The notes under the pieces are model-generated. The model saw nothing but the letters and a program-made list of their open reading frames with translations. It did not search any database and was not told the origin of the DNA. Positions 1-64,000 of a DNA stretch of 64,000 bases are shown here, in pieces. Numbering within the stretch: the first letter of the stretch is position 1; each line of letters opens with the position of its first letter. This DNA is from Pseudomonas sp. (GTDB lineage Bacteria; Pseudomonadota; Gammaproteobacteria; Pseudomonadales; Pseudomonadaceae): assembly GCF_030683065.1 (NCBI RefSeq), contig NZ_JAUXMX010000031.1, forward strand, positions 1 to 64,000, written 5' to 3'. A program made the translations under genes and the position numbers.

Positions 1-58
1 GCGGGCCGTGGGCGCGCACTTCGTCGAGCAGTTCGGTGTGGCGGGGGTTGAGGTTCAT
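1..58 (-). CDS. DeoR/GlpR-family repressor, N-terminus only (partial)
   Basis: Only the first 19 codons lie in the window, starting at the ATG complementary to 56-58 and running off the left edge. The peptide begins MNLNPRHTELLDEVRAHG, which resembles the start of DeoR-family regulators such as GlpR, just before the winged-helix domain. It is divergent from a glycerol-type ABC importer operon, and the gap between them holds phased TTCG-type half sites. A GlpR-like repressor of glycerol genes is therefore the best guess. Too little is visible to exclude another DeoR-type regulator. Confidence 0.55.
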   Translation of the reverse strand, partial: MNLNPRHTELLDEVRAHGP

Positions 59-84
59 CGGAGGTAGCGGAAAACGGGGCTACC

Positions 85-172
85 CGAACATAACGGAATT
101 CTTTTTGGCCTCGATCAGGGTAAATACCGAATAAAAACGAACATAAACGAACAATAAAATCCAGCAAACGAA
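85..172. promoter_or_regulatory. Probable GlpR/DeoR operator array
   Basis: The divergent spacer between the regulator and the importer operon carries CGAA tetramers (TTCG on the other strand) at 85, 128, 138, 148 and 169. Three of them are spaced exactly 10 bp apart, one helical turn, within an A-rich stretch (AAAACGAACATAAACGAAC at 134-152). DeoR-family repressors, including GlpR, recognise TTCG-containing repeats. The placement fits repression of the glycerol importer and autoregulation. Binding is inferred. Confidence 0.5.
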
Positions 173-217
173 ATGCCATCCGATCATGGGTGTGCGGTTT
201 TTCACGCTGGGAGTCGA

Positions 218-1305
<1,088 letters not shown>

Positions 1306-1306
<1 letters not shown>

Positions 1307-2418
1307 TGGCCGAGATCCGTCTGCAGAACCTGGCGCACAGCTATAGCGCCACGCCAAAGGGCCCTGAGGATTATGCGATCCGGGCCATGACCCATGTCTG
1401 GGAGCAGGGCGGGGCCTATGCTCTGCTAGGCCCCTCGGGCTGCGGAAAGTCGACCCTGCTCAATATCATCTCCGGCCTGCTCAAACCTTCCGAAGGCCAG
1501 GTGCTGTTCGATCAGCGCGAGGTCAACGACTTGTCACCGCAGCTGCGCAATATCGCCCAGGTGTTCCAGTTTCCGGTGGTCTACGACACCATGTCGGTGT
1601 TCGACAACCTGGCCTTTCCGCTGCGCAATCAGGGTATGACCGAGGCCAAGATCCTCAGCAAGGTGCACGAGATCGCCGAGGTGCTGGAGTTGCATCCGTT
1701 GCTGCACAGACGGGCCAGCAACCTGACCGCCGACGAGAAACAGAAGGTTTCCATGGGCCGCGGCCTGGTGCGCGATGACGTGTCGGCGATCCTCTTCGAC
1801 GAGCCGCTGACGGTTATCGATCCACACCTCAAGTGGAAGCTGCGGCGCAAGCTCAAACAGATTCACGAGCAGTTCAATATCACCATGGTCTATGTCACCC
1901 ACGATCAGTTGGAGGCCTCCACCTTCGCCGACAAGATTGCGGTGATGTACGGCGGCCAGATCGTCCAGTTCGGCACCCCACGCGAGTTGTTCGAGCGACC
2001 CAGCCACACCTTTGTCGGCTATTTCATCGGCAGTCCCGGCATGAACCTGATCGAGGTGCAGGCCTGCCCCGGCGGCGTGCGCTTCGGCGACACCGTGCTG
2101 CCCCTGAGCGATGGCCTGAACCGTCGGCTCGCTGCTCTGACAGGTAAGTCCCTGAAGGTCGGCATCCGTCCGGAGTTTGTGCATGTCTGGGATGCCCCCA
2201 ACGAAGACGCACTGTGCTGCGAGGTGAGCCACCTTGAGGACCTGGGCACCTACAAGATTCTCACCCTGAGCCTGGGTCAGCAGATCATCAAGGTGCGCTT
2301 GCAGGAGGACCATGCGGTACCGCAAAAACAGGCGCATATCAGCTTTCCAGCGCAGTGGCTGATGCTTTATGCCGATGAGTACCTGGTCGAAAGCGTCCAG
2401 CCGGAGGTGGTGGCATGA
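1306..2418 (+). CDS. Glycerol-type ABC importer ATPase 2 (GlpT-like)
   Basis: Second CUT1-type ATPase of the importer, 370 aa. Walker A is GPSGCGKST (42-50), Walker B ILFDE (162-166) and the H-loop VTHDQ with His199 is intact. The signature motif is degenerate, LTADE at 140-144 in place of LSGGQ. This mirrors the upstream ATPase, which keeps the signature but lacks the H-loop histidine, so a heterodimer would have one normal and one defective ATP site. It overlaps the upstream gene by one base and the downstream permease by four (ATGA). In the rhizobial system this position is called glpT; I leave the symbol blank to avoid confusion with the glycerol-3-phosphate transporter. Confidence 0.87.
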
Positions 2419-3281
2419 ACAAGGTCTACAACAACAAGGCCTGGTGGCTGGTACTGCCGGTGTTTTTGCTGGTGGCCTTCAGCGCCATCGTGCCGATGAT
2501 GACGGTGGTCAACTATTCAGTGCAGGACATCTTCGACCAGTCGACCCGTACCTTCGTCGGCTTCGAGTGGTACAAGCAGGTGCTGCAGGACACGCGGTTG
2601 CACGACTCACTGCTGCGCCAGTTCATCTTCTCCGGTTGCGTGCTGCTGATCGAGATACCCCTGGGGATAGCCATCGCCCTGACCATGCCGACCAAGGGTC
2701 GCTGGGCCTCGCTGATTCTGATCGTCATGGCCATTCCGCTGCTGATTCCCTGGAACGTGGTGGGGACCATTTGGCAGATATTCGGTCGCGCCGACATCGG
2801 CCTGCTGGGTTGGGGCCTGAACGAGCTGGGGATCGACTACAACTATGCGTCCAATACCCGTGATGCCTGGGTCACGGTACTGGTGATGGATGTCTGGCAC
2901 TGGACCTCGCTGGTGGCGCTGCTGTGTTATTCGGGGCTGCGGGCGATTCCCGATGTGTACTACCAGGCCGCACGAATCGATCGCGCCTCGGCTTGGGCGG
3001 TGTTCCGGCATATCCAGCTGCCCAAGCTGAAAAGCGTGCTGCTGATCGCCGTGTTACTGCGCTTTATGGACAGTTTCATGATCTACACCGAGCCCTTCGT
3101 ACTCACTGGCGGCGGGCCGGGCAATGCCACCACCTTCCTCAGTCAGACCCTGACGCAGATGGCCATCGGGCAGTTCGACCTGGGCCCGGCCGCAGCCTTC
3201 TCGCTGGTGTACTTCCTGATCATTCTGCTGGTGTCCTGGCTGTTCTATACCGCCATGACCCATGCCGACAAACAGCGCTGA
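2415..3281 (+). CDS. glpP: Glycerol-type ABC importer permease 1 (GlpP-like)
   Basis: Inner-membrane permease of the MalF/UgpA type (BPD_transp_1 fold), 288 aa with about six membrane spans; the first is near residues 10-30. The EAA-like loop that docks on the ATPases is seen as DVYYQAARIDRASAWAVFRH. The ATG overlaps the preceding stop (ATGA), with GGAGGTGG just upstream, so translation is probably coupled. It pairs with the next permease to form the channel. Substrate assignment rests on the cluster, mainly the adjacent DUF2160 protein and the unusual ATPase pair. Confidence 0.85.
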   Translation: MNKVYNNKAWWLVLPVFLLVAFSAIVPMMTVVNYSVQDIFDQSTRTFVGFEWYKQVLQDTRLHDSLLRQFIFSGCVLLIEIPLGIAIALTMPTKGRWASLILIVMAIPLLIPWNVVGTIWQIFGRADIGLLGWGLNELGIDYNYASNTRDAWVTVLVMDVWHWTSLVALLCYSGLRAIPDVYYQAARIDRASAWAVFRHIQLPKLKSVLLIAVLLRFMDSFMIYTEPFVLTGGGPGNATTFLSQTLTQMAIGQFDLGPAAAFSLVYFLIILLVSWLFYTAMTHADKQR

Positions 3282-3291
3282 GGAGTTGGTC

Positions 3292-4092
<801 letters not shown>

Positions 4093-4104
4093 GGAGGTAA
4101 GACA

Positions 4105-4377
4105 ATGGACTGGATGGCTTGGACCCTGCCCACGGCGCTGTTTTTCGGCGTCATTGCCCTGGTGCTGGTGAGCATGACGGTATGGGAGCTGCGCTCGCCC
4201 TGCGCCGAACGCCGGGGATTTTTGCCGATCACCACCACCCGTGGTGATCGGCTGTTTATCGGCCTGCTCGGTAGCGCCTACCTGCACCTACTGGTGGTGG
4301 GTGTGACTGATTGGCACAGCTGGACCGCCTCTCTGGTATCCGTGCTGTGGCTGGTTGCAGTAATGCGCTGGGGTTGA
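4105..4377 (+). CDS. DUF2160 small membrane protein of the glycerol importer
   Basis: Small integral membrane protein of 90 aa with about three hydrophobic segments (residues 5-28, 48-68, 72-88) and a short polar loop containing RSPCAERRGF. It starts 12 bases after the permease stop, behind GAGGAGGTAAG. Proteins of the DUF2160 type sit at this position, between permease and binding-protein genes, in glycerol ABC operons. The role is unknown; an accessory subunit of the membrane complex is a reasonable guess. Confidence 0.75.
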   Translation: MDWMAWTLPTALFFGVIALVLVSMTVWELRSPCAERRGFLPITTTRGDRLFIGLLGSAYLHLLVVGVTDWHSWTASLVSVLWLVAVMRWG

Positions 4378-4470
4378 GCGATGCGCACGGCTTTTAACGG
4401 TTGTTGCAGCAAGGGTGTCGCGTGGTCTGCCGAACACCGATACCCATTTAAATCATCAAAGGAGATGTCT

Positions 4471-6213
4471 ATGTTCAACAATAACAACAAGACCCGACAT
4501 AGCACGGCACTGGCCGCCTTGTTGGCCCTGTCCGGGCTGAGTGGCGCTGCCTGGGCCGATGCCTATGAAGACGCCGCGAAGAAATGGGTAAGCGCCGAAT
4601 TCGCCCCCTCAACCTTGACCCCCGAGCAACAGCTCGCCGAGTTGCAGTGGTTTATCAAGGCGGCCGAACCCTTCCGCGGCATGGAAATCAACGTCGCCTC
4701 GGAAACCATCGCCACCCACGAGTACGAGTCCAAGGTGCTGGCAAAAGCCTTTAGCGAAATCACCGGGATCAAGCTCAAGCACGACCTGATGCAGGAAGGC
4801 GATGTGGTCGAGAAGCTGCAAACCCAGATGCAGTCCGACAAGAACATCTACGACGGCTACATCAATGACTCCGATCTGATCGGCACCCACTTTCGCTACG
4901 GCAAGGCCGTGGCGATCAGCGACATGATCGCCGGCGACGGCAAGGACTTCACCTCGCCAACCCTCGATCTACCGGACTTTATCGGTCTTTCCTTTACCAC
5001 TGGGCCGGACGGCAAGCTCTATCAGCTGCCTGACCAGCAGTTCGCTAACCTCTACTGGTTTCGCGCCGACTGGTTCGAGCGCCCGGAGCTTAAGGCCAAA
5101 TTCAAGGAGCTCTATGGTTACGAGCTGGGCGTGCCGGTCAACTGGTCTGCCTATGAAGACATCGCCGAGTTCTTCTCGGAAAAGGTCAAGGAAATCGATG
5201 GCAAACGTATTTTCGGCCATATGGATTACGGCAAGAAGGACCCGTCCCTGGGGTGGCGCTTCACCGATGCCTGGTTCTCCATGGCCGGTGGCGGCGACAA
5301 GGGTCTGCCCAACGGTTTGCCGGTGGACGAGTGGGGCATTCGCGTCGATGGCTGCCGTCCAGTGGGTTCAAGCGTTTCCCGTGGCGGCGATACCAACGGC
5401 CCGGCAGCGGTCTATGCGACCACCAAATACGTCGACTGGATGCGCCAGTTCGCGCCGCCGGAAGCGCAGGGCATGACGTTCTCCGAGGCCGGCCCGGTGC
5501 CAGCTCAGGGCAGTATCGCCCAGCAAATATTCTGGTACACCGCCTTTACCGCCGACATGACCAAGCCCGGTCTGCCGGTAGTCAACGAAGACGGCACGCC
5601 TAAATGGCGTATGGCGCCGTCGCCCAAAGGCCCGTATTGGGAAGAAGGCATGAAGCTGGGCTATCAGGATGCGGGTTCCTGGACCTTCCTCAAGTCCACC
5701 CCCGATAAGCAGCGCCTGGCGGCCTGGCTCTACGCCCAGTTCGTCACCTCCAAGACCGTGTCGCTGAAGAAGACCCTGGTGGGATTAACGCCGATTCGCG
5801 AGTCGGACATCAATTCTCAAGCCATGACCGACGCCGCGCCAAATCTCGGCGGCCTGGTGGAGTTCTACCGCAGTCCTGCCCGGGAGCAGTGGACTCCTAC
5901 AGGCACCAACGTACCGGACTACCCACGCCTGGCGCAGCTTTGGTGGCAATTCATCGCCGAGGCAGCCAGTGGCGACAAGACTCCACAGCAAGCGCTTGAT
6001 GGTCTGGCGGCCGCACAGGACACCATGATGGGTCGCTTGGAGCGTTCGGGCGTGCAGGGCGATTGTGGGCCTAAGCTAAATGAGGCGCGTGATCCGCAAT
6101 ACTGGCTAGATCAGCCTGGAGCGCCTAAGCCGAAACTGGCTAACGAGAAGCCGAAAGGCGAAACCATCAATTACGAGGAGCTATTGAAATCCTGGGAGCA
6201 GGCGCGCAATTGA
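4471..6213 (+). CDS. glpV: Periplasmic substrate-binding protein of the glycerol importer (GlpV-like)
   Basis: Extracytoplasmic solute-binding protein of 580 aa. The ATG at 4471 has GGAG six bases upstream; an ATG at 4465 is also in frame and an ATG at 4381 is less likely. A Sec signal peptide ends near residue 29 (SGLSGAAWA before DAYED). The size is at the large end for binding proteins and fits the GlpV/YtfQ-unrelated family of glycerol systems. It is the last gene of the importer operon and is followed by a bidirectional terminator shared with folD. The substrate is inferred to be glycerol from the operon type and the GlpR-like operator, not from residues seen in a binding pocket. Confidence 0.82.
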   Translation: MFNNNNKTRHSTALAALLALSGLSGAAWADAYEDAAKKWVSAEFAPSTLTPEQQLAELQWFIKAAEPFRGMEINVASETIATHEYESKVLAKAFSEITGIKLKHDLMQEGDVVEKLQTQMQSDKNIYDGYINDSDLIGTHFRYGKAVAISDMIAGDGKDFTSPTLDLPDFIGLSFTTGPDGKLYQLPDQQFANLYWFRADWFERPELKAKFKELYGYELGVPVNWSAYEDIAEFFSEKVKEIDGKRIFGHMDYGKKDPSLGWRFTDAWFSMAGGGDKGLPNGLPVDEWGIRVDGCRPVGSSVSRGGDTNGPAAVYATTKYVDWMRQFAPPEAQGMTFSEAGPVPAQGSIAQQIFWYTAFTADMTKPGLPVVNEDGTPKWRMAPSPKGPYWEEGMKLGYQDAGSWTFLKSTPDKQRLAAWLYAQFVTSKTVSLKKTLVGLTPIRESDINSQAMTDAAPNLGGLVEFYRSPAREQWTPTGTNVPDYPRLAQLWWQFIAEAASGDKTPQQALDGLAAAQDTMMGRLERSGVQGDCGPKLNEARDPQYWLDQPGAPKPKLANEKPKGETINYEELLKSWEQARN

Positions 6214-6312
6214 GGTGATCGATCGGTGACGAGAAGCTGTGTTGCCGGGTTGATGGGTATGTCGAGCGCCCCACGGTGCGCTCGATAACTAACGGCGCAT
6301 AGGCATAAAAAA

Positions 6313-6334
6313 CGGCACCCTCGGGTGCCGTTTT
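6313..6334. terminator. Bidirectional terminator, glpV / folD
   Basis: Perfect 8-bp stem CGGCACCC/GGGTGCCG (6313-6320 with 6323-6330), flanked by A-tract on the left and T-tract on the right. It can stop transcripts from both convergent genes. Confidence 0.85.
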
Positions 6335-6349
6335 GTCTTGTGGTCGCTT

Positions 6350-7204
6350 TTATTGATGCAGGTGTTCCGCCGCATGCAGGGTATTTTCCAGCAGGCAAGC
6401 GCGGGTCATGGGGCCGACGCCGCCAGGTACCGGAGTGATCCAGCCGGCACGGGGCAGGGCGGCGTCATACTCGACGTCGCCAATCAGTTTGCCGTCCGCC
6501 TGGCGGTTGATCCCGACATCAATGACGATGGCGCCTGGCTTGACCCACTCGCCTTTGACCAGTCCTGGTTTACCTGCAGCCACCACCACAATGTCGGCCT
6601 GCGCCACATGGTTGGCCAGGTCCTTGGTGAAGCGATGAGTGATGGTGACGGTGCAGCCCGCCAGCAGTAACTCCATAGCCATAGGGCGGCCGACGATGTT
6701 CGAGGCACCAACTACCACGGCATGCAGGCCATAAAGATCCACGCCAGTGCTGTGCAGCAGAGTCATGATGCCTTTAGGTGTGCAGGGGCGCAGCAGCGGC
6801 ATGCGCTGAGCCAGGCGGCCTATATTGTAGGGGTGGAAGCCGTCGACATCTTTGTCCGGACGGATGTGCTCCAGTAATAAAGAAGCATCCAGGTTTTCCG
6901 GCAGCGGCAACTGCACAAGAATGCCATCAATGCTCGGGTCATCGTTCAGTCGCTCGATCAGTGCCAGAAGCTCGCCTTGGCTGGTGCTGGCGCTGAGGTC
7001 ATAGGCTTGGGAAACGAAGCCGACTTCTTCGCAGTCTTTGCGCTTGTGCGAGACGTAGACCTGAGAGGCAGGGTCGCTGCCGACCAGAATCACCGCGAGG
7101 CCGGGGGCGCGCAGGCCTTGCTGGCGCCGTTCGGCGACCCGTTTGGCGATCTGCTGGCGGAGGCTGGCGGCGATCGCTTTACCGTCGATCAGTTGTGCGG
7201 TCAT
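6350..7204 (-). CDS. folD: Bifunctional methylene-THF dehydrogenase / methenyl-THF cyclohydrolase
   Basis: Cytoplasmic one-carbon enzyme that interconverts methylene-, methenyl- and 10-formyl-tetrahydrofolate with NADP. It has 284 aa, normal for the family. The N-terminal catalytic domain shows [16 protein letters not shown] with the conserved Tyr and Lys, and [10 protein letters not shown] follows. The NADP-binding half has [17 protein letters not shown]. It stands alone on the minus strand between the importer operon and the tRNA cluster, as is usual upstream of tig in Pseudomonas. Confidence 0.97.
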
Positions 7205-7336
7205 TGCGCTTGGTTAACCATTACAAAGGGGTGAAAAAGAAGGCGCATTCTCGCATGGCGGAACCCCGGGGCAAAGGCGCACTCGAGGGTTTTCGCGTAA
7301 CTCCTTTATATAACTCAATTTTTTTAGCTTTCCCTG

Positions 7337-7363
7337 TTGACGTGCTGGCGGCACCTCTATAAC
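7337..7363 (+). promoter_or_regulatory. Sigma70-type promoter of the tRNA-Arg/His operon
   Basis: TTGACG (7337-7342) and TATAAC (7358-7363), 15 bp apart, are followed by a GC-rich discriminator (CGCCCCGC). That discriminator is typical of stringently controlled stable-RNA promoters. It lies about 110 bp upstream of tRNA-Arg. Confidence 0.6.
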
Positions 7364-7474
7364 ATTCGCCCCGCTTGTCGAGCACAGCCAGTCGCTGGGT
7401 AAGACGGAAAACGCAGAAGTCGTAAGGCCTCTGCTGAAGCCGAAAGCTTTAAATCTGCTTATGCAGATGGATAG

Positions 7475-7551
7475 GTGCCCGTAGCTCAGCTGGATAGAGC
7501 ATCCGCCTTCTAAGCGGATGGTCGCAGGTTCGAGTCCTGCCGGGCGCGCCA
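7475..7551 (+). tRNA. tRNA-Arg (anticodon TCT)
   Basis: 77 nt including encoded CCA. Acceptor GTGCCCG pairs with CGGGCGC, with one G-U pair. The D-arm (GCTCAGCTGGATAGAGC), anticodon loop CTTCTAA with TCT at 7509-7511, and T-arm TTCGAGT are all present. Confidence 0.96.
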
Positions 7552-7584
7552 TTTGGCAGCTTTGGCACAAGTAAAAGCAATATG

Positions 7585-7660
7585 GTGGGCGTAGCTCAGT
7601 TGGTAGAGCGCAGGATTGTGACTCCTGTTGTCGTGGGTTCGATCCCCATCGTCCACCCCA
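7585..7660 (+). tRNA. tRNA-His (anticodon GTG)
   Basis: 76 nt including CCA, with anticodon GTG at 7618-7620. Acceptor GTGGGCG pairs with CGTCCAC. The G at 7584 can serve as the extra G-1 opposite discriminator C73, the identity element of tRNA-His. Confidence 0.96.
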
Positions 7661-7671
7661 TATTAAGAAAG

Positions 7672-7700
7672 GCGCCAGGTCCAAAGCCTGGCGCTTTTGT
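7672..7700 (+). terminator. Hairpin with T-tract between tRNA-His and tRNA-Leu
   Basis: GCGCCAGG (7672-7679) pairs with CCTGGCGC (7687-7694) and is followed by TTTTGTTT. It has the form of an intrinsic terminator and lies inside the tRNA cluster, so tRNA-Leu may depend on read-through or on its own promoter. Confidence 0.65.
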
Positions 7701-7716
7701 TTGAAAGCCTTACCAC

Positions 7717-7801
7717 GCGGACGTGGTGGAATTGGTAGACACACTGGATTTAGGTTCCAGCGCCGCAAGGTGTGAGAGTTCGAGTCTCTCCGTCCGCACC
7801 A
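7717..7801 (+). tRNA. tRNA-Leu (anticodon TAG)
   Basis: 85 nt including CCA, with a long variable arm as in class II tRNAs. Acceptor GCGGACG pairs with CGTCCGC. Anticodon loop TTTAGGT places TAG at 7751-7753, reading CUA and other CUN codons. Confidence 0.96.
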
Positions 7802-7928
7802 TCTTTTAGCTCCCTCCCGTTTGCCGCTAGCATCTAGGGTGACTTCTGCAAATTGACCCTCTAGAATGCATGCCCTTGATTCGGGGCCGGTAAACGGCCG
7901 GCCTATGTCTGTGCAACGAGGATTACCC

Positions 7929-9239
7929 ATGCAAGTTTCTGTTGAAAGCACCTCTGCTCTTGAGCGTCGCATGACCGTCGGCGTCCCCGTCGAGCGCATC
8001 GAGACTGAAGTCAACAAGCGTCTGCAGCAGACTGCCCGCAAGGCTAAAGTTGCTGGCTTCCGTCCTGGCAAAGTACCGATGAGCGTCATTCGCCAGCGCT
8101 ACGAAGACGCCGCTCGCCAGGAAGCCTTGGGCGATCTGATTCAGGCTACCTTCTACGAAGCCGTAGTTGAGCAGAAGCTCAATCCGGCAGGTTCTCCGGC
8201 CGTTGAGCCGAAAACCTTCGAGAAGGGCAAGGACCTGGAATACGTCGCAACTTTCGAAGTCTTCCCAGAATTTCAAGTGGCCGGTCTAGAGACGATTGCC
8301 ATTGAGCGCTTTCAGGCTGACGTAGCTGATGCCGACCTCGACAATATGCTGGAAATTCTGCGCAAGCAGAACACCCGCTTCGAAGCAGTTGAGCGCGCGG
8401 CCGAAAATGGCGACCAGCTGAATATCGATTTCGTCGGCACAATCGACGGCGAAGCCTTCGCTGGCGGCTCTGCCACTGGCTCCCAGCTGGTCCTCGGCTC
8501 CGGTCGTATGATTCCTGGCTTTGAAGACGCCCTGGTTGGCGCCAAAGCGGGTGACGTGAAGGTCATCAATCCGGTCTTCCCGGAGGATTACCAGAACTTG
8601 GACCTGGCAGGTAAAACTGCTGAGTTCACCGTCACCGTGAACAGCATTTCCGCCCCTCAATTGCCTGCGCTGAATGACGAGTTTTTCGCTCAGTTCGGCG
8701 TCAATGAAGGTGGCTTGGAAGGCTTCCGCGCTGAAGTTCGCAAGAATATGGAGCGCGAGCTGCGTCAGGCTATCAAGTCCAAGGTGAAGAATCAGGTGAT
8801 GGACGGCTTGCTGGCTGCCAATCCGATCGAAGTGCCAAAGTCCTTGATCGGCAACGAAGTCAACCGTCTGCGCGTGCAAGCCGTGCAACAGTTCGGCGGT
8901 AACATCAAGCCCGAGCAACTGCCGGCGGAGCTGTTCGAAGAACAAGCCAAGCGTCGCGTGGTGCTGGGTCTGATCGTTGCAGAGGTGGTCAAGCAGTTCG
9001 AACTCAAGCCTGACGACACCCGCGTGCGTGAAATGATTCAGGAAATGGCTTCGGCTTACCAAGAGCCTGAGCAGGTTGTAGCCTGGTACTACAAAAACGA
9101 CCAGCAAATGAACGAAGTCCGTTCGGTTGTGCTGGAAGAGCAAGTTGTAGATACTGTTTTGCAGAAGGCTAACGTGACCGATAAATCGGTCTCTTACGAA
9201 GAAGCTGTCAAGCCGGTAGAAGCTCCGCAAGCCGACTGA
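7929..9239 (+). CDS. tig: Trigger factor, ribosome-associated chaperone
   Basis: Ribosome-bound peptidyl-prolyl isomerase and holdase that meets nascent chains at the exit tunnel. The product has 436 aa, normal length, from the ATG at 7929 behind GAGG; an ATG at 7866 is in frame but unsupported. The N-terminal ribosome-docking loop is seen as GFRPGKVP near residues 43-50. The central FKBP-type domain includes [21 protein letters not shown], and a long helical C-terminal domain follows. It heads the tig-clpP-clpX-lon-hupB series of protein-quality-control genes. Confidence 0.97.
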
Positions 9240-9263
9240 TTTCTTTACCTCGTTCGAGCACAC

Positions 9264-9291
9264 CATAAGCCAGCCACCGTGCTGGCTTATG
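9264..9291 (+). terminator. Perfect hairpin between tig and clpP
   Basis: An 11-bp perfect stem CATAAGCCAGC/GCTGGCTTATG with a 6-nt loop. There is no long T-tract right after it (CGTATTT), so it may attenuate or protect mRNA rather than stop transcription fully. Confidence 0.5.
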
Positions 9292-9331
9292 CGTATTTGA
9301 TACATGACTGTTTAGGGAGCGAGTGCAAGAA

Positions 9332-9973
9332 ATGTCCCGCAATCCTTTTATGCAACAAATGCCAGACATTCAAGCCGCTGGCGGCTTGGTGCCCATGGTC
9401 ATCGAACAGACAGCCCGCGGTGAGCGTGCTTATGATATCTATTCGCGCCTGCTTAAGGAGCGCGTGATCTTCCTGATTGGTCCAGTCGAAGACTACATGG
9501 CCAACCTGGTAGCTGCGCAGCTGTTGTTCCTTGAGGCGGAGAACCCGGACAAGGATATTCATCTGTACATCAACTCGCCTGGGGGTTCAGTAACCGCCGG
9601 CATGTCGATCTACGACACCATGCAGTTCATTCGGCCAGATGTGTCGACTATCTGCATCGGTCAAGCGTGCAGTATGGGTGCCTTGCTGTTGACGGCGGGC
9701 GCTGCGGGCAAGCGTTTCTGCCTGCCGCATTCGCGGATGATGATCCATCAGCCATTAGGTGGTTTTCAGGGGCAGGCCTCGGATATCGAGATCCATGCCC
9801 GTGAAATTCTGACTATTCGTGATCGCCTGAACAATGTGCTGGCCAGTCATACCGGTCAGCCGCTGGATGTAATTGCCCGCGATACTGATCGCGACAATTT
9901 CATGAGCGGTGAAACGGCAGTTGCCTATGGCCTTATCGACAAGGTTCTCGATAAACGCCTGGCTTCCAGCTAA
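9332..9973 (+). CDS. clpP: ATP-dependent Clp protease proteolytic subunit
   Basis: Serine protease forming the tetradecameric Clp chamber fed by ClpX (next gene). The product has 213 aa from the ATG at 9332; a GTG at 9323 is in frame but lies too close to the GGGAG at 9315. Nucleophile Ser114 sits in GQACSMGA and His139 in SRMMIHQP; the catalytic Asp is in the RDTDRDNF region. Adjacent clpX and lon make this the main cytosolic protease locus. Confidence 0.96.
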
Positions 9974-10082
9974 TTATTGCTGATCGCGCGCGGCCGACAT
10001 GCAGTCGGTCGCATTGCGGGCTTGAAAATGCTCGCATTTGCCTCCATCTTGTTTTTCAAGCCTATCGTATTGGATTGATCGA

Positions 10083-11363
10083 ATGACTGACACCCGCAAT
10101 GGCGAGGACAACGGCAAGCTGCTTTATTGCTCCTTCTGCGGCAAAAGCCAGCATGAAGTACGCAAATTGATTGCCGGCCCCTCGGTCTTTATCTGCGACG
10201 AGTGCGTCGACCTGTGCAACGACATCATCCGCGAGGAGGTGCAGGAAGCCCAGGCCGAAAGCAGCGCACACAAGCTGCCTGCGCCAAAGGAAATCAGCAC
10301 CATCCTCGATCAGTATGTGATTGGTCAGGAGCGGGCTAAGAAAGTCCTGGCGGTGGCGGTATACAACCACTACAAGCGTCTTAATCAGCGCGAAAAGAAG
10401 GACGATGTCGAGCTTGGCAAGAGTAATATCCTGCTGATTGGTCCCACCGGTTCGGGTAAAACCCTGCTGGCAGAAACCCTGGCGCGCTTACTCAATGTTC
10501 CGTTCACTATCGCTGACGCTACCACGCTGACCGAAGCCGGTTATGTAGGTGAGGACGTCGAGAACATCATCCAGAAGCTGCTGCAGAAGTGCGATTACGA
10601 TGTGGAGAAGGCCCAGATGGGCATTGTCTATATCGACGAAATCGACAAGATTTCGCGCAAGTCTGACAATCCTTCTATTACCCGCGATGTATCGGGCGAA
10701 GGTGTGCAGCAAGCCCTGTTGAAGCTGATCGAGGGCACTGTTGCCTCGGTTCCTCCGCAAGGGGGCCGCAAGCATCCTCAGCAGGAGTTCTTGCAGGTCG
10801 ATACGCGCAATATTCTGTTTATTTGTGGTGGTGCTTTTTCCGGTTTGGAAAAAGTCATCCAGGGTCGCTCCACCAAGGGTGGTATCGGTTTCAATGCCGA
10901 GGTGCGCAGCAAGGATCTGGGTAAGAAAATCGGCGAGTCTCTGCGCGCCGTTGAGCCGGATGATTTGGTCAAGTTTGGCTTGATTCCGGAGTTCGTTGGC
11001 CGGCTGCCGGTTATCGCCACCCTCGACGAGCTGGACGAAGCTGCGCTCATGCAGATTCTGACTGAGCCGAAAAATGCGCTGACCAAGCAATACGCCAAGC
11101 TTTTCGAGATGGAAGGTGTCGACCTGGAGTTCCGTCCCGATGCACTGCGGTCTGTTGCACGCAAGGCTTTGGAACGGAAGACAGGCGCTCGTGGTTTGCG
11201 CTCGATCCTTGAGGGGATTCTGCTTGATACCATGTTCGAAATTCCCTCGCAGTCGGAAGTCAGCAAGGTTGTTATCGACGAGAGCGTGGTGGACGGTACG
11301 TCCAAGCCCTTGTTGATTTACGAGAACAACGAACCTGCTGCAAAGGCTGCACCTGACGCTTAG
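10083..11363 (+). CDS. clpX: ClpX unfoldase, ATP-binding subunit of ClpXP
   Basis: AAA+ unfoldase that recognises tagged substrates and threads them into ClpP. The product has 426 aa from the ATG at 10083; the upstream ATG at 10038 is in frame but not needed. The N-terminal zinc-binding domain shows CSFCGKS and CDECVDLC. Walker A is GPTGSGKT, Walker [11 protein letters not shown], and the sensor-2 region holds GARGLRSI. It lies 109 bp after clpP and is followed by a strong terminator. Confidence 0.97.
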
Positions 11364-11382
11364 GTCTGCCTGTTACATGTTG

Positions 11383-11416
11383 AAAGCAAGGGGCCTGCGG
11401 GCCCCTTTGCTTTTGC
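11383..11416 (+). terminator. Intrinsic terminator after clpX
   Basis: GC-rich stem AAGCAAGGGGCC/GGCCCCTTTGCTT with a TGCG loop and one bulge, followed by TTTTG. Confidence 0.8.
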
Positions 11417-11426
11417 TGTCGAAACG

Positions 11427-11453
11427 CTTGTTTTTTGCTGGGGCTGCCCCCAT
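11427..11453 (+). promoter_or_regulatory. Sigma32 (heat-shock) promoter of lon
   Basis: CTTGTTT (11427-11433) and CCCCAT (11448-11453), 14 bp apart, match the sigma32 pattern CTTGAAA-N(11-15)-CCCCAT. The elements lie about 65 bp upstream of lon, a known heat-shock gene. Confidence 0.7.
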
Positions 11454-11515
11454 CTTAGGGTTAAGGGTTATCCCATCTATCTAAGGCCTGACAGGCCGCT
11501 GTAGAGCCAGAAATC

Positions 11516-13912
11516 ATGAAGACAACCATCGAATTGCCACTCCTTCCGCTGCGCGATGTCGTGGTCTACCCGCACATGGTCATTCCGCTATTTGTTGGCC
11601 GAGAGAAATCCATCGAAGCCCTTGAGGCCGCGATGACCGGTGAGAAGCAGATTCTGCTAATCGCCCAGAAAAATCCTGCCGACGATGATCCGGGTGAAGA
11701 CGGGCTGTACCGCATTGGTACCGTCGCCACGGTATTGCAATTGCTGAAGCTACCCGATGGCACCGTAAAGGTGTTGGTCGAGGGCGAGCAGCGCGGTGAG
11801 GTCGAACGGTTTATTGAGGTGGATGGTCACTGCCGCGCTGAAGTGCAGCTGATCGACGAAGTCGATGCGCCTGGGCGTGAGTCCGAAGTATTTGTCCGTA
11901 CCCTGCTCAGCCAATTCGAGCAGTACGTGCAGCTAGGCAAAAAGGTTCCGCCAGAAGTACTTTCCTCGCTCAACAGCATCGATGAGCCGAGTCGCTTGGT
12001 CGACACGATGGCAGCGCATATGACGCTGAAGATCGAGCAGAAACAGGAAATCCTTGAGATCACTGATCTGTCGGCGCGGGTTGAGCATGTGCTCGCACTG
12101 CTGGATGCTGAGATCGATCTGTTGCAGGTCGAAAAGCGCATCCGTGGCCGGGTCAAGAAGCAGATGGAGCGCAGCCAGCGCGAGTACTACCTGAATGAGC
12201 AGATGAAGGCCATTCAGAAAGAGCTCGGCGACAGCGAGGAAGGTCACAATGAACTCGATGAGTTGAAGAAACGCATCGAGAACGGTGGGTTGAGCAAAGA
12301 GGCCTATGCCAAGGCCCAAACCGAGCTCAACAAGCTCAAGCAGATGTCGCCGATGACGGCAGAAGCCACGGTGGTGCGTTCCTATATCGACTGGCTGGTG
12401 AATGTGCCATGGACCGCGCGGAGCAAGGTGCGCCTGGATCTGGCACGCGCCGAAGCCATTCTGGATGCGGATCACTATGGGCTCGATGAGGTCAAGGATC
12501 GTATCCTCGAGTACCTCGCTGTGCAGAAGCGAGTGAAGAAGATCAAGGGGCCGGTACTGTGCCTGGTCGGGCCGCCGGGCGTGGGCAAGACTTCGCTGGC
12601 AGAGTCCATCGCTCATGCCACCAATCGCAAGTTCGTACGCATGGCACTTGGCGGCGTGCGCGATGAAGCCGAAATTCGTGGTCATCGTCGTACTTACATT
12701 GGTTCTATGCCGGGTCGTCTGATCCAGAAAATGACCAAGGTAGGCGTGCGCAATCCGCTGTTCCTGCTCGATGAAATCGACAAGATGGGGCAGGACATGC
12801 GTGGCGATCCTGCTTCCGCGCTGCTTGAGGTGCTCGATCCAGAGCAGAATCATAATTTCAATGACCATTATCTGGAGGTCGATTACGATCTTTCGGATGT
12901 AATGTTTCTGTGCACTGCCAACTCGATGAATATCCCGGCAGCGTTGCTTGATCGCATGGAGGTAATTCGTCTCCCCGGCTACACGGAAGACGAAAAGATC
13001 AATATTGCCGTCAAGTACCTGGCGCCCAAGCAGATTGAGGCTAATGGGCTGAAAAAGGGTGAGCTTGCATTCGAGCGAGAAGCCATTCGCGACATCATTC
13101 GCTACTACACCCGTGAAGCCGGTGTGCGCAGCCTGGAGCGTCAGATTGCCAAGGTCTGCCGCAAGGCAGTCAAGGAGCACAGTCTAGAAAAACGTTTCGA
13201 GGTATTGGTAACGGCGGATTTGCTGGAGCACTTCCTTGGTGTGCACAAGCATCGTTACGGCTTGGCAGAACAGCAAGACCAGATTGGTCAAGTCACAGGA
13301 CTGGCTTGGACTCAGGTAGGTGGTGAGCTACTCACCATCGAAGCCGCCGTGGTGCCTGGCAAAGGTCAGTTGATCAAGACGGGCTCGCTGGGTGACGTGA
13401 TGCTTGAATCCATTACAGCAGCGCAGACGGTTGTACGCAGTCGCGCAAAGAGCCTGGGAGTCCCTCTGGACTTCTATGAGAAGCGCGACATCCATATCCA
13501 TATGCCTGAGGGGGCAACCCCGAAAGATGGCCCGAGCGCAGGCGTAGGCATGTGCACGGCCTTGGTCTCGGCCTTAACTCAAATCCCGGTGCGCGCGGAT
13601 GTGGCTATGACCGGAGAAATTACCCTTCGCGGTCAAGTGTTGGCCATCGGTGGCTTGAAAGAGAAACTGCTGGCCGCCCATCGCGGCGGAATCAAAACCG
13701 TGATCATTCCAGAAGAGAATGTGCGCGATTTGAAAGAGATCCCGGAGAACATTAAGCAAGACCTGCAGATTAAACCGGTTAAATGGATTGACGAAGTCCT
13801 GCAAATTGCGCTGCAATACGCCCCTGAGCCCTTGCCTGATGCGGCTCCGGAGCTAATAGCAAAGGATGACAAGCACGAGACTGATTCGAAGGAGCGAATT
13901 AGCACGCATTAG
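11516..13912 (+). CDS. lon: ATP-dependent protease La (LonA)
   Basis: Cytosolic ATP-dependent serine protease that degrades damaged and regulatory proteins. The product has 798 aa, typical of LonA. The N-terminal substrate domain starts [17 protein letters not shown]+ Walker A is GPPGVGKTS, with Walker [10 protein letters not shown]. The C-terminal protease domain has [10 protein letters not shown] with the catalytic Ser, and the Lys lies in [11 protein letters not shown] sigma32-like promoter lies just upstream. A palindrome and the hupB promoter follow. Confidence 0.97.
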
Positions 13913-13925
13913 CTGTGAGGCTTCC

Positions 13926-13955
13926 TTGACACAATTTTAGAGCCCTTGTTATAAA
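13926..13955 (+). promoter_or_regulatory. Sigma70 promoter of hupB
   Basis: TTGACA (13926-13931) and TATAAA (13950-13955) with an 18-bp spacer, about 95 bp upstream of the GTG start of hupB. The -10 hexamer lies in the loop of a long inverted repeat (13928-13973). Confidence 0.7.
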
Positions 13956-13973
13956 GCGGCTCTTAATTGTGTC
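13928..13973. repeat. Inverted repeat enclosing the hupB -10 element
   Basis: The arms 13928-13944 and 13958-13973 match except for a one-base length difference and one nearby substitution (left arm GACACAATTTTAGAGCC). The weaker flanks TTCC/GGAA extend the pairing. The 13-nt loop holds the TATAAA. There is no T-tract after it, so it is not a clean lon terminator. Confidence 0.75.
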
Positions 13974-14050
13974 GGAAGGCTATTTCACACTCGTTTTGCC
14001 TACACAAAAAATCAAGAAACAAACTCAACAGAAATTTAAGGGGACTTAGA

Positions 14051-14323
14051 GTGAACAAGTCGGAACTGATCGATGCCATCGCTGCATCTGCTGATATCCC
14101 GAAAGCTGTTGCTGGCCGTGCGCTGGATGCAGTGATTGAATCTGTCACTGGCGCTCTGCAGGCTGGTGATTCCGTTGTACTGGTTGGTTTCGGTACCTTT
14201 GCCGTTAAAGAGCGCGCTGCACGCACTGGTCGCAACCCGCAAACTGGCAACCCGATCAGCATCGCTGCTGCCAAGATTCCAGGTTTCAAAGCCGGCAAGG
14301 CTCTGAAAGACGCCGTTAACTAA
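14051..14323 (+). CDS. hupB: Nucleoid protein HU-beta
   Basis: Small histone-like DNA-binding protein of 90 aa, forming dimers that bend and compact DNA. The GTG at 14051 follows AAGGGG; the longer frame from 13967 runs through the promoter region and is not credible. The start [11 protein letters not shown] is typical HU, and the beta-arm has GRNPQTGN with the intercalating Pro in RNP. It follows lon, the usual place for hupB in gamma-proteobacteria. Confidence 0.97.
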
Positions 14324-14342
14324 GCGTCTCTTAGGTATTGCC

Positions 14343-14368
14343 CCAGGTCAGCTTAATCGCTGACCTGG
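14343..14368 (+). terminator. Hairpin downstream of hupB
   Basis: A 10-bp perfect stem CCAGGTCAGC/GCTGACCTGG with loop TTAATC, 20 bp after the hupB stop and immediately before tRNA-Asp. It has no T-tract, so it may be an mRNA 3' end stabiliser or a weak terminator. Confidence 0.55.
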
Positions 14369-14372
14369 CAGC

Positions 14373-14449
14373 GGAGCGGTAGTTCAGTCGGTTAGAATAC
14401 CGGCCTGTCACGCCGGGGGTCGCGGGTTCGAGTCCCGTCCGCTCCGCCA
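14373..14449 (+). tRNA. tRNA-Asp (anticodon GTC)
   Basis: 77 nt including CCA. Acceptor GGAGCGG pairs with CCGCTCC, the discriminator is G, and the anticodon GTC is at 14407-14409 in loop CTGTCAC. Confidence 0.96.
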
Positions 14450-14457
14450 GTTACGAG

Positions 14458-14485
14458 AAGGCGCATCCTCGGATGCGCCTTTCTT
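14458..14485 (+). terminator. Terminator after tRNA-Asp
   Basis: Stem AAGGCGCATCC/GGATGCGCCTT with a two-base TC turn, followed by TCTTCT. Confidence 0.75.
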
Positions 14486-14546
14486 CTATCCGGATTTTAC
14501 CCACACTGCACGACTGCTTTTTTTGTACAGTCGTTCTGGGGGAAGC

Positions 14547-16421
14547 ATGCTGCAAAACATCAGGGACAATTCACAAGGTTGGATTGCCAAAACCATCATT
14601 GGTCTCATCGTGGTACTTCTCGCGCTGACCGGTGTTGAAGCCATTTTCACTGGTACCAGCAATAGCCAGAATGCCGCTGAAGTCAACGGCGAAAAAATCA
14701 CGGTCAACGACCTCGGCCAGGCTGTCGAGATGCAGCGACGTCAGTTGTTGCAGCAGCTTGGGCGCGATTTTGATGCTTCCTTGCTGGACGAAAAACTACT
14801 GCGCGAAGCTGCACTGAAGGGGCTGATAGAGCGCACCTTGTTGCTGCAGGGCGCCACTGATGCCAAATTTGCTTTTTCTTCGCAGGCACTTGATCAGCTG
14901 ATTCTGCAAACACCCGAGTTCCTGGTGGATGGCAGGTTCGATGCCAGTCGTTTCGACCAGGTAATCCGTCAGCTCGGCTACACGCGTATTCAGTTCCGTC
15001 AGATGCTCGAGCAGGAAATGCTGATCGGTCAGTTACGCGCAGGTTTATCCGGTAGCGCCTTTGTGACGGACACCGAAGTAACCGCTTTTGCGCGACTGGA
15101 AAAGCAGACCCGTGACTTCGCAACCCTGACCCTCAACGCAGATAGCGATACGGTTCAGCTCAGTGATGACGACATCCAGGCCTACTATGCGTCACAGGCT
15201 AGCCAGTTCATGAGTCCCGAGCAGGTCGTGCTCGAATATGTCGAACTGAACAAGGATGCATTCTTCGATCAGGTTGAGGTCAGTGATGAGGACCTGCAGA
15301 ACGCCTACGAAAATGAAATTGCCAATCTGGCTGAACAGCGTCAGGCCGCACACATTCTGGTCGAGGTAAGTGCTTCGCTTGACGATGAGCAGGCCAAGGC
15401 CAAGATTGATGAAGCGCAGCAACGCCTGCAGGCAGGCGAAGATTTTGCCGCGCTGGCCAAGGAGTATTCAGATGACCCGGGTTCTGCTGCCAATGGTGGC
15501 GATCTTGGGTATGCCGGTCCTGGCGTATACGACCCGGTCTTTGAAGAGGCGTTATATGCCTTGAGCGAAGGTCAGGTTTCCGCCCCAGTACGCAGTGATT
15601 TCGGCTGGCACCTCATCAAGCTGTTGGCTGTTCAGGCGCCAGAAGTACCGAGTTTCGTGAGCCTGCAAGACAAGCTGGTTCGCGATCTGAAGACGCGTAA
15701 GCTTGAGCAGCGGTTTGTCGAGGTAAGCAAGCAACTTGAAGATGCCGCGTTCGAAGCGTCGGACTTGATTCAGCCAGCTCAGGAGCTTGGCCTGGAGATA
15801 AAAGTCGCCGAGCCTTTTGGGCGTGAAGGGGGCGAGGGTCTGGCTGCTAACCGTCAAGTGATTCAAGCGGCATTCAGCGCCGAGGTGCTGGAGGACGGCA
15901 GTAACAGCAACGCCATTGAACTTGATCCGAATACCGTCGTGGTAGTGCGCGTCAAGGAGCACAAGAAGCCTGAACAGCTGGCACTCGAGCAGGTCCAAGA
16001 GGGCATTCGTGCGCAACTGACCACGGTTCGGGCTACTGAGGCTGCCAAGGCTGAAGGTGAGGCGCTTCTGACAAGCCTGAGTGATGGCAAGACGCCGATT
16101 GAGCAGGCAGGTTCGGAGCAGTCCTGGAAAGTGGTTGAGGCGGCTACCCGTAGTCAGGATGGGGTCGAGCCTGCCGTGCTGCAGGCTTTGTTCCGCATGC
16201 CCAAACCAGGTGCTGTAGGTCAGTCGACGTTTGCTGGCGTGAGTCTCGGCAATGGTGACTACGTGGTTGTGCGCCTTAATGGTGTCAGCGAACCTGAGGC
16301 GCCACTGGCGGATGAGGAAAAGCTCATGTACAGCCGTTTCCTTGCCTCGCGTAGCGGGCAACAAGACTTTGCCGCATTCCGCAAACGACTGGAAGCTGAA
16401 GCGGATGTAGAGCGCTTTTGA
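14547..16421 (+). CDS. ppiD: Periplasmic folding chaperone PpiD (SurA_N/parvulin)
   Basis: Membrane-anchored periplasmic chaperone acting near the Sec translocon, 624 aa. The ATG at 14547 follows GGGGGAAG. The N-terminal anchor spans roughly residues 13-35 (WIAKTIIGLIVVLLALTGV). A SurA-like domain follows, then one parvulin domain around residues 265-360 with AAHILVEV and GGDLGYAGPG, then a C-terminal SurA-like part. Its place after hupB matches other Pseudomonas. Two terminators follow. Confidence 0.95.
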   Translation: MLQNIRDNSQGWIAKTIIGLIVVLLALTGVEAIFTGTSNSQNAAEVNGEKITVNDLGQAVEMQRRQLLQQLGRDFDASLLDEKLLREAALKGLIERTLLLQGATDAKFAFSSQALDQLILQTPEFLVDGRFDASRFDQVIRQLGYTRIQFRQMLEQEMLIGQLRAGLSGSAFVTDTEVTAFARLEKQTRDFATLTLNADSDTVQLSDDDIQAYYASQASQFMSPEQVVLEYVELNKDAFFDQVEVSDEDLQNAYENEIANLAEQRQAAHILVEVSASLDDEQAKAKIDEAQQRLQAGEDFAALAKEYSDDPGSAANGGDLGYAGPGVYDPVFEEALYALSEGQVSAPVRSDFGWHLIKLLAVQAPEVPSFVSLQDKLVRDLKTRKLEQRFVEVSKQLEDAAFEASDLIQPAQELGLEIKVAEPFGREGGEGLAANRQVIQAAFSAEVLEDGSNSNAIELDPNTVVVVRVKEHKKPEQLALEQVQEGIRAQLTTVRATEAAKAEGEALLTSLSDGKTPIEQAGSEQSWKVVEAATRSQDGVEPAVLQALFRMPKPGAVGQSTFAGVSLGNGDYVVVRLNGVSEPEAPLADEEKLMYSRFLASRSGQQDFAAFRKRLEAEADVERF

Positions 16422-16484
16422 TGGCTCGTTAGCACAGCACACCGATATTCGGCGGCCTTCGTAAAATTCAGTCGCCGAAAAATA

Positions 16485-16520
16485 AAATGCCCGTATCGAA
16501 AGATAGGGGCATTTTTTTGC
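16485..16520 (+). terminator. Terminator after ppiD
   Basis: Stem AAATGCCC/GGGCATTT extended by TATC/GATA around a GAAA tetraloop, with a T7 tract (16513-16519). Confidence 0.85.
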
Positions 16521-16618
16521 ATTGCACTCAAGGTCGCGTGGCTTGTTTACCGGCAGGCTGAGCTGCTCGTGGCACGCGTTGAATGATGGGGTAGCCAGGT
16601 TGTTTATACCCGTAAATG

Positions 16619-16648
16619 CAAACGCCCCAACTTAGTCGGGGCGTTTTT
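16619..16648. terminator. Bidirectional terminator, ppiD / ybiT
   Basis: Stem AAACGCCCC/GGGGCGTTT with an A-rich left flank and T-rich right flank, between convergent genes. Confidence 0.85.
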
Positions 16649-16698
16649 ATTTATCTCGCGGTATCTACACAGTGTGCTTTTTGATGGGCGGCTGCTGG

Positions 16699-18285
16699 CT
16701 AGATTAAGCCTTGGCTACGCAGGTAGTCATCGTAGGTACCGCTAAAGTCGATTACGCCGCTGGCGGAAAGCTCGATAATGCGCGTGGCCAGGGAACCTAC
16801 GAACTCGCGGTCGTGGCTGACGAAAATCAGCGTGCCCGGGTAGTTCTCCAGTGCCAGGTTGAGTGCCTCAATGGATTCCATATCGAGGTGGTTGGTCGGT
16901 TCGTCCATTACCAGCACGTTGGGCTTTTGCAGGATCAGCTTGCCGAATAGCATGCGCCCTTGCTCGCCACCGGAAATCACCTTCACCGACTTGAGGATCT
17001 CGTCGTTGGAGAACAGCATGCGGCCCAGTGTGCCGCGCACCAGCTGCTCGCCGCCTTGGGTCCAGCGGCCCATCCAGTCGAACAGGTTGCTCTCGTCTTC
17101 GAAGTCGGAGGCGTGATCCTGCGCGTAGTAGCCCAGCTCGGCGCTTTCGGTCCACTTGACGGTGCCGGCGTCCGGGTGCAACTCGCCGACCAGGGTGCGG
17201 AGCAGGGTGGTCTTGCCGATACCGTTGGGGCCGATAATTGCCACGCGCTCGCCGGCTTCAACTGTGAAACTGAAGCTCTTGAACAGTGGCTTGCCGTCGA
17301 AGCCCTTGGCCATGTTGTCGACTATCACCGCTTGGCGGTGCAGCTTCTTGTTTTGCTCGAAGCGGATGAACGGGCTGATCCGACTGGATGGCTTGACCTC
17401 GGCCAACTGAATCTTGTCGATCTGCTTGGCGCGCGAAGTAGCCTGCTTGGCTTTCGATGCGTTAGCCGAGAAGCGACTGACGAAGGACTGCAACTCGTTG
17501 ATCTGGGCTTTCTTCTTGGCGTTATCCGACAGCAGTTGCTCGCGCGACTGGGTGGCCGCGGTCATGTATTCGTCGTAGTTACCTGGGAACAGGCGCAATT
17601 CGCAGTAATCCAGATCCGCCATGTGAGTACACACACTGTTGAGGAAGTGGCGATCGTGGGAAATGATGATCATGGTGCTGTTGCGCTGGGTCAGGATATT
17701 TTCCAGCCAGCGGATGGTGTTGATATCCAGGTGGTTAGTCGGCTCGTCGAGCAGCAGCACTTCTGGATTAGAGAACAGTGCCTGGGCTAGCAGCACGCGC
17801 AGCTTCCAGCCCGGAGCGACTTCGCTCATCGGGCCAAAGTGCTGGGCAACCGGGATACCGAGGCCCATCAGCAGTTCGCCAGCGCGGGACTCAGCGGTGT
17901 AACCGTCCATCTCTGCGAATTCGGTTTCCAGCTCGGCCACAGCCATGCCGTCGTCTTCGCTCATTTCTGGTAGCGAATAGATGCGGTCGCGCTCGGCTTT
18001 GACGGCCCAGAGTTCTTCATGGCCCATGATCACGGTATCGATCACGCTGAACTCTTCATAGGCAAACTGATCCTGGCGCAGTTTACCCAGGCGCACGTTC
18101 GGCTCCAGCATCACCTGGCCACCGCTTGGCTCCAGGTCGTCGCCAAGAATTTTCATGAAGGTCGACTTGCCGCAGCCGTTCGCCCCGATCAGGCCGTAGC
18201 GGTTGCCACCGCCAAACTTGACGGAAACGTTCTCGAACAGGGGTTTGGCCCCGAATTGCATGGTGATATTGGCGGTGGAGATCAC
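16699..18285 (-). CDS. ybiT: ABC-F family ATPase YbiT
   Basis: Cytoplasmic twin-ATPase protein without membrane domain, 528 aa. ABC-F proteins act on ribosomes, and YbiT is one of the four E. coli members. The first ATPase has GANGCGKST and [11 protein letters not shown], and the second has GPNGIGKTT and [10 protein letters not shown]. The linker between them contains [19 protein letters not shown]. Sequence from [20 protein letters not shown] onward closely tracks E. coli YbiT as I remember it. It lies downstream of ppiC on the same strand. Confidence 0.92.
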
Positions 18286-18401
18286 GAATCGTTGTCCAGG
18301 AAGCGAGCGCGCGAGCGCGAAAGGGGCAAGATTGTACAGCTTTCTGGCCTGGCAAGGCAGCCGGGAGGACGGAAGGGATGGTTTTGCCAGGCGATCTGCT
18401 T

Positions 18402-18680
18402 TTAGTCGCGGTAAAACACCTGTACCAGGTGATAGCCGAACTGGCTCTTTACCGGGCCATGCACCTCGCGCAGCGGTTTCTTGAAAATGACTTGGTCGAT
18501 CGCCCGGACCATCTGTCCGGGTCGCACCTCACCGAGATCGCCGCCGCGTTTGCCGGACGGGCAGGTGGAATACTGGCGCGCGAGCAGGTCGAAGGCTTCG
18601 CCGGCGGCGATGCGCTTCTTCAATGCGGCGGCTTCTGCTTCGGTTTTCACCAGAATATGGCGGGCCATTGCTTTTGCCAT
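18402..18680 (-). CDS. ppiC: Parvulin-type peptidyl-prolyl isomerase PpiC
   Basis: Stand-alone cytoplasmic parvulin of 92 aa, from the ATG complementary to 18678-18680, which has GAGGAA upstream. It starts [17 protein letters not shown] and contains [18 protein letters not shown] and [11 protein letters not shown], the full parvulin core. A longer frame from 18755 is possible but has no ribosome site. It is divergent from the PilT/PilU-like gene and upstream of ybiT. Confidence 0.93.
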
Positions 18681-18828
18681 GACGAGTTCCTCATTTCTAC
18701 CGGGCGCGTATTGTGCCAGTGTTTGCTGCGCCATCAGAATGACGTCACCTTGCAAGTTTGCTGATTCGCCAGGGACATGGACGAATCCTGACCTGACGTA
18801 TTAAATCCAATCGACGGAAGCGCTGCTC

Positions 18829-20040
18829 ATGGATATCCACTCAATGCTGAAAGTCCTGGCCAGCCAGGACGGTTCCGACCTCTATCTATCCACGGGCGCG
18901 CCGCCGTGCGCCAAGTTCAATGGCGTGCTCAAGGCGCTCAGCCAGGAGCCTTTGAAGTCCGGTGAGGTGGCCGCCATCGCCGACGCGGTAATGGACAGCG
19001 CGCAGCGTGAAGAATTCGAGCGCGAGCTGGAGATGAACCTGGCAATTTCCCTGGCCGGGGTCGGGCGCTTTCGCATCAACATTTTCAAGCAACGTAACGA
19101 GGTGTCGATCGTCGCGCGCAATATCAAGTTGGACATCCCCAAGTTCGAAGACTTGAAACTGCCCGAGGTGTTGCTCAGTACCGTGATGGAGAAGCGTGGC
19201 CTGGTGCTGTTCGTCGGCGGCACCGGCTCGGGTAAATCCACCTCCCTGGCGGCGCTGATCGACTACCGCAACCGCAATAGCGGTGGCCATATCATCACCA
19301 TCGAGGACCCGGTGGAGTACGTCCATCGGCACAAGAAATCGATCATCAACCAGCGTGAGGTGGGGGTCGATACGCGCAGCTTTCACGCCGCGCTGAAGAA
19401 CACCCTGCGCCAGGCCCCCGATGTGATCCTGATCGGCGAGATTCGTGACCGCGAGACCATGGAGCACGCCCTGGCCTTCGCTGATACCGGCCACCTGGCG
19501 ATCTCCACGCTGCATGCCAACAACGCCAATCAGGCGCTGGACCGCATCATCAATTTCTTCCCTGAAGATCGCCGTCCACAGTTGCTCAACGACCTGGGTA
19601 ACAACCTCAAGGCTTTCGTCTCTCAGCGCCTGGTCAAAACCATCGACGGCAAGCGCCGCGCTGCGGTGGAAGTGCTGCTCGGTACGCCAACCATTCGTGA
19701 CCTGATCAAGCGCAATGAGTTTTCCGAAATCAAGGAAATCATGGAGAAGTCAAAGAACCTGGGTATGCAGACCTTCGACCAGGCGCTGATCGACCTGGTC
19801 AATGAAAACGTCATCGATGAAGAGGAGGCGGTGAAGAATGCCGACTCGGCGAACAATGTCCGCCTGAAACTCAAGCTGTATCGCGACGCTCCGGCGACAT
19901 CCAGTCCGGCGCCAGTAATGCCAGCAGGGGCCATATCATCAGCGGTCAAAGCGGATGCCGGCGACTGGGGGCTGGAATTGAAGCTGGAAGAGATTGAAGT
20001 CGACTTACCTGCGGAAGACCCGGGCCGCCAAGGTATATGA
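18829..20040 (+). CDS. PilT/PilU-family type IV pilus retraction ATPase
   Basis: Hexameric secretion-type ATPase of 403 aa. Walker A is GGTGSGKST (130-138), an Asp box follows in ITIEDPVEYV, Walker B is VILIGEIRDRETM, and the His box is STLHANNANQALDRI. Overall it is closer to PilU than to PilT in the parts I can compare. It lies alone here, away from any pilus genes, so it is probably an additional paralogue beside the canonical pilTU pair. The last 40 residues are acidic and low in conservation. Confidence 0.85.
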   Translation: MDIHSMLKVLASQDGSDLYLSTGAPPCAKFNGVLKALSQEPLKSGEVAAIADAVMDSAQREEFERELEMNLAISLAGVGRFRINIFKQRNEVSIVARNIKLDIPKFEDLKLPEVLLSTVMEKRGLVLFVGGTGSGKSTSLAALIDYRNRNSGGHIITIEDPVEYVHRHKKSIINQREVGVDTRSFHAALKNTLRQAPDVILIGEIRDRETMEHALAFADTGHLAISTLHANNANQALDRIINFFPEDRRPQLLNDLGNNLKAFVSQRLVKTIDGKRRAAVEVLLGTPTIRDLIKRNEFSEIKEIMEKSKNLGMQTFDQALIDLVNENVIDEEEAVKNADSANNVRLKLKLYRDAPATSSPAPVMPAGAISSAVKADAGDWGLELKLEEIEVDLPAEDPGRQGI

Positions 20041-20168
20041 GTTTACCGAGCACTTGGCTGCGCCTGCGGTAACGACTCACCTAAGCCGCTACCTCTATTA
20101 GATGGCCGAGCACATGCCACGCAGGGCGTTCGGGAGGGTAACTAAGGGCTCTCTTTTGACTGGAAAGC

Positions 20169-20195
20169 GGCGTACTCCTTCGCGAGTACGCCTTG
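20169..20195. terminator. Terminator between the pilU-like gene and bglX
   Basis: A 9-bp perfect stem GGCGTACTC/GAGTACGCC with loop CTTCGC, between convergent genes. Confidence 0.75.
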
Positions 20196-20208
20196 GACAC
20201 TGATCCCT

Positions 20209-22503
20209 CTAGCGCAGCTCAAACCGACGTGTCTGTACGGCTTGCGAATCCAGGCCGACCTGCACCTCGAACTCACCCAGTTCAGCGACGTGCTGCAACT
20301 GCGCGTTGAAGAACTTCAGGTCCTCCTGATTGATGCTGAAGCGCACCTGAGTTTGTTCGCCGGCTTTCAGCGTGACTTTTTCAAAGCGCTTCAACTCCTT
20401 GACCGGACGCACCACAGAAGCCGCGATGTCGCGGATGTACAGTTGAACGACAGTCGCGCCGTCACGCGCCCCGGTGTTTTTCAGGGTCAGGCTGACGTCG
20501 AGGGTGCCGTCGCGCGCCAGGCTGCGGCTCGAAAGCTGCAAATCGTCAAGACTGAAATCGGTGTAGCTCAAGCCATAGCCGAACGGATACAGCGGTCCGT
20601 TGGGTTCCTCGAAGTACTGCGAGGTGTAGTTTCCCGGATGACCCTCGACAAAGGGACGACCGAGCCGCAAGTGGTTGTAGTAGGTCGGAATCTGCCCGAC
20701 CGTTCGCGGGAAGGTGATGGGCAGCTTGCCGGACGGGTTGTAATCACCGAACAACACGTCAGCAATCGCATTGCCGCCCTCGGTGCCACTGAACCAGGTT
20801 TCCACTATTGCGTCGGCATTGGCCTGCTCCCAGTTGAGGGCCAGCGGCCTGCCGTTCATCAATACCAGCACCAGCGGTTTACCGGTTTTCTTCAGCGCGC
20901 GCAGCAACGCCTGCTGGCTGGGGGGAATGTCCAGGCGTGTGCGGCTCGAGGACTCGTGTGACATGCCGCGCGCCTCGCCAACCGCCACGACAATCACATC
21001 GGCCTGTTCGGCGGCTTGCAGCGCTTCGGCAATCAGCTCGGCGGGCGGGCGTGGGTCCTGCACCACCACCGGTTTGTCCTCCTTGAGGAAGTTCAGGTAG
21101 TCGATGATGCGCTGATCATCGGTGACGTTCGCCCCGAGGGCATAGACCACTTGCGCGCGCTCGCCCAGCGCTGCGTTCAGGCCCTGGCGCAGGGTGACCG
21201 ACTGCGCGGCGTTACCGGCTGCCGACCAGCTCCCCAGCATGTCGATGGGCGAATCGGCCAGGGGGCCAACCAGGGCAATGCGCGCGGTCTTTTGCAGCGG
21301 GAGGGTCTGCTGACGGTTTTTCAGCAAAACCATCGACTGGCGTGCCACGGCCCTGGCCTCGGCACGGTGCAGGCGGCTTTCGGCCTGGACGTCGGCCGGG
21401 TCTTCGGCAGCGATACCGATGCGCCGGTACGGATCATGGAACAAGCCCATGTCGTATTTGGCCCCGAGCACTTCGCGCACGGCATTGTCGATTTCCGCCA
21501 CCCTGACCTCACCCGAGCGCACCAGTGCGGGCAGCTCCTGGCGATACAGCGAGTCGGCCATGCTCATGTCGATACCGGCCCTGATCGCCAGCTTGGCAGC
21601 CTCGCGTCCATCCTTGGCAATCCCGTGACTGACCAGTTCGGTGATCGCCCCGTGGTCGCTGATCGTGACCCCAGTGAAGCCCCAATCGCGGCGCAGCAGA
21701 TCCTGCATCAGCCAGGTGTTGGCGGTGGCGGGCACGCCGTTGATCGTATTCAGGGCGACCATCAAGCCGCCCGCACCGGCGTCGATGGCAGCACGGTAGG
21801 GCGGCAGGTAATCCTGATACATGCGCATCGGGCTCATATCCACCACGTTGTAGTCGCGCCCGCCCTCGACCGCACCATACAGGGCGAAGTGCTTGACGCT
21901 GGCCATCACACTGTCGGCGGCGCTGGGGGTTGGTCCTTGCAAGGCCTTGACCATGCTGCGGGCAATCTGCGAAACCAGATACGGGTCTTCGCCAAAGCCT
22001 TCCGAGGTGCGGCCCCAGCGCGGATCGCGGGTGATATCGACCATCGGTGCGAACGTCATGTCGAGGCCGTCGGCGCTGGCCTCGATGGCGGCGATGCGAC
22101 CGCTCAGGGCAATCGCCTGCAAGTCCCAACTCGACGCCAGCGCCAGGCTGATCGGGAAAATGGTGCGGTGGCCATGGATCACGTCGTAGGCGAAGAACAG
22201 CGGAATCTTCAGCCGACTGTTCTGCACCGCGGCGTCCTGCATGGGGCGGTTGTCGCTGCGCGTCACCGTATTGAAGGTGCCACCGATGTTGCCGGCGGCG
22301 ATCTCCTCGAGGATACGCGGGCGCGGCATATCCCCGCCGATACTGATCAAGCGCAACTGGCCGATTTTTTCCTCAAGAGTCATCTGCGTCATCAAATCGG
22401 CGATGAAGGCCTGTTTATTGTCCAGCAGGGGGGGAGAAGTCCCGGCCAGAGTTGCGGTCGTCGCAAAGCAGGCTATGAGGCCAAGCAGATACAGCCTGTT
22501 CAT
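20209..22503 (-). CDS. bglX: Periplasmic beta-glucosidase, glycoside hydrolase family 3
   Basis: Hydrolyses terminal beta-glucosides in the periplasm. The product has 764 aa with a signal peptide cut near residue 20 (ATTATLA). The GH3 N-domain contains SVKHFALYG (202-210) and the nucleophile Asp283 in VTISDHGAI. The C-domain has GEARGMSHESSSR, and a fibronectin-like domain closes the protein. Length and order match E. coli BglX. It is a single gene with no sugar regulator or transporter next to it. Confidence 0.93.
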   Translation of the reverse strand: MNRLYLLGLIACFATTATLAGTSPPLLDNKQAFIADLMTQMTLEEKIGQLRLISIGGDMPRPRILEEIAAGNIGGTFNTVTRSDNRPMQDAAVQNSRLKIPLFFAYDVIHGHRTIFPISLALASSWDLQAIALSGRIAAIEASADGLDMTFAPMVDITRDPRWGRTSEGFGEDPYLVSQIARSMVKALQGPTPSAADSVMASVKHFALYGAVEGGRDYNVVDMSPMRMYQDYLPPYRAAIDAGAGGLMVALNTINGVPATANTWLMQDLLRRDWGFTGVTISDHGAITELVSHGIAKDGREAAKLAIRAGIDMSMADSLYRQELPALVRSGEVRVAEIDNAVREVLGAKYDMGLFHDPYRRIGIAAEDPADVQAESRLHRAEARAVARQSMVLLKNRQQTLPLQKTARIALVGPLADSPIDMLGSWSAAGNAAQSVTLRQGLNAALGERAQVVYALGANVTDDQRIIDYLNFLKEDKPVVVQDPRPPAELIAEALQAAEQADVIVVAVGEARGMSHESSSRTRLDIPPSQQALLRALKKTGKPLVLVLMNGRPLALNWEQANADAIVETWFSGTEGGNAIADVLFGDYNPSGKLPITFPRTVGQIPTYYNHLRLGRPFVEGHPGNYTSQYFEEPNGPLYPFGYGLSYTDFSLDDLQLSSRSLARDGTLDVSLTLKNTGARDGATVVQLYIRDIAASVVRPVKELKRFEKVTLKAGEQTQVRFSINQEDLKFFNAQLQHVAELGEFEVQVGLDSQAVQTRRFELR

Positions 22504-22698
22504 TCGATGGTATTCCTGAGTGATGCATACATGGACGCTAGGGAGGGCAGATTGGCTGGGCTGTGCCCACGCCAGATGTTGGCACGGCTCAGGCGCCTGG
22601 CATGATTCGCGTAGGCTGCGCTGTGCGCACCGGCCAATAACGCCATGCCTGACCGGCCGGGCAACGGCAGGCTCCGACTGGCAGCCCGGCAGTATGGC

Positions 22699-23160
22699 TT
22701 ACAACCAGCGGCGAACTCTGGATTTATAGTGATCAAACTCAGCGCCGAACAGTGCCTCAAGCGCACGTTCTTCGGCAGTAATCTGAAAACGGTTCATATA
22801 GAGAGCGAAGCCAAGCACTCCCGCCAGCGACCAGGGCGATGCAAGAAAGACCGCCCAGGCAACGAGAAACAGGACAAAGCCAAGGTACATAGGGTTGCGC
22901 GAAACTCGATAGATCCCCGAACGCACCAGCGCCGATGCTTTCTCCGGTTTCAGCGGATTGACCGTGGTCTTGGCCTGGCGGAACACCAGTACACCGGCCA
23001 GACAGAAGACCGCGCCAAGCGACAGCATGACCAGGGTGATGACTATGCGCAGCCAGTCGCTTACCTCGACATGTGGCACAGCGCGTGAAAGCGCCCACAT
23101 AAACAGCGCGAACAGGGTCGCGACCAGTGGTGGTGGAATCCTCTTTTCAAGTGCGTGCAT
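22699..23160 (-). CDS. ICMT/PEMT-type membrane methyltransferase family protein
   Basis: Small integral membrane protein of 153 aa with about four spans. The C-terminal half carries the family signature SGIYRVSRNPMYLGF followed by a hydrophobic segment and RFQITAEERALEALFG. The substrate of bacterial members is mostly unknown. It is divergent from hemN. A decayed copy of the same gene is present at 46990-47214, so this locus has been duplicated within the window. Confidence 0.85.
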   Translation of the reverse strand: MHALEKRIPPPLVATLFALFMWALSRAVPHVEVSDWLRIVITLVMLSLGAVFCLAGVLVFRQAKTTVNPLKPEKASALVRSGIYRVSRNPMYLGFVLFLVAWAVFLASPWSLAGVLGFALYMNRFQITAEERALEALFGAEFDHYKSRVRRWL

Positions 23161-23260
23161 AGGGTGTCCTTGCAGTGGGTGGCAACGTGCGTGGCGGGGC
23201 TCATTCTGGTCCAGAAAAGCGTCGGCCCGCTACAGTGCCGAACCAGGTTGTGCGCGAGCA

Positions 23261-23274
23261 TTGACCCTCGTCAT
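23261..23274 (+). promoter_or_regulatory. ANR/DNR box of hemN
   Basis: TTGACCCTCGTCAT matches TTGAT-N4-ATCAA at 7 of 10 positions. A good -10, TACAAT, lies at 23297-23302, exactly 29.5 bp from the box centre as in class II FNR-type promoters. The weak right half is offset by this placement. Confidence 0.6.
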
Positions 23275-23396
23275 GTGCTGCGCCCGCGCAGCACCCTACA
23301 ATCGCGGCATTATTGCCGGCGACCGGCGCAGGCAAGGCGGGCGCTCCGCTAGCCGCAGCTGCGGTTTTCCTATTTATGCTATCGAGGTGGTCGAAC

Positions 23397-24785
23397 ATGG
23401 ACCAATCGCTGAACTTCAATCGCGCGCTGGTCGAGAAGTATGATCGCCCAGGGCCGCGCTACACCTCCTATCCCACCGCGCCGCAATTCCATCAGGCGTT
23501 TGCCATGGACGATTATCAGAGCGCCGTTGCCGCGAGCAATCGGGCGGTCGCGCCCAGGTCGTTGTCGCTGTACATCCACATTCCGTTTTGCCAGAGCCTT
23601 TGTTACTACTGCGCCTGCAACAAGATCATCACCCAAAAGACCCATCGCGCCGTGGAGTACCTGAGCTATCTCAAGCGTGAAATCGCCATGCAGGGCGCGT
23701 TGTTCGACAGCACGCGCAAACTGACCCAGTTGCACCTTGGCGGCGGCACGCCGACCTACCTGACCAGCGAGCAGTTGGCCGATCTGATGGCTACCTTGCA
23801 CCAGGCATTCAACCTGGATGACAGCGACGACCACGAATTCTCCATCGAGGTCGATCCACGGACCATCAGCATCGAGCAGATTCAGCACCTGCGTGCACTT
23901 GGTTTTAACCGCCTGAGTTTCGGCGTGCAGGACTTCGACACGCACGTGCAGGCGGCGGTCAACCGGGTGCAGAGCGAGGAACAGGTCTACGCGCTGGTCG
24001 CCGCCTCGCGCGAGGCGCGCTTCAAGTCGGTCAGCGTCGACCTGATCTACGGCCTGCCGCTGCAGACGGTGGCCAGTTTCGACGTGACCCTGAGCAAGAT
24101 CATCGACCTGCGTCCGGATCGCATCGCCGCTTACAGCTATGCCCACCTGCCGGAAATGGTGCGCGCGCAACGGCTGATCCGCCGCGAAGACATGCCGCCG
24201 CCGGAGCGCAAACTGGAGCTGCTGGAACTGACCATCAAGCGCCTGACCGACGCCGGCTACGTGTATATTGGCATGGATCACTTCGCCCTGCCGGACGACG
24301 AACTGGCCTTGGCCCGCGCCAACGGCACCTTGCAACGTAATTTCCAGGGTTACTCCACCCATGCCGATCGCGACCTGATTGGCCTGGGTGTGTCCTCGAT
24401 CGGCAACGTCGGCGACAGCTACAGCCAGAGCGTCAAGGAGCTCTCGCAGTACTATGCGCGCCTCGACCAAGGCATGCTGCCGGTGCACCGCGGTTACAGC
24501 CTGAACGCCGACGACTTGCTGCGCCGCGAAGTCATCAGCGCCTTGATGTGCCATGGCCGGATCGACTTCGCCAGTGTCGAAGCGCGCCACGGGATTAACT
24601 TCAAAGACTACTTCGCCGAATCCCTCTCTATGCTCAAGGAGCATGTGGCGGATCGTCTGGTGGAAATCCACGACGACGCCTTGGTGCTGTTGCCGCAGGG
24701 GCACCTGATGATGCGCAGCGTGGCTATGGCGTTCGATGCCTATCTGGGCGACGCGCAGAAAGGTCGCTTCTCACGCACGGTTTGA
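23397..24785 (+). CDS. hemN: Oxygen-independent coproporphyrinogen III oxidase
   Basis: Radical-SAM enzyme that makes protoporphyrinogen IX for heme without oxygen, essential in denitrifying growth. The product has 462 aa from the ATG at 23397, with GAGGTGG six bases upstream. Cluster cysteines are Cys65, Cys69 and Cys72 in PFCQSLCYYC, and LHLGGGTPTYL, IEVDPR and LIYGLPLQT follow. The HemN C-terminal domain is complete. An FNR-type box lies upstream. A paralogue lacking the cysteines follows at 25287. Confidence 0.97.
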   Translation: MDQSLNFNRALVEKYDRPGPRYTSYPTAPQFHQAFAMDDYQSAVAASNRAVAPRSLSLYIHIPFCQSLCYYCACNKIITQKTHRAVEYLSYLKREIAMQGALFDSTRKLTQLHLGGGTPTYLTSEQLADLMATLHQAFNLDDSDDHEFSIEVDPRTISIEQIQHLRALGFNRLSFGVQDFDTHVQAAVNRVQSEEQVYALVAASREARFKSVSVDLIYGLPLQTVASFDVTLSKIIDLRPDRIAAYSYAHLPEMVRAQRLIRREDMPPPERKLELLELTIKRLTDAGYVYIGMDHFALPDDELALARANGTLQRNFQGYSTHADRDLIGLGVSSIGNVGDSYSQSVKELSQYYARLDQGMLPVHRGYSLNADDLLRREVISALMCHGRIDFASVEARHGINFKDYFAESLSMLKEHVADRLVEIHDDALVLLPQGHLMMRSVAMAFDAYLGDAQKGRFSRTV

Positions 24786-25214
24786 ATTGTGCAGCCTCTT
24801 GCCCTGATTAACTCCGGGGTGCACGCACGGCGCCGCTGCGCAGCTGACGCGGAGCGCCGCTCCACCAACTGACATGAGTTGATCTGGCCAAGGCTGGAGG
24901 CACTGATACGTCTGGACTCAGCGATTCAGGGCAAGCCGCTCCACTCATGCGAGCCCTGGTCTTGGTTTTGTATGCTCTGTCAGTGACACGCAGCCTCGCC
25001 GGCATGTCCATTAGCCTCGCCTGCTCAAACTATACAGATGCAATTTGGCGGAGTTCTGGCGCTTGGCGAGTGTGCCGGATTGTCTGCTGGCTACACAGTG
25101 GACTGAGCGCTTGTGGAAACTCTCGCCTTATGGCTTTTGATTTTTTCACATCTGCTAAATCAACGAGAGCTTGAGCCAATCGGGTCGTTTCAGGCGCGCG
25201 GTTTTTCGTCGAGG
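24786..25214. other. Non-coding stretch upstream of the HemN paralogue
   Basis: About 430 bp with no credible gene. GC-rich inverted motifs near 24825-24866 (GCGCCGCTGCGCAGC, GCGGAGCGCCGC) could be a terminator for hemN or a worn repeat. I see nothing else of note before the FNR-type box at 25215. Confidence 0.5.
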
Positions 25215-25228
25215 TTGACTCAGGTCAA
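25215..25228 (+). promoter_or_regulatory. ANR/DNR box of the HemN paralogue
   Basis: TTGACTCAGGTCAA, a perfectly symmetric 8-of-10 match to the FNR/ANR consensus. The hexamer GACACT, a weak -10, lies at 25251-25256, 29.5 bp from the centre. Confidence 0.7.
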
Positions 25229-25286
25229 TGAGGTTTGCTGGCTACCCCTCGACACTTATACCGATTGTCATTCAGGAGATAACCTG

Positions 25287-26645
25287 ATGCGTGAAACCAT
25301 CAACTGGGACCACAAATTGCTCGGTCGCTATGCCCACAGTGATGTTAGCCATGGTTGCTATCCCGATACCACCGCCTTCCATCGCGGTATTGGCTCGCTG
25401 GACCTGTTGCGCGCCTTGCGCGGCAGTCGGCAGGCCCAGCGCGCCCTATCGCTGGCGGTGCAGTTGCCAGCCAACCGTACCTTCGGTCAGCCGCGTGCGA
25501 GTTGTTCGCCAAGTGTCTTCACCACCTACCTGGAGCGCCTGAAGCGGGAGGTCGACACGATCAGTTGCCACCTGGGGGCTCAACAGCGCGTCGAGCAATT
25601 CCACCTGGCCGGCGGCAGTACGCCCAGCGCTGATCAGCTGCACGGGCTGATCAGTCATTTACGCCAACGCTGCAATTTTCTCGATTACGACGAGGGCGAC
25701 TACAGCATCGATATCCAGTTGCCTCACTCGGATTGGGCAACCATGGGCCGGTTGCGCGAGCTGGGCTTCAACCACGTCAGTATCGGTGTGCCTGATATCG
25801 CCGCGGTCAGTAGCGCAGCGCAGGCCTGGCAGGACCCAAGGAAAATTCGCTCGCTGATCGATGCCGCCCGCACACTCAACTATCGCTCGGTGAATATCGA
25901 CATCGGCTATGGCCGTGCCTGGCAAACCCGGGCAAGTTTCGCGCGCAAGGTGGCGGCCATCATCGAGCTGCAGCCGAACCGGGTGACGGTTTTCGACTAT
26001 GCCGATCTGCCACAGCGCTATCGGCCGCTGGTGCGGTTGGCCGCTAGTGGCCTGTCCGACCGGGAGGACAGGCTGGCCATGCAGCGACAATACGTAGAGC
26101 AGCTCAGCCAAGCGGGCTATCGCTATATCGGTATGGGCTTGTTCGCCCTGGCGGATGACGACCTGGCCATCGCCCAGGAAACCGCCAGCTTGCAGCTCAA
26201 CTGCCAGGGTTTCAGCCAGCACGCGGGCTGCGACCATATCGGTCTGGGGGTCGCGGCCATCAGCCAGATCGACGGCCTTTACGTGCAGAACAGCTGCGAT
26301 CTTCAGGGCTATCAGGCGCAACTGGACAGGGGCCAGTTGGCGACTTGCCGCGGCTTTCGCTGCGGGCCTGACGACTGCCTGCGTGGCGAGGTAATCGAGC
26401 GCCTGATTTGTGACTGCAGCCTGGATATCCGCCGTATTGAGGCACGTTTCGGCCTGCTGTTTCGCGAGTATTTCGCCGATGCGTGGCCGGCCCTGGAGCA
26501 GATGCAGCGCGATGGTCTGCTCAGGTTCGATGAGGCCTCCATCGCCATTCTTCCCGCCGGGCGTTTGCTGGTGAACGCGGTGTGCCGGTTGTTCGATCGC
26601 TACAGCGGGGTGGCGCCTGTGCCATCCGTTTTTAAGGCGGTTTAG
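25287..26645 (+). CDS. HemN paralogue lacking the radical-SAM cysteines
   Basis: 452 aa, start at the ATG at 25287 behind CAGGAG; the longer frame from 25113 would include the regulatory box. It aligns with HemN end to end. The C-terminal part is strongly conserved (GYRYIGMGLFALADDDLAIAQ against GYVYIGMDHFALPDDELALAR in HemN). At the cluster site the three cysteines are replaced by Asn63, Gly67 and Arg70. GGGTP has become AGGSTP, and EVDP and IYGLP are lost. It cannot hold the usual 4Fe-4S cluster at that site, so HemN catalysis is unlikely. An open full-length frame and its own ANR/DNR box argue for a function, perhaps heme or porphyrin binding. That role is a guess. Confidence 0.8.
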   Translation: MRETINWDHKLLGRYAHSDVSHGCYPDTTAFHRGIGSLDLLRALRGSRQAQRALSLAVQLPANRTFGQPRASCSPSVFTTYLERLKREVDTISCHLGAQQRVEQFHLAGGSTPSADQLHGLISHLRQRCNFLDYDEGDYSIDIQLPHSDWATMGRLRELGFNHVSIGVPDIAAVSSAAQAWQDPRKIRSLIDAARTLNYRSVNIDIGYGRAWQTRASFARKVAAIIELQPNRVTVFDYADLPQRYRPLVRLAASGLSDREDRLAMQRQYVEQLSQAGYRYIGMGLFALADDDLAIAQETASLQLNCQGFSQHAGCDHIGLGVAAISQIDGLYVQNSCDLQGYQAQLDRGQLATCRGFRCGPDDCLRGEVIERLICDCSLDIRRIEARFGLLFREYFADAWPALEQMQRDGLLRFDEASIAILPAGRLLVNAVCRLFDRYSGVAPVPSVFKAV

Positions 26646-26854
26646 CAGGCTGTTTTTCTACGGCCAGCTAGTCGTGCGCAAGACACCTGCGACCCCGGGT
26701 CGCAGTCGCTGCATTAGCAGCGTAAAGCCCCTGGCCGTAGGGCTTGAAGCTTGTCCAGAGCGCCTTGCTGCCCGAGGCATACCTCCAACGAGGAATGGGC
26801 TGCAGCAACGTAGCGGTGCAGTCTGCAGCCAGACATTCTATGGAGGCTTCCAGC

Positions 26855-27412
26855 ATGGCTCATCTGTCCAGTGCCGATTTCCAGACATTACGCATCGCTG
26901 TCCTGACCGTCAGCGACACCCGCAGTCTAGCTACCGATACCTCGGGGCAGACCCTGATCGAAGGACTGGAGTCGGCCGGCCACGCGCTGGTTGAGCGCGC
27001 CCTGGTGATCGATGATATCTGGCAGATCCGCGCGCGGGTCTGTGCCTGGATCGCCAACCCACTGGTGCAGGTGATACTGATCACCGGCGGCACCGGTTTC
27101 ACCGCACGGGACAATACCCCGCAAGCCGTAGCGCCCTTACTGGATAAACTGGTCGATGGCTTCGGCGAACTGTTCCGCCAGGTCTCGCTGGCAGAGATCG
27201 GCACCTCATGCCTGCAGTCGCGTGCCGTGGCCGGGATCAGTAATGGCGTGCTGGTCTGCTGCCTACCCGGCTCGCCCAACGCCTGCCGCACGGCCTGGGA
27301 GAAGATCCTGCGCGAGCAACTGGACAGCCGCACTGGGCCATGCAACTTCGTCGCCCATCTCAAACGCCTGGCCGATCAGCCGCAGACCCTGCTCTGCGGA
27401 GCCCGCTCGTGA
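26855..27412 (+). CDS. moaB: MoaB-family molybdopterin adenylyltransferase-like protein
   Basis: Molybdenum-cofactor protein of the MoaB/MogA fold, 185 aa, from the ATG at 26855 with GGAGG eight bases upstream. The substrate loop is ILITGGTGFTARDNTP, and LPGSPNACRTAWEKIL closes the pocket. It overlaps moeA by four bases (GTGA) and is thus translationally coupled to it. In P. aeruginosa the moaB1-moeA1 pair also serves nitrate respiration, which fits the narGHJI operon here. Confidence 0.92.
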   Translation: MAHLSSADFQTLRIAVLTVSDTRSLATDTSGQTLIEGLESAGHALVERALVIDDIWQIRARVCAWIANPLVQVILITGGTGFTARDNTPQAVAPLLDKLVDGFGELFRQVSLAEIGTSCLQSRAVAGISNGVLVCCLPGSPNACRTAWEKILREQLDSRTGPCNFVAHLKRLADQPQTLLCGARS

Positions 27413-28641
27413 GCGCCTGCGGCTGCGACGGCAACAATCTGCGCCCTGTTGACCAGGCCATCGCTGAACTGCTGGCGCGTGCCCCCGCACCGCCACCTGT
27501 GGAACGTATCGGCCTGAGCCTGGCACTCGGTCGGGTGCTGGCCGAGCCATTAATCGCGCCGTTCGAGGTGCCAGCCTGGGACAACAGTGCGATGGACGGT
27601 TATGCCCTGCGCGCCGCCGATCTGCCAGCCGCCGGTGGTTACCTGCCGCTGGCTGGACGGATCGCGGCTGGCGATTCGGCGGCGCAGGTTTTGTCCGCCG
27701 GCCATGCGGTGCGCATTTTCACCGGCGCACCCTTGCCGCCGGGTGCCGACAGTGTGGTGATGCAGGAGCAATGTCGGCTTGAGGAGGGTCGGGTGTGGCT
27801 GCCGCCGGTCAGTGGTGGCGAGCATGTGCGCCGGCGTGGCGAGGAACTGGCCGCGGGTACTCAGGTGCTGAGCGCCGGGCAGCGCCTACGTCCCCAGGAG
27901 TTGGGTCTGCTGGCCAGTTGCGGCATCGACCAGGTGGCGGTATATCGGCGCCTGCGGGTCGGCTTGCTAAGCAGCGGTAATGAGTTGCGCGAGCCGGGTG
28001 AGGCGCTGCAACCCGGACAGATCTACAACGCCAACCGCTACAGCTTGGCTGGGGTACTGAGCAGCCTTGGTCTGGAGGTTCATGACTACGAGATAATGGC
28101 CGACGAATTGGCGGCCAGCCGCGATGCCCTGAGCCTGGCGGCTTCGGAGTGGGACATGCTGATCACCTCTGGCGGGGTGTCGGTCGGCGAGGAGGATCAC
28201 CTCAAACAGGCAATCCGCGAGCTGGGCGAATTGCACCTGTGGCGCCTGGCGATCCAACCGGGCAAGCCGCTGGCCTTCGGCGAGGTGGGCGGCAAACCCT
28301 GGATCGGCTTGCCGGGCAATCCGGCGGCGGCCTTGATCACTGCGCTGGTGGTGGCGCGGCCCTTTTTGCTCCGCGCCCAGGGTTGCCAGGACGTAGTGCC
28401 GCAGGCCCTGCGCCTGCCCGCTGGTTTCGCCTGGCACAAGACTAATGGTCGTCGCCAGTACCTGCGTGCACGGCTGGAAGCGCGGGACGGACAGCTGCGC
28501 GTGTGCCTGCACCCGCGGCAGGGCTCGGCGATGCTCACTGCGGCCTGTTGGGCCGACGGCCTGGCGCTGGTCGAGGTAGGCCAGACCCTAGAAGAGGGCG
28601 ATCTACTCGACTACCTGCCGTTCAGTGCGTTGCTGCATTAA
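27409..28641 (+). CDS. moeA: Molybdopterin molybdenumtransferase
   Basis: Inserts molybdate into adenylated molybdopterin to make the cofactor for nitrate reductase. The product has 410 aa from a GTG at 27409 overlapping the moaB stop. Conserved segments are DNSAMDGYAL, RIFTGAPLPPGAD, SGNEL, TSGGVSVGEEDH and LPGNPAAA, giving MoeA domains I to IV. The N-terminus has a Cys-rich SACGCDGNN. It is the second moe/moa gene of the cluster; moaA lies at 45953. Confidence 0.95.
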   Translation: MSACGCDGNNLRPVDQAIAELLARAPAPPPVERIGLSLALGRVLAEPLIAPFEVPAWDNSAMDGYALRAADLPAAGGYLPLAGRIAAGDSAAQVLSAGHAVRIFTGAPLPPGADSVVMQEQCRLEEGRVWLPPVSGGEHVRRRGEELAAGTQVLSAGQRLRPQELGLLASCGIDQVAVYRRLRVGLLSSGNELREPGEALQPGQIYNANRYSLAGVLSSLGLEVHDYEIMADELAASRDALSLAASEWDMLITSGGVSVGEEDHLKQAIRELGELHLWRLAIQPGKPLAFGEVGGKPWIGLPGNPAAALITALVVARPFLLRAQGCQDVVPQALRLPAGFAWHKTNGRRQYLRARLEARDGQLRVCLHPRQGSAMLTAACWADGLALVEVGQTLEEGDLLDYLPFSALLH

Positions 28642-28646
28642 GTGGT

Positions 28647-28704
28647 GTAGGAGCCAGCTTGCTGCGGCCCGGCGATCCGGCGATCCGGCGGCCCGGCGAT
28701 CCGG
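28647..28704. repeat. REP-like element, family A, with GATCC tandem units
   Basis: Begins GTAGGAGCCAGCTTGCTG, then repeated CGGCGATC units up to 28704. The same core occurs at 50861, 57477 and 61525. A partial inverted copy (GATCGCCAGCAAGGA) follows near 28748. Confidence 0.75.
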
Positions 28705-29053
28705 TATGGCGACGATCCGCTATCTGAAAGTCGGCTATCAGGCCGCAGATCGCCAGCAAGGACTCGGTGTCCCCCGGTCTCTTACAAGTCAGGCGCTGTA
28801 CTGAAGATTCGGCTCGACCAAGTAATCCAGGGTTGGACCGAGCGGTGCTCCGTTTTAGCCGACCAAGGCGCCAATTCAGCGGCGGTGGGCTAATTGGCTG
28901 GTCTGGCGAGCCGAGGCTTGTTGACCGTGATGACTCGTTGCAGCGCTTTGTTTCAGGGCCTCAGTCATCCGAACTTGGGTTAATCAGCTAACTGTACAGG
29001 CCGCTAGACGGCCCGCCGGGCGTCAAGTGGGATTGCAATGATGTTGCGCGCTT
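28705..29053. other. Non-coding stretch between the repeat and the chemoreceptor gene
   Basis: No credible coding frame. It holds a motif CCGTTTTAGCC near 28850 that also occurs near 44732 (CCGTTTTAGCCCACC), and a GGTGGGCTAA at 28885, probably a worn repeat pair. An FNR-type box follows at 29054. Confidence 0.5.
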
Positions 29054-29067
29054 TTGACGATGATCAA
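29054..29067 (+). promoter_or_regulatory. FNR-type (ANR/DNR) box before the chemoreceptor
   Basis: TTGACGATGATCAA, a 9-of-10 match. It lies only 29 bp before the chosen ATG, so class II activation would start transcription inside the gene. It may repress, or act on a start not recognised here. Confidence 0.55.
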
Positions 29068-29096
29068 TTTAATTGCAAGAAGCAAAAGGACTCGAT

Positions 29097-30692
29097 ATGT
29101 CTGACACCTTGGCGCACGGAATTCAGCGGCTACTACGCGGTTTTGGCCTACGCACCCTCAACACCCAGTTCTTCTTTTCCTACAGCCTGATCTTTCTCTG
29201 CGCGGCACTTACTGCCGGGGTGCTGTTCACCTCCGACCAGGATGCCCGGCAGCTGGATATGGCCGGCGCGCAACGCATGCTCAGCCAGAAAATGGCCAAG
29301 GAGAGCCTGCTGGTCGCGCAAGGGGCGCTGCCGCTGGCGAGCCTGGAGGAGACCCTGCAACGCTTCGAACGTGCCCATCGCCTGCTGGTGCAAGGCGATT
29401 CGGGGCAAGGCGTCGCCGCGGTAGAACTGCCGTCTGCCCAGGAGCGTCTGCGTCAGGTCGATCAGGCCTGGAGCCGTTACCGTACCTTGGTGCTGGCTGT
29501 GGCCCAGGGCGACAGCGCGGCGTTGCCAACACTGGCCAGCGACTCGCAATCCCTGCTCGCGGCAAGCAACGAGGTGGTGCTGTTGATGTCGGCCGCGGCC
29601 AACCGCAGCGCCACGATACAGCTCTGGGTGGCGCTGGGCTCGACCCTGGCCATCCTGGTGCTGGTGATACTCGGGCGGGTGACCGGGATGAGCTGGCTGA
29701 TGCGCCAGCTCGATGAACTGCGCGGCAGGCTCGAACGGGTCAGCCAGGGCGATTTCTCCCAGCCGTTGGCGGTGGGTTACGCCGACAATGAATTGGGGCA
29801 GATCTGCACCGCCTACAATCTATTGCTGCAACAGGTCGGCGACATGATTCGCGCGGTGCGCCTGGCCGCCAATCAGGCCGATGGTCACTGCAGTCACATG
29901 GCAGCGGTTGCCGGTGAAAGTGCGCGCAGCGTGGTCGGTCAGCAAGCCGAGATCGATCAGGTGGCCACCGCCATGCAGGAAATGCTTGCCACCGCCCAGG
30001 AGGTAGCACGCAGCACCGTGGCGGCTGCGACAGCGGCCGATACCGCCGACGACGAGACCAGCAATGGTCGCGAAGTCATGCGCAGTTCGGTCGCTGCCAT
30101 TCGCGATCTGTCCGGGCATGTCGATGGATTATCCGAGCTGATGTTGCAGCTGGCCGCCGACAGTCAGGAAATCAGTCGGGTGCTGGAAGTGATCAGTGCG
30201 ATTGCCGACCAGACCAATCTGCTCGCGCTGAATGCCGCCATCGAGGCGGCCAGGGCCGGTGAACAGGGCCGCGGCTTTGCCGTGGTTGCCGACGAGGTGC
30301 GCAGCCTGGCTGCACGAACCCAGAGCTCAGCCGGCGAGATCAGCGGCCTGATCGGCCGCCTGCAGCAGCAGACCGGACGCGCCGGTCGGGCCATGGACGA
30401 ATCACGGCGGGGCAGCGACGCCACCTTGCTGCAGATCGAAGCCGCGCAGGGCGCGCTGGAAAACATCGTCGGTGCGGTGCAGACCATTCGCGGCATGACC
30501 AACCAGATCGCCACGGCGGCCGAGGAGCAGTGCCAGGTGGCCGACGACATGCACCGTTCGCTGACCCATATCGCTGGCGTCGCCGATCAGGCAGCGGTGT
30601 CCACCCGCGATACTGCGTCGACCAGCCAGGCGATCACCCGCAGCATGGATGGACTGCAAGCGTTGACCGGGCGTTTTCGGTTACAGGGTTGA
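29097..30692 (+). CDS. Methyl-accepting chemotaxis protein with NarX/PilJ-type sensor
   Basis: Inner-membrane chemoreceptor of 531 aa, from the ATG at 29097 with AAGGA upstream. TM1 is about residues 23-45. The periplasmic part opens with [19 protein letters not shown], like the P-box region of NarX and the PilJ-type domain. TM2 is near 175-195, then HAMP, then the signalling hairpin with [19 protein letters not shown]. PilJ-type sensors of P. aeruginosa McpN bind nitrate, and the setting between moeA and dnr/narXL makes nitrate or nitrite the likely ligand. The ligand is inferred. Confidence 0.85.
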
Positions 30693-30738
30693 GGGGGCGA
30701 ACGATGGGCAGAGCACTCACGCCAAAGCGGTGATGGCG

Positions 30739-30770
30739 AATAGGCGGCAGATGATCCTGCGGCCTATTTC
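30739..30770. terminator. Bidirectional terminator, chemoreceptor / dnr
   Basis: Stem AATAGGCGGCAG/CTGCGGCCTATT with one G-G mismatch, loop ATGATC and T-tract TTTC. It reaches the dnr stop codon. Confidence 0.75.
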
Positions 30771-31446
30771 ATTCGCAGTAGCTGGTCAATCTGAGTGTAT
30801 TGATGATGCGAATGTTGCGCTGCTCCATGGCGATCAGCCCTGCATCAATCAGCCGATGCAGGATGCGCGAGAAGGTTTCCGGCTGGATCCCCAATTGCGA
30901 GGCGATCAGGCGTTTTGGCACGCTGAGCTTGATCTGCCCATTGCCGGCTGCCTGTTCCTGACAGAGGAAACGCACCACGCGGCGGCTGGCATTGGCCACG
31001 GCGAGGGTGTCGATTTCAGCCAGCCGCTGGTCAAGGCGGGTACTGAGGCTGGCCAGCAGTTTCAGGCAGATACTCGGTTGCACTTCAAGCAGGTGGCGGT
31101 AGTGGGCACCGTCGATGCTCACCAGGCAGCTGGGTTTCAGTGCGCTGGCGGTTACCTGATAGAGGCGGGTATCGCAGAACAGCAGGGACTCGGCAAAAAC
31201 CTGCCCCGGCTGGATGACCTCGACCAGTTTTTCGTTACCCTCCGCCAGCACGCGGGTCAGGATGATCTGTCCTTCCAGTAGCAGATAGAAACGCTCCGCC
31301 AGATCACCCTGGTGGAAGAGAACGTCGAGGCTGTGCAAGCGTCGATGAATCGCCAGGTTGCCGACTTCCTGGAAAGCGCTGTCGGGCAGCCTGTCGAATA
31401 ATTGGTGCTCGCGCAAAATGGCAAGGGTCGTAGAGTCGCTCAGCAT
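30769..31446 (-). CDS. dnr: CRP/FNR-family regulator of denitrification, DNR type
   Basis: NO-responsive activator of denitrification genes, 225 aa, with GAGGTGACCT before the ATG. An N-terminal cyclic-nucleotide-like beta barrel precedes a dimerisation helix (KLLASLSTRLDQRLAEIDTL) and a C-terminal winged helix. The recognition helix GIQPETFSRILHRL has the E-x-x-S-R pattern that reads TTGAT half sites. The N-terminal cysteine cluster of ANR/FNR is absent, so it is DNR rather than ANR. It is probably the regulator of the FNR-type boxes in this window, together with an ANR encoded elsewhere. Confidence 0.9.
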   Translation of the reverse strand: MLSDSTTLAILREHQLFDRLPDSAFQEVGNLAIHRRLHSLDVLFHQGDLAERFYLLLEGQIILTRVLAEGNEKLVEVIQPGQVFAESLLFCDTRLYQVTASALKPSCLVSIDGAHYRHLLEVQPSICLKLLASLSTRLDQRLAEIDTLAVANASRRVVRFLCQEQAAGNGQIKLSVPKRLIASQLGIQPETFSRILHRLIDAGLIAMEQRNIRIINTLRLTSYCE

Positions 31447-31557
31447 AGGTCACCTCAGTAGGCACCATCTTAGGCGTGCCAGCCGAGCGGCAATATTCCT
31501 CCTCGGCACTACCTCTTTGGTGGCAGTTCGATGAAGAGGAGGCAGGCCGATACATTC

Positions 31558-31571
31558 TTGACCGCCGACAA
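31558..31571 (+). promoter_or_regulatory. Possible DNR box of the carbonic anhydrase gene
   Basis: TTGACCGCCGACAA matches 7 of 10 consensus positions, with TATCCT at 31595-31600, about 30 bp from the centre. Weak on its own. Confidence 0.35.
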
Positions 31572-31641
31572 TTCTGCCCTGGGCGGAGCATGGCTATCCT
31601 TCGCCATGCCCTTGCCGTCGCCGGGGATATCGGGAGCTTCG

Positions 31642-32268
31642 ATGGACGTTGAACAACTGTTGGCCAATAACCGTTTCTGGGCCGAGTCGCTCAAGGCCAG
31701 GGATCCCGAGTTCTTTGCCCGTCTGGCCCGGCAGCAGCGACCGGAGTTTCTCTGGATCGGTTGCTCGGACAGCCGGGTGCCGGCCAACGAGGTGGTCGGT
31801 CTGATGCCGGGTGAGCTGTTTGTGCACCGCAACGTGGCCAATATGGTGGTGGCCACCGACATGAATTTTCTCTCGGTGCTGCAATACGCAGTCGATGTGT
31901 TGCAGGTCAAACAGGTGATCGTCTGTGGCCACTATGGCTGTGGCGGGGTGCGCGCGGCCTTGGGGCATGAGGCGCTGGGGCTGATCGACAACTGGCTGCG
32001 CGCGCTCAAGGCGCTCTACCACCAGAATCTGGAACGTTTCCGCGGCTTGGAAGCCGAAGCCCGGGTCAATCTGTTGTGCGAGCTGAACGTGCAGCGCCAG
32101 GTGCGTAACGTCTGCCACACCACTATCGTGCAGAACGCCTGGAAGCGCGGCCAGCCGCTGGCAGTGCACGGCTGGATCTACGGGCTTACCGACGGTCTGG
32201 TGAATGACCTGGAGGTGACGGTCAACGGGGCGGATCAGCTCGACGACAGCTTTCTTTACGATCAGTGA
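31642..32268 (+). CDS. Beta-class carbonic anhydrase
   Basis: Zinc enzyme interconverting CO2 and bicarbonate, 208 aa, from the ATG at 31642 with GGGAG five bases upstream. Zinc ligands are Cys41, His97 and Cys100, with Asp43 and Arg45 in GCSDSRVP and CGHYGCGG around the others. It is divergent from dnr and carries a weak FNR-type box. It may supply bicarbonate or buffer pH during denitrification; the link is by position only. Confidence 0.93.
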   Translation: MDVEQLLANNRFWAESLKARDPEFFARLARQQRPEFLWIGCSDSRVPANEVVGLMPGELFVHRNVANMVVATDMNFLSVLQYAVDVLQVKQVIVCGHYGCGGVRAALGHEALGLIDNWLRALKALYHQNLERFRGLEAEARVNLLCELNVQRQVRNVCHTTIVQNAWKRGQPLAVHGWIYGLTDGLVNDLEVTVNGADQLDDSFLYDQ

Positions 32269-32281
32269 ACGTGGGGATGTT

Positions 32282-32351
32282 GGTGCGCACGGCGCACCCT
32301 ACCTGGGGCCACTGCGGGCATGCTTCACGGGCCGCCTAGGCCGTGCGCACC
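32282..32351. repeat. REP-like element, family C, inverted pair
   Basis: GGTGCGCACGGCGCACCCTAC at 32282-32302 has a partner GCCGTGCGCACC at 32340-32351, giving 12-bp inverted arms. It lies between the convergent carbonic anhydrase and narL genes and could act as a terminator. The same core is at 53068 and 60642. Confidence 0.7.
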
Positions 32352-32375
32352 AGGGGCATTAGGCGATACACAGGC

Positions 32376-33014
32376 TTAACGCAAATGCTCCATCGCCCAA
32401 ACCGCGGCCTCGACCCGCGAGCGCAGGCCGAGTTTGTGCAGCAGGTTTTTCACGTGAACCTTGACCGTGCCTTCGGTGATGCCGAGCTTACGGCCGATAA
32501 CCTTGTTGCTGTGACCGGCGGAGATGGTCTTCAGTACCTGACGCTCGCGGTCGGTGAGGTCGACTTGCGAGCTGGTGTGAGGTGAGCGTAGCGCCTGGGC
32601 AAGGATCCGGGTCAGGGTAGGGCTGACTACCAGGCTGCCTTGCAGAGCATCGCGGATAGACTGGATCAGCAATTCTGGCTCCATGTCCTTGAGCAGATAA
32701 CCGTCGGCATCCAGGCGCATGGCGTCGCGGATGTCGTCCTCGGAGTCAGACACGGTAAAGATCAGGATCTTGCCAGTAAAATTCAGTTCGCGCAGACGTT
32801 TGAGTGTCTGCAGGCCGTTCATCTGCGGCATGTTGTTGTCCAGCAGGATCAGTTCGGGCTGGAGCTGGCCGACCATATCCAGAGCCTCTTGGCCATGCCC
32901 GGCTTCGCCGACGACTTCCAGGTCTTCCTCAAGTTCTAGCAGCTGGCGCATGCCACGACGCATCATCGGGTGGTCGTCGACCAGCAGAATACTGTGGCGA
33001 ATCGGTGGCTTCAT
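32376..33014 (-). CDS. narL: Nitrate/nitrite response regulator NarL
   Basis: Two-component response regulator of 212 aa, with receiver domain and LuxR-type helix-turn-helix. The phosphorylated Asp59 lies in ILLDNNMPQMNG, the conserved Lys is in YLLKDM, and the HTH reads HSNKVIGRKLGITEGTVKVH. It overlaps narX by four bases. A NarL 7-2-7 site lies in front of narK1. Confidence 0.96.
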   Translation of the reverse strand: MKPPIRHSILLVDDHPMMRRGMRQLLELEEDLEVVGEAGHGQEALDMVGQLQPELILLDNNMPQMNGLQTLKRLRELNFTGKILIFTVSDSEDDIRDAMRLDADGYLLKDMEPELLIQSIRDALQGSLVVSPTLTRILAQALRSPHTSSQVDLTDRERQVLKTISAGHSNKVIGRKLGITEGTVKVHVKNLLHKLGLRSRVEAAVWAMEHLR

Positions 33015-34810
33015 GCGGCACTACCTTCTTCTTGACGCCCGAGAAACTCGGGGCGGAACTGTAAATGGATGCGCGTGCCCTTGGGCGCACGGGGTTCGAT
33101 GTCAAGGCGGCCCTGCAGGCTGCGGGCTCGTTCCTGCATGATGGTCAGGCCGTGGTGCTGGTGCGGATCGAAGCCCGAAACCAGGCCGCAGCCATCGTCT
33201 TCAATCGTCAGCTCGACCTGCTCGCCGTGCTGGCTCAGACGCAGCCAGGTGTGCTTGGCCTGGGCATGCCGGGCGCAATTGGACAGTGCCTCGCGGGCAA
33301 TTTGTAGCAGGTGAATCTGCTCGCTGGCCGAGAGCTGAAAGGCCAGGCGGTCGATCTGCAACTCGGCACTGAAGTCGCCACGCTTGGCAAATTCCTGCAC
33401 CGTGTCCTGAAGCTCCTGGTCGAGGCCGCCATCCTGGATCTGCAGGCGGAAGGTGGTCAGCAGTTCACGCAGTTGTCGGTAGGCGGTGTTCAGGCCGTCG
33501 CGCAGCTCGTCGCTGACGGTTTCCAGGGTTTGTGCGTTTTCACCGCGGCGAATCAGGGTCTGCAAGCGGCTGACTTGCAGCTTCATGTAAGACAGCGCCT
33601 GAGCCAGCGAGTCGTGTAACTCGCGGGCAATGATGGTGCGCTCGTCGAGCAGTAGCAGGCGATTCTCCTGCTCGCGCTGGCGCTTGAGTGACAGCGCCGT
33701 GCCGATCTGATTGGCCAGGGCCTGGATCAGTGCGGTTTCCCAGGCCTGCGGCTTATGCCCGTCACGGTAGTAGGCTTTCAGTTCGCCCAGGTCATTGCCC
33801 TGGTTGCTGATGCTGAAGGTGGACTGGCTGGGGTTGGTCTTGCGTTCGCAGGTATCGCAATCGCTGCGGGCGCAGATTTCCCGGGTTTCACTGCCATGCA
33901 GCGCCAGCAATTGCTCGGCGGGCGCATGCACATTGTCCTGCAGGCACAGGGTCAGGCGCAGGCCTGGCAGGCGCTGCTGGAAGCGGCTGATCAACTCGTC
34001 GAGGCGCTCGGCATTGGCCTGGCGGGTGGCCAGGCTGCGGCTGCTCTGGTAGAGCAGTTCCAGGGCGGCATTGGTTTGTGCCAGGGTCTGGGTCTTCTGC
34101 GCCACCCGGCTTTCCAGGGTGCGGTGCGACTCCTCGATGGTCTCGGCCATGGCGTTGAAGCTCTCGGCCATCTGCCCCAGCTCGTCAGCCGAGCGAAACT
34201 CGACCCGTGCACCGTGATCCCCGCTGCGAAAACGCTCGGCTGCCCTGACCAGCTCCTGCAGCGGGCTGATCACATTGAGCTGCAGTTCGTACATGCCCAC
34301 CAGCAGGATGACCACGGTAATCAGCAGGGCCGCGCCCTGGATGCTCTGTTGCCAGCCCTGGCGGCGTTCGCTCTGCTTCTGCAGGAGCATGACGAAGTGC
34401 TCCAGTTGGGCGACGAAGCTCTCGCTGTGCTGCTGGAAAGCGACCTTGTCGCCGCGATCCAGGGCCGGGCGCAGCTGTTCCTGCCAGAGCAGATGAAGAT
34501 CACGGTAGGCGCTGGGCAGCGGGGCGTTCGGGCCGCCGCTGAGGTGTTGTTGCAGGCTGCCGTCCAGCCGCAGCTGCAAGTCATCACGCAGTGCGGCGAT
34601 GCTTTCCGGGGGCGCACCGGCCTCGAGTTGCCAGTTCAGTCGATAGGTGGCCATGCGCAGCGAGCCTGCGGTATTGATCGCCGCCGCATCGTCCTCGCTG
34701 AACCAGGCAATCAGGCCGGCGCTGAGGGAGCTGCCCAGGGCCAATATGGCAATCAGGGTCACTGCCAAACCGGCTCTGACCGGCAGTGAACTGCGCATCC
34801 ATCTCAACAT
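33011..34810 (-). CDS. narX: Nitrate/nitrite sensor histidine kinase NarX
   Basis: Inner-membrane sensor kinase of 599 aa. TM1 is about residues 13-36, and the P-box INTAGSLRMATYRL (45-58) binds nitrate. TM2 is near 159-178, followed by HAMP and a cysteine cluster at 313, 318 and 321. The phosphorylated His399 sits in ARELHDSLAQ, at the same number as in E. coli NarX, and a HATPase domain closes the protein. An in-frame ATG four codons later is an alternative start. It is divergent from narK1. Confidence 0.95.
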   Translation of the reverse strand: MLRWMRSSLPVRAGLAVTLIAILALGSSLSAGLIAWFSEDDAAAINTAGSLRMATYRLNWQLEAGAPPESIAALRDDLQLRLDGSLQQHLSGGPNAPLPSAYRDLHLLWQEQLRPALDRGDKVAFQQHSESFVAQLEHFVMLLQKQSERRQGWQQSIQGAALLITVVILLVGMYELQLNVISPLQELVRAAERFRSGDHGARVEFRSADELGQMAESFNAMAETIEESHRTLESRVAQKTQTLAQTNAALELLYQSSRSLATRQANAERLDELISRFQQRLPGLRLTLCLQDNVHAPAEQLLALHGSETREICARSDCDTCERKTNPSQSTFSISNQGNDLGELKAYYRDGHKPQAWETALIQALANQIGTALSLKRQREQENRLLLLDERTIIARELHDSLAQALSYMKLQVSRLQTLIRRGENAQTLETVSDELRDGLNTAYRQLRELLTTFRLQIQDGGLDQELQDTVQEFAKRGDFSAELQIDRLAFQLSASEQIHLLQIAREALSNCARHAQAKHTWLRLSQHGEQVELTIEDDGCGLVSGFDPHQHHGLTIMQERARSLQGRLDIEPRAPKGTRIHLQFRPEFLGRQEEGSAA

Positions 34811-34918
34811 CGCACGGACTACCTCTAAAGAACTCGGACTGCCCGCAGTCTCGTGAGCAATGATTTTTAATATTTATAACTATATGTTTTTAAAGGCATT
34901 TTTAACATGAATAAGAAC

Positions 34919-34934
34919 TACCACTTAAGGGGTA
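34919..34934. promoter_or_regulatory. NarL 7-2-7 binding site upstream of narK1
   Basis: TACCACT-TA-AGGGGTA is a full inverted pair of NarL heptamers with 2-bp spacing, about 93 bp upstream of the predicted narK1 start point. An AT-rich tract (34861-34915) alongside could be an IHF region. Confidence 0.8.
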
Positions 34935-34971
34935 GACGGGGGGAGGGCAGGCCTGGGCCACTCTGAATTAA

Positions 34972-34985
34972 TTGACCCAGGTCAA
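34972..34985 (+). promoter_or_regulatory. ANR/DNR box of the narK1K2GHJI operon
   Basis: TTGACCCAGGTCAA is a symmetric 8-of-10 match. TAGTGT at 35008-35013 lies 29.5 bp from the centre as a -10. With the NarL site it gives oxygen and nitrate control. Confidence 0.8.
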
Positions 34986-35046
34986 GTGAACCGCCCCCTT
35001 GCCTATCTAGTGTGCCGCCCATGGTTCAGGAATTAGGGGGTTCGCT

Positions 35047-36330
35047 ATGGCAAGTCTGAGAGCACAACAGGGCCTGGTTCTGGGCATGAGCACCCTGGCG
35101 TTCACCATCTGCTTCATGGTCTGGATGATGTTCGCCGTACTCGGCGTTCCGATCAAGGAGTTACTGCAACTCAACGATACCCAGTTCGGCTTACTGGCCG
35201 CCACGCCGGTGCTCACCGGCTCCCTGGTGCGCCTGCCGCTGGGCATGCTCACCGACAGGTTTGGCGGGCGCATCGTGTTCTTCCTGCTGATGCTGGTCTG
35301 CGTGCTGCCGATCTACATGATCAGCATGGCCACCGAGTACTGGCACTTTCTGGTTCTTGGCCTGTTCGTCGGCCTCGCCGGTGGCTCGTTCTCGGTGGGT
35401 ATCGCCTACGTCGCCAAATGGTTCGAGCGGCAGAACCAGGGTTTTGCCATGGGCATCTTCGGTGCCGGCAACGCCGGCGCCGCGCTGACCAAGTTCGTCG
35501 CGCCGGCGATCATCGCTGCAGCCAGCTGGCAGATGGTGCCCAAGGTCTACTCGGCGATCATGTTCATCACCGCGCTGCTGTTCTGGTTCTGCACCTACGA
35601 GAACAAGGGCCATCGGGTACGCAGCAACGTGTCCCTGGCCGATCAGTTGCGCACCTTGAAAGATCCCAAGGTGATGCGCTACTGCCAGTACTACTCGATC
35701 GTCTTCGGCGGCTACGTGGCCCTGGCCCTGTGGATGACCAAGTACTACGTCGAGGAATACGGCTTCAACCTGCAGAGCGCTGCCTTGCTGGCCGCCTGCT
35801 TCTCCCTGCCGGGCGGCATCCTGCGGGCCATGGGCGGCTGGATGTCGGACAAGTGGGGCGCGCAGAGCGTGACCTGGTGGGTGATGTGGGTGAGTTGGGT
35901 GTGCCTGTTCCTGCTGTCCTACCCGCAGACCGAACTGATCGTGCAGACCATCAACGGCCCGCAGACCTACAACATCGGTCTCAATGCCTGGGCCTTCACC
36001 GTGCTGCTGTTCATCGTCGGCATCGCCTTCGCCTTCGGCAAGGCCTCGGTATTCAAGTACATCTCCGATGACTACCCGGACAACATGGGCGCCATCTCCG
36101 GCATCGTCGGTCTGGCCGGCGGCCTCGGCGGCTTCATCCTGCCGATCATGTTCGGCGTTCTGGTCGACCTGACCGGCGTGCGCTCCTCCAGTTTCATGCT
36201 GATGTACGGCGTGGTCTGGGTCTCCCTGATCTGGATGTACTTCAGCGAAGTTCGCAAAACTCCCGTTATGGGTCTGACGACTCCAGAAAAGTCCAAGGCT
36301 CCTGCTTTCCTGCCGCTTGAAGGAGAATGA
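35047..36330 (+). CDS. narK1: Nitrate/nitrite transporter, NarK1 type
   Basis: Major-facilitator nitrate carrier, 427 aa, 12 spans. The first nitrate signature is seen as GAGNAGAALTKFV and the second as GIVGLAGGLGGFILP. NarK1-type proteins are thought to be nitrate/proton symporters. It is the first gene of the nar operon. The next gene overlaps it or follows after three bases, depending on the start chosen. Confidence 0.93.
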   Translation: MASLRAQQGLVLGMSTLAFTICFMVWMMFAVLGVPIKELLQLNDTQFGLLAATPVLTGSLVRLPLGMLTDRFGGRIVFFLLMLVCVLPIYMISMATEYWHFLVLGLFVGLAGGSFSVGIAYVAKWFERQNQGFAMGIFGAGNAGAALTKFVAPAIIAAASWQMVPKVYSAIMFITALLFWFCTYENKGHRVRSNVSLADQLRTLKDPKVMRYCQYYSIVFGGYVALALWMTKYYVEEYGFNLQSAALLAACFSLPGGILRAMGGWMSDKWGAQSVTWWVMWVSWVCLFLLSYPQTELIVQTINGPQTYNIGLNAWAFTVLLFIVGIAFAFGKASVFKYISDDYPDNMGAISGIVGLAGGLGGFILPIMFGVLVDLTGVRSSSFMLMYGVVWVSLIWMYFSEVRKTPVMGLTTPEKSKAPAFLPLEGE

Positions 36331-36332
36331 GC

Positions 36333-37748
36333 ATGTCCGCAACCAAGAATCCCCCTGTCGCCGGACAGCCTAGCCAGGGGCCGGTTATTCACGACTGGCG
36401 CCCGGAAGATCCGCATTTCTGGGGCAGCACCGGCAAGCAGGTTGCAACACGCAACCTGTGGATCTCGATCCCCGCGCTGCTGTTGGCTTTCGCTGTGTGG
36501 ATGGTCTGGAGCGCGGTGACCGTGCGTCTGAACAGCATCGGTTTCACCTTCACTAACGACCAGTTGTTCTGGCTGGCGGCGCTGCCGGGGTTGTCCGGGG
36601 CCACCCTGCGGATTTTCTACTCGTTTATGGTGCCGATCTTCGGTGGCCGTAGATGGACCGCCCTGAGCACCGCCTCATTGCTGCTACCGGCCCTGTGGAT
36701 GGGCTTCGCCGTGCAGGACACCAGCACCACCTACAGCGTGTTCGTGATCATTGCGCTGCTGTGCGGCTTTGGCGGCGGCAACTTCGCCTCAAGCATGGCC
36801 AATATCAGCTTCTTCTATCCCAAGTCGCAGCAGGGTACGGCCCTGGGCCTGAATGCCGGCCTGGGCAACCTCGGCGTCTCGGTGATGCAGTTCAGCGTGC
36901 CGCTGGTGATTGGCGTCGGCCTGTTCGGCGCAGTCGGCGGTCAGGCCCAGGAACTGGGCGAAGGCAGCCAGCTGTGGTTGCAGAACGCCGGCTTTATCTG
37001 GGTGCCGTTCATCATTGCGGTGGCCGTGGCCGCCTGGTTCGGCATGAATGACCTGAGCAGCGCCAAGGCCTCCTTCAGCGAGCAGGCGGTGATCTTCAAG
37101 CGTAAGCACAACTGGTTGATGTGCTGGCTGTACCTGGCCACCTTCGGCTCCTTTATCGGCTTCGCTGCCGGCTTCCCGATGCTGATCAAGACCCAGTTTC
37201 CTGGCGTCGATCCGCTGCAGTTCGCCTTCCTCGGCCCTCTGGTCGGTGCCCTGGTGCGCCCATTGGGCGGCTGGCTGGCAGACAAGCTGGGCGGCGCGCG
37301 GGTCACCCTGTGGAACTTCGTACTGATGATCGCGGCGGTGTTCGGCGTACTCGCCTTCATCCCGGTTGCCGGCACCGAAGGCAACTTCTACGGCTTCCTG
37401 GCCATGTTCATGTTGCTGTTCGTCACCACCGGCATCGGCAACGGCTCCACCTTTCGCATGATTCCGGTGATCTTCCGCACCCTGCATGAGCGCGGCAGCA
37501 TCGGCCAAACCGCAGCGGTCAACGAGCAGGCGATCAAGAACGCCGGCAAGGAAGCGGCCGCGGTACTGGGCTTCAGTTCGGCGGTGGCGGCCTACGGCGC
37601 CTTCTTCATCCCCAAGTCTTTCGGCACCTCGATGGCGCTGACCGGCGGCCCGCAAATGGCCCTGTACGTGTTCATCGGCTTCTACGTCAGCTGCATCGGG
37701 GTGACCTGGTGGTGGTACTCGCGCAAAGGCGCGGAAGTCCCCTGCTAA
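36333..37748 (+). CDS. narK2: Nitrate/nitrite antiporter, NarK2 type
   Basis: Second MFS nitrate carrier, 471 aa. The ATG at 36333 has GAAGGAGA eight bases upstream; the ATG at 36327 overlaps the narK1 stop but lies too near that site. The nitrate signatures appear as GLNAGLGNLGVSV and AIKNAGKEAAAVLGF. It has a longer polar N-terminus than NarK1. NarK2-type proteins exchange nitrate for nitrite in denitrifiers. Confidence 0.93.
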   Translation: MSATKNPPVAGQPSQGPVIHDWRPEDPHFWGSTGKQVATRNLWISIPALLLAFAVWMVWSAVTVRLNSIGFTFTNDQLFWLAALPGLSGATLRIFYSFMVPIFGGRRWTALSTASLLLPALWMGFAVQDTSTTYSVFVIIALLCGFGGGNFASSMANISFFYPKSQQGTALGLNAGLGNLGVSVMQFSVPLVIGVGLFGAVGGQAQELGEGSQLWLQNAGFIWVPFIIAVAVAAWFGMNDLSSAKASFSEQAVIFKRKHNWLMCWLYLATFGSFIGFAAGFPMLIKTQFPGVDPLQFAFLGPLVGALVRPLGGWLADKLGGARVTLWNFVLMIAAVFGVLAFIPVAGTEGNFYGFLAMFMLLFVTTGIGNGSTFRMIPVIFRTLHERGSIGQTAAVNEQAIKNAGKEAAAVLGFSSAVAAYGAFFIPKSFGTSMALTGGPQMALYVFIGFYVSCIGVTWWWYSRKGAEVPC

Positions 37749-37817
37749 CCGGCAAAAAATTCGAATCATTGCGTGTGCGGGACGCAGATCCCGCAGCAAG
37801 CCTGAGAGGAAAAAGAG

Positions 37818-40800
37818 ATGAGTCATCTACTCGACCAATTGCGTTTCTTCAACCGTAAGCAGGGTGAGTTCGCCGAGGGTCATGGCGAAACCCGCATCGA
37901 GTCGCGCGATTGGGAGAACGTCTACCGTTCGCGCTGGCAGTACGACAAGATTGTGCGTTCCACCCACGGTGTGAACTGCACTGGCTCCTGCTCGTGGAAG
38001 ATCTACGTGAAGAACGGCCTGATCACCTGGGAAACCCAGCTGACCGACTACCCGCGTACCGGCAACGACCTGCCCAACCACGATCCGGGCGGCTGTCCGC
38101 GTGGTGCCAGCTACAGCTGGTACATCTATAGCGCCAACCGCCTTAAATACCCCAAGGTGCGCAAGCCGCTGCTCAAGCTCTGGCGTGAAGCGCGGGCCAG
38201 TCTGAATCCGGTCGAGGCCTGGGCGAGCATTGTCGAGGATCCGGTCAAGGCGGAGTCCTACAAGAGTAAGCGCGGCATGGGTGGCTTCATTCGTTCTAAC
38301 TGGAACGAAGTCAACGAGATCATTGCCGCAGCCAACGTCTACACGGTCAAGGAGCACGGCCCGGACCGCGTGGTTGGCTTCTCGCCGATCCCGGCCATGT
38401 CGATGGTCAGCTACGCGGCAGGTAGCCGTTACCTGTCGCTGATCGGCGGCGTGTGCCTGAGCTTCTACGACTGGTATTGCGACCTGCCACCGTCCTCACC
38501 TCAGGTGTGGGGCGAGCAGACCGACGTGCCGGAATCGGCCGACTGGTACAACTCCAACTACATCATCGCCTGGGGCTCCAACGTGCCGCAGACGCGCACA
38601 CCCGATGCGCACTTCTTCACCGAAGTCCGCTACAAGGGCACCAAGACCGTGGCCATCACCCCGGATTACTCCGAGGTGGCCAAGCTGACCGACCTCTGGC
38701 TGAACCCCAAGCAGGGCACTGATGCGGCGCTGGCCCAGGCGTTCAACCACGTCATCTTCAAGGAATTCCACCTCGACAAGCCGAGCGCCTACTTCACCGA
38801 TTACGTGCGCCGCTACACCGACTTCCCGGTGCTGGTGCTGCTGAAAGATCACGTCGGCGCCACGCCTGAACTGAACGGCTACCAGCCGGATCGCTTCCTG
38901 CGCGCTGCGGATCTTGCCGACAACCTCGGCCAGGAAAACAACCCCGAGTGGAAAACCATCGCCCTGGACAGCGAAACCAATCAACTGGTCTCGCCACTGG
39001 GTTCGATCGGCTATCGCTGGGGCGAGAAGGGCAAGTGGAACATCGAGGCCCGCGAGGGCGGTGACGGCCGTGAGGTCAAGCTGCAGCTGAGCCTGATCGG
39101 AGAGGATGTGGCCGAGGTGGCCTTCCCGTACTTCGGTGGGCAGACCCACGAGCACTTCCAGCATGTCGCCGGTGAAGCCGTGCAGCTGCGTCGCGTACCG
39201 GTGCGCAGCATCACCCTGGCTGACGGCACACAAGCCAAGGTCGCCACCGTATTCGACCTGTCGGCGGCCAACCTCGCCATCGACCGCGGCCTGGGTGGCG
39301 GTAACGTCGCCAAGGACTACGACGACGCCACTGTGCCGGGCACCCCGGCCTGGCAGGAACTGATCACCGGCGTGTCGCGCGAGAAGGCGATCCAGATTGC
39401 CCGTGAATTCGCCGACAACGCCGACAAGACCAAGGGCCGTTCCATGATCATCGTCGGTGCGGCGATGAACCACTGGTACCACATGGACATGAACTACCGC
39501 GGCCTCATCAATATGCTGATGATGTGCGGTTGCGTCGGTCAAACCGGCGGCGGCTGGGCCCACTACGTCGGCCAGGAAAAACTGCGTCCGCAGTGCGGCT
39601 GGCTGCCCCTGGCGTTCGGCCTGGACTGGAGCCGTCCACCACGGCAGATGAACGGCACCAGCTTCTTCTACGCCCACTCGTCCCAGTGGCGTCATGAAAA
39701 GATGAGCATGCACGAACTGCTGTCGCCGCTGGCCGACAAGTCGCAGTTCCCCGAGCACGCGCTGGACTACAACATCCGCGCCGAACGCGCCGGCTGGTTG
39801 CCGAGCGCCCCGCAGATGAACCGCAACCCGCTGCAGATCACCCGTGACGCCAAGGCCGCCGGCATGTCGCCAGTGGATTACGTGCTCAAGTCGCTGCAGG
39901 ACGACTCCCTGCGTTTCGCCTGCGAGCAGCCGGACAACCCGGCCAACTTCCCGCGCAACATGTTTATCTGGCGCTCCAACCTGCTGGGCAGCTCGGGTAA
40001 GGGCCACGAGTACATGCTCAAGTACCTGCTCGGCACCAAGAACGGCGTGATGAACGAAGACCTCGGCAAGCGCGGCGGCTTCAAACCGAACGATGTCGAC
40101 TGGGTGGACGAAGGCGCGATCGGCAAGCTCGATCTGGTCACCACCCTGGACTTCCGCATGTCCTCTACCTGCGTCTACTCGGACATCGTTTTGCCGACGG
40201 CGACCTGGTATGAGAAGGACGACATGAACACCTCGGACATGCACCCCTTTATCCACCCGCTGTCCGCGGCTATCGATCCGGCTTGGGAATCGCGTTCCGA
40301 CTGGGAAATCTACAAGGGCATCGCCAAGGCCTTCTCCGAGATGTCGGTCGGTCAACTGGGCGTCGAGCAGGACCTGGTCACCGTACCGATGCTGCACGAC
40401 AGCCCCGGCGAACTGGCCCAGCCGTTCGGCGGCATCGACTGGAAAACCGCCGGCGAAACTCCGGTGCCGGGCAAGAACTGCCCGAACATGACCGTGGTCG
40501 AGCGCGACTACCCGAACGTCTACAAGAAGTTCGCCTCCCTCGGCCCCTTGCTCGACAAGCTGGGAAACGGCGGCAAGGGCATCAACTGGAACACCGAGCA
40601 TGAGGTCGAATTCCTCGGCGAGCTGAACCACAAGGTCAAGGCCGAAGGCGTCAGCCAAGGTCGGCCACAGATCGAATCGGCCATCGATGCCTGCGAGGTG
40701 ATCCTCACCCTGGCCCCGGAAACCAACGGCCATGTGGCGCTCAAGGCCTGGGCGGCGCTGTCCGAGTTCACCGGCCTGGATCACAGCCACCTGGCGATCA

Positions 40801-41603
40801 GCAAGGCGCACGAGGCGATTCGCTTCCGCGATATCCAGGCGCAGCCGCGCAAGATCATCTCCAGCCCGACCTGGTCGGGTCTCGAAGACGAGAAGGTCAG
40901 CTACAACGCCGGTTACACCAACGTTCACGAGTTCATCCCGTGGCGCACCATCACCGGCCGCCAGCAGTTCTACCAGGATCACCCGTGGATGCAGGCGTTT
41001 GGCGAGCAGATGATGAGCTACCGGCCGCCGATCAACACCCGCACCATTGATTACGTCAAAGGCAAGCGGCCCAACGGCAACACCGAGATCGTCCTCAACT
41101 GGATCACTCCGCACCAGAAGTGGGGCATTCACAGCACCTACTCGGACAACCTGATCATGCTCACCCTGAGCCGTGGCGGGCCGATCATCTGGCTCTCGGA
41201 AAACGACGCCAAGCGCGCCGGCATCGAGGACAACGACTGGGTCGAATGCTTCAACGCCAACGGCGCCCTGACCGCCCGTGCGGTGGTCAGCCAGCGGGTC
41301 AAGGACGGCATGGTGATGATGTACCACGCCCAGGAACGCATCGTGAACGTGCCCGGCAGCGAGACCACCAAGACCCGCGGCGGCCACCACAACTCGGTAA
41401 CCCGCGTGGTGCTCAAGCCCACCCACATGATCGGTGGCTACGCCCAGCAGGCCTACGGTTTCAACTATTACGGCACGGTCGGTTGCAACCGCGACGAGTT
41501 CGTCGTGGTGCGCAAGATGGACAAGGTCAACTGGCTTGACAGCACCGATGTCGGCGGCCTGGGCGACGAAGCCCTGCCACAACCCCTGCCACAAGACATT
41601 TGA
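37818..41603 (+). CDS. narG: Respiratory nitrate reductase alpha subunit
   Basis: Catalytic subunit of the cytoplasm-facing membrane nitrate reductase, 1261 aa, holding Mo-bis-MGD and the FS0 cluster. FS0 ligands are His50, Cys54, Cys58 and Cys93 (THGVNCTGSCSW, GGCPRGASYSW). The region YNSNYIIAWGSNVPQTRTPD holds the cofactor pocket with the aspartate expected to bind molybdenum. The N-terminus carries an RR-like leader region as in other NarG. It is followed at ten bases by narH. Confidence 0.98.
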   Translation: MSHLLDQLRFFNRKQGEFAEGHGETRIESRDWENVYRSRWQYDKIVRSTHGVNCTGSCSWKIYVKNGLITWETQLTDYPRTGNDLPNHDPGGCPRGASYSWYIYSANRLKYPKVRKPLLKLWREARASLNPVEAWASIVEDPVKAESYKSKRGMGGFIRSNWNEVNEIIAAANVYTVKEHGPDRVVGFSPIPAMSMVSYAAGSRYLSLIGGVCLSFYDWYCDLPPSSPQVWGEQTDVPESADWYNSNYIIAWGSNVPQTRTPDAHFFTEVRYKGTKTVAITPDYSEVAKLTDLWLNPKQGTDAALAQAFNHVIFKEFHLDKPSAYFTDYVRRYTDFPVLVLLKDHVGATPELNGYQPDRFLRAADLADNLGQENNPEWKTIALDSETNQLVSPLGSIGYRWGEKGKWNIEAREGGDGREVKLQLSLIGEDVAEVAFPYFGGQTHEHFQHVAGEAVQLRRVPVRSITLADGTQAKVATVFDLSAANLAIDRGLGGGNVAKDYDDATVPGTPAWQELITGVSREKAIQIAREFADNADKTKGRSMIIVGAAMNHWYHMDMNYRGLINMLMMCGCVGQTGGGWAHYVGQEKLRPQCGWLPLAFGLDWSRPPRQMNGTSFFYAHSSQWRHEKMSMHELLSPLADKSQFPEHALDYNIRAERAGWLPSAPQMNRNPLQITRDAKAAGMSPVDYVLKSLQDDSLRFACEQPDNPANFPRNMFIWRSNLLGSSGKGHEYMLKYLLGTKNGVMNEDLGKRGGFKPNDVDWVDEGAIGKLDLVTTLDFRMSSTCVYSDIVLPTATWYEKDDMNTSDMHPFIHPLSAAIDPAWESRSDWEIYKGIAKAFSEMSVGQLGVEQDLVTVPMLHDSPGELAQPFGGIDWKTAGETPVPGKNCPNMTVVERDYPNVYKKFASLGPLLDKLGNGGKGINWNTEHEVEFLGELNHKVKAEGVSQGRPQIESAIDACEVILTLAPETNGHVALKAWAALSEFTGLDHSHLAISKAHEAIRFRDIQAQPRKIISSPTWSGLEDEKVSYNAGYTNVHEFIPWRTITGRQQFYQDHPWMQAFGEQMMSYRPPINTRTIDYVKGKRPNGNTEIVLNWITPHQKWGIHSTYSDNLIMLTLSRGGPIIWLSENDAKRAGIEDNDWVECFNANGALTARAVVSQRVKDGMVMMYHAQERIVNVPGSETTKTRGGHHNSVTRVVLKPTHMIGGYAQQAYGFNYYGTVGCNRDEFVVVRKMDKVNWLDSTDVGGLGDEALPQPLPQDI

Positions 41604-41614
41604 GGAGCATTGCC

Positions 41615-43153
41615 ATGAAAATTCGTTCGCAAGTCGGCATGGTCCTCAACCTGGACAAGTGCATCGGTTGTCACACCTGTTCGATCACCTGCAAAAACGT
41701 CTGGACCAGCCGCGAAGGCATGGAATACGCCTGGTTCAACAACGTCGAGACCAAGCCCGGGATCGGCTACCCCAAGGAGTGGGAAAACCAGGAGAAATGG
41801 CGCGGCGGCTGGATCCGCAACAAGGACGGCTCGATCAATCCGAAGATCGGCGGCAAGTTCCGTATATTGGCGAACATCTTCGCCAACCCGGACCTGCCGA
41901 CCATCGACGACTACTACGAGCCGTTCGATTTCGACTACCAGCACCTGCACACCGCGCCGCTCGGCGAGCACCAGCCGGTCGCACGGCCGCGTTCGGTGAT
42001 CACCGGCAAGCGCATGCAGAAGATCGAGTGGGGTCCGAACTGGGAAGAAATTCTCGGCACCGAGTTTGCCAAACGGCGCAAGGACAAGAACTTCGACCAG
42101 ATCCAGGCCGACATCTATGGCGAGTATGAAAATACTTTCATGATGTACCTGCCGCGTCTGTGCGAGCACTGCCTCAACCCGACCTGCGCGGCGGCCTGCC
42201 CGAGCGGGGCGATCTACAAGCGCGAAGAAGACGGCATCGTCCTCATCGACCAGGAAAAATGCCGCGGCTGGCGCATGTGCATCAGCGGCTGCCCGTACAA
42301 GAAGATCTACTTCAACTGGAAGAGCGGCAAATCCGAGAAGTGCATCTTCTGCTACCCGCGTATCGAGGCCGGCATGCCGACCGTGTGTTCGGAAACCTGC
42401 GTCGGTCGGATCCGCTACCTCGGCGTGTTGCTGTATGACGCCGACCGCATCCTTGAAGTGGCCAGCACGCCGAACGAGCAGGACCTGTACCACAAGCAAC
42501 TGGAGATCTTCCTCGACCCCAACGACCCGCAGGTCATCGCCCAGGCCCTGGCCGACGGCGTGCCGCAATCGGTGATCGACGCCGCGCAGAAATCCCCGGT
42601 GTACAAACTGGCGGTCGACTGGAAGCTGGCGCTGCCGCTGCACCCGGAATACCGCACCTTGCCGATGGTCTGGTACGTGCCGCCACTGTCACCAATCCAG
42701 AACGCCGCGACCGCGGGCACCGTGGGCATGAACGGGGTGATCCCGGATGTCGACAGCCTGCGCATACCGCTGCGTTACCTGGCCAACCTGCTGACCGCTG
42801 GCGACATCATTCCGGTCAAGTTGGCACTCAAGCGACTGCTGGCCATGCGCGCCTACAAGCGTTCCGAGCAGGTCGACGGCGTGCAGGACCTGCAAGTGCT
42901 GGCCGATGTCGGCCTGAGCGTGGCCCAGGTCGAAGACATGTACCGCTACCTGGCCATCGCCAACTACGAAGACCGCTTCGTCATCCCCAGTGCGCACCGC
43001 GAGGAGGCGAGCAGCGATGCCTTCGCCGAGCGTTCCGGCTGTGGCTTTAGCTTCGGCAGCGGTTGCAGTGGTTCCTCCGACACCAACATGTTCGGGGCGA
43101 AGAAGGCCAACCAGCGCGACATTCTTAAAACCGTACAGTTGTGGGAGGACTGA
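41615..43153 (+). CDS. narH: Respiratory nitrate reductase beta subunit
   Basis: Electron-transfer subunit of 512 aa with four Fe-S clusters, between NarI hemes and NarG. The ATG at 41615 follows GAGGAG with seven bases of spacing. Cluster motifs include CIGCHTCSITCKNVW, CEHCLNPTCAAACPSG and CRGWRMCISGCPYKK; the Trp in CRGW marks the 3Fe-4S cluster. The C-terminus is rich in Ser, Gly and Cys. Confidence 0.98.
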   Translation: MKIRSQVGMVLNLDKCIGCHTCSITCKNVWTSREGMEYAWFNNVETKPGIGYPKEWENQEKWRGGWIRNKDGSINPKIGGKFRILANIFANPDLPTIDDYYEPFDFDYQHLHTAPLGEHQPVARPRSVITGKRMQKIEWGPNWEEILGTEFAKRRKDKNFDQIQADIYGEYENTFMMYLPRLCEHCLNPTCAAACPSGAIYKREEDGIVLIDQEKCRGWRMCISGCPYKKIYFNWKSGKSEKCIFCYPRIEAGMPTVCSETCVGRIRYLGVLLYDADRILEVASTPNEQDLYHKQLEIFLDPNDPQVIAQALADGVPQSVIDAAQKSPVYKLAVDWKLALPLHPEYRTLPMVWYVPPLSPIQNAATAGTVGMNGVIPDVDSLRIPLRYLANLLTAGDIIPVKLALKRLLAMRAYKRSEQVDGVQDLQVLADVGLSVAQVEDMYRYLAIANYEDRFVIPSAHREEASSDAFAERSGCGFSFGSGCSGSSDTNMFGAKKANQRDILKTVQLWED

Positions 43154-43155
43154 GC

Positions 43156-43911
43156 ATGCAAATTCTCAAGGTGATTTCCCTGTTGTTGGATTACCCGACC
43201 GAGCAGTTGCTGGAGGGCCGCGACGAACTGGCCCAGGCCATCAGCGCCACTCGCGAGATCAGCCCGCAGCAACGCAGCGCGCTGCACGAACTGCTGGCGC
43301 TGATCTGTGACAACGACCTGATGGACGGCCAGGAGCACTACGGCGCGCTGTTCGGTCGTGGTCGCTCGCTGTCGCTGCTGCTGTTCGAGCATGTGCACGG
43401 CGAGTCGCGTGACCGTGGTCAGGCCATGGTCGACATGATGGCGCAGTACGAAGAGGCCGGTTTCGCCATCGGCATCAAGGAACTGCCGGACTATATCCCG
43501 CTGTACCTGGAGTTCCTCTCCACCCGCGAAGACCTAGAGGCCCGCGAGGGCCTGGCCGATGTCGCACACCTGCTGGCGTTGTTGGCCACTCGTCTGGATG
43601 AGCGTGAAAGCGCTTACGCCAGCTGCTTCCGCGCGCTGTTGCAGATTGCCGGCGTCGAGCCGCAGGTGGCCATGGCCGAGGTGCGCGAACAGGTTGCCGC
43701 CGAGGTGCGCGACGACTCGCTCGAAGCCCTCGACAAGATCTGGGAGGAGGAGGCCGTGGACTTCCTCCAGGCCGAGCAGCAAGACCGCTGCCCGAGCCAG
43801 ACCACTTTGCCGGGCAAGGCCCGTGAAGAGTCGGCGGTGCCGCTGCACTGGGTTGATTTCAATCAGGATGGGTTAGCCACCGAGCTGATCCAGGAGGTGC
43901 GCAATGTCTAA
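43156..43911 (+). CDS. narJ: Nitrate reductase assembly chaperone NarJ
   Basis: Cytoplasmic TorD-family chaperone of 251 aa that binds NarG during cofactor insertion and membrane attachment. The ATG at 43156 has GGGAGGA six bases upstream. Typical segments are VISLLLDYPTEQLL, FEHVHGESRDRGQAMVDM and LPDYIPLYLEFLS. It overlaps narI by eight bases. Confidence 0.96.
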   Translation: MQILKVISLLLDYPTEQLLEGRDELAQAISATREISPQQRSALHELLALICDNDLMDGQEHYGALFGRGRSLSLLLFEHVHGESRDRGQAMVDMMAQYEEAGFAIGIKELPDYIPLYLEFLSTREDLEAREGLADVAHLLALLATRLDERESAYASCFRALLQIAGVEPQVAMAEVREQVAAEVRDDSLEALDKIWEEEAVDFLQAEQQDRCPSQTTLPGKAREESAVPLHWVDFNQDGLATELIQEVRNV

Positions 43912-44704
43912 CATCAATCTGTTGGCGTTCGGGGTGTATCCCTATGTTGCCCTGGCCATCTGCATCATCGGCAGCTGGGCGCGTTTCGATCTGTCGCAGT
44001 ACAGCTGGAAGGCCGGTTCGAGCCAGATCTTCGCCCGCTCGGCGTCCGAGCAGCGCTACATGCGCATCGCCAGCAACCTGTTCCACGTCGGCGTGCTGTT
44101 CGTCCTGGCCGGTCACTTCGTCGGCCTGCTGATGCCCGAGGCGCTCTACCACTCGGTCATCAGCACGCAGAACAAGCAGCTGCTGGCCATGGTATCGGGG
44201 GGCTTCTTCGGCGTGCTCTGCCTGATCGGTTTGCTGATGCTGCTCAAGCGCCGCCTCGGCGATCCACGGGTGCGGGCCAGTTCCAGCACCTCGGACCTGC
44301 TGGTGCTGGTGGTGCTGCTGGTGCAGCTGGTCCTGGGCCTGCTGACCATCGTTGCCTCGACCAGCCACATGGATGGTTCGGTGATGGTGATGCTGGCCAA
44401 CTGGGCGCAATACACCGTGACCCTGCAACCGATGGCAGCCGCTGCGGCCATCGAGCCGGTGGGCCTGGTCTACAAGCTGCACGTATTCCTCGGCCTGAGC
44501 CTGTTCGTGCTGTTCCCCTTCACCCGCCTGGTGCACATCATCAGCGCACCGGTGTGGTACCTGGGGCGGCGCTACCAGATCGTTCGGCAGAAGGGTGTGC
44601 AACGGCCGCAGGTTCGTCCGCTGGCCCAGCCTGTGCGTGAGAAACCTGTGCCAGCACCGCAGCCTGGCTATGCCATGGGCGCGGTCAAGGCCAAGGATAT
44701 TTAA
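43904..44704 (+). CDS. narI: Respiratory nitrate reductase gamma subunit
   Basis: Di-heme b membrane subunit that oxidises quinol, five spans, 266 aa. Heme-ligand regions are LFHVGVLFVLAGHFVG and YKLHVFLGLSLFVLFPFTRLVH. The usual protein ends near residue 226; here a further Pro-rich tail of about 35 residues follows (RPQVRPLAQPVREKPVPAP). The tail does not look like membrane or heme-binding sequence. Confidence 0.96.
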   Translation: MSNINLLAFGVYPYVALAICIIGSWARFDLSQYSWKAGSSQIFARSASEQRYMRIASNLFHVGVLFVLAGHFVGLLMPEALYHSVISTQNKQLLAMVSGGFFGVLCLIGLLMLLKRRLGDPRVRASSSTSDLLVLVVLLVQLVLGLLTIVASTSHMDGSVMVMLANWAQYTVTLQPMAAAAAIEPVGLVYKLHVFLGLSLFVLFPFTRLVHIISAPVWYLGRRYQIVRQKGVQRPQVRPLAQPVREKPVPAPQPGYAMGAVKAKDI

Positions 44705-44711
44705 GCGGTCA

Positions 44712-44748
44712 GTGGTGGGCCGGGCGGCGATCCGTTTTAGCCCACCAC
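44712..44748 (+). repeat. Hairpin between narI and ppiC-like gene
   Basis: A 9-bp perfect stem GTGGTGGGC/GCCCACCAC with a 19-nt loop. The right side reads CCGTTTTAGCCCACC, a motif also seen near 28850, so it is probably a dispersed repeat. It could adjust expression inside the nar operon. Confidence 0.55.
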
Positions 44749-44795
44749 GTACCGGCACTTGAATGAATGATTCAAGCATTAACGAGGAACTTGTC

Positions 44796-45884
44796 ATGGG
44801 ATGCGGATGTGGTGGTGGCAATGCAGGGCAGGGTGGTTGCGGCGCAGAGAAGCCGCCAGTCGACCTGATGGTCGACGCACCTGGCGTACAAGAGGTAACT
44901 CCGGAGTCGCGGCCCTCGGACGATGAGCCAGAGGCACTCGCCGAGCAGCTCGAGTCAGCTCCCACGCTGATTGCCAGCAGCGAGCAGGAGTGGCCACGGG
45001 TCACGGTCAACGGCGTGACTATCGCGCCTGAGGCCATGGCCCAGGAGCTGCAATATCACCCGGCGGGCAGTCGCGAGGAAGCGGTGTTTCTTGCCGCCCA
45101 GGCCCTGGTGATTCGTGAGTTGCTGCAACAGCGCATCGTCGAGCTGGGCTTGTCGGTGCAGGTCGAACCTGGCGAAAGCGCGGAGGAGGCCGCCACCCGC
45201 CAGCTGATCGAGCTGGAAGTGGCCCTACCGGAGTGCGACGAGCAAAGCTGTCAGCATTATTACCAGAGCAACCGGGCGCGCTACGTCACCGCGCCCTTGT
45301 TGGCGGCGCGGCATATTCTGCTCGAGTGTGCCCCGGACGATGGCGAGGCCCGCAGCCTGGTGCGCGAGAAAGCCGATCAGTTGCTTGAGCTGCTGCGCGT
45401 CGATGGCGGTCGCTTCGCCGAATTGGCCATGGCCCACTCGGCCTGTCCGTCCAAGGCCCAGGCTGGCGCGTTGGGGCAACTGAGCAAAGGCCAGACCGTG
45501 CCCGAGTTCGAGCGGCAACTGTTCAAACTGCCTGCCGGGTTGGCCGGCCAACCGCTTGAAAGCCGCTACGGCTGGCATGTAGTCAGCGTCGACCAACGCA
45601 TTGAAGGCAAGCAATTGCCCTACGACGTGGTCGCCGGCTCGATCCGCACCCTGCTGCAACAAGGCGTATGGCAGAAGGGGGTGGCGCAGTACCTGCAAAC
45701 TCTGATTGGCGCGGCGGATATCGTCGGCATCCGCTTGCAAGGCGGCCGATTCACCGTTGCTGCAGTAGAGCGCAGCAAGCGAAGAGCACTCGGGCTACGG
45801 GAGCGCACGCCGCCTGTAGGAGGGGCCTTGGCCGCGATTAATGTTCCCACCGTCCGCGTGGGAACCCAGTGGCTGAGGCTCTAG
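44796..45884 (+). CDS. Nar-operon peptidyl-prolyl isomerase (parvulin, NifM-like)
   Basis: Cytoplasmic parvulin-type isomerase of 362 aa, from the ATG at 44796 behind GAGGAAC. The N-terminus [19 protein letters not shown] is rich in Cys and Gly and could bind metal. The parvulin domain has [29 protein letters not shown] and [13 protein letters not shown]. The same gene type follows narI in P. aeruginosa (I recall it as PA3871). The last 30 or so codons read through a REP-like sequence (CCTGTAGGAGGGGCCTTGG near 45813), so the C-terminus is probably an accidental extension. Confidence 0.88.
45813..45864. repeat. REP-like sequence at the 3' end of the ppiC-like gene
   Basis: TGTAGGAGGGGCCTTGGCCG followed by the inverted repeat TTCCCAC/GTGGGAA (45844-45864). 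Both forms are common intergenic repeats in Pseudomonas. The element overlaps the last codons of the gene. Confidence 0.6.
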
Positions 45885-45952
45885 GGCCGAGCGAACCATG
45901 GACGCAGAGGGTGGGCACGACCGAAAATAGGTCGCCCGTTATCGGAGGAATG

Positions 45953-46945
45953 ATGGACACACAACTGCAGGATGGCTTCGGCCGCACTATCGATTACCTG
46001 CGCATGTCGGTCACCGACAGATGTGATTTTCGCTGTGTCTATTGCATGGCCGAAGACATGACCTTCCTGCCGCGTCAGCAGGTGCTCGGGATCGAGGAGC
46101 TGTACCGGCTGGCGGCGCTGTTCGTCGGCCTGGGCGTGAAGAAGATCCGCCTGACGGGCGGCGAACCGCTGGTACGCAACGGTATCGTCGAGCTGTGCCA
46201 ACGCATCGCCGCCTTGCCCGGCCTGCGCGAGCTGGTGATGACCAGCAACGGCTCGCAACTGGTCAAGCTGGCCAGGCCGCTGGCCGACGCCGGGGTCAAA
46301 CGCCTGAACATCAGCCTCGACAGCCTGGATGCCGGCAAATTTCGTGGCATCACCCGTACCGGCAGCCTGCGCCAGGTGCTGGACGGCATCGAAGCGGCGC
46401 GCGATGCCGGCTTCGAGCGGATCAAGCTCAACGCGGTGGTGATGAAAGGGCGCAACTTCGACGAAGTGCTCGACCTGGTCGATTACGCCATCGCCCGGCA
46501 GCTGGATATCAGTTTTATCGAAGAAATGCCCTTGGGCGATGTCGGCCGTTCACGCGGCGAGTCGTACTGCTCCAGCGAAGAAGTACGCAACCTGATCGCC
46601 ACTCGGCATGCCCTGCTCGACAGCGCCGAGCACAGCGGCGGGCCGGCGCGCTACGTGCGCCTGAAGGAACATGCGGCTACCCGCATCGGCTTTATTTCAC
46701 CGAATTCGCACAACTTCTGCAGCACCTGCAACCGTGTGCGCCTGACCGTCGAAGGCCGCCTGCTGTTGTGCCTGGGCCACGAAAACGCCATCGACCTACG
46801 CGCCCTGGTGCGCCGCTACCCGCTGGACGATCAACCGATCATCGACGCGGTGCAGCAAGCCCTGCAACGCAAACCACTGCGCCATGAATTCAGCTCCGAC
46901 GGTGAGGTGAAGATCCTGCGATTCATGAACGCCAGTGGCGGCTGA
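45953..46945 (+). CDS. moaA: GTP 3',8-cyclase, molybdenum cofactor biosynthesis
   Basis: Radical-SAM enzyme for the first step of molybdopterin synthesis, 330 aa. The ATG at 45953 sits behind GGAGG; an ATG at 45950 is too close. Cluster one is Cys24, Cys28 and Cys31 in CDFRCVYC. Cluster two is in [11 protein letters not shown] with a later Cys in [15 protein letters not shown] is conserved, and the protein ends in the expected Gly-Gly. It is the last gene of the nar operon, as in P. aeruginosa. Confidence 0.96.
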
Positions 46946-46989
46946 AGTCGTGTTTGCGCTGTTCCTTCGAAAAGCTCCGTTTACCCCCA

Positions 46990-47214
46990 TGCAAGTGCAC
47001 GTTCCTCTGGCGTGATCTGCAAGCGGGTCATACAGAGGACGAGTCCTCGCACCCCAGCCAGCGTCCAGGTCGACGTGAGAAACACGGCCCAGACCGCGAG
47101 AAACAGGACAAAACCAGGTACATAGGGTGGCGAGAAACCCGGTAGATCCCCGAACTCACCAGCACCGATGCCGTCTGCAGCTTCAGCGGCTAGACCATGG
47201 CTCTGGCCGCCTGG
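46990..47214 (-). pseudogene. Decayed copy of the ICMT-like methyltransferase gene
   Basis: The nucleotide sequence aligns with about 220 bp of the intact gene at 22699-23160. The minus strand still reads SSGIYRVSRHPMYL, then, after a one-base deletion near 47112, FVLFLAVWAVFL and RLQITPEERAL. An in-frame TAG replaces the Asn codon at 47190-47192. The N-terminal half is missing. The left boundary is at about 46990. The right boundary, near 47214, joins antitoxin-like sequence. Confidence 0.8.
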
Positions 47215-47355
47215 ATCGACCAGGAAGAAGAACGCCGCCGCTTGACCCGCGAAGCACTGGCCGATGTTGATGCCGGCCAGGTCATCGATCATCAAGCCGT
47301 TCAAGCCTGGGCCGAAAGCCTCGGCAGCGACACTGTGCTACCGGTCCCGCGCTAA
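47197..47355 (+). CDS. Truncated antitoxin, C-terminal part (RHH domain lost)
   Basis: 52 codons ending one base into the next start (TAATG). From IDQEEERRRLTREALADVDA to the end it looks like the toxin-binding tail of antitoxins paired with ParE/RelE toxins. The first six residues (MALAAW) are antisense to the methyltransferase pseudogene, and no ribosome site is visible. The DNA-binding N-terminus seems lost by a rearrangement at about 47214. Expression is doubtful. Confidence 0.6.
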   Translation: MALAAWIDQEEERRRLTREALADVDAGQVIDHQAVQAWAESLGSDTVLPVPR

Positions 47356-47630
47356 TGGAGTTGAAGTGGACCAGCAAGGCGCTCAATGACTTGGCCAGGC
47401 TCTACGAGTTTCTGGCCAGCGTGAACAAGCCTGCCGCCGCGCCCACGGTTCAACAGCTCACTGCCGCGCCGATAACCCTGCTGAGCAACCCGCGTCTTGG
47501 CGAACGGCTGGAAGAATTCGATCCGCGCGAAGTGCGACGTATCCTGGCCGGGCACTATGAGATGCGCTACGAGATCCAGGAATCCACCCTCTACCTGCTG
47601 CGCCTGTGGCATACCCGCGAGAGTCGATAG
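47355..47630 (+). CDS. RelE/ParE-family toxin
   Basis: 91 aa, basic, with the fold-typical segments MELKWTSKALNDLARLYEFL, RLGERLEEFDPREVRRIL and YEMRYEIQESTLYLLRLWHT. It appears full length and intact. The start overlaps the stop of the damaged antitoxin. ParE-like members hit gyrase and RelE-like ones cleave mRNA; this cannot be told from the sequence here. An intact toxin beside a truncated antitoxin implies that it is weakly expressed or that the tail still neutralises it. Confidence 0.82.
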   Translation: MELKWTSKALNDLARLYEFLASVNKPAAAPTVQQLTAAPITLLSNPRLGERLEEFDPREVRRILAGHYEMRYEIQESTLYLLRLWHTRESR

Positions 47631-47831
47631 CAGAATCAATGGGGCCCACGCGCAACAAAAAATCCCTGACTCGGCGATATGGCTTCGTAAGCTGTGCCGT
47701 GCGCACCGATTGCCTGTGGCGCTGGGTGCGCGCGGCGCACCCCACGGGTTAGGTGTCCGGCTGAGCTATGGGGTCTGTTGTCAGCGCTGGAGTTGGCCGT
47801 ATCTAGCGTTGTGGCAGGTCGTTGGTGGATC
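47631..47831. repeat. Non-coding stretch with a family C REP-like pair
   Basis: GTGCCGTGCGCACC near 47695 and GGGTGCGCGCGGCGCACCCC near 47725 form a worn pair of the family C repeat. No credible coding frame is present. Confidence 0.55.
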
Positions 47832-47845
47832 TTGATCGAGGTCAA
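47832..47845 (+). promoter_or_regulatory. ANR/DNR box of nrdD
   Basis: TTGATCGAGGTCAA matches 9 of 10 positions. TAACTT (47868-47873) lies exactly 29.5 bp from the centre. An AT-rich stretch follows before the ribosome site. Confidence 0.85.
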
Positions 47846-47931
47846 TCCCGTACTGACGTTTCTCGGGTAACTTTCACTGCATATTGTGGTTATAGATAAA
47901 TAAATATCTATATGTAGTGTCAGGAGGCGAC

Positions 47932-49956
47932 ATGCTCAGCCCGGTTAAAGCCCTTCATCCTCAGCAGTTATGCAAGCGCGATGGCAGCATCGCGGCGTTC
48001 GATCTCGGCAAGATCCGTCTGGCGATCTACGCGGCGGGGGAGGTCAGTGGTGAATTCGACGAGGCTCTGGCGGGGGAGTTGGCCGAAGCGGTGCTGCTGC
48101 GCCTGCAGGACTTGCCCAGTATCGATATCGAGCAGGTGCAAGACCGCGTCGAGCGGGTGTTGATGGAGGCCGGTTTCTATCAAACTGCGCGCGCCTATAT
48201 CGTCTACCGCGAACGTCATGGCCGGCTGCGTCGTGACCGCAAGGCGCTGGTGGATGTGGCCGCGTCGATGAACGAATACCTGTCGCGCGAGGACTGGCGG
48301 GTGCGCGCCAACGCCAACCAGGGTTATTCCCTTGGCGGGCTGATTCTCAACGTGTCAGGCAAGGTCACCGCCAACTACTGGCTGGACGAGGTGTACAGCG
48401 AGGCCATCGGCCAGGCCCATCGCGAGGCCGATCTACATGTTCACGATCTGGACATGCTCGCCGGTTACTGCGCCGGCTGGTCACTGCGCAGCCTGCTCAA
48501 TGAGGGTTTCAACGGTATTCCCGGGCGGGTCGAGGCGGGGCCGCCCAAGCACTTGTCCAGCGCCCTGGGGCAGATGGTCAACTTTCTCGGCACCTTGCAG
48601 AACGAGTGGGCCGGCGCTCAGGCCTTCAGCTCCTTCGATACCTACCTGGCGCCCTATGTGCGCAAGGACAACCTGGGTTTCGCCGAGGTGCGTCAGGCGA
48701 TCCAGGAGTTTATCTATAACCTCAACGTGCCGTCGCGCTGGGGCACCCAGACGCCCTTCACCAACCTGACCTTCGACTGGGTGTGCCCGGAAGACCTGCG
48801 CGAGCAGATTCCCTATATCGGCGGCGTGGAAATGCCGTTTGCCTACGGCGATCTGCAGGCCGAGATGGAGCTGATCAACCGCGCCTATATCGAGGTGATG
48901 CAGGCCGGCGACGCCATGGGCCGGGTGTTCACCTTCCCGATTCCGACCTACAACATCACCCATGACTTTCCCTGGGACAGCGAGAACGCCGACCGCCTGT
49001 TCGAGATGACCGCGCGTTATGGCCTGCCGTATTTCCAGAACTTCCTCAATTCGGACATGCAGCCCAATCAGGTGCGCTCGATGTGCTGCCGCCTGCAACT
49101 GGACGTGCGCGAACTGCTTAAGCGCGGTGGCGGCCTTTTCGGTTCGGCCGAGCAGACCGGCTCCCTGGGGGTGGTGACGATCAACTGCGCGCGCCTCGGC
49201 TATCTGTACAAGGGCGACACCCAGGGTCTGCTCAAGCGCCTCGATCAGTTGATGGAGCTGGCAATGGAAAGCCTGGAGGTCAAGCGCAAGGTGATCCAGC
49301 ACCATATGGACGCCGGCCTCTATCCCTATACCAAGCGTTACCTGGGCACCCTGCGTAATCACTTCTCGACCATCGGCCTGAACGGCATGCACGAGATGCT
49401 GCGCAATTTCACCGGTGACCAGGAAGGCATGCACACGCCGAAGGGCCGCGAATTCGCCTTGCATTTGCTCGACCATGTCCGCGCCACCCTGATGCGTTTC
49501 CAGGAAGAAACCGGGCAGATGTACAACCTCGAGGCGACGCCGGCCGAGGGCACCACCTACCGTTTCGCCAAGGAAGACCGCAAGCGCTACCCGGACATTC
49601 TCCAGGCCGGCAGTGCCGAGGCGCCGTACTACACCAACTCCTCGCAATTGCCGGTGGGCTTCACCGACGACCCCTTCGAGGCCCTGGAACTGCAGGACGA
49701 ACTGCAGTGCAAGTACACCGGCGGCACCGTGCTGCACCTGTATATGGCTGAGCGAATTTCCTCGATCCAGGCCTGCAAGCAACTGGTGCGCAGCGCCCTG
49801 GGCCGTTTCCGCCTGCCGTACCTGACGATAACCCCGACCTTTTCCATCTGCCCGGTGCACGGCTACCTGGATGGCGAACACGAGTTCTGCCCGAAATGCG
49901 ACGAGGCGCTGCTGCACAAGCAGCAAGGCTGCGCCGCCACAAACGACGCCTCTTGA
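47932..49956 (+). CDS. nrdD: Anaerobic (class III) ribonucleotide reductase, large part without glycyl-radical segment
   Basis: Reduces ribonucleotides to deoxyribonucleotides without oxygen. The product has 674 aa, start at 47932 behind AGGAGG. An ATP-cone occupies about residues 5-95. The catalytic barrel follows, with HDLDMLAGYCAGWSL and MCCRLQLDVRELL. The end carries the zinc motif SICPVHGYLDGEHEFCPKC. Normal NrdD continues into a short segment with the radical glycine, but this frame stops 18 residues after the CPKC. The missing segment is the next gene. Two in-frame stops (TGA at 49954, TAG at 49963) separate them, so read-through is unlikely. Confidence 0.93.
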   Translation: MLSPVKALHPQQLCKRDGSIAAFDLGKIRLAIYAAGEVSGEFDEALAGELAEAVLLRLQDLPSIDIEQVQDRVERVLMEAGFYQTARAYIVYRERHGRLRRDRKALVDVAASMNEYLSREDWRVRANANQGYSLGGLILNVSGKVTANYWLDEVYSEAIGQAHREADLHVHDLDMLAGYCAGWSLRSLLNEGFNGIPGRVEAGPPKHLSSALGQMVNFLGTLQNEWAGAQAFSSFDTYLAPYVRKDNLGFAEVRQAIQEFIYNLNVPSRWGTQTPFTNLTFDWVCPEDLREQIPYIGGVEMPFAYGDLQAEMELINRAYIEVMQAGDAMGRVFTFPIPTYNITHDFPWDSENADRLFEMTARYGLPYFQNFLNSDMQPNQVRSMCCRLQLDVRELLKRGGGLFGSAEQTGSLGVVTINCARLGYLYKGDTQGLLKRLDQLMELAMESLEVKRKVIQHHMDAGLYPYTKRYLGTLRNHFSTIGLNGMHEMLRNFTGDQEGMHTPKGREFALHLLDHVRATLMRFQEETGQMYNLEATPAEGTTYRFAKEDRKRYPDILQAGSAEAPYYTNSSQLPVGFTDDPFEALELQDELQCKYTGGTVLHLYMAERISSIQACKQLVRSALGRFRLPYLTITPTFSICPVHGYLDGEHEFCPKCDEALLHKQQGCAATNDAS

Positions 49957-49998
49957 ATACCTAGGATTCCCCCTTTACCCACAGCAAGGAGCGACACC

Positions 49999-50166
49999 AT
50001 GCAAAACACTCAGCAACTCCCAGAAGCACAACGCCAACGCTGCGAAGTCTGGACCCGGGTGATGGGCTACCACCGCCCGGTCACTGCCTTCAATCCAGGC
50101 AAGCAATCCGAGCACCGCGAGCGTCAGCACTTCACCGAAGCGGCGGCGCGAGTCAGCGCTGCGTGA
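49999..50166 (+). CDS. Separate glycyl-radical segment of NrdD (55 aa)
   Basis: 55 codons behind a near-perfect AAGGAG at 49986 with seven bases of spacing. Residues 18-37 read WTRVMGYHRPVTAFNPGKQS, the glycyl-radical loop of class III reductases, with Gly23 as the likely radical site. EHRERQHF follows. The stop overlaps the GTG of nrdG (GTGA), so it is probably translated with its activase. It is expected to join NrdD as a small subunit, by analogy with the stand-alone glycyl-radical protein GrcA (YfiD) that rescues pyruvate formate-lyase. No member of this arrangement is known to me with certainty. Confidence 0.85.
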   Translation: MQNTQQLPEAQRQRCEVWTRVMGYHRPVTAFNPGKQSEHRERQHFTEAAARVSAA

Positions 50167-50861
50167 GTAGAGTGCTTCGGGTCGGGGGCATGGTGCCCCT
50201 GACCACCCTCGACTATCCCGGGCTGCTGGCCTGTGTGCTGTTCTGTCAGGGCTGCGCCTGGCGTTGTCGTTATTGCCACAACCCGGACCTGATCGCGGCC
50301 CGTGGCGAGCATGAAATCCCCTGGTCGCAGGTGCTGGACTTCCTCCAGCGGCGCCAGGGACTGCTGCAGGCCGTGGTCTTCAGTGGCGGCGAGGCGACCT
50401 TGCAAGGCGGCCTGGTGCCGGCGATGGAGCAGGTGCGTCAGCTGGGTTTTCGCGTCGGCCTGCACAGCGCCGGGATCAAGCCCTGGGCCTTTGCCTGGGC
50501 GCTGCAAGCGGCGGACTGGGTCGGTTTCGACATCAAGGCCCTGGCCGAGGATGCCGAGCTGATCACCGGGGTCAGCGGCAGTGGCAAGGCCAACTGGCGT
50601 AGCCTGGAACACCTCTTGGTCAGCGGCGTGGCCTACGAGTGCCGCACCACCGTGCATTGGCACCTGCTGGATGTGGACAAGCTCTGGCGCATCGGCCAGC
50701 GCCTGCATGCCTTCGGCGTCGAACACTTCGCCGTGCAGCTGGTGCGCAGCGCACGCATGCTCGACCCGGAGCTGCCCATGACCGCGACACCCAACGAGGC
50801 GAGCGAGCTGTGGCTGCGTCTGGCACAACTGTTCCCGCATTTCGAATTGCGTGATCACTGA
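50163..50861 (+). CDS. nrdG: Anaerobic ribonucleotide reductase activating enzyme
   Basis: Radical-SAM activase of 232 aa that abstracts hydrogen from the radical glycine of NrdD. It starts at a GTG overlapping the preceding stop. The cluster motif is Cys31, Cys35 and Cys38 in CAWRCRYCHN, and VVFSGGEATLQGG is the SAM-binding Gly-rich strand. Its physical coupling to the 55-aa glycyl-radical gene suggests that the small protein is its direct substrate. Confidence 0.93.
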   Translation: MSRVLRVGGMVPLTTLDYPGLLACVLFCQGCAWRCRYCHNPDLIAARGEHEIPWSQVLDFLQRRQGLLQAVVFSGGEATLQGGLVPAMEQVRQLGFRVGLHSAGIKPWAFAWALQAADWVGFDIKALAEDAELITGVSGSGKANWRSLEHLLVSGVAYECRTTVHWHLLDVDKLWRIGQRLHAFGVEHFAVQLVRSARMLDPELPMTATPNEASELWLRLAQLFPHFELRDH

Positions 50862-50884
50862 TCGCCAGCAAGCTGGGCTCCTAC
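50861..50884. repeat. REP-like element, family A (inverted orientation)
   Basis: ATCGCCAGCAAGCTGGGCTCCTAC is the reverse complement of the family A core found at 28647, 57477 and 61525. It starts at the last base of the nrdG stop codon. Confidence 0.7.
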
Positions 50885-50902
50885 GATCATTAGGATCTTG
50901 TT

Positions 50903-51343
50903 ATGAGCTATTCACTGCTGCATGTCGTGCACCTGCTGGCGGCGATTGCCTTTATCGGCACGCTGTTCTTCGAGGTGATCATCCTCGCCAAGGTCAAGCC
51001 GCAACTCGCCCCTGGCGCGCGGGTCGAGCTGGAGCAGGCCCTCGGTAAACGCACGCGCACGGTGCTGCACTGGGTGGTGTTGCTGGTCTACGGTGCCGGC
51101 TTCGGCCTGGCCTGGTATCACCGCCAGGCCCTGAGTAACCCCTTCGCCAGCAGCTTCGCCACGCTGCTGAGCCTGAAAATAGTGCTGGCCGTCAGCGTAT
51201 TTCTCAGCTTCGGCCTGGTTGCCATGCTGCTGCGCTCCGGGCGCATGAACCCGAGCCTCTACCGCAAACTGCACTGGGCGGTACTGGCGCAGATGCTCGG
51301 CATCGTGCTGCTGGCTAAGGGCATGTTCTATATCCAGTGGTGA
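50903..51343 (+). CDS. CopD-like four-helix membrane protein
   Basis: Integral membrane protein of 146 aa with four predicted spans (about 5-25, 53-73, 85-108, 124-142). Histidines lie inside or near spans: LLHVVHLLAAIA, VLHWVVLL and YRKLHWAVLAQ. Such proteins resemble CopD or b-heme binding domains, but no cofactor or substrate is proven. It follows nrdG in the same direction after a REP-like element. I do not recognise a specific function. Confidence 0.65.
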   Translation: MSYSLLHVVHLLAAIAFIGTLFFEVIILAKVKPQLAPGARVELEQALGKRTRTVLHWVVLLVYGAGFGLAWYHRQALSNPFASSFATLLSLKIVLAVSVFLSFGLVAMLLRSGRMNPSLYRKLHWAVLAQMLGIVLLAKGMFYIQW

Positions 51344-51362
51344 TCGAAGCCAAGGCCGCGAT

Positions 51363-51432
51363 CCCGTAGACCGGATGAAATCCGGGGAGCTTTGGCGCGT
51401 GCAACACCGCTCCCGGATTGCATCCGGGCTAC
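51363..51432. repeat. REP-like element, family B, inverted pair
   Basis: CCCGTAGACCGGATGAAATC at 51363, and the inverted partner CTCCCGGATTGCATCCGGGC at 51410-51432. The same family occurs at 52976 and 57508. Confidence 0.75.
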
Positions 51433-51463
51433 AAAAGCCCTAACAGCTTTACCACCTTCGCTA

Positions 51464-51477
51464 ATGATCCCGGTCAA
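51464..51477 (+). promoter_or_regulatory. Candidate ANR/DNR box of the acyl-CoA dehydrogenase gene
   Basis: ATGATCCCGGTCAA matches 8 of 10 positions. TGTGAT, a 4-of-6 -10, lies at 51500-51505, 29.5 bp from the centre. Confidence 0.5.
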
Positions 51478-51596
51478 GGTTCGTGGCCTGCTGCGCGGCT
51501 GTGATGGGCAGCGATTCAGGTGCTCGAAGATCCTGGGTTTCTCCTGTTTTCCGGCCTAACGTGAAACCTCAAGCCATTATCAATTCGAGGTTCGCC

Positions 51597-52844
51597 ATGC
51601 ACTTCGCCTACAGCCCACGCACCGAAGCGCTGCGTCAGCAGCTGCACAATTTCATGGACGTATATGTGGTGCCGCGCATCGGCGCCTGGCACCAGGCCGT
51701 CGGCGCAGGGCAGTTTCCGGTGCCCTTTATCGCCGATCTCAAGGCCCTGGCCCGCAGCGAGGGGCTGTGGAACCTGTTCTTGCCGTCGTTGCAGGCTGAT
51801 GAGCCAGGCACCCGCCTGAGCAACCTGGAATACGCGCCGCTGGCGGAGATTATGGGCCGTGTGCATTGGGCTTCGGAGGTGTTCAACTGCAGCGTGCCGG
51901 ACACCGGCAATATGGAGCTGCTGCACCTGTTCGCCAGCCCCGAGCAGCGTGAACGCTGGCTGTTGCCGCTGCTCGATGGTGCGATCCGTTCGGCCTTTGC
52001 CATGACCGAGCCGGATGTGCCGTCTTCGGATGCCAGCAATATCCAGACCCTGATCCGCCGCGACGGCGCCGAGTACGTGATCAACGGGCGCAAGTGGTTC
52101 ATCACCAATGCCTCGCACCCCGACTGCAAGCTGCTGATCGTCATGGGCAAGACCGACCCGGATGCCGACGCGCACCAGCAGCAGAGCATGGTTCTGGTGC
52201 CGTTCGATACGCCCGGCGTCGAGCTGTTGCGCAATATCCCGGTGATGAACCACATCGCCCCGGAAGGCCATAGCGAGCTGCTGCTGCGCAATGTACGGGT
52301 GCCGGTCGGCAACCTGCTGGTCAAGGAGGGCGCGGGCTTCATGATGGCCCAGGCGCGTCTCGGCCCCGGCCGCGTACACCACTGCATGCGCTCGATCGGC
52401 ATGGCCGAGCTGGCCCTGGAATTGATGGTCGAGCGCTGCCAGGAACGCAAGGCCTTCGGCAAGCACCTGCACCAGTACGCCAATATCGGCGACTGGATCG
52501 CCGAGTCGCGTATCGAGATCGAGCAGGCGCGACTGCTGGTACTGAAGACCGCCTGGATGATTGACGAAGTCGGGGCCAAGGCCGCGCGCAAGGAAATCGC
52601 CATGATCAAGGCGCTGGTGCCCGGCATGCACACCCGCGTGGTCGACCGCGCCATGCAGGTCTACGGGGCCATGGGCCTGACCCCGGACACGCCCCTGGCC
52701 GACATGTGGACCACCGGCCGCGCCCTGCGCTTCGCCGACGGCCCGGACCAGGTGCACCTGCGCAGCATCGCGCGCATGGAACTCAAGGCCAGCGAGGCTT
52801 CGCGTGGGGCGAGCGCTGTGTATCTGACCCCTCACGGTAGCTAA
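51597..52844 (+). CDS. Acyl-CoA dehydrogenase family protein
   Basis: FAD-dependent dehydrogenase of 415 aa, start at 51597. Family segments are AFAMTEPDVPSSDASNIQT with the following beta domain, KWFITNASHPDCKLLIVMG, and the C-terminal helical domain with ERKAFGKHLHQY and RALRFADGPDQVHLRSIAR. It resembles ACAD10/11-type or long-chain enzymes rather than the short-chain type. It stands between the anaerobic reductase set and nosR, with an FNR-type box. Its role in anaerobic growth is unknown. Confidence 0.85.
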   Translation: MHFAYSPRTEALRQQLHNFMDVYVVPRIGAWHQAVGAGQFPVPFIADLKALARSEGLWNLFLPSLQADEPGTRLSNLEYAPLAEIMGRVHWASEVFNCSVPDTGNMELLHLFASPEQRERWLLPLLDGAIRSAFAMTEPDVPSSDASNIQTLIRRDGAEYVINGRKWFITNASHPDCKLLIVMGKTDPDADAHQQQSMVLVPFDTPGVELLRNIPVMNHIAPEGHSELLLRNVRVPVGNLLVKEGAGFMMAQARLGPGRVHHCMRSIGMAELALELMVERCQERKAFGKHLHQYANIGDWIAESRIEIEQARLLVLKTAWMIDEVGAKAARKEIAMIKALVPGMHTRVVDRAMQVYGAMGLTPDTPLADMWTTGRALRFADGPDQVHLRSIARMELKASEASRGASAVYLTPHGS

Positions 52845-52858
52845 CGTGACGTTGGTTG

Positions 52859-52914
52859 GATCGGGTCACGTTGATCGGATCACGTTGATCGGATCACGCT
52901 GATCGGGTCACGCT
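52859..52914. repeat. Tandem 14-bp repeat, four units
   Basis: Four consecutive copies of GATCGGRTCACGYT, differing only at two positions. They lie 14 bp after the acyl-CoA dehydrogenase stop. Confidence 0.9.
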
Positions 52915-53208
52915 CACCGCGGCAGGTTGGCTGAGCCTGCGCACTCAGGGCGGGTGATGCCCGCCGAGACACCCCGTAGCCCGGATGCAATCCGGCACCC
53001 ACAAAATCGCTCCCGGATTGCATCCGGGCTACGAGACTGGACTCGGTGCGCGCGGCGTAAGGTCCGGGTAGGGTGCGCCGTGCGCACCGATGCCCGGATG
53101 CGTTAGCCCGGCCGACTGCAATGGTGGGCCGCCATTGAACGTGCAATGCAATGGACGACGAGGCAGGCGCCTAACCCTGCCTACGGGTCTGCGGCGGTTT
53201 TTCGCAAC
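52915..53208. repeat. Non-coding stretch with family B and family C REP-like elements
   Basis: Family B inverted pair at 52976-52995 and 53010-53032 (GTAGCCCGGATGCAATCCGG and its inverse), then the family C core GTAGGGTGCGCCGTGCGCAC at 53068. The following TTAGCCCGG motifs are probably related. No coding frame is credible. Confidence 0.8.
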
Positions 53209-53222
53209 TTGATTGCGGTCAA
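53209..53222 (+). promoter_or_regulatory. ANR/DNR box of nosR
   Basis: TTGATTGCGGTCAA matches 9 of 10 positions. TACCAT (53245-53250) lies exactly 29.5 bp from the centre and is a good -10. Confidence 0.85.
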
Positions 53223-53285
53223 GGGCAGTACGAGGAGGCATCCCTACCATAACCGCACAATCCCGCTGCATAAGCCGAACCGCCA

Positions 53286-55475
53286 ATGATCCGCCACCTG
53301 CCGATGACCTCTCGCATGCCACACTCATGGGCTGTGCGGCTGCTGATCCTGCTGGGGCTGCTGTTCGCTGCCCTGCAGGGCGTGCAGGCAAAAAGCTACG
53401 GCGAGAGCGAGCAACAACGCATCGATCTGGTTTTTCCCCAGGCCGATAGCCCCTCCGAGCCGCAAGGCGAGTTCAAGGTACGCACCCTGTCGAGTGGCGA
53501 CGAGGTGCTCGGCTATGTGTTCCAGAGCCTGGATGTGATCGATATCCCGGCCTACTCCGGCAAGCCGATCAACATGCAGGTGATCCTCGACACCGCCGGG
53601 GTGATTCAGGACGCCTACGTGCTCGAACACCACGAGCCGATCCTGCTGATAGGCATTCCCGAAGCCAAGCTGCATGCCTTCAACGCCAAGTACCAGGGCA
53701 TCAAGGTCAACCAGCGGGTGGTGGTTGGCCGTTCCAGTGATCCTAATGCGGTGACCGTCGATGCGGTGACCGGCGCCACCGTCACGGTGATGGTGGTTAA
53801 TGAGGTGGTGATGCGGGCCGCCCATACGGTGGCGGTAGCGCTCGGCTTGGTCGAGGATAATGCCGGCCTGGCGCAGAAGCCGGCGACGCTGCGCGAGGAT
53901 CTCTATCAACCGGCCGACTGGGCTCAGCTCACCGGTAATGGTGCCATCCGCCGCCTGCACCTGACCCGTGGCAAGGTCGACGAGGCGTTCAAGGGCAGTG
54001 AAGCCGAGGGCGTTGAAGAGGCCAGCGCCGAGCAAGTCGACGACACCTTCATCGACCTCTACACCACTCACCTGAATGCGCCGACCATCGGCCGCAACCT
54101 GCTGGGCGACAACCAGTACCGCCTGCTGATGGCCTCACTCAAGCCCGGCGAGCAGGCGATTGCCGTACTGGGCAGCGGCGACTATTCGTTCAAGGGCTCA
54201 GGTTATGTGCGCGGAGGCATCTTCGATCGGGTGCAATTGCGCCAGTTCGGCACCACCATCAGTTTCCACGACCGCGATTTTGAGCGCCTGAGCGATGTCT
54301 ACGCCGAAGGCATGCCGGACTTCGGCGAGATGGCGATCTTTATCGTGCGTGAGCCGTATGGCTTCGATCCTGGCTCACCCTGGACCCTTGAACTGCTGGT
54401 CAAGCGCCAGACCGGCCCGATCAGCGGCATCTTCAGCAGTTTCGAACTGGCCTATCAGATGCCCGAGGAGTACCTCGAGCGGCCGCAGCCCACCGCCGCC
54501 GAGCTGGCTGCCATCGAGGAGGCCAACCGGCCGCTGTGGCTGAATATCTGGTACCAGAAGAGCTTCCAGATCGGCGTGATACTCATCGCCTTGCTGCTGC
54601 TTACGATGATCCTGTTCCTCCAGGACAAATTCACCCAGCGCCCGCATTTCCTGCATTGGCTGCGGCGTGGCTACCTGATGTTCACCGTGGTGTTTATCGG
54701 CTGGTACGCCTTGGGCCAGTTGTCGGTGGTCAACGTGCTGACCTTCGTGCATGCCCTGGTGCAGGACTTCCGCTGGGAGCTGTTTCTCACCGACCCGATC
54801 ATTTTCATTATCTGGACCTTCACCGCGGCCAGCATCCTGCTCTGGGGCCGTGGCGTGTTCTGCGGCTGGTTGTGCCCCTTCGGTGCGTTGCAGGAGCTGA
54901 TCAACGAGGCCGCGCGCAAACTGAAAATCCCCCAGTACGAGCTGCCCTTTGCGGTGCATGAGCGGCTGTGGGCGATCAAGTACATCATCCTCTTGCTGCT
55001 GTTCGGCCTGTCCCTGGAATCGCTGTCCACTGCCGAGCGCTTCGCCGAAGTGGAGCCGTTCAAGACCGCCATCACCCTCAAGTTCGACCGCCAGTGGTGG
55101 TTCGTGCTCTACGCGGTGCTGCTGCTGGTGATCAACATCTTCACCCGCAAGGTCTACTGCCGCTATGTCTGCCCGCTGGGCGCGGCGCTGGCCATCCCGA
55201 GCAAATTCCGCCTGTTCGACTGGCTCAAGCGCCGCAAGGAATGCGGCAATCCGTGCCAGCTGTGTGCCAAGGAATGCGAGATCCAGGCGATCCACCCCGA
55301 CGGCCATATCAATGCCAACGAGTGCCACTACTGCCTCGATTGCCAGATGACCTATCACAACGACGACAAGTGCCCGCCGCTGATTCTCAAGCAGAAGAAA
55401 CGCAGCAAGAAGGCGCCTGTCAGCGCCGAGTTGATACCTGTAGTGCAAGTAGTCGTCCCTGAACGAACCCGTTAA
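53286..55475 (+). CDS. nosR: NosR, membrane flavoprotein for N2O reductase maturation and electron supply
   Basis: Polytopic protein of 729 aa. A leader helix at about residues 17-35 is followed by a periplasmic FMN-binding domain with VTGATVT (161-167), where the flavin is joined to Thr. The membrane part follows from about residue 415. It ends in two cysteine clusters: CGWLCPFGA and CRYVCPLGA, then CQLCAKECEI and CHYCLDC. It is required for nosZ expression and whole-cell activity in P. stutzeri. Later in-frame ATGs (7th and 11th codon) are alternative starts. Confidence 0.96.
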   Translation: MIRHLPMTSRMPHSWAVRLLILLGLLFAALQGVQAKSYGESEQQRIDLVFPQADSPSEPQGEFKVRTLSSGDEVLGYVFQSLDVIDIPAYSGKPINMQVILDTAGVIQDAYVLEHHEPILLIGIPEAKLHAFNAKYQGIKVNQRVVVGRSSDPNAVTVDAVTGATVTVMVVNEVVMRAAHTVAVALGLVEDNAGLAQKPATLREDLYQPADWAQLTGNGAIRRLHLTRGKVDEAFKGSEAEGVEEASAEQVDDTFIDLYTTHLNAPTIGRNLLGDNQYRLLMASLKPGEQAIAVLGSGDYSFKGSGYVRGGIFDRVQLRQFGTTISFHDRDFERLSDVYAEGMPDFGEMAIFIVREPYGFDPGSPWTLELLVKRQTGPISGIFSSFELAYQMPEEYLERPQPTAAELAAIEEANRPLWLNIWYQKSFQIGVILIALLLLTMILFLQDKFTQRPHFLHWLRRGYLMFTVVFIGWYALGQLSVVNVLTFVHALVQDFRWELFLTDPIIFIIWTFTAASILLWGRGVFCGWLCPFGALQELINEAARKLKIPQYELPFAVHERLWAIKYIILLLLFGLSLESLSTAERFAEVEPFKTAITLKFDRQWWFVLYAVLLLVINIFTRKVYCRYVCPLGAALAIPSKFRLFDWLKRRKECGNPCQLCAKECEIQAIHPDGHINANECHYCLDCQMTYHNDDKCPPLILKQKKRSKKAPVSAELIPVVQVVVPERTR

Positions 55476-55519
55476 CCGCGTGAGCGCGGCCGTATTTATC
55501 CAGTCAAGGAGCAGAACCC

Positions 55520-57463
55520 GTGAGCGATAAAGAACCGAAGAACACGCTGGTGATCGATAGCCAAGAGCAGGCGCAAATGCTGGAGAAAGCCGGGTTGAGC
55601 CGCCGCGGCTTCCTCGGCGCCAGCGCCATGACCGGCGCAGCTCTGGTCGGCGCGACAGCGTTGGGCAGTGCGGTAATGACCCGGGAATCCTGGGCCGCAG
55701 CGGTCAAGGAGTCGACATCGAAGATCCATGTCGGTCCCGGCGAGCTGGATGACTACTACGGTTTCTGGAGCGGCGGTCACCAGGGCGAAGTGCGGGTGAT
55801 GGGCGTGCCCTCGATGCGCGAGTTGATGCGTATCCCGGTGTTCAACGTCGACTCGGCCACCGGCTGGGGCCTGACCAATGAAAGCAAGCACATCATGGGT
55901 GACAGCGCCAAGTTCCAGAACGGCGACTGCCACCACCCACACATCTCGATGACCGACGGCAAATACGACGGCAAGTACCTGTTCATCAACGACAAGGCCA
56001 ACAGCCGGGTCGCGCGTATCCGTCTGGATATCATGAAGTGCGACAAGATGCTCACCGTGCCCAACGTGCAGGCCATCCACGGCCTGCGTCTGCAGAAGGT
56101 GCCCTATACCAAGTACGTGTTCGCCAACGCCGAGTACGTCATTCCGCACCCCAACGATGGCAAGGTTTTCGACCTGCAGGATGAAAACAGCTACACCATG
56201 TACAACGTCATCGACGCCGAGAAGATGGAAATGGCCTTCCAGATCATCGTCGACGGCAACCTCGATAACACCGATGCCGACTACAGCGGCCGCTATGCCG
56301 CAGCCACCTGCTACAACTCGGAGAAGGCCTTCGACCTCGGCGGCATGATGCGCAACGAGCGCGACTGGGTGGTGGTATTCCATATCGAACGCGCCGAGGC
56401 AGCGGTCAAGGCCGGCAAGTTCATCACCCTGGGCGACTCCAAGGTGCCGATACTCGACGGGCGCAAGAAGGGCGACAAGGACAGCGCGTTCACCCGCTAC
56501 ATCCCGGTGCCGAAGAACCCGCATGGCCTGAATACCTCGTCCGACGGCAAATACTTCATCGCCAACGGCAAGCTGTCGCCAACCTGTTCGATGATCGAGA
56601 TCGCCAAGCTCGACGACCTGTTCGACGACAAGCTCAAGGACCCGCGCGACACCATCGCCGCCGAGCCGGAACTCGGTCTTGGTCCGTTGCACACCACCTT
56701 CGACGGCCGCGGTAACGCCTACACCACGCTGTTTATCGACAGCCAGGTGGTCAAGTGGAACATGGCGGAGGCCGTGCGCGCCTACAAGGGCGAGAAGGTC
56801 AACTACATCAAGCAGAAGCTCGATGTGCACTACAACCCGGGGCACAACCACGCGTCCCTCTGCGAAACCAGTGACGCCGATGGCAAATGGCTGATTGTGC
56901 TGAGCAAGTTCTCCAAGGATCGCTTCCTGCCGGTCGGCCCGCTGCACCCGGAGAACGATCAGCTGATCGATATTTCCGGCGATGAAATGAAGCTGGTGCA
57001 CGACGGCCCGACCTTCGCCGAACCGCATGACTGCATCCTGGCGCGCCGCGACCAGATCAAGACCAAGAAGATCTGGGACCGTGACGATCCGTTCTTCGCA
57101 CCGACCGTCGCACGGGCGAAGAAGGACGGCATCAACCTGGAAGCCGACAACAAGGTGATCCGCGAGGGCAATAAGGTCCGCGTGTACATGACCTCGATGG
57201 CGCCGTCCTTTGGCCTCACCGAGTTCAACGTCAAGCAGGGCGATGAAGTCACCGTGACCATCACCAACATCGACCAGATCGAAGACGTATCCCACGGCTT
57301 CGTCATGACCAACCACGGTGTGAGCATGGAGATCAGCGCCCAGCAGACCTCGTCAATCACCTTTATCGCCGACAAGCCCGGCCTGCATTGGTACTACTGC
57401 AGCTGGTTCTGCCACGCCCTGCACATGGAAATGGTCGGACGCATGCTGGTCGAACCGGCGTAA
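55520..57463 (+). CDS. nosZ: Nitrous-oxide reductase
   Basis: Periplasmic multicopper enzyme reducing N2O to N2, 647 aa, from a GTG at 55520 behind AAGGAG. A Tat signal with SRRGFLG (27-33) takes the folded protein across the membrane. A seven-bladed propeller binds the CuZ cluster (GDCHHPHIS, HNHASLCE, EPHDC). The C-terminal cupredoxin domain has the CuA motif CSWFCHALHMEM. The signal type is that of clade I enzymes. Confidence 0.98.
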   Translation: MSDKEPKNTLVIDSQEQAQMLEKAGLSRRGFLGASAMTGAALVGATALGSAVMTRESWAAAVKESTSKIHVGPGELDDYYGFWSGGHQGEVRVMGVPSMRELMRIPVFNVDSATGWGLTNESKHIMGDSAKFQNGDCHHPHISMTDGKYDGKYLFINDKANSRVARIRLDIMKCDKMLTVPNVQAIHGLRLQKVPYTKYVFANAEYVIPHPNDGKVFDLQDENSYTMYNVIDAEKMEMAFQIIVDGNLDNTDADYSGRYAAATCYNSEKAFDLGGMMRNERDWVVVFHIERAEAAVKAGKFITLGDSKVPILDGRKKGDKDSAFTRYIPVPKNPHGLNTSSDGKYFIANGKLSPTCSMIEIAKLDDLFDDKLKDPRDTIAAEPELGLGPLHTTFDGRGNAYTTLFIDSQVVKWNMAEAVRAYKGEKVNYIKQKLDVHYNPGHNHASLCETSDADGKWLIVLSKFSKDRFLPVGPLHPENDQLIDISGDEMKLVHDGPTFAEPHDCILARRDQIKTKKIWDRDDPFFAPTVARAKKDGINLEADNKVIREGNKVRVYMTSMAPSFGLTEFNVKQGDEVTVTITNIDQIEDVSHGFVMTNHGVSMEISAQQTSSITFIADKPGLHWYYCSWFCHALHMEMVGRMLVEPA

Positions 57464-57476
57464 CGACACGGCCTCC

Positions 57477-57536
57477 TGTAGGCGCCAGCTTGCTGGCGAT
57501 CCAACCCCGTAGCGCGGATTGCATCCGGGCTACGGA
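57477..57536. repeat. REP-like elements A and B between nosZ and nosD
   Basis: Family A core TGTAGGCGCCAGCTTGCTGG at 57477, then a family B single copy GTAGCGCGGATTGCATCC at 57509. They lie inside the nos operon. Confidence 0.8.
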
Positions 57537-57567
57537 CTCACCGCTAAATGGCTCAAGGTAAACCGCC

Positions 57568-58860
57568 GTGTTAAACACCCAGGCAATGGCATGGCTGCAC
57601 GCCAGCGCACTATTGCTGCTTATTCTCTGCGGCGCTGCTCAGGCGGCGCCGCTACCCATCACCGCGCTGCCGCTACAGGCGGAGGGCGACAACCGCTGGC
57701 GCCTGCCCGCCGGCGAGTATCAGGGTTCGTTCAGCGTCGATCAGCCGATGCATATCCGCTGCGAACCGGGCGCCGTGTTGCAGGGCCAAGGGCAGGGTAA
57801 CGGCCTGATCATCAGCGCGCCCGAGGTGACCATCGAGGGCTGCACGCTGCTCGATTGGGGCCGCGATATGACCGCCATGAACGCCGCCATATTTATCCAG
57901 CCCAAGGCCCATGGCGCGCTGATCAAGAACAACCGCTTGCAAGGGCCGGGCTTCGGCATCTGGGTCGATGGCACGGCGGACGTCAGCCTGATCGGCAACA
58001 GCATCCAGGGCGATCCGAGCATCCGTTCCCAGGATCGCGGCAACGGCATTCACCTGTATGCAGTGCACGGCGCCAAGGTCATCGGCAACCAGGTGCGCGA
58101 TGCTCGCGACGGTATCTACATCGATACCTCCAACGGCAACCTGCTCGAAGGCAATACCCTGGAGGACCTGCGTTACGGCGTGCACTACATGTTCGCCAAC
58201 GACAATCAGCTGCTTGGCAACACCACCCGGCGCACCCGCACTGGCTATGCGCTGATGCAGAGTCGCAAGCTGACGGTGATCGGCAATCGCTCCGAGCAGG
58301 ACGAGAACTACGGCATCCTGATGAACTACATCACCTATTCGACCATCCGCGACAATTTTGTCAGCGACGTGCGCAGTGGCTCGACCGGCGACAGCATGAT
58401 CTCCGGCGCCGAAGGCAAGGCACTGTTTATCTACAACTCGCTGTTCAACAGCATCGAGCATAACCACTTTGAACGCAGCGCCCTGGGCATTCACCTGACC
58501 GCCGGCTCTGAGGACAACCGCATCGTCGGTAACGCCTTTGTCGACAACCAGCAACAGGTCAAGTACGTCGCGGTGCGCACCCAGGAATGGTCCCGCAACT
58601 ACTGGAGCGACTACCTGGGCTGGGATCGCAACGACGACGGCCTGGGCGATGTTGCCTACGAACCCAACGACAACGTCGACCGTCTGCTGTGGCTGTACCC
58701 GCAGGTGCGCCTGTTGATGAACAGCCCGAGCATCGAACTGCTGCGCTGGGTACAGCGCGCTTTTCCGGTGATGAAATCCCCTGGCGTGCAGGACAGCTAC
58801 CCACTGATGCAGCTGCCCACCGCCGATCTGCTGCAAAACCGCCAGGAGCCAACCCCATGA
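57568..58860 (+). CDS. nosD: NosD, periplasmic CuZ maturation protein
   Basis: Right-handed beta-helix protein of 430 aa with repeated NxI/NxL turns ([19 protein letters not shown] and similar). The signal peptide ends near residue 27 (ILCGAAQA). It works with NosFY in delivering sulfur and copper for CuZ. The start is a GTG at 57568; an ATG six codons later is a possible alternative. It overlaps nosF by four bases. Confidence 0.95.
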
Positions 58861-59783
58861 ATGCCGTCGAAATCGAAGGCGTCAGCCAGCAGTACGGCAA
58901 CATGAGCGTGCTGCACGACTTGAACCTGAGCCTGGGCGAAGGCGAAGTACTCGGTCTGTTCGGCCACAACGGCGCCGGCAAGACCACCTGCATGAAACTG
59001 ATTCTCGGCCTGTTGCAGGCCAGCAGCGGCCGGGTGCAGGTGCTCGGGCGCAGTCCGAACGATGCACTGGTGCGTCAGCAGCTCGGCTACTTGCCGGAGA
59101 ACGTGACCTTCTACGCCCAGCTCAGCGGCCGCGAAACCCTGCGCCATTTCGCCAGGCTCAAGGGCGCGCCGCTGAGCCAGGTAGACGAACTGCTGGAGCA
59201 GGTCGGCCTGGCCGAGGCCATGGAACGCCGGGTCAAGACCTACTCCAAGGGCATGCGCCAGCGTCTCGGCCTGGCCCAGGCATTGCTCGGCGCGCCGCGG
59301 CTGCTGTTGCTGGATGAGCCCACGGTCGGCCTCGATCCCATCGCTACCCAGGACCTCTACCAACTGGTCGACCGCCTGCGCCAGCAGGGCACCAGCATCA
59401 TCCTTTGCTCCCATGTGTTGCCGGGGGTCGAGGCGCATATCAACCGCGCGGCGATTCTCGCCCATGGTCGCCTGCAGGCAGTCGGCAGCCTGGCCAGGCT
59501 GCGCGAAGACGCCGGCCTGCCGGCGGTGATCCGCGCCAGCGGGCTGAAACAGAGCGCACAGCTGTTGCAGCGCTGGCACGCTGACGGCCATCAAGCCCGT
59601 TCGGTCGGCGTCGATGGCGTCGAAGTGGTGGCGATCAACGGCCATAAGCTCGGCCTGCTGCGCCAGTTGCTCGGCGAGGGCGAGGCGCAGGACATCGAGA
59701 TCCACCAGCCTTCGCTGGAGGATCTGTACCGGCATTACATGGACAAGGCCCAGAGTATTCAGGCCGGGGAGGGCGTGGCATGA
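58857..59783 (+). CDS. nosF: NosF, ABC ATPase for CuZ maturation
   Basis: Cytoplasmic ATPase of 308 aa, partner of NosY. Walker A is GHNGAGKTT, signature YSKGMRQR (KGMRQ type), Walker [14 protein letters not shown], and the H-loop is [11 protein letters not shown]-terminal extension of about 90 residues follows. The ATG overlaps the nosD stop, and the stop overlaps the nosY start. Confidence 0.96.
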
Positions 59784-60610
59784 GCCAAATCTGGAATATC
59801 GCGCGCAAGGAACTCAGTGACGGCCTGCGCAACCGCTGGCTGCTGGCCATCAGCCTGCTGTTCGCGGTGCTGGCGGTGGGCATCGCCTGGCTCGGCGCGG
59901 CGGCCTCCGGGCAACTGGGCTTCACCTCGATCCCGGCGACCATCGCCAGCCTGGCCAGCCTGGCGACCTTTCTGGTGCCGCTGATTGCCTTGCTGCTGGC
60001 CTATGACGCCATCGTCGGCGAGGACGAGGCCGGCACCCTGATGCTGTTGCTGACCTATCCCCTGGGCCGCGGCCAGTTGCTGCTGGGCAAGTTCGTCGGC
60101 CACGGTTTGATCCTCGCGTTGGCCACCCTGATCGGATTCGGCTGCGCGGCGCTGGCCATCGCCGTGCTGGTCGAGGACGTCGAACTGGGCCTGCTGGCCT
60201 GGGCCTTCGGCCGCTTCATGCTGTCCAGCACCTTGCTCGGTTGGGTGTTTCTGGCCATGGCTTATGTGCTGAGCAGCAAGGTCAGCGAGAAATCCAGCGC
60301 CGCCGGCCTGGCCCTGGGCGTGTGGTTCCTCTTCGTGCTGGTGTTCGACCTGGCCCTGCTGGCGCTGCTGGTACTGAGCCAGGGCAAGTTCAACCCGGAT
60401 CTGCTGCCCTGGCTGTTGCTGCTTAACCCCGCCGACGTCTACCGGCTGATCAATCTGTCCGGCTTCGAGGGCGGCGGTAGCGCCGTCGGCGTGATGGCCC
60501 TGGGCGGAGACCTGCCGGTTGGCAGCGGTTTGCTCTGGCTGTGCCTGCTGCTGTGGGTTGGCGCGCCGCTGCTGTTGGCCTATTGGCTGTTTCTGCGGCG
60601 GCCGACGTGA
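59780..60610 (+). CDS. nosY: NosY, ABC permease for CuZ maturation
   Basis: Six-span membrane protein of 276 aa. The N-terminus [16 protein letters not shown] is typical, and [23 protein letters not shown] is the loop that contacts NosF. It overlaps nosF by four bases. Confidence 0.95.
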
Positions 60611-60641
60611 TTCTTGCCTGCGCCGCGCCGGCGTTTGCCCT

Positions 60642-60662
60642 GGTGCGCACGGCGCACCCTAC
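60642..60662. repeat. REP-like element, family C, between nosY and nosL
   Basis: GGTGCGCACGGCGCACCCTA identical in core to the copies at 32282 and 53068 (inverted). Confidence 0.75.
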
Positions 60663-60691
60663 GAGATCTTTTTAAGCATTAAGGAGTAACC

Positions 60692-61234
60692 ATGAAAACC
60701 CTGTTTAAAACCCTTTTGACGTTAGTGATCGGTCTGGCGCTGCTGGCCTGCAGCGAGCCTGAAAGCGAGCAGCAGAGCCTTGCCCCGGTGGCTTTTCACG
60801 ACACTGACGAGTGTCACGTGTGCGGCATGATCATCACCGATTTCCCCGGGCCAAAAGGTCAGGCGATGGAGAAGGCCAGCGTCAAGAAATTCTGTTCCGC
60901 CGCCGAAATGCTCGGCTGGTGGCTGCAACCGGAAAATCGCATCGGCACTGCCAAGCTTTACGTGCACGACATGGGTCGTAGCGAGTGGGCCAAGCCCGAC
61001 GACGGCAACCTGATCGATGCCACCAGCGCCTTCTACGTGGTCGGCCTCGGCGATAGCGGATTGAAAGGCGCCATGGGCGCGGTGCTGGCCTCGTTTGCCG
61101 ATGAGCAGGCGGCGCGTAAACTGGCCGCCATCCACGGCGCTCGGGTGTTACGCTTCGACGAGATCGACCAGGACGTGCTGCAACAGGCCGCCGCTACCCA
61201 GCATGTGGGTATGCACGGGCGAGCCACGCATTGA
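60692..61234 (+). CDS. nosL: NosL, copper-binding lipoprotein
   Basis: Outer-membrane-type lipoprotein of 180 aa. The lipobox LALLAC gives Cys20. The Cu(I) motif is CHVCGMIITDFPGPKGQ, with DMGRSEW further on. It delivers copper for NosZ. It starts behind AAGGAG, 81 bp after nosY. Confidence 0.95.
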   Translation: MKTLFKTLLTLVIGLALLACSEPESEQQSLAPVAFHDTDECHVCGMIITDFPGPKGQAMEKASVKKFCSAAEMLGWWLQPENRIGTAKLYVHDMGRSEWAKPDDGNLIDATSAFYVVGLGDSGLKGAMGAVLASFADEQAARKLAAIHGARVLRFDEIDQDVLQQAAATQHVGMHGRATH

Positions 61235-61281
61235 GTGCAGGTCGTAAAGGTTTGCCATTATTCGCAAGGTAGGAGCTCAAA

Positions 61282-61455
61282 ATGGGTATCAGCATCTGGC
61301 AACTTCTGATCATTCTGCTGATCGTGGTCATGCTGTTCGGCAGCAAGCGATTACGCGGGCTGGGCTCCGATATTGGCGGGGCGATCGGTGGCTTTCGCAA
61401 ATCGATGGGCAGCGACGATGCGCCGCAACAGCCGGAATCGACCAAGCAGCCGTAG
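61282..61455 (+). CDS. tatE: TatA/TatE-type twin-arginine translocase component
   Basis: 57 aa, start at 61282 behind AGGAG. One membrane span ([19 protein letters not shown]) is followed by an amphipathic helix with [15 protein letters not shown] and a short acidic tail. The position after nosL is as in P. stutzeri, where the gene is called tatE. It may assist export of the Tat-dependent NosZ, but general Tat genes are probably elsewhere. Confidence 0.9.
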
Positions 61456-61524
61456 CCTGTTGCTCCCGGTCTGCCAAATAGCCCGGCCCGTATCTTATTG
61501 ATTTTATGGGTTATGACATTTCCC

Positions 61525-61585
61525 GTAGGAGCCAGCTTGCTGGCGATCCGGCGATCCGGCGATCCGGCGTCCCTCTGGCTCCTAC
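61525..61585. repeat. REP-like element, family A, with inverted end
   Basis: GTAGGAGCCAGCTTGCTGGC at 61525, three GCGATCCG units, and the inverse end CTGGCTCCTAC at 61575-61585. The arms GTAGGAGCCAG/CTGGCTCCTAC pair perfectly. Confidence 0.8.
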
Positions 61586-61887
61586 CCAGTTTGCTACGCG
61601 ACAGTGCTCCGTCGAAGATGGTGCGGTTGTTCCTATGGCCTACGTTTGCCTGAAGTAGCGACCCTGACCGCTATGAGCCTCCATTCGAAGTCCCTGGCGA
61701 TGGACGCGACCCTCGCGTTCGCTCAGCGCGATCTATGTGCCTGGCGCGCAAAGCTGATCGCGGTCAAGTCGCCAAAGCCCTTCCTCCCTGTAAAAAGAAC
61801 CTAACGGCTGCCGCTTTCCTTGCAGCTGAAATGCCCCGGCTGGCCGCTGCTTGCCGGGCGCTTGATGACCTTTTCAGGAGCCTTGCC
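61586..61887. other. Non-coding leader region of nnrS
   Basis: Apart from the FNR-type box at 61754 and its -10, I see no gene in this stretch. The frame from 61604 has no homology that I recognise and no ribosome site. Confidence 0.5.
61754..61767 (+). promoter_or_regulatory. ANR/DNR box of nnrS
   Basis: CTGATCGCGGTCAA matches 8 of 10 positions. TAAAAA at 61791-61796 lies about 30 bp from the centre. Confidence 0.65.
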
Positions 61888-63078
61888 ATGCACGTTCTCG
61901 ACCGGCGTACCGCCCTGAGTATCCCGCCCATCTGGCGTCTTGCCTTTCGCCCGTTCTTCCTTGCCGGCAGCCTGTATGCGTTGCTCGCCATTGTTCTCTG
62001 GGTGCTGGCCTGGAGCGGCCACGGGCCCGGCTGGCAGCCCGCCGGTGGCTGGCTCGCCTGGCACCGCCACGAAATGCTGTTCGGCTTCGCCGCCGCCATA
62101 GTGGCGGGTTTTCTGCTCACCGCGGTGCAGACCTGGACCGGTCAGCCGGGCCTGAGTGGCACGCGTTTGATGCTACTCGCCGGGCTGTGGCTGGCCGCAC
62201 GACTGGGCTGGTTGTTCGACTTGCCGTCGCTGCTGCTGATTCCGCTCGACCTCAGTTTTCTGCTCGCAGTAGCTGCCCTGATGGCGCGCATGCTCTGGGT
62301 GGTACAGCAGAAGCGCAACTACCCGATCGTTGTGCTGTTGTGCCTGTTGGCTGCAGCCAATGCCTTGCTCTTGGCCGGCCTGGCCCAGGGCGACGATGAG
62401 TTGCAGCGGCGTGGCGTGTTGGCGGGCTTGTGGCTGGTCGCGGCGCTGATGGGCCTGATCGGTGGCCGGGTGATTCCCTTCTTCACCCAGCGCGGCCTGG
62501 GTCGGCTCGATGCGCTTAAACCCTGGCTGTGGCTGGACATTGCCTTGCTGCTCGGCACCGGCCTGATCGCCGCGCTCTACGCCAGCGGTGTAGCCCTGCA
62601 GGCCCAGCCATTATTGGCCGGGTTGTTTCTGGCGCTGGCGGCGGGGCATCTGCTGCGCCTGGCACGCTGGTACGACAAGGCGATCTGGACGCTGCCGTTG
62701 CTGTGGTCGCTGCACCTGGCGATGCTCTGGCTGGTCGTTGCCTGTGTCGGCCTGGCGCTGTGGCATGCCGGTCTGTTGGCCACGTCCAGCCCGGCCTTGC
62801 ATGGCCTGACCATGGGCGCCATGAGTGGGCTGATTCTGGCCATGCTCGCCCGCGTGACCCTGGGGCATACCGGGCGGCCATTACAACTGCCGGCCGGCAT
62901 GGCTGCGGCCCTGGTGGTGTTCAATTTGGCTTGCGTGGCGCGGGTCTTGGTGTATCCGCTCTGGCCGCAGGAAGGGTTGTGGCTATCGGCCGGTGGTTGG
63001 TCGTTGGCGTTGGCCATTTATGCCTGGTGCTATGGGCCGATGCTGGTCAGGCCACGGGTCGATGGTCACCCGGGCTGA
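61888..63078 (+). CDS. nnrS: NnrS family heme/copper membrane protein
   Basis: Integral membrane protein of 396 aa with about 12 spans, start at 61888 behind CAGGAG. Family segments are LAFRPFFLAGSLYAL, WHRHEMLFGFAAAIVAGFLLTA and GRVIPFFTQRGLG, with His residues for heme and metal. NnrS proteins help cells under NO stress and are common in denitrifiers. It is followed by an SDR gene. Confidence 0.93.
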   Translation: MHVLDRRTALSIPPIWRLAFRPFFLAGSLYALLAIVLWVLAWSGHGPGWQPAGGWLAWHRHEMLFGFAAAIVAGFLLTAVQTWTGQPGLSGTRLMLLAGLWLAARLGWLFDLPSLLLIPLDLSFLLAVAALMARMLWVVQQKRNYPIVVLLCLLAAANALLLAGLAQGDDELQRRGVLAGLWLVAALMGLIGGRVIPFFTQRGLGRLDALKPWLWLDIALLLGTGLIAALYASGVALQAQPLLAGLFLALAAGHLLRLARWYDKAIWTLPLLWSLHLAMLWLVVACVGLALWHAGLLATSSPALHGLTMGAMSGLILAMLARVTLGHTGRPLQLPAGMAAALVVFNLACVARVLVYPLWPQEGLWLSAGGWSLALAIYAWCYGPMLVRPRVDGHPG

Positions 63079-63209
63079 GAGCCTGTTCGCCGCCCGTCTG
63101 CTCATGCAGTAACGCGTGCACCGCGCTGTCTGGTCATTGATATCCGCTCGCCTGTGCCTTGCGCATGGGCGGCCTTGCCGCTCGGCACTGCCGGGCATCG
63201 GAGAAGCTG

Positions 63210-63953
63210 ATGAAAACCGAATTTCAAGATCGTTTGGCCGTCGTCACCGGCGCCAGTTCAGGTATCGGCCTGGCACTATGTGCCGCTTTGCTGCAAAGCG
63301 GCGCCAGGGTGCTGGCCATGTCGCGCAGCCTGGGCGGCTTGCAAGACCTGCAGGTAAGCTATCCCGAGCGCCTGGTCTGGCATGCCGGTGATGTCACCTC
63401 GAGCGGAGACCTGGCCAGCCTCGGCCAGCGCGCCGCGCAACTGGGACAGGTGGACTATCTGGTGCCCAACGCGGGCATCGCCGAACTGGCCGATAGCCTC
63501 GACCTGACGGCATTCGATCGACAGTGGGCAGTCAATGGGGCAGGCGCATTGAATACCCTGGCGGCGCTGCGCGACACGCTAGCGACGCCCAGTTCGGTGG
63601 TGTTCATCAGCAGCTTTCTCACCCGCACGACGTTTCCCGGCCTGGCCGCCTATATCGCCAGCAAGGCGGCACTTAGCGCCCAGGCGCGCACCCTCGCGGT
63701 GGAAATGGCGCCAGTCGGTGTGCGCATCAATCTGGTTTCTCCCGGACCTACGGCAACTGCGATCTGGGGCAGCCTGGGGTTGAGCGACGAGCAGTTGGAT
63801 GAGGTCGCCGACAGCGTCAGCAAACGCCTGCTGCCGGGCCACTTTCTCGATGCGGCGGCTGTCGCCAGCGTGATCCTGTTCCAGTTGTCGGCCGGTGCGC
63901 GCGGTGTCTATGGCCAGGATTGGGTAGTCGATAACGGCTACGGCTTAAGCTGA
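63210..63953 (+). CDS. Short-chain dehydrogenase/reductase
   Basis: NAD(P)-dependent oxidoreductase of 247 aa from the ATG at 63210. The Rossmann motif is TGASSGIG (13-20), then DVTS, PNAGIAE, and the catalytic Ser134/135, Tyr148 and Lys152. The substrate is unknown. SDR genes of this length sit next to nnrS in other denitrifiers, but no role has been assigned that I know of. Confidence 0.9.
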   Translation: MKTEFQDRLAVVTGASSGIGLALCAALLQSGARVLAMSRSLGGLQDLQVSYPERLVWHAGDVTSSGDLASLGQRAAQLGQVDYLVPNAGIAELADSLDLTAFDRQWAVNGAGALNTLAALRDTLATPSSVVFISSFLTRTTFPGLAAYIASKAALSAQARTLAVEMAPVGVRINLVSPGPTATAIWGSLGLSDEQLDEVADSVSKRLLPGHFLDAAAVASVILFQLSAGARGVYGQDWVVDNGYGLS

Positions 63954-63964
63954 GCCATGGTCAA

Positions 63965-63994
63965 AACTGTCGGAGCCAAAGGGCTCCGACAGTT
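63965..63994 (+). terminator. Intrinsic terminator or hairpin after the SDR gene
   Basis: A 13-bp perfect stem AACTGTCGGAGCC/GGCTCCGACAGTT with loop AAAG. Confidence 0.75.
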
Positions 63995-64000
63995 AGAGAA

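What the first reader, a model, noticed from the sequence alone, without database searches (positions are those of the whole stretch)
47932..50861. Class III ribonucleotide reductase split so that the glycyl-radical loop is a separate 55-aa gene
NrdD stops 18 residues after its zinc motif (CPKC). The missing C-terminal segment (RVMGYHRPV, GKQ, EHRER) is encoded at 49999-50166 with its own strong ribosome site, and its stop overlaps the nrdG start. The two pieces are in the same phase but separated by TGA and TAG, so this is not a simple frameshift. Radical chemistry would need the small protein to dock into the NrdD barrel, and NrdG would act on a peptide of only 55 residues. The nearest known parallel is GrcA (YfiD), a spare glycyl-radical domain for pyruvate formate-lyase. 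A split could allow replacement of oxygen-damaged radical subunits without rebuilding NrdD. I cannot tell whether this arrangement has been described; many Pseudomonas may share it and miss the small gene.
Basis: partly seen in the sequence, partly recalled or inferred. Interest (0 to 1): 0.8.

Follow-up and report, generated by a model that had tools for sequence, protein, structure and literature searches.

The report
Two-piece anaerobic ribonucleotide reductase
In this Pseudomonas and many other bacteria the oxygen-free enzyme that makes DNA building blocks is encoded in two pieces, its radical-carrying tail being a separate gene for 55 residues, and dozens of viral contigs carry a gene for that tail with no rest of the enzyme found, so the tail likely works as a plug-in, replaceable part.

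Summary
NrdD (47932-49956) ends shortly after its zinc motif. The missing glycyl-radical segment is a 55-aa gene (49999-50166) whose stop overlaps nrdG. The genome has no other NRDD match.

It is not an error or read-through: in 79 of 81 loci (window plus 80 named) the small gene follows nrdD, in all three phases; the other two contigs end soon after nrdD. It is under strong purifying selection. Plasmids of beta-, alphaproteobacteria and Campylobacterota have it too. In a 76-row tree the two-piece form fills one clade (SH-aLRT 86) holding four one-piece lineages, among them a Pseudomonas (89% identical NrdD): apparent re-fusions, natural evidence that the pieces form one enzyme.

New here: 80 of 80 best IMG/VR loci carry this domain with no NrdD match in the held flanks; in 48 of 48 records searched whole, no match to the catalytic part or to NrdG2 was found (records may be fragments). 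A phage-like region holds an extra copy in a genome whose own NrdD is two-piece.

Best reading: an obligatory radical subunit, activated by NrdG and bound by NrdD; phages likely supply spares. AlphaFold did not dock it confidently. No biochemistry was possible.

The parts
47832..47845 (+). FNR/Anr/Dnr-type box TTGATCGAGGTCAA, 86 nt before the nrdD ATG
   Evidence: the DNA search: 3 matches in the window, 0.06 expected; regulator inferred from the consensus; a Dnr box in the P. aeruginosa nrdDG promoter is described in PMC5645315 (passages)
47932..49956 (+). nrdD large piece: ATP cone, barrel and zinc motif; 674 aa; no glycyl-radical segment
49849..49899 (+). C640-x2-H643 ... C653-x2-C656 motif, the presumed zinc site, wholly in the large piece
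   Evidence: C640, H643, C653 and C656 invariant in 43 rows; zinc role inferred from known NrdD structures
49954..49956 (+). TGA stop of nrdD, the only in-phase stop between the two pieces
   Evidence: translation in phase
49986..49991 (+). Shine-Dalgarno AAGGAG, 7 nt before the small gene's ATG
   Evidence: sequence
49999..50166 (+). separate glycyl-radical-segment gene, 55 aa, RCEVWTRVMGYHRPV...NPGKQSEHRER
   Evidence: NRDD 531-562 E 9.1e-9; conserved as a separate gene; selection
50065..50067 (+). codon of Gly23, the presumed radical glycine (RVMGY)
   Evidence: RVMGYHRP invariant in 37 aligned rows, 18 bacterial and 19 viral; aligns with RVVGY of one-piece relatives
50163..50861 (+). nrdG, radical-SAM activase; GTG start overlaps the TGA of the small gene by 4 nt
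   Evidence: TIGR02495 NrdG2 210 bits over cut-off 131.15

Best explanation
The 55-aa gene at 49999-50166 is a separate gene for the glycyl-radical segment of class III ribonucleotide reductase, and its product likely docks into the 674-aa NrdD, where NrdG would place the radical on Gly23. Shown: the large piece holds ATP cone, barrel and zinc motif, the small one the missing segment; they are separate, conserved, selected genes beside nrdG, and joined lineages occur inside the two-piece clade. Inferred: the small protein is an obligatory subunit; its loop enters the barrel beside the active-site cysteine; oxygen would cut only a 6-kDa part that can be re-made; and phages and plasmids that carry the small gene alone supply fresh radical subunits to the host's NrdD.
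For: Complementary coverage of the NRDD profile. No other NRDD in the genome. 79 of 81 loci have the small gene after nrdD, phases 18/27/34, ATG in 78 of 79, 4-nt overlap with nrdG in 57 of 79. Median dN/dS 0.03 over 2270 bacterial pairs in the usable range. In 369 genomes of the class, 33 match the small protein: 28 two-piece (window included), 4 one-piece, 1 unclear at a contig end. Two-piece loci on Cupriavidus, Bradyrhizobium, Paracoccus, Shinella, Cereibacter, Thiothrix and Sulfuricurvum plasmids. One-piece lineages nested in the two-piece clade, junction FCPKCAGVTRCEVWTRVMGYHRPV in a Pseudomonas. [quoted passage not shown] necator H16 (passage of PMC2864759), whose locus is two-piece. 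80 of 80 viral loci have the GRD without an NrdD or NrdG match in the held flanks; 48 of 48 whole viral records match only the last part of NRDD, positions 513-562, and 0 of 48 match NrdG2. 79 of 80 viral loci keep the core motif.
Against: Two AlphaFold runs on the read-through chain gave mean pLDDT of 33-66 per ten residues for the small part and no confident docking. Translation of the small gene, binding, radical formation and oxygen cleavage are untested. Viral records may be fragments: 15 of the 80 loci have under 1 kb upstream of the domain, where an nrdD would lie; hosts are unknown. Viral copies evolve under weaker constraint (dN/dS 0.21). The passages seen on P. aeruginosa nrdDG describe two genes only. 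In Thiothrix the large gene's match is in two segments and it is not listed as a CDS, so that copy may be broken.
Confidence: 0.9

Rival explanations
1. One broken or read-through gene: the TGA is a sequencing error, a recent nonsense mutation, or is read through to make one chain.
For: In the window the pieces lie in the same phase with a single TGA between them.
Against: Other loci have the pieces in all three phases with TGA, TAA or TAG stops and offsets of -10 to 411 nt, and a start codon with a ribosome site. A 99% identical relative from another assembly has the same arrangement.
Confidence: 0.03
2. The small protein is only a GrcA-like spare for oxygen-cut NrdD, not an obligatory subunit.
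For: It resembles the GrcA/YfiD idea; viral and plasmid copies stand alone.
Against: In the window the resident NrdD has no radical segment of its own and there is no other NRDD, so the small protein must serve the undamaged enzyme too. The spare role may still hold for viral copies.
Confidence: 0.05
3. The locus is decaying: NrdD lost its end and the class III enzyme is dead in these lineages.
For: Many Pseudomonadaceae have no match over the PRK08270 cut-off: only 129 of 398 genomes are over it. Class I or II enzymes may suffice.
Against: Purifying selection on the small gene; the arrangement is kept across several classes; nrdDG is needed in C. necator H16 (passage) and a cloned nrdDG fragment complements P. 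aeruginosa (passages).
Confidence: 0.02
4. Phage copies do something else, for example inhibit or decoy the host activase NrdG, rather than supply a working radical subunit.
For: No NrdD catalytic match in 48 of 48 viral records; a lone GRD could bind NrdG or NrdD without helping.
Against: Viral copies keep the glycine, RVMGYHRP, NxGK and the glutamate and arginine that follow: unchanged in 19 viral rows aligned, and 79 of 80 viral loci fit the core pattern. A decoy would not need all of these.
Confidence: 0.25

Closest known systems
One-piece NrdD (E. coli, phage T4, Thermotoga maritima 4COI, Prevotella copri 8P23)
   Same: Same barrel fold, zinc-type motif, RVxGY loop and NrdG activase
   Different: Here the chain ends after the zinc motif and the loop is a separate protein; in the one-piece relatives shown about 3-5 residues join them
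GrcA/YfiD of E. coli and Y06I of phage T4 (spare parts for pyruvate formate-lyase)
   Same: Small free-standing glycyl-radical domain; one is phage-borne (passages of PMC8683613)
   Different: They mend an enzyme that normally has its own domain and belong to the PFL type; here the small protein is of NRDD type and the resident enzyme lacks the domain
Split class II RNR NrdJa/NrdJb of P. aeruginosa
   Same: A ribonucleotide reductase encoded in two consecutive genes (passages)
   Different: Different class, cofactor and cut site; no glycyl radical subunit
Split phage RNR genes (NrdA of Aeh1, nrdD of phiAS4, Jug phages)
   Same: RNR coding regions in pieces (passages)
   Different: Those are cut by introns, inteins, endonucleases or unknown breaks; here two conserved cistrons at one fixed cut site
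RefSeq gene 'nrdD, anaerobic ribonucleoside-triphosphate reductase' of about 60 aa
   Same: The very same small gene, auto-annotated
   Different: Named by homology; no statement found that it is a separate radical subunit

Membership tests
Class III ribonucleotide reductase (NrdD) | NRDD catalytic barrel | tested here: met
Class III ribonucleotide reductase (NrdD) | Radical glycine loop on the same chain as the barrel | tested here: not met
   Loop is in the 55-aa gene that starts 42 nt after the nrdD stop
Class III ribonucleotide reductase (NrdD) | Adjacent NrdG radical-SAM activase | tested here: met
   TIGR02495 210 bits over cut-off 131.15
Class III ribonucleotide reductase (NrdD) | Glycyl radical formation and NTP reduction | not testable with these tools
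   Needs EPR and enzyme assay
Class III ribonucleotide reductase (NrdD) | Glycyl loop docked in the barrel | tested here: inconclusive
   Two AlphaFold runs, small part at mean pLDDT 33-66 per ten residues
GrcA/YfiD autonomous glycyl radical cofactor | PFL-type glycyl radical domain | tested here: not met
   Small protein hits PF13597 NRDD and one DUF at E 0.096 only, with E up to 10 allowed
GrcA/YfiD autonomous glycyl radical cofactor | A complete enzyme of the same type, with its own domain, in the same genome | tested here: not met
   Only the two-piece NRDD in the window's genome
GrcA/YfiD autonomous glycyl radical cofactor | Restores an oxygen-cut enzyme | not testable with these tools
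   Biochemistry needed

The most novel reading that the evidence does not exclude
Class III RNR exists as a cartridge enzyme: a large body and an exchangeable radical subunit of about 6 kDa, old and widespread in Pseudomonadota, repeatedly re-fused, and so modular that unrelated phages and plasmids carry only the cartridge and plug it into the host's NrdD to keep anaerobic dNTP synthesis running during infection. This would be the first spare-part family for a glycyl radical enzyme other than pyruvate formate-lyase.
Probability: 0.5. Interest if true: 0.87.

Novelty: new variant of a known kind. Interest (0 to 1): 0.78.

Why it matters
In the NrdD structures matched here the radical loop, where seen, belongs to the same chain (recalled for the structures; stated for P. 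copri and T. maritima in passages). A two-chain version makes it directly testable whether an activase works on a free peptide or on the complex, how the loop enters the barrel, and whether oxygen damage can be mended by swapping a small part. The authors of the YfiD study wrote that only two spare parts, both for PFL, had been validated and that others may exist (passage of PMC8683613); this supplies a concrete candidate family. It also means that NrdD alone from Pseudomonas or Cupriavidus would lack the radical site, and it suggests a function for phrog_4132 (unknown function).

Tried and rejected
Read-through, frameshift and sequencing error: rejected on phase and spacing. Second NrdD in the genome: none. 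Second radical-domain gene in the genome: the other matches are weak, E 0.1 or worse. Cultured phages: tblastn with the window protein (11 records) and with a viral one (9 records) gave only hits below 80% query coverage; the annotated ones (8 of 11 and 7 of 9) lie in genes named as NrdD, the rest have no annotation. So the free viral copies found are all from IMG/VR contigs. PDB by sequence: the small protein hits 4COI only at E 0.97, below unrelated chains. Docking by AlphaFold: inconclusive twice. A conserved phage neighbour: 66 of 80 viral loci had an upstream ORF of 80 aa or more, in 44 groups by blastp at 1e-6, the largest of 9; no partner is shared by all (ORFs picked mechanically). The dN/dS part failed and was redone with my own code. 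Papers: the listings showed none on a split class III enzyme of this kind by title or abstract start. I saw only passages (term finds) of 15 papers; the library holds open-licence papers only, so this does not show that it is unpublished. The 1999 paper on the C. necator H16 enzyme is not held; PMC12662201 was seen as a listing only.

Full report
Observation. The window holds nrdD (47932-49956, 674 aa), a 55-aa ORF (49999-50166) and nrdG (50163-50861). The first matches Pfam NRDD 2-528 and the second NRDD 531-562 of 562; NCBIfam PRK08270.1 is matched at 3-658 and 648-682 of 684. The presumed zinc motif (C640, H643, C653, C656, invariant in 43 rows) is wholly in the large piece. In the one-piece relatives shown, about 3-5 residues separate its last cysteine from the EV(Y/W)(S/T)R(V/I)xGY loop, so the cut falls between zinc motif and radical loop. 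An FNR-type box lies 86 nt before the nrdD ATG. The genome has no other NRDD match and no other good match to the small protein.

Separate gene, not read-through. Of 81 loci (window plus the 80 named genome loci), 79 have the small ORF after nrdD; the other two contigs stop 548 nt (within repeats) and 71 nt after it. Relative phase is 0, 1 or 2 in 18, 27 and 34 loci; stops are TGA 68, TAA 9, TAG 2; the small start lies -10 to 411 nt from the end of the stop (median 33); the chosen start is ATG in 78 of 79 and has a 6-nt Shine-Dalgarno match in 67 of 79 (the best-scoring start was picked, which favours both counts); nrdG overlaps by 4 nt in 57 of 79. The core codons show median dN/dS 0.03 over the 2270 bacterial pairs with usable synonymous distance. 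A 48-aa member labelled Pseudomonas aeruginosa is in the protein database (P0124), where 1469 proteins within 0.55 to 1.75 times its length match the window protein at E up to 0.01; some of these, from short contigs, may be cut ends of one-piece genes.

Distribution. In 150 genomes of the phylum, 14 have NRDD: 6 two-piece, all in the window's order, and 8 one-piece. In 369 genomes of the class, 33 match the small protein at E up to 1e-4: 28 two-piece (window included), 4 one-piece (G800, G555, G471, G902) and 1 unclear at a contig end (G728, L256). That query finds window-like segments, so it is no census: the E. coli-type one-piece enzymes do not match it. Of the 27 clear two-piece loci fetched there, 25 have an NrdG match downstream, in L243 about 0.8 kb away. 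Plasmid records add Cupriavidus necator H16, C. metallidurans, Bradyrhizobium, Paracoccus, Shinella, Cereibacter, Azospira, Sulfuricystis, Aquabacterium, Thiothrix (large gene possibly broken) and Sulfuricurvum as two-piece, and Actinomyces, Acidiphilium, Acidithiobacillus and Geoalkalibacter as one-piece. Records label the small gene nrdD or anaerobic reductase in eight of the two-piece loci fetched. A genome paper lists the C. metallidurans enzyme as Rmet_5137 and Rmet_5139 (passage of PMC2864759); the skipped number is presumably the small gene (inference).

Evolution. A quick tree of 76 NrdD rows without the radical segment puts 62 two-piece rows and 5 one-piece rows in one clade (SH-aLRT 86); the other nine one-piece rows lie outside (L264, mislabelled by my script, among them). 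The five are four lineages: a Pseudomonas (G296) and Acidiphilium, well nested; Actinomyces, less well; G800 (two rows of one genome), unresolved at the base of the clade. The simplest reading is one old split and several re-fusions, but many forks are weak and well-supported branches alone force only three changes. In the G296 protein, 89% identical to the window NrdD, the zinc motif runs into the radical loop. Of the listed rows over the family cut-off in 398 Pseudomonadaceae genomes it is the only one that reaches the loop without a stop.

Phages and plasmids. The viral scan found 127 relatives; the best 80 were kept, and in all 80 the domain is a free ORF with no NrdD or NrdG match in the held flanks; 15 of the 80 have under 1 kb upstream, so an nrdD beyond the contig end is possible there. 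I gave 48 of the 80 records (8.7 to 212 kb; 7 of them with under 1 kb upstream) to a whole-record search: 48 of 48 match only positions 513-562 of NRDD, 46 over the curated cut-off, and one record has a second weak match, also at the end of the profile; 0 of 48 match NrdG2 at E up to 0.01. Of ten neighbouring proteins scanned, four are recognisable phage genes (DNA polymerase, Mu-type portal whose end meets the GRD ORF, tail protein J, replication initiation), one hits a phage family of unknown function and five have no hit. Upstream neighbours fall into 44 groups, and the viral label needs 24 changes on a poorly resolved 43-column tree, at least 5 forced by well-supported forks, so the gene was probably taken up many times. 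Viral dN/dS is 0.21 over 544 pairs. RVMGYHRP, NxGK and a following glutamate and arginine are invariant over 37 rows, 19 of them viral, and 79 of 80 viral loci fit the core pattern. Two Allochromatium plasmids carry the gene alone; neither is among the 31 plasmid records with an NrdD match. In genome G844 a free copy lies next to SSB and RecT genes and within about 20 kb of helicase, DnaB-like and replication initiation genes of phage type, while the same genome has the two-piece operon with a near-identical small protein (52 identical positions of 62). No virion gene was among the 16 proteins scanned there, so the region is phage-like, not a proven prophage.

Novelty. The kinds are known (class III RNR; spare glycyl-radical domains; split RNRs). 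The combination, an obligatory separate radical subunit of class III RNR and its free-standing carriage by phages, was not found in the searches listed under Tried and rejected. Those cover open-licence papers only.

Noticed in passing
window 47355-47630 (+): ParE-type toxin gene (PF05016, E 1.2e-14) just upstream of nrdD; a 52-aa ORF at 47197-47355 overlaps it and may be the antitoxin (no Pfam hit).
   Followed up: partly
window 29054-29067 (-) and 53209-53222 (+): Two further FNR/Anr-type boxes TTGATNNNNRTCAA; 3 in the window against 0.06 expected.
   Followed up: no
G006, G023, G048, G149, G004, G134, G066, G153, G074, G296: NrdDs of Pseudomonadaceae whose profile match starts at 87-95, so they seem to lack the ATP cone that controls activity.
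   Followed up: no
L260:5918-7156 (-), genome G844: A 413-aa protein near the free GRD copy begins with the end of a ribonucleoside-diphosphate reductase (phrog_84, E 9e-7): possibly a class II RNR piece beside a class III piece.
   Followed up: partly
L054 after position 5016 (Pseudomonas lini CC269): The stretch after nrdD is filled with repeats up to the contig end; gaps of 246-468 nt from nrdD stop to the motif in L035, L037 and L038 may be similar insertions.
   Followed up: no
window NrdD Cys419 (VVTINCAR): In the one-piece sister clade the consensus at this finger-loop position is Met (VVTINM), while Cys385-Cys386 are invariant in 43 rows, reminiscent of the SCCR motif of T. maritima NrdD (passages).
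   Followed up: no
phrog_4132: PHROG family of unknown function (179 positions) that holds this radical segment at about 114-156.
   Followed up: partly
L115, L116, L124, L127, L132, L137-L139, L151, L157, L180: Some viral copies carry an N-terminal cysteine-rich stretch (such as PCAHL...CELGR...C..CAAY) before the radical segment, perhaps a metal-binding domain.
   Followed up: no
L261 (G243) and L222 (G567): Distant one-piece NrdDs with an unusual end (RVIGYLKxVS and no NxGK).
   Followed up: no
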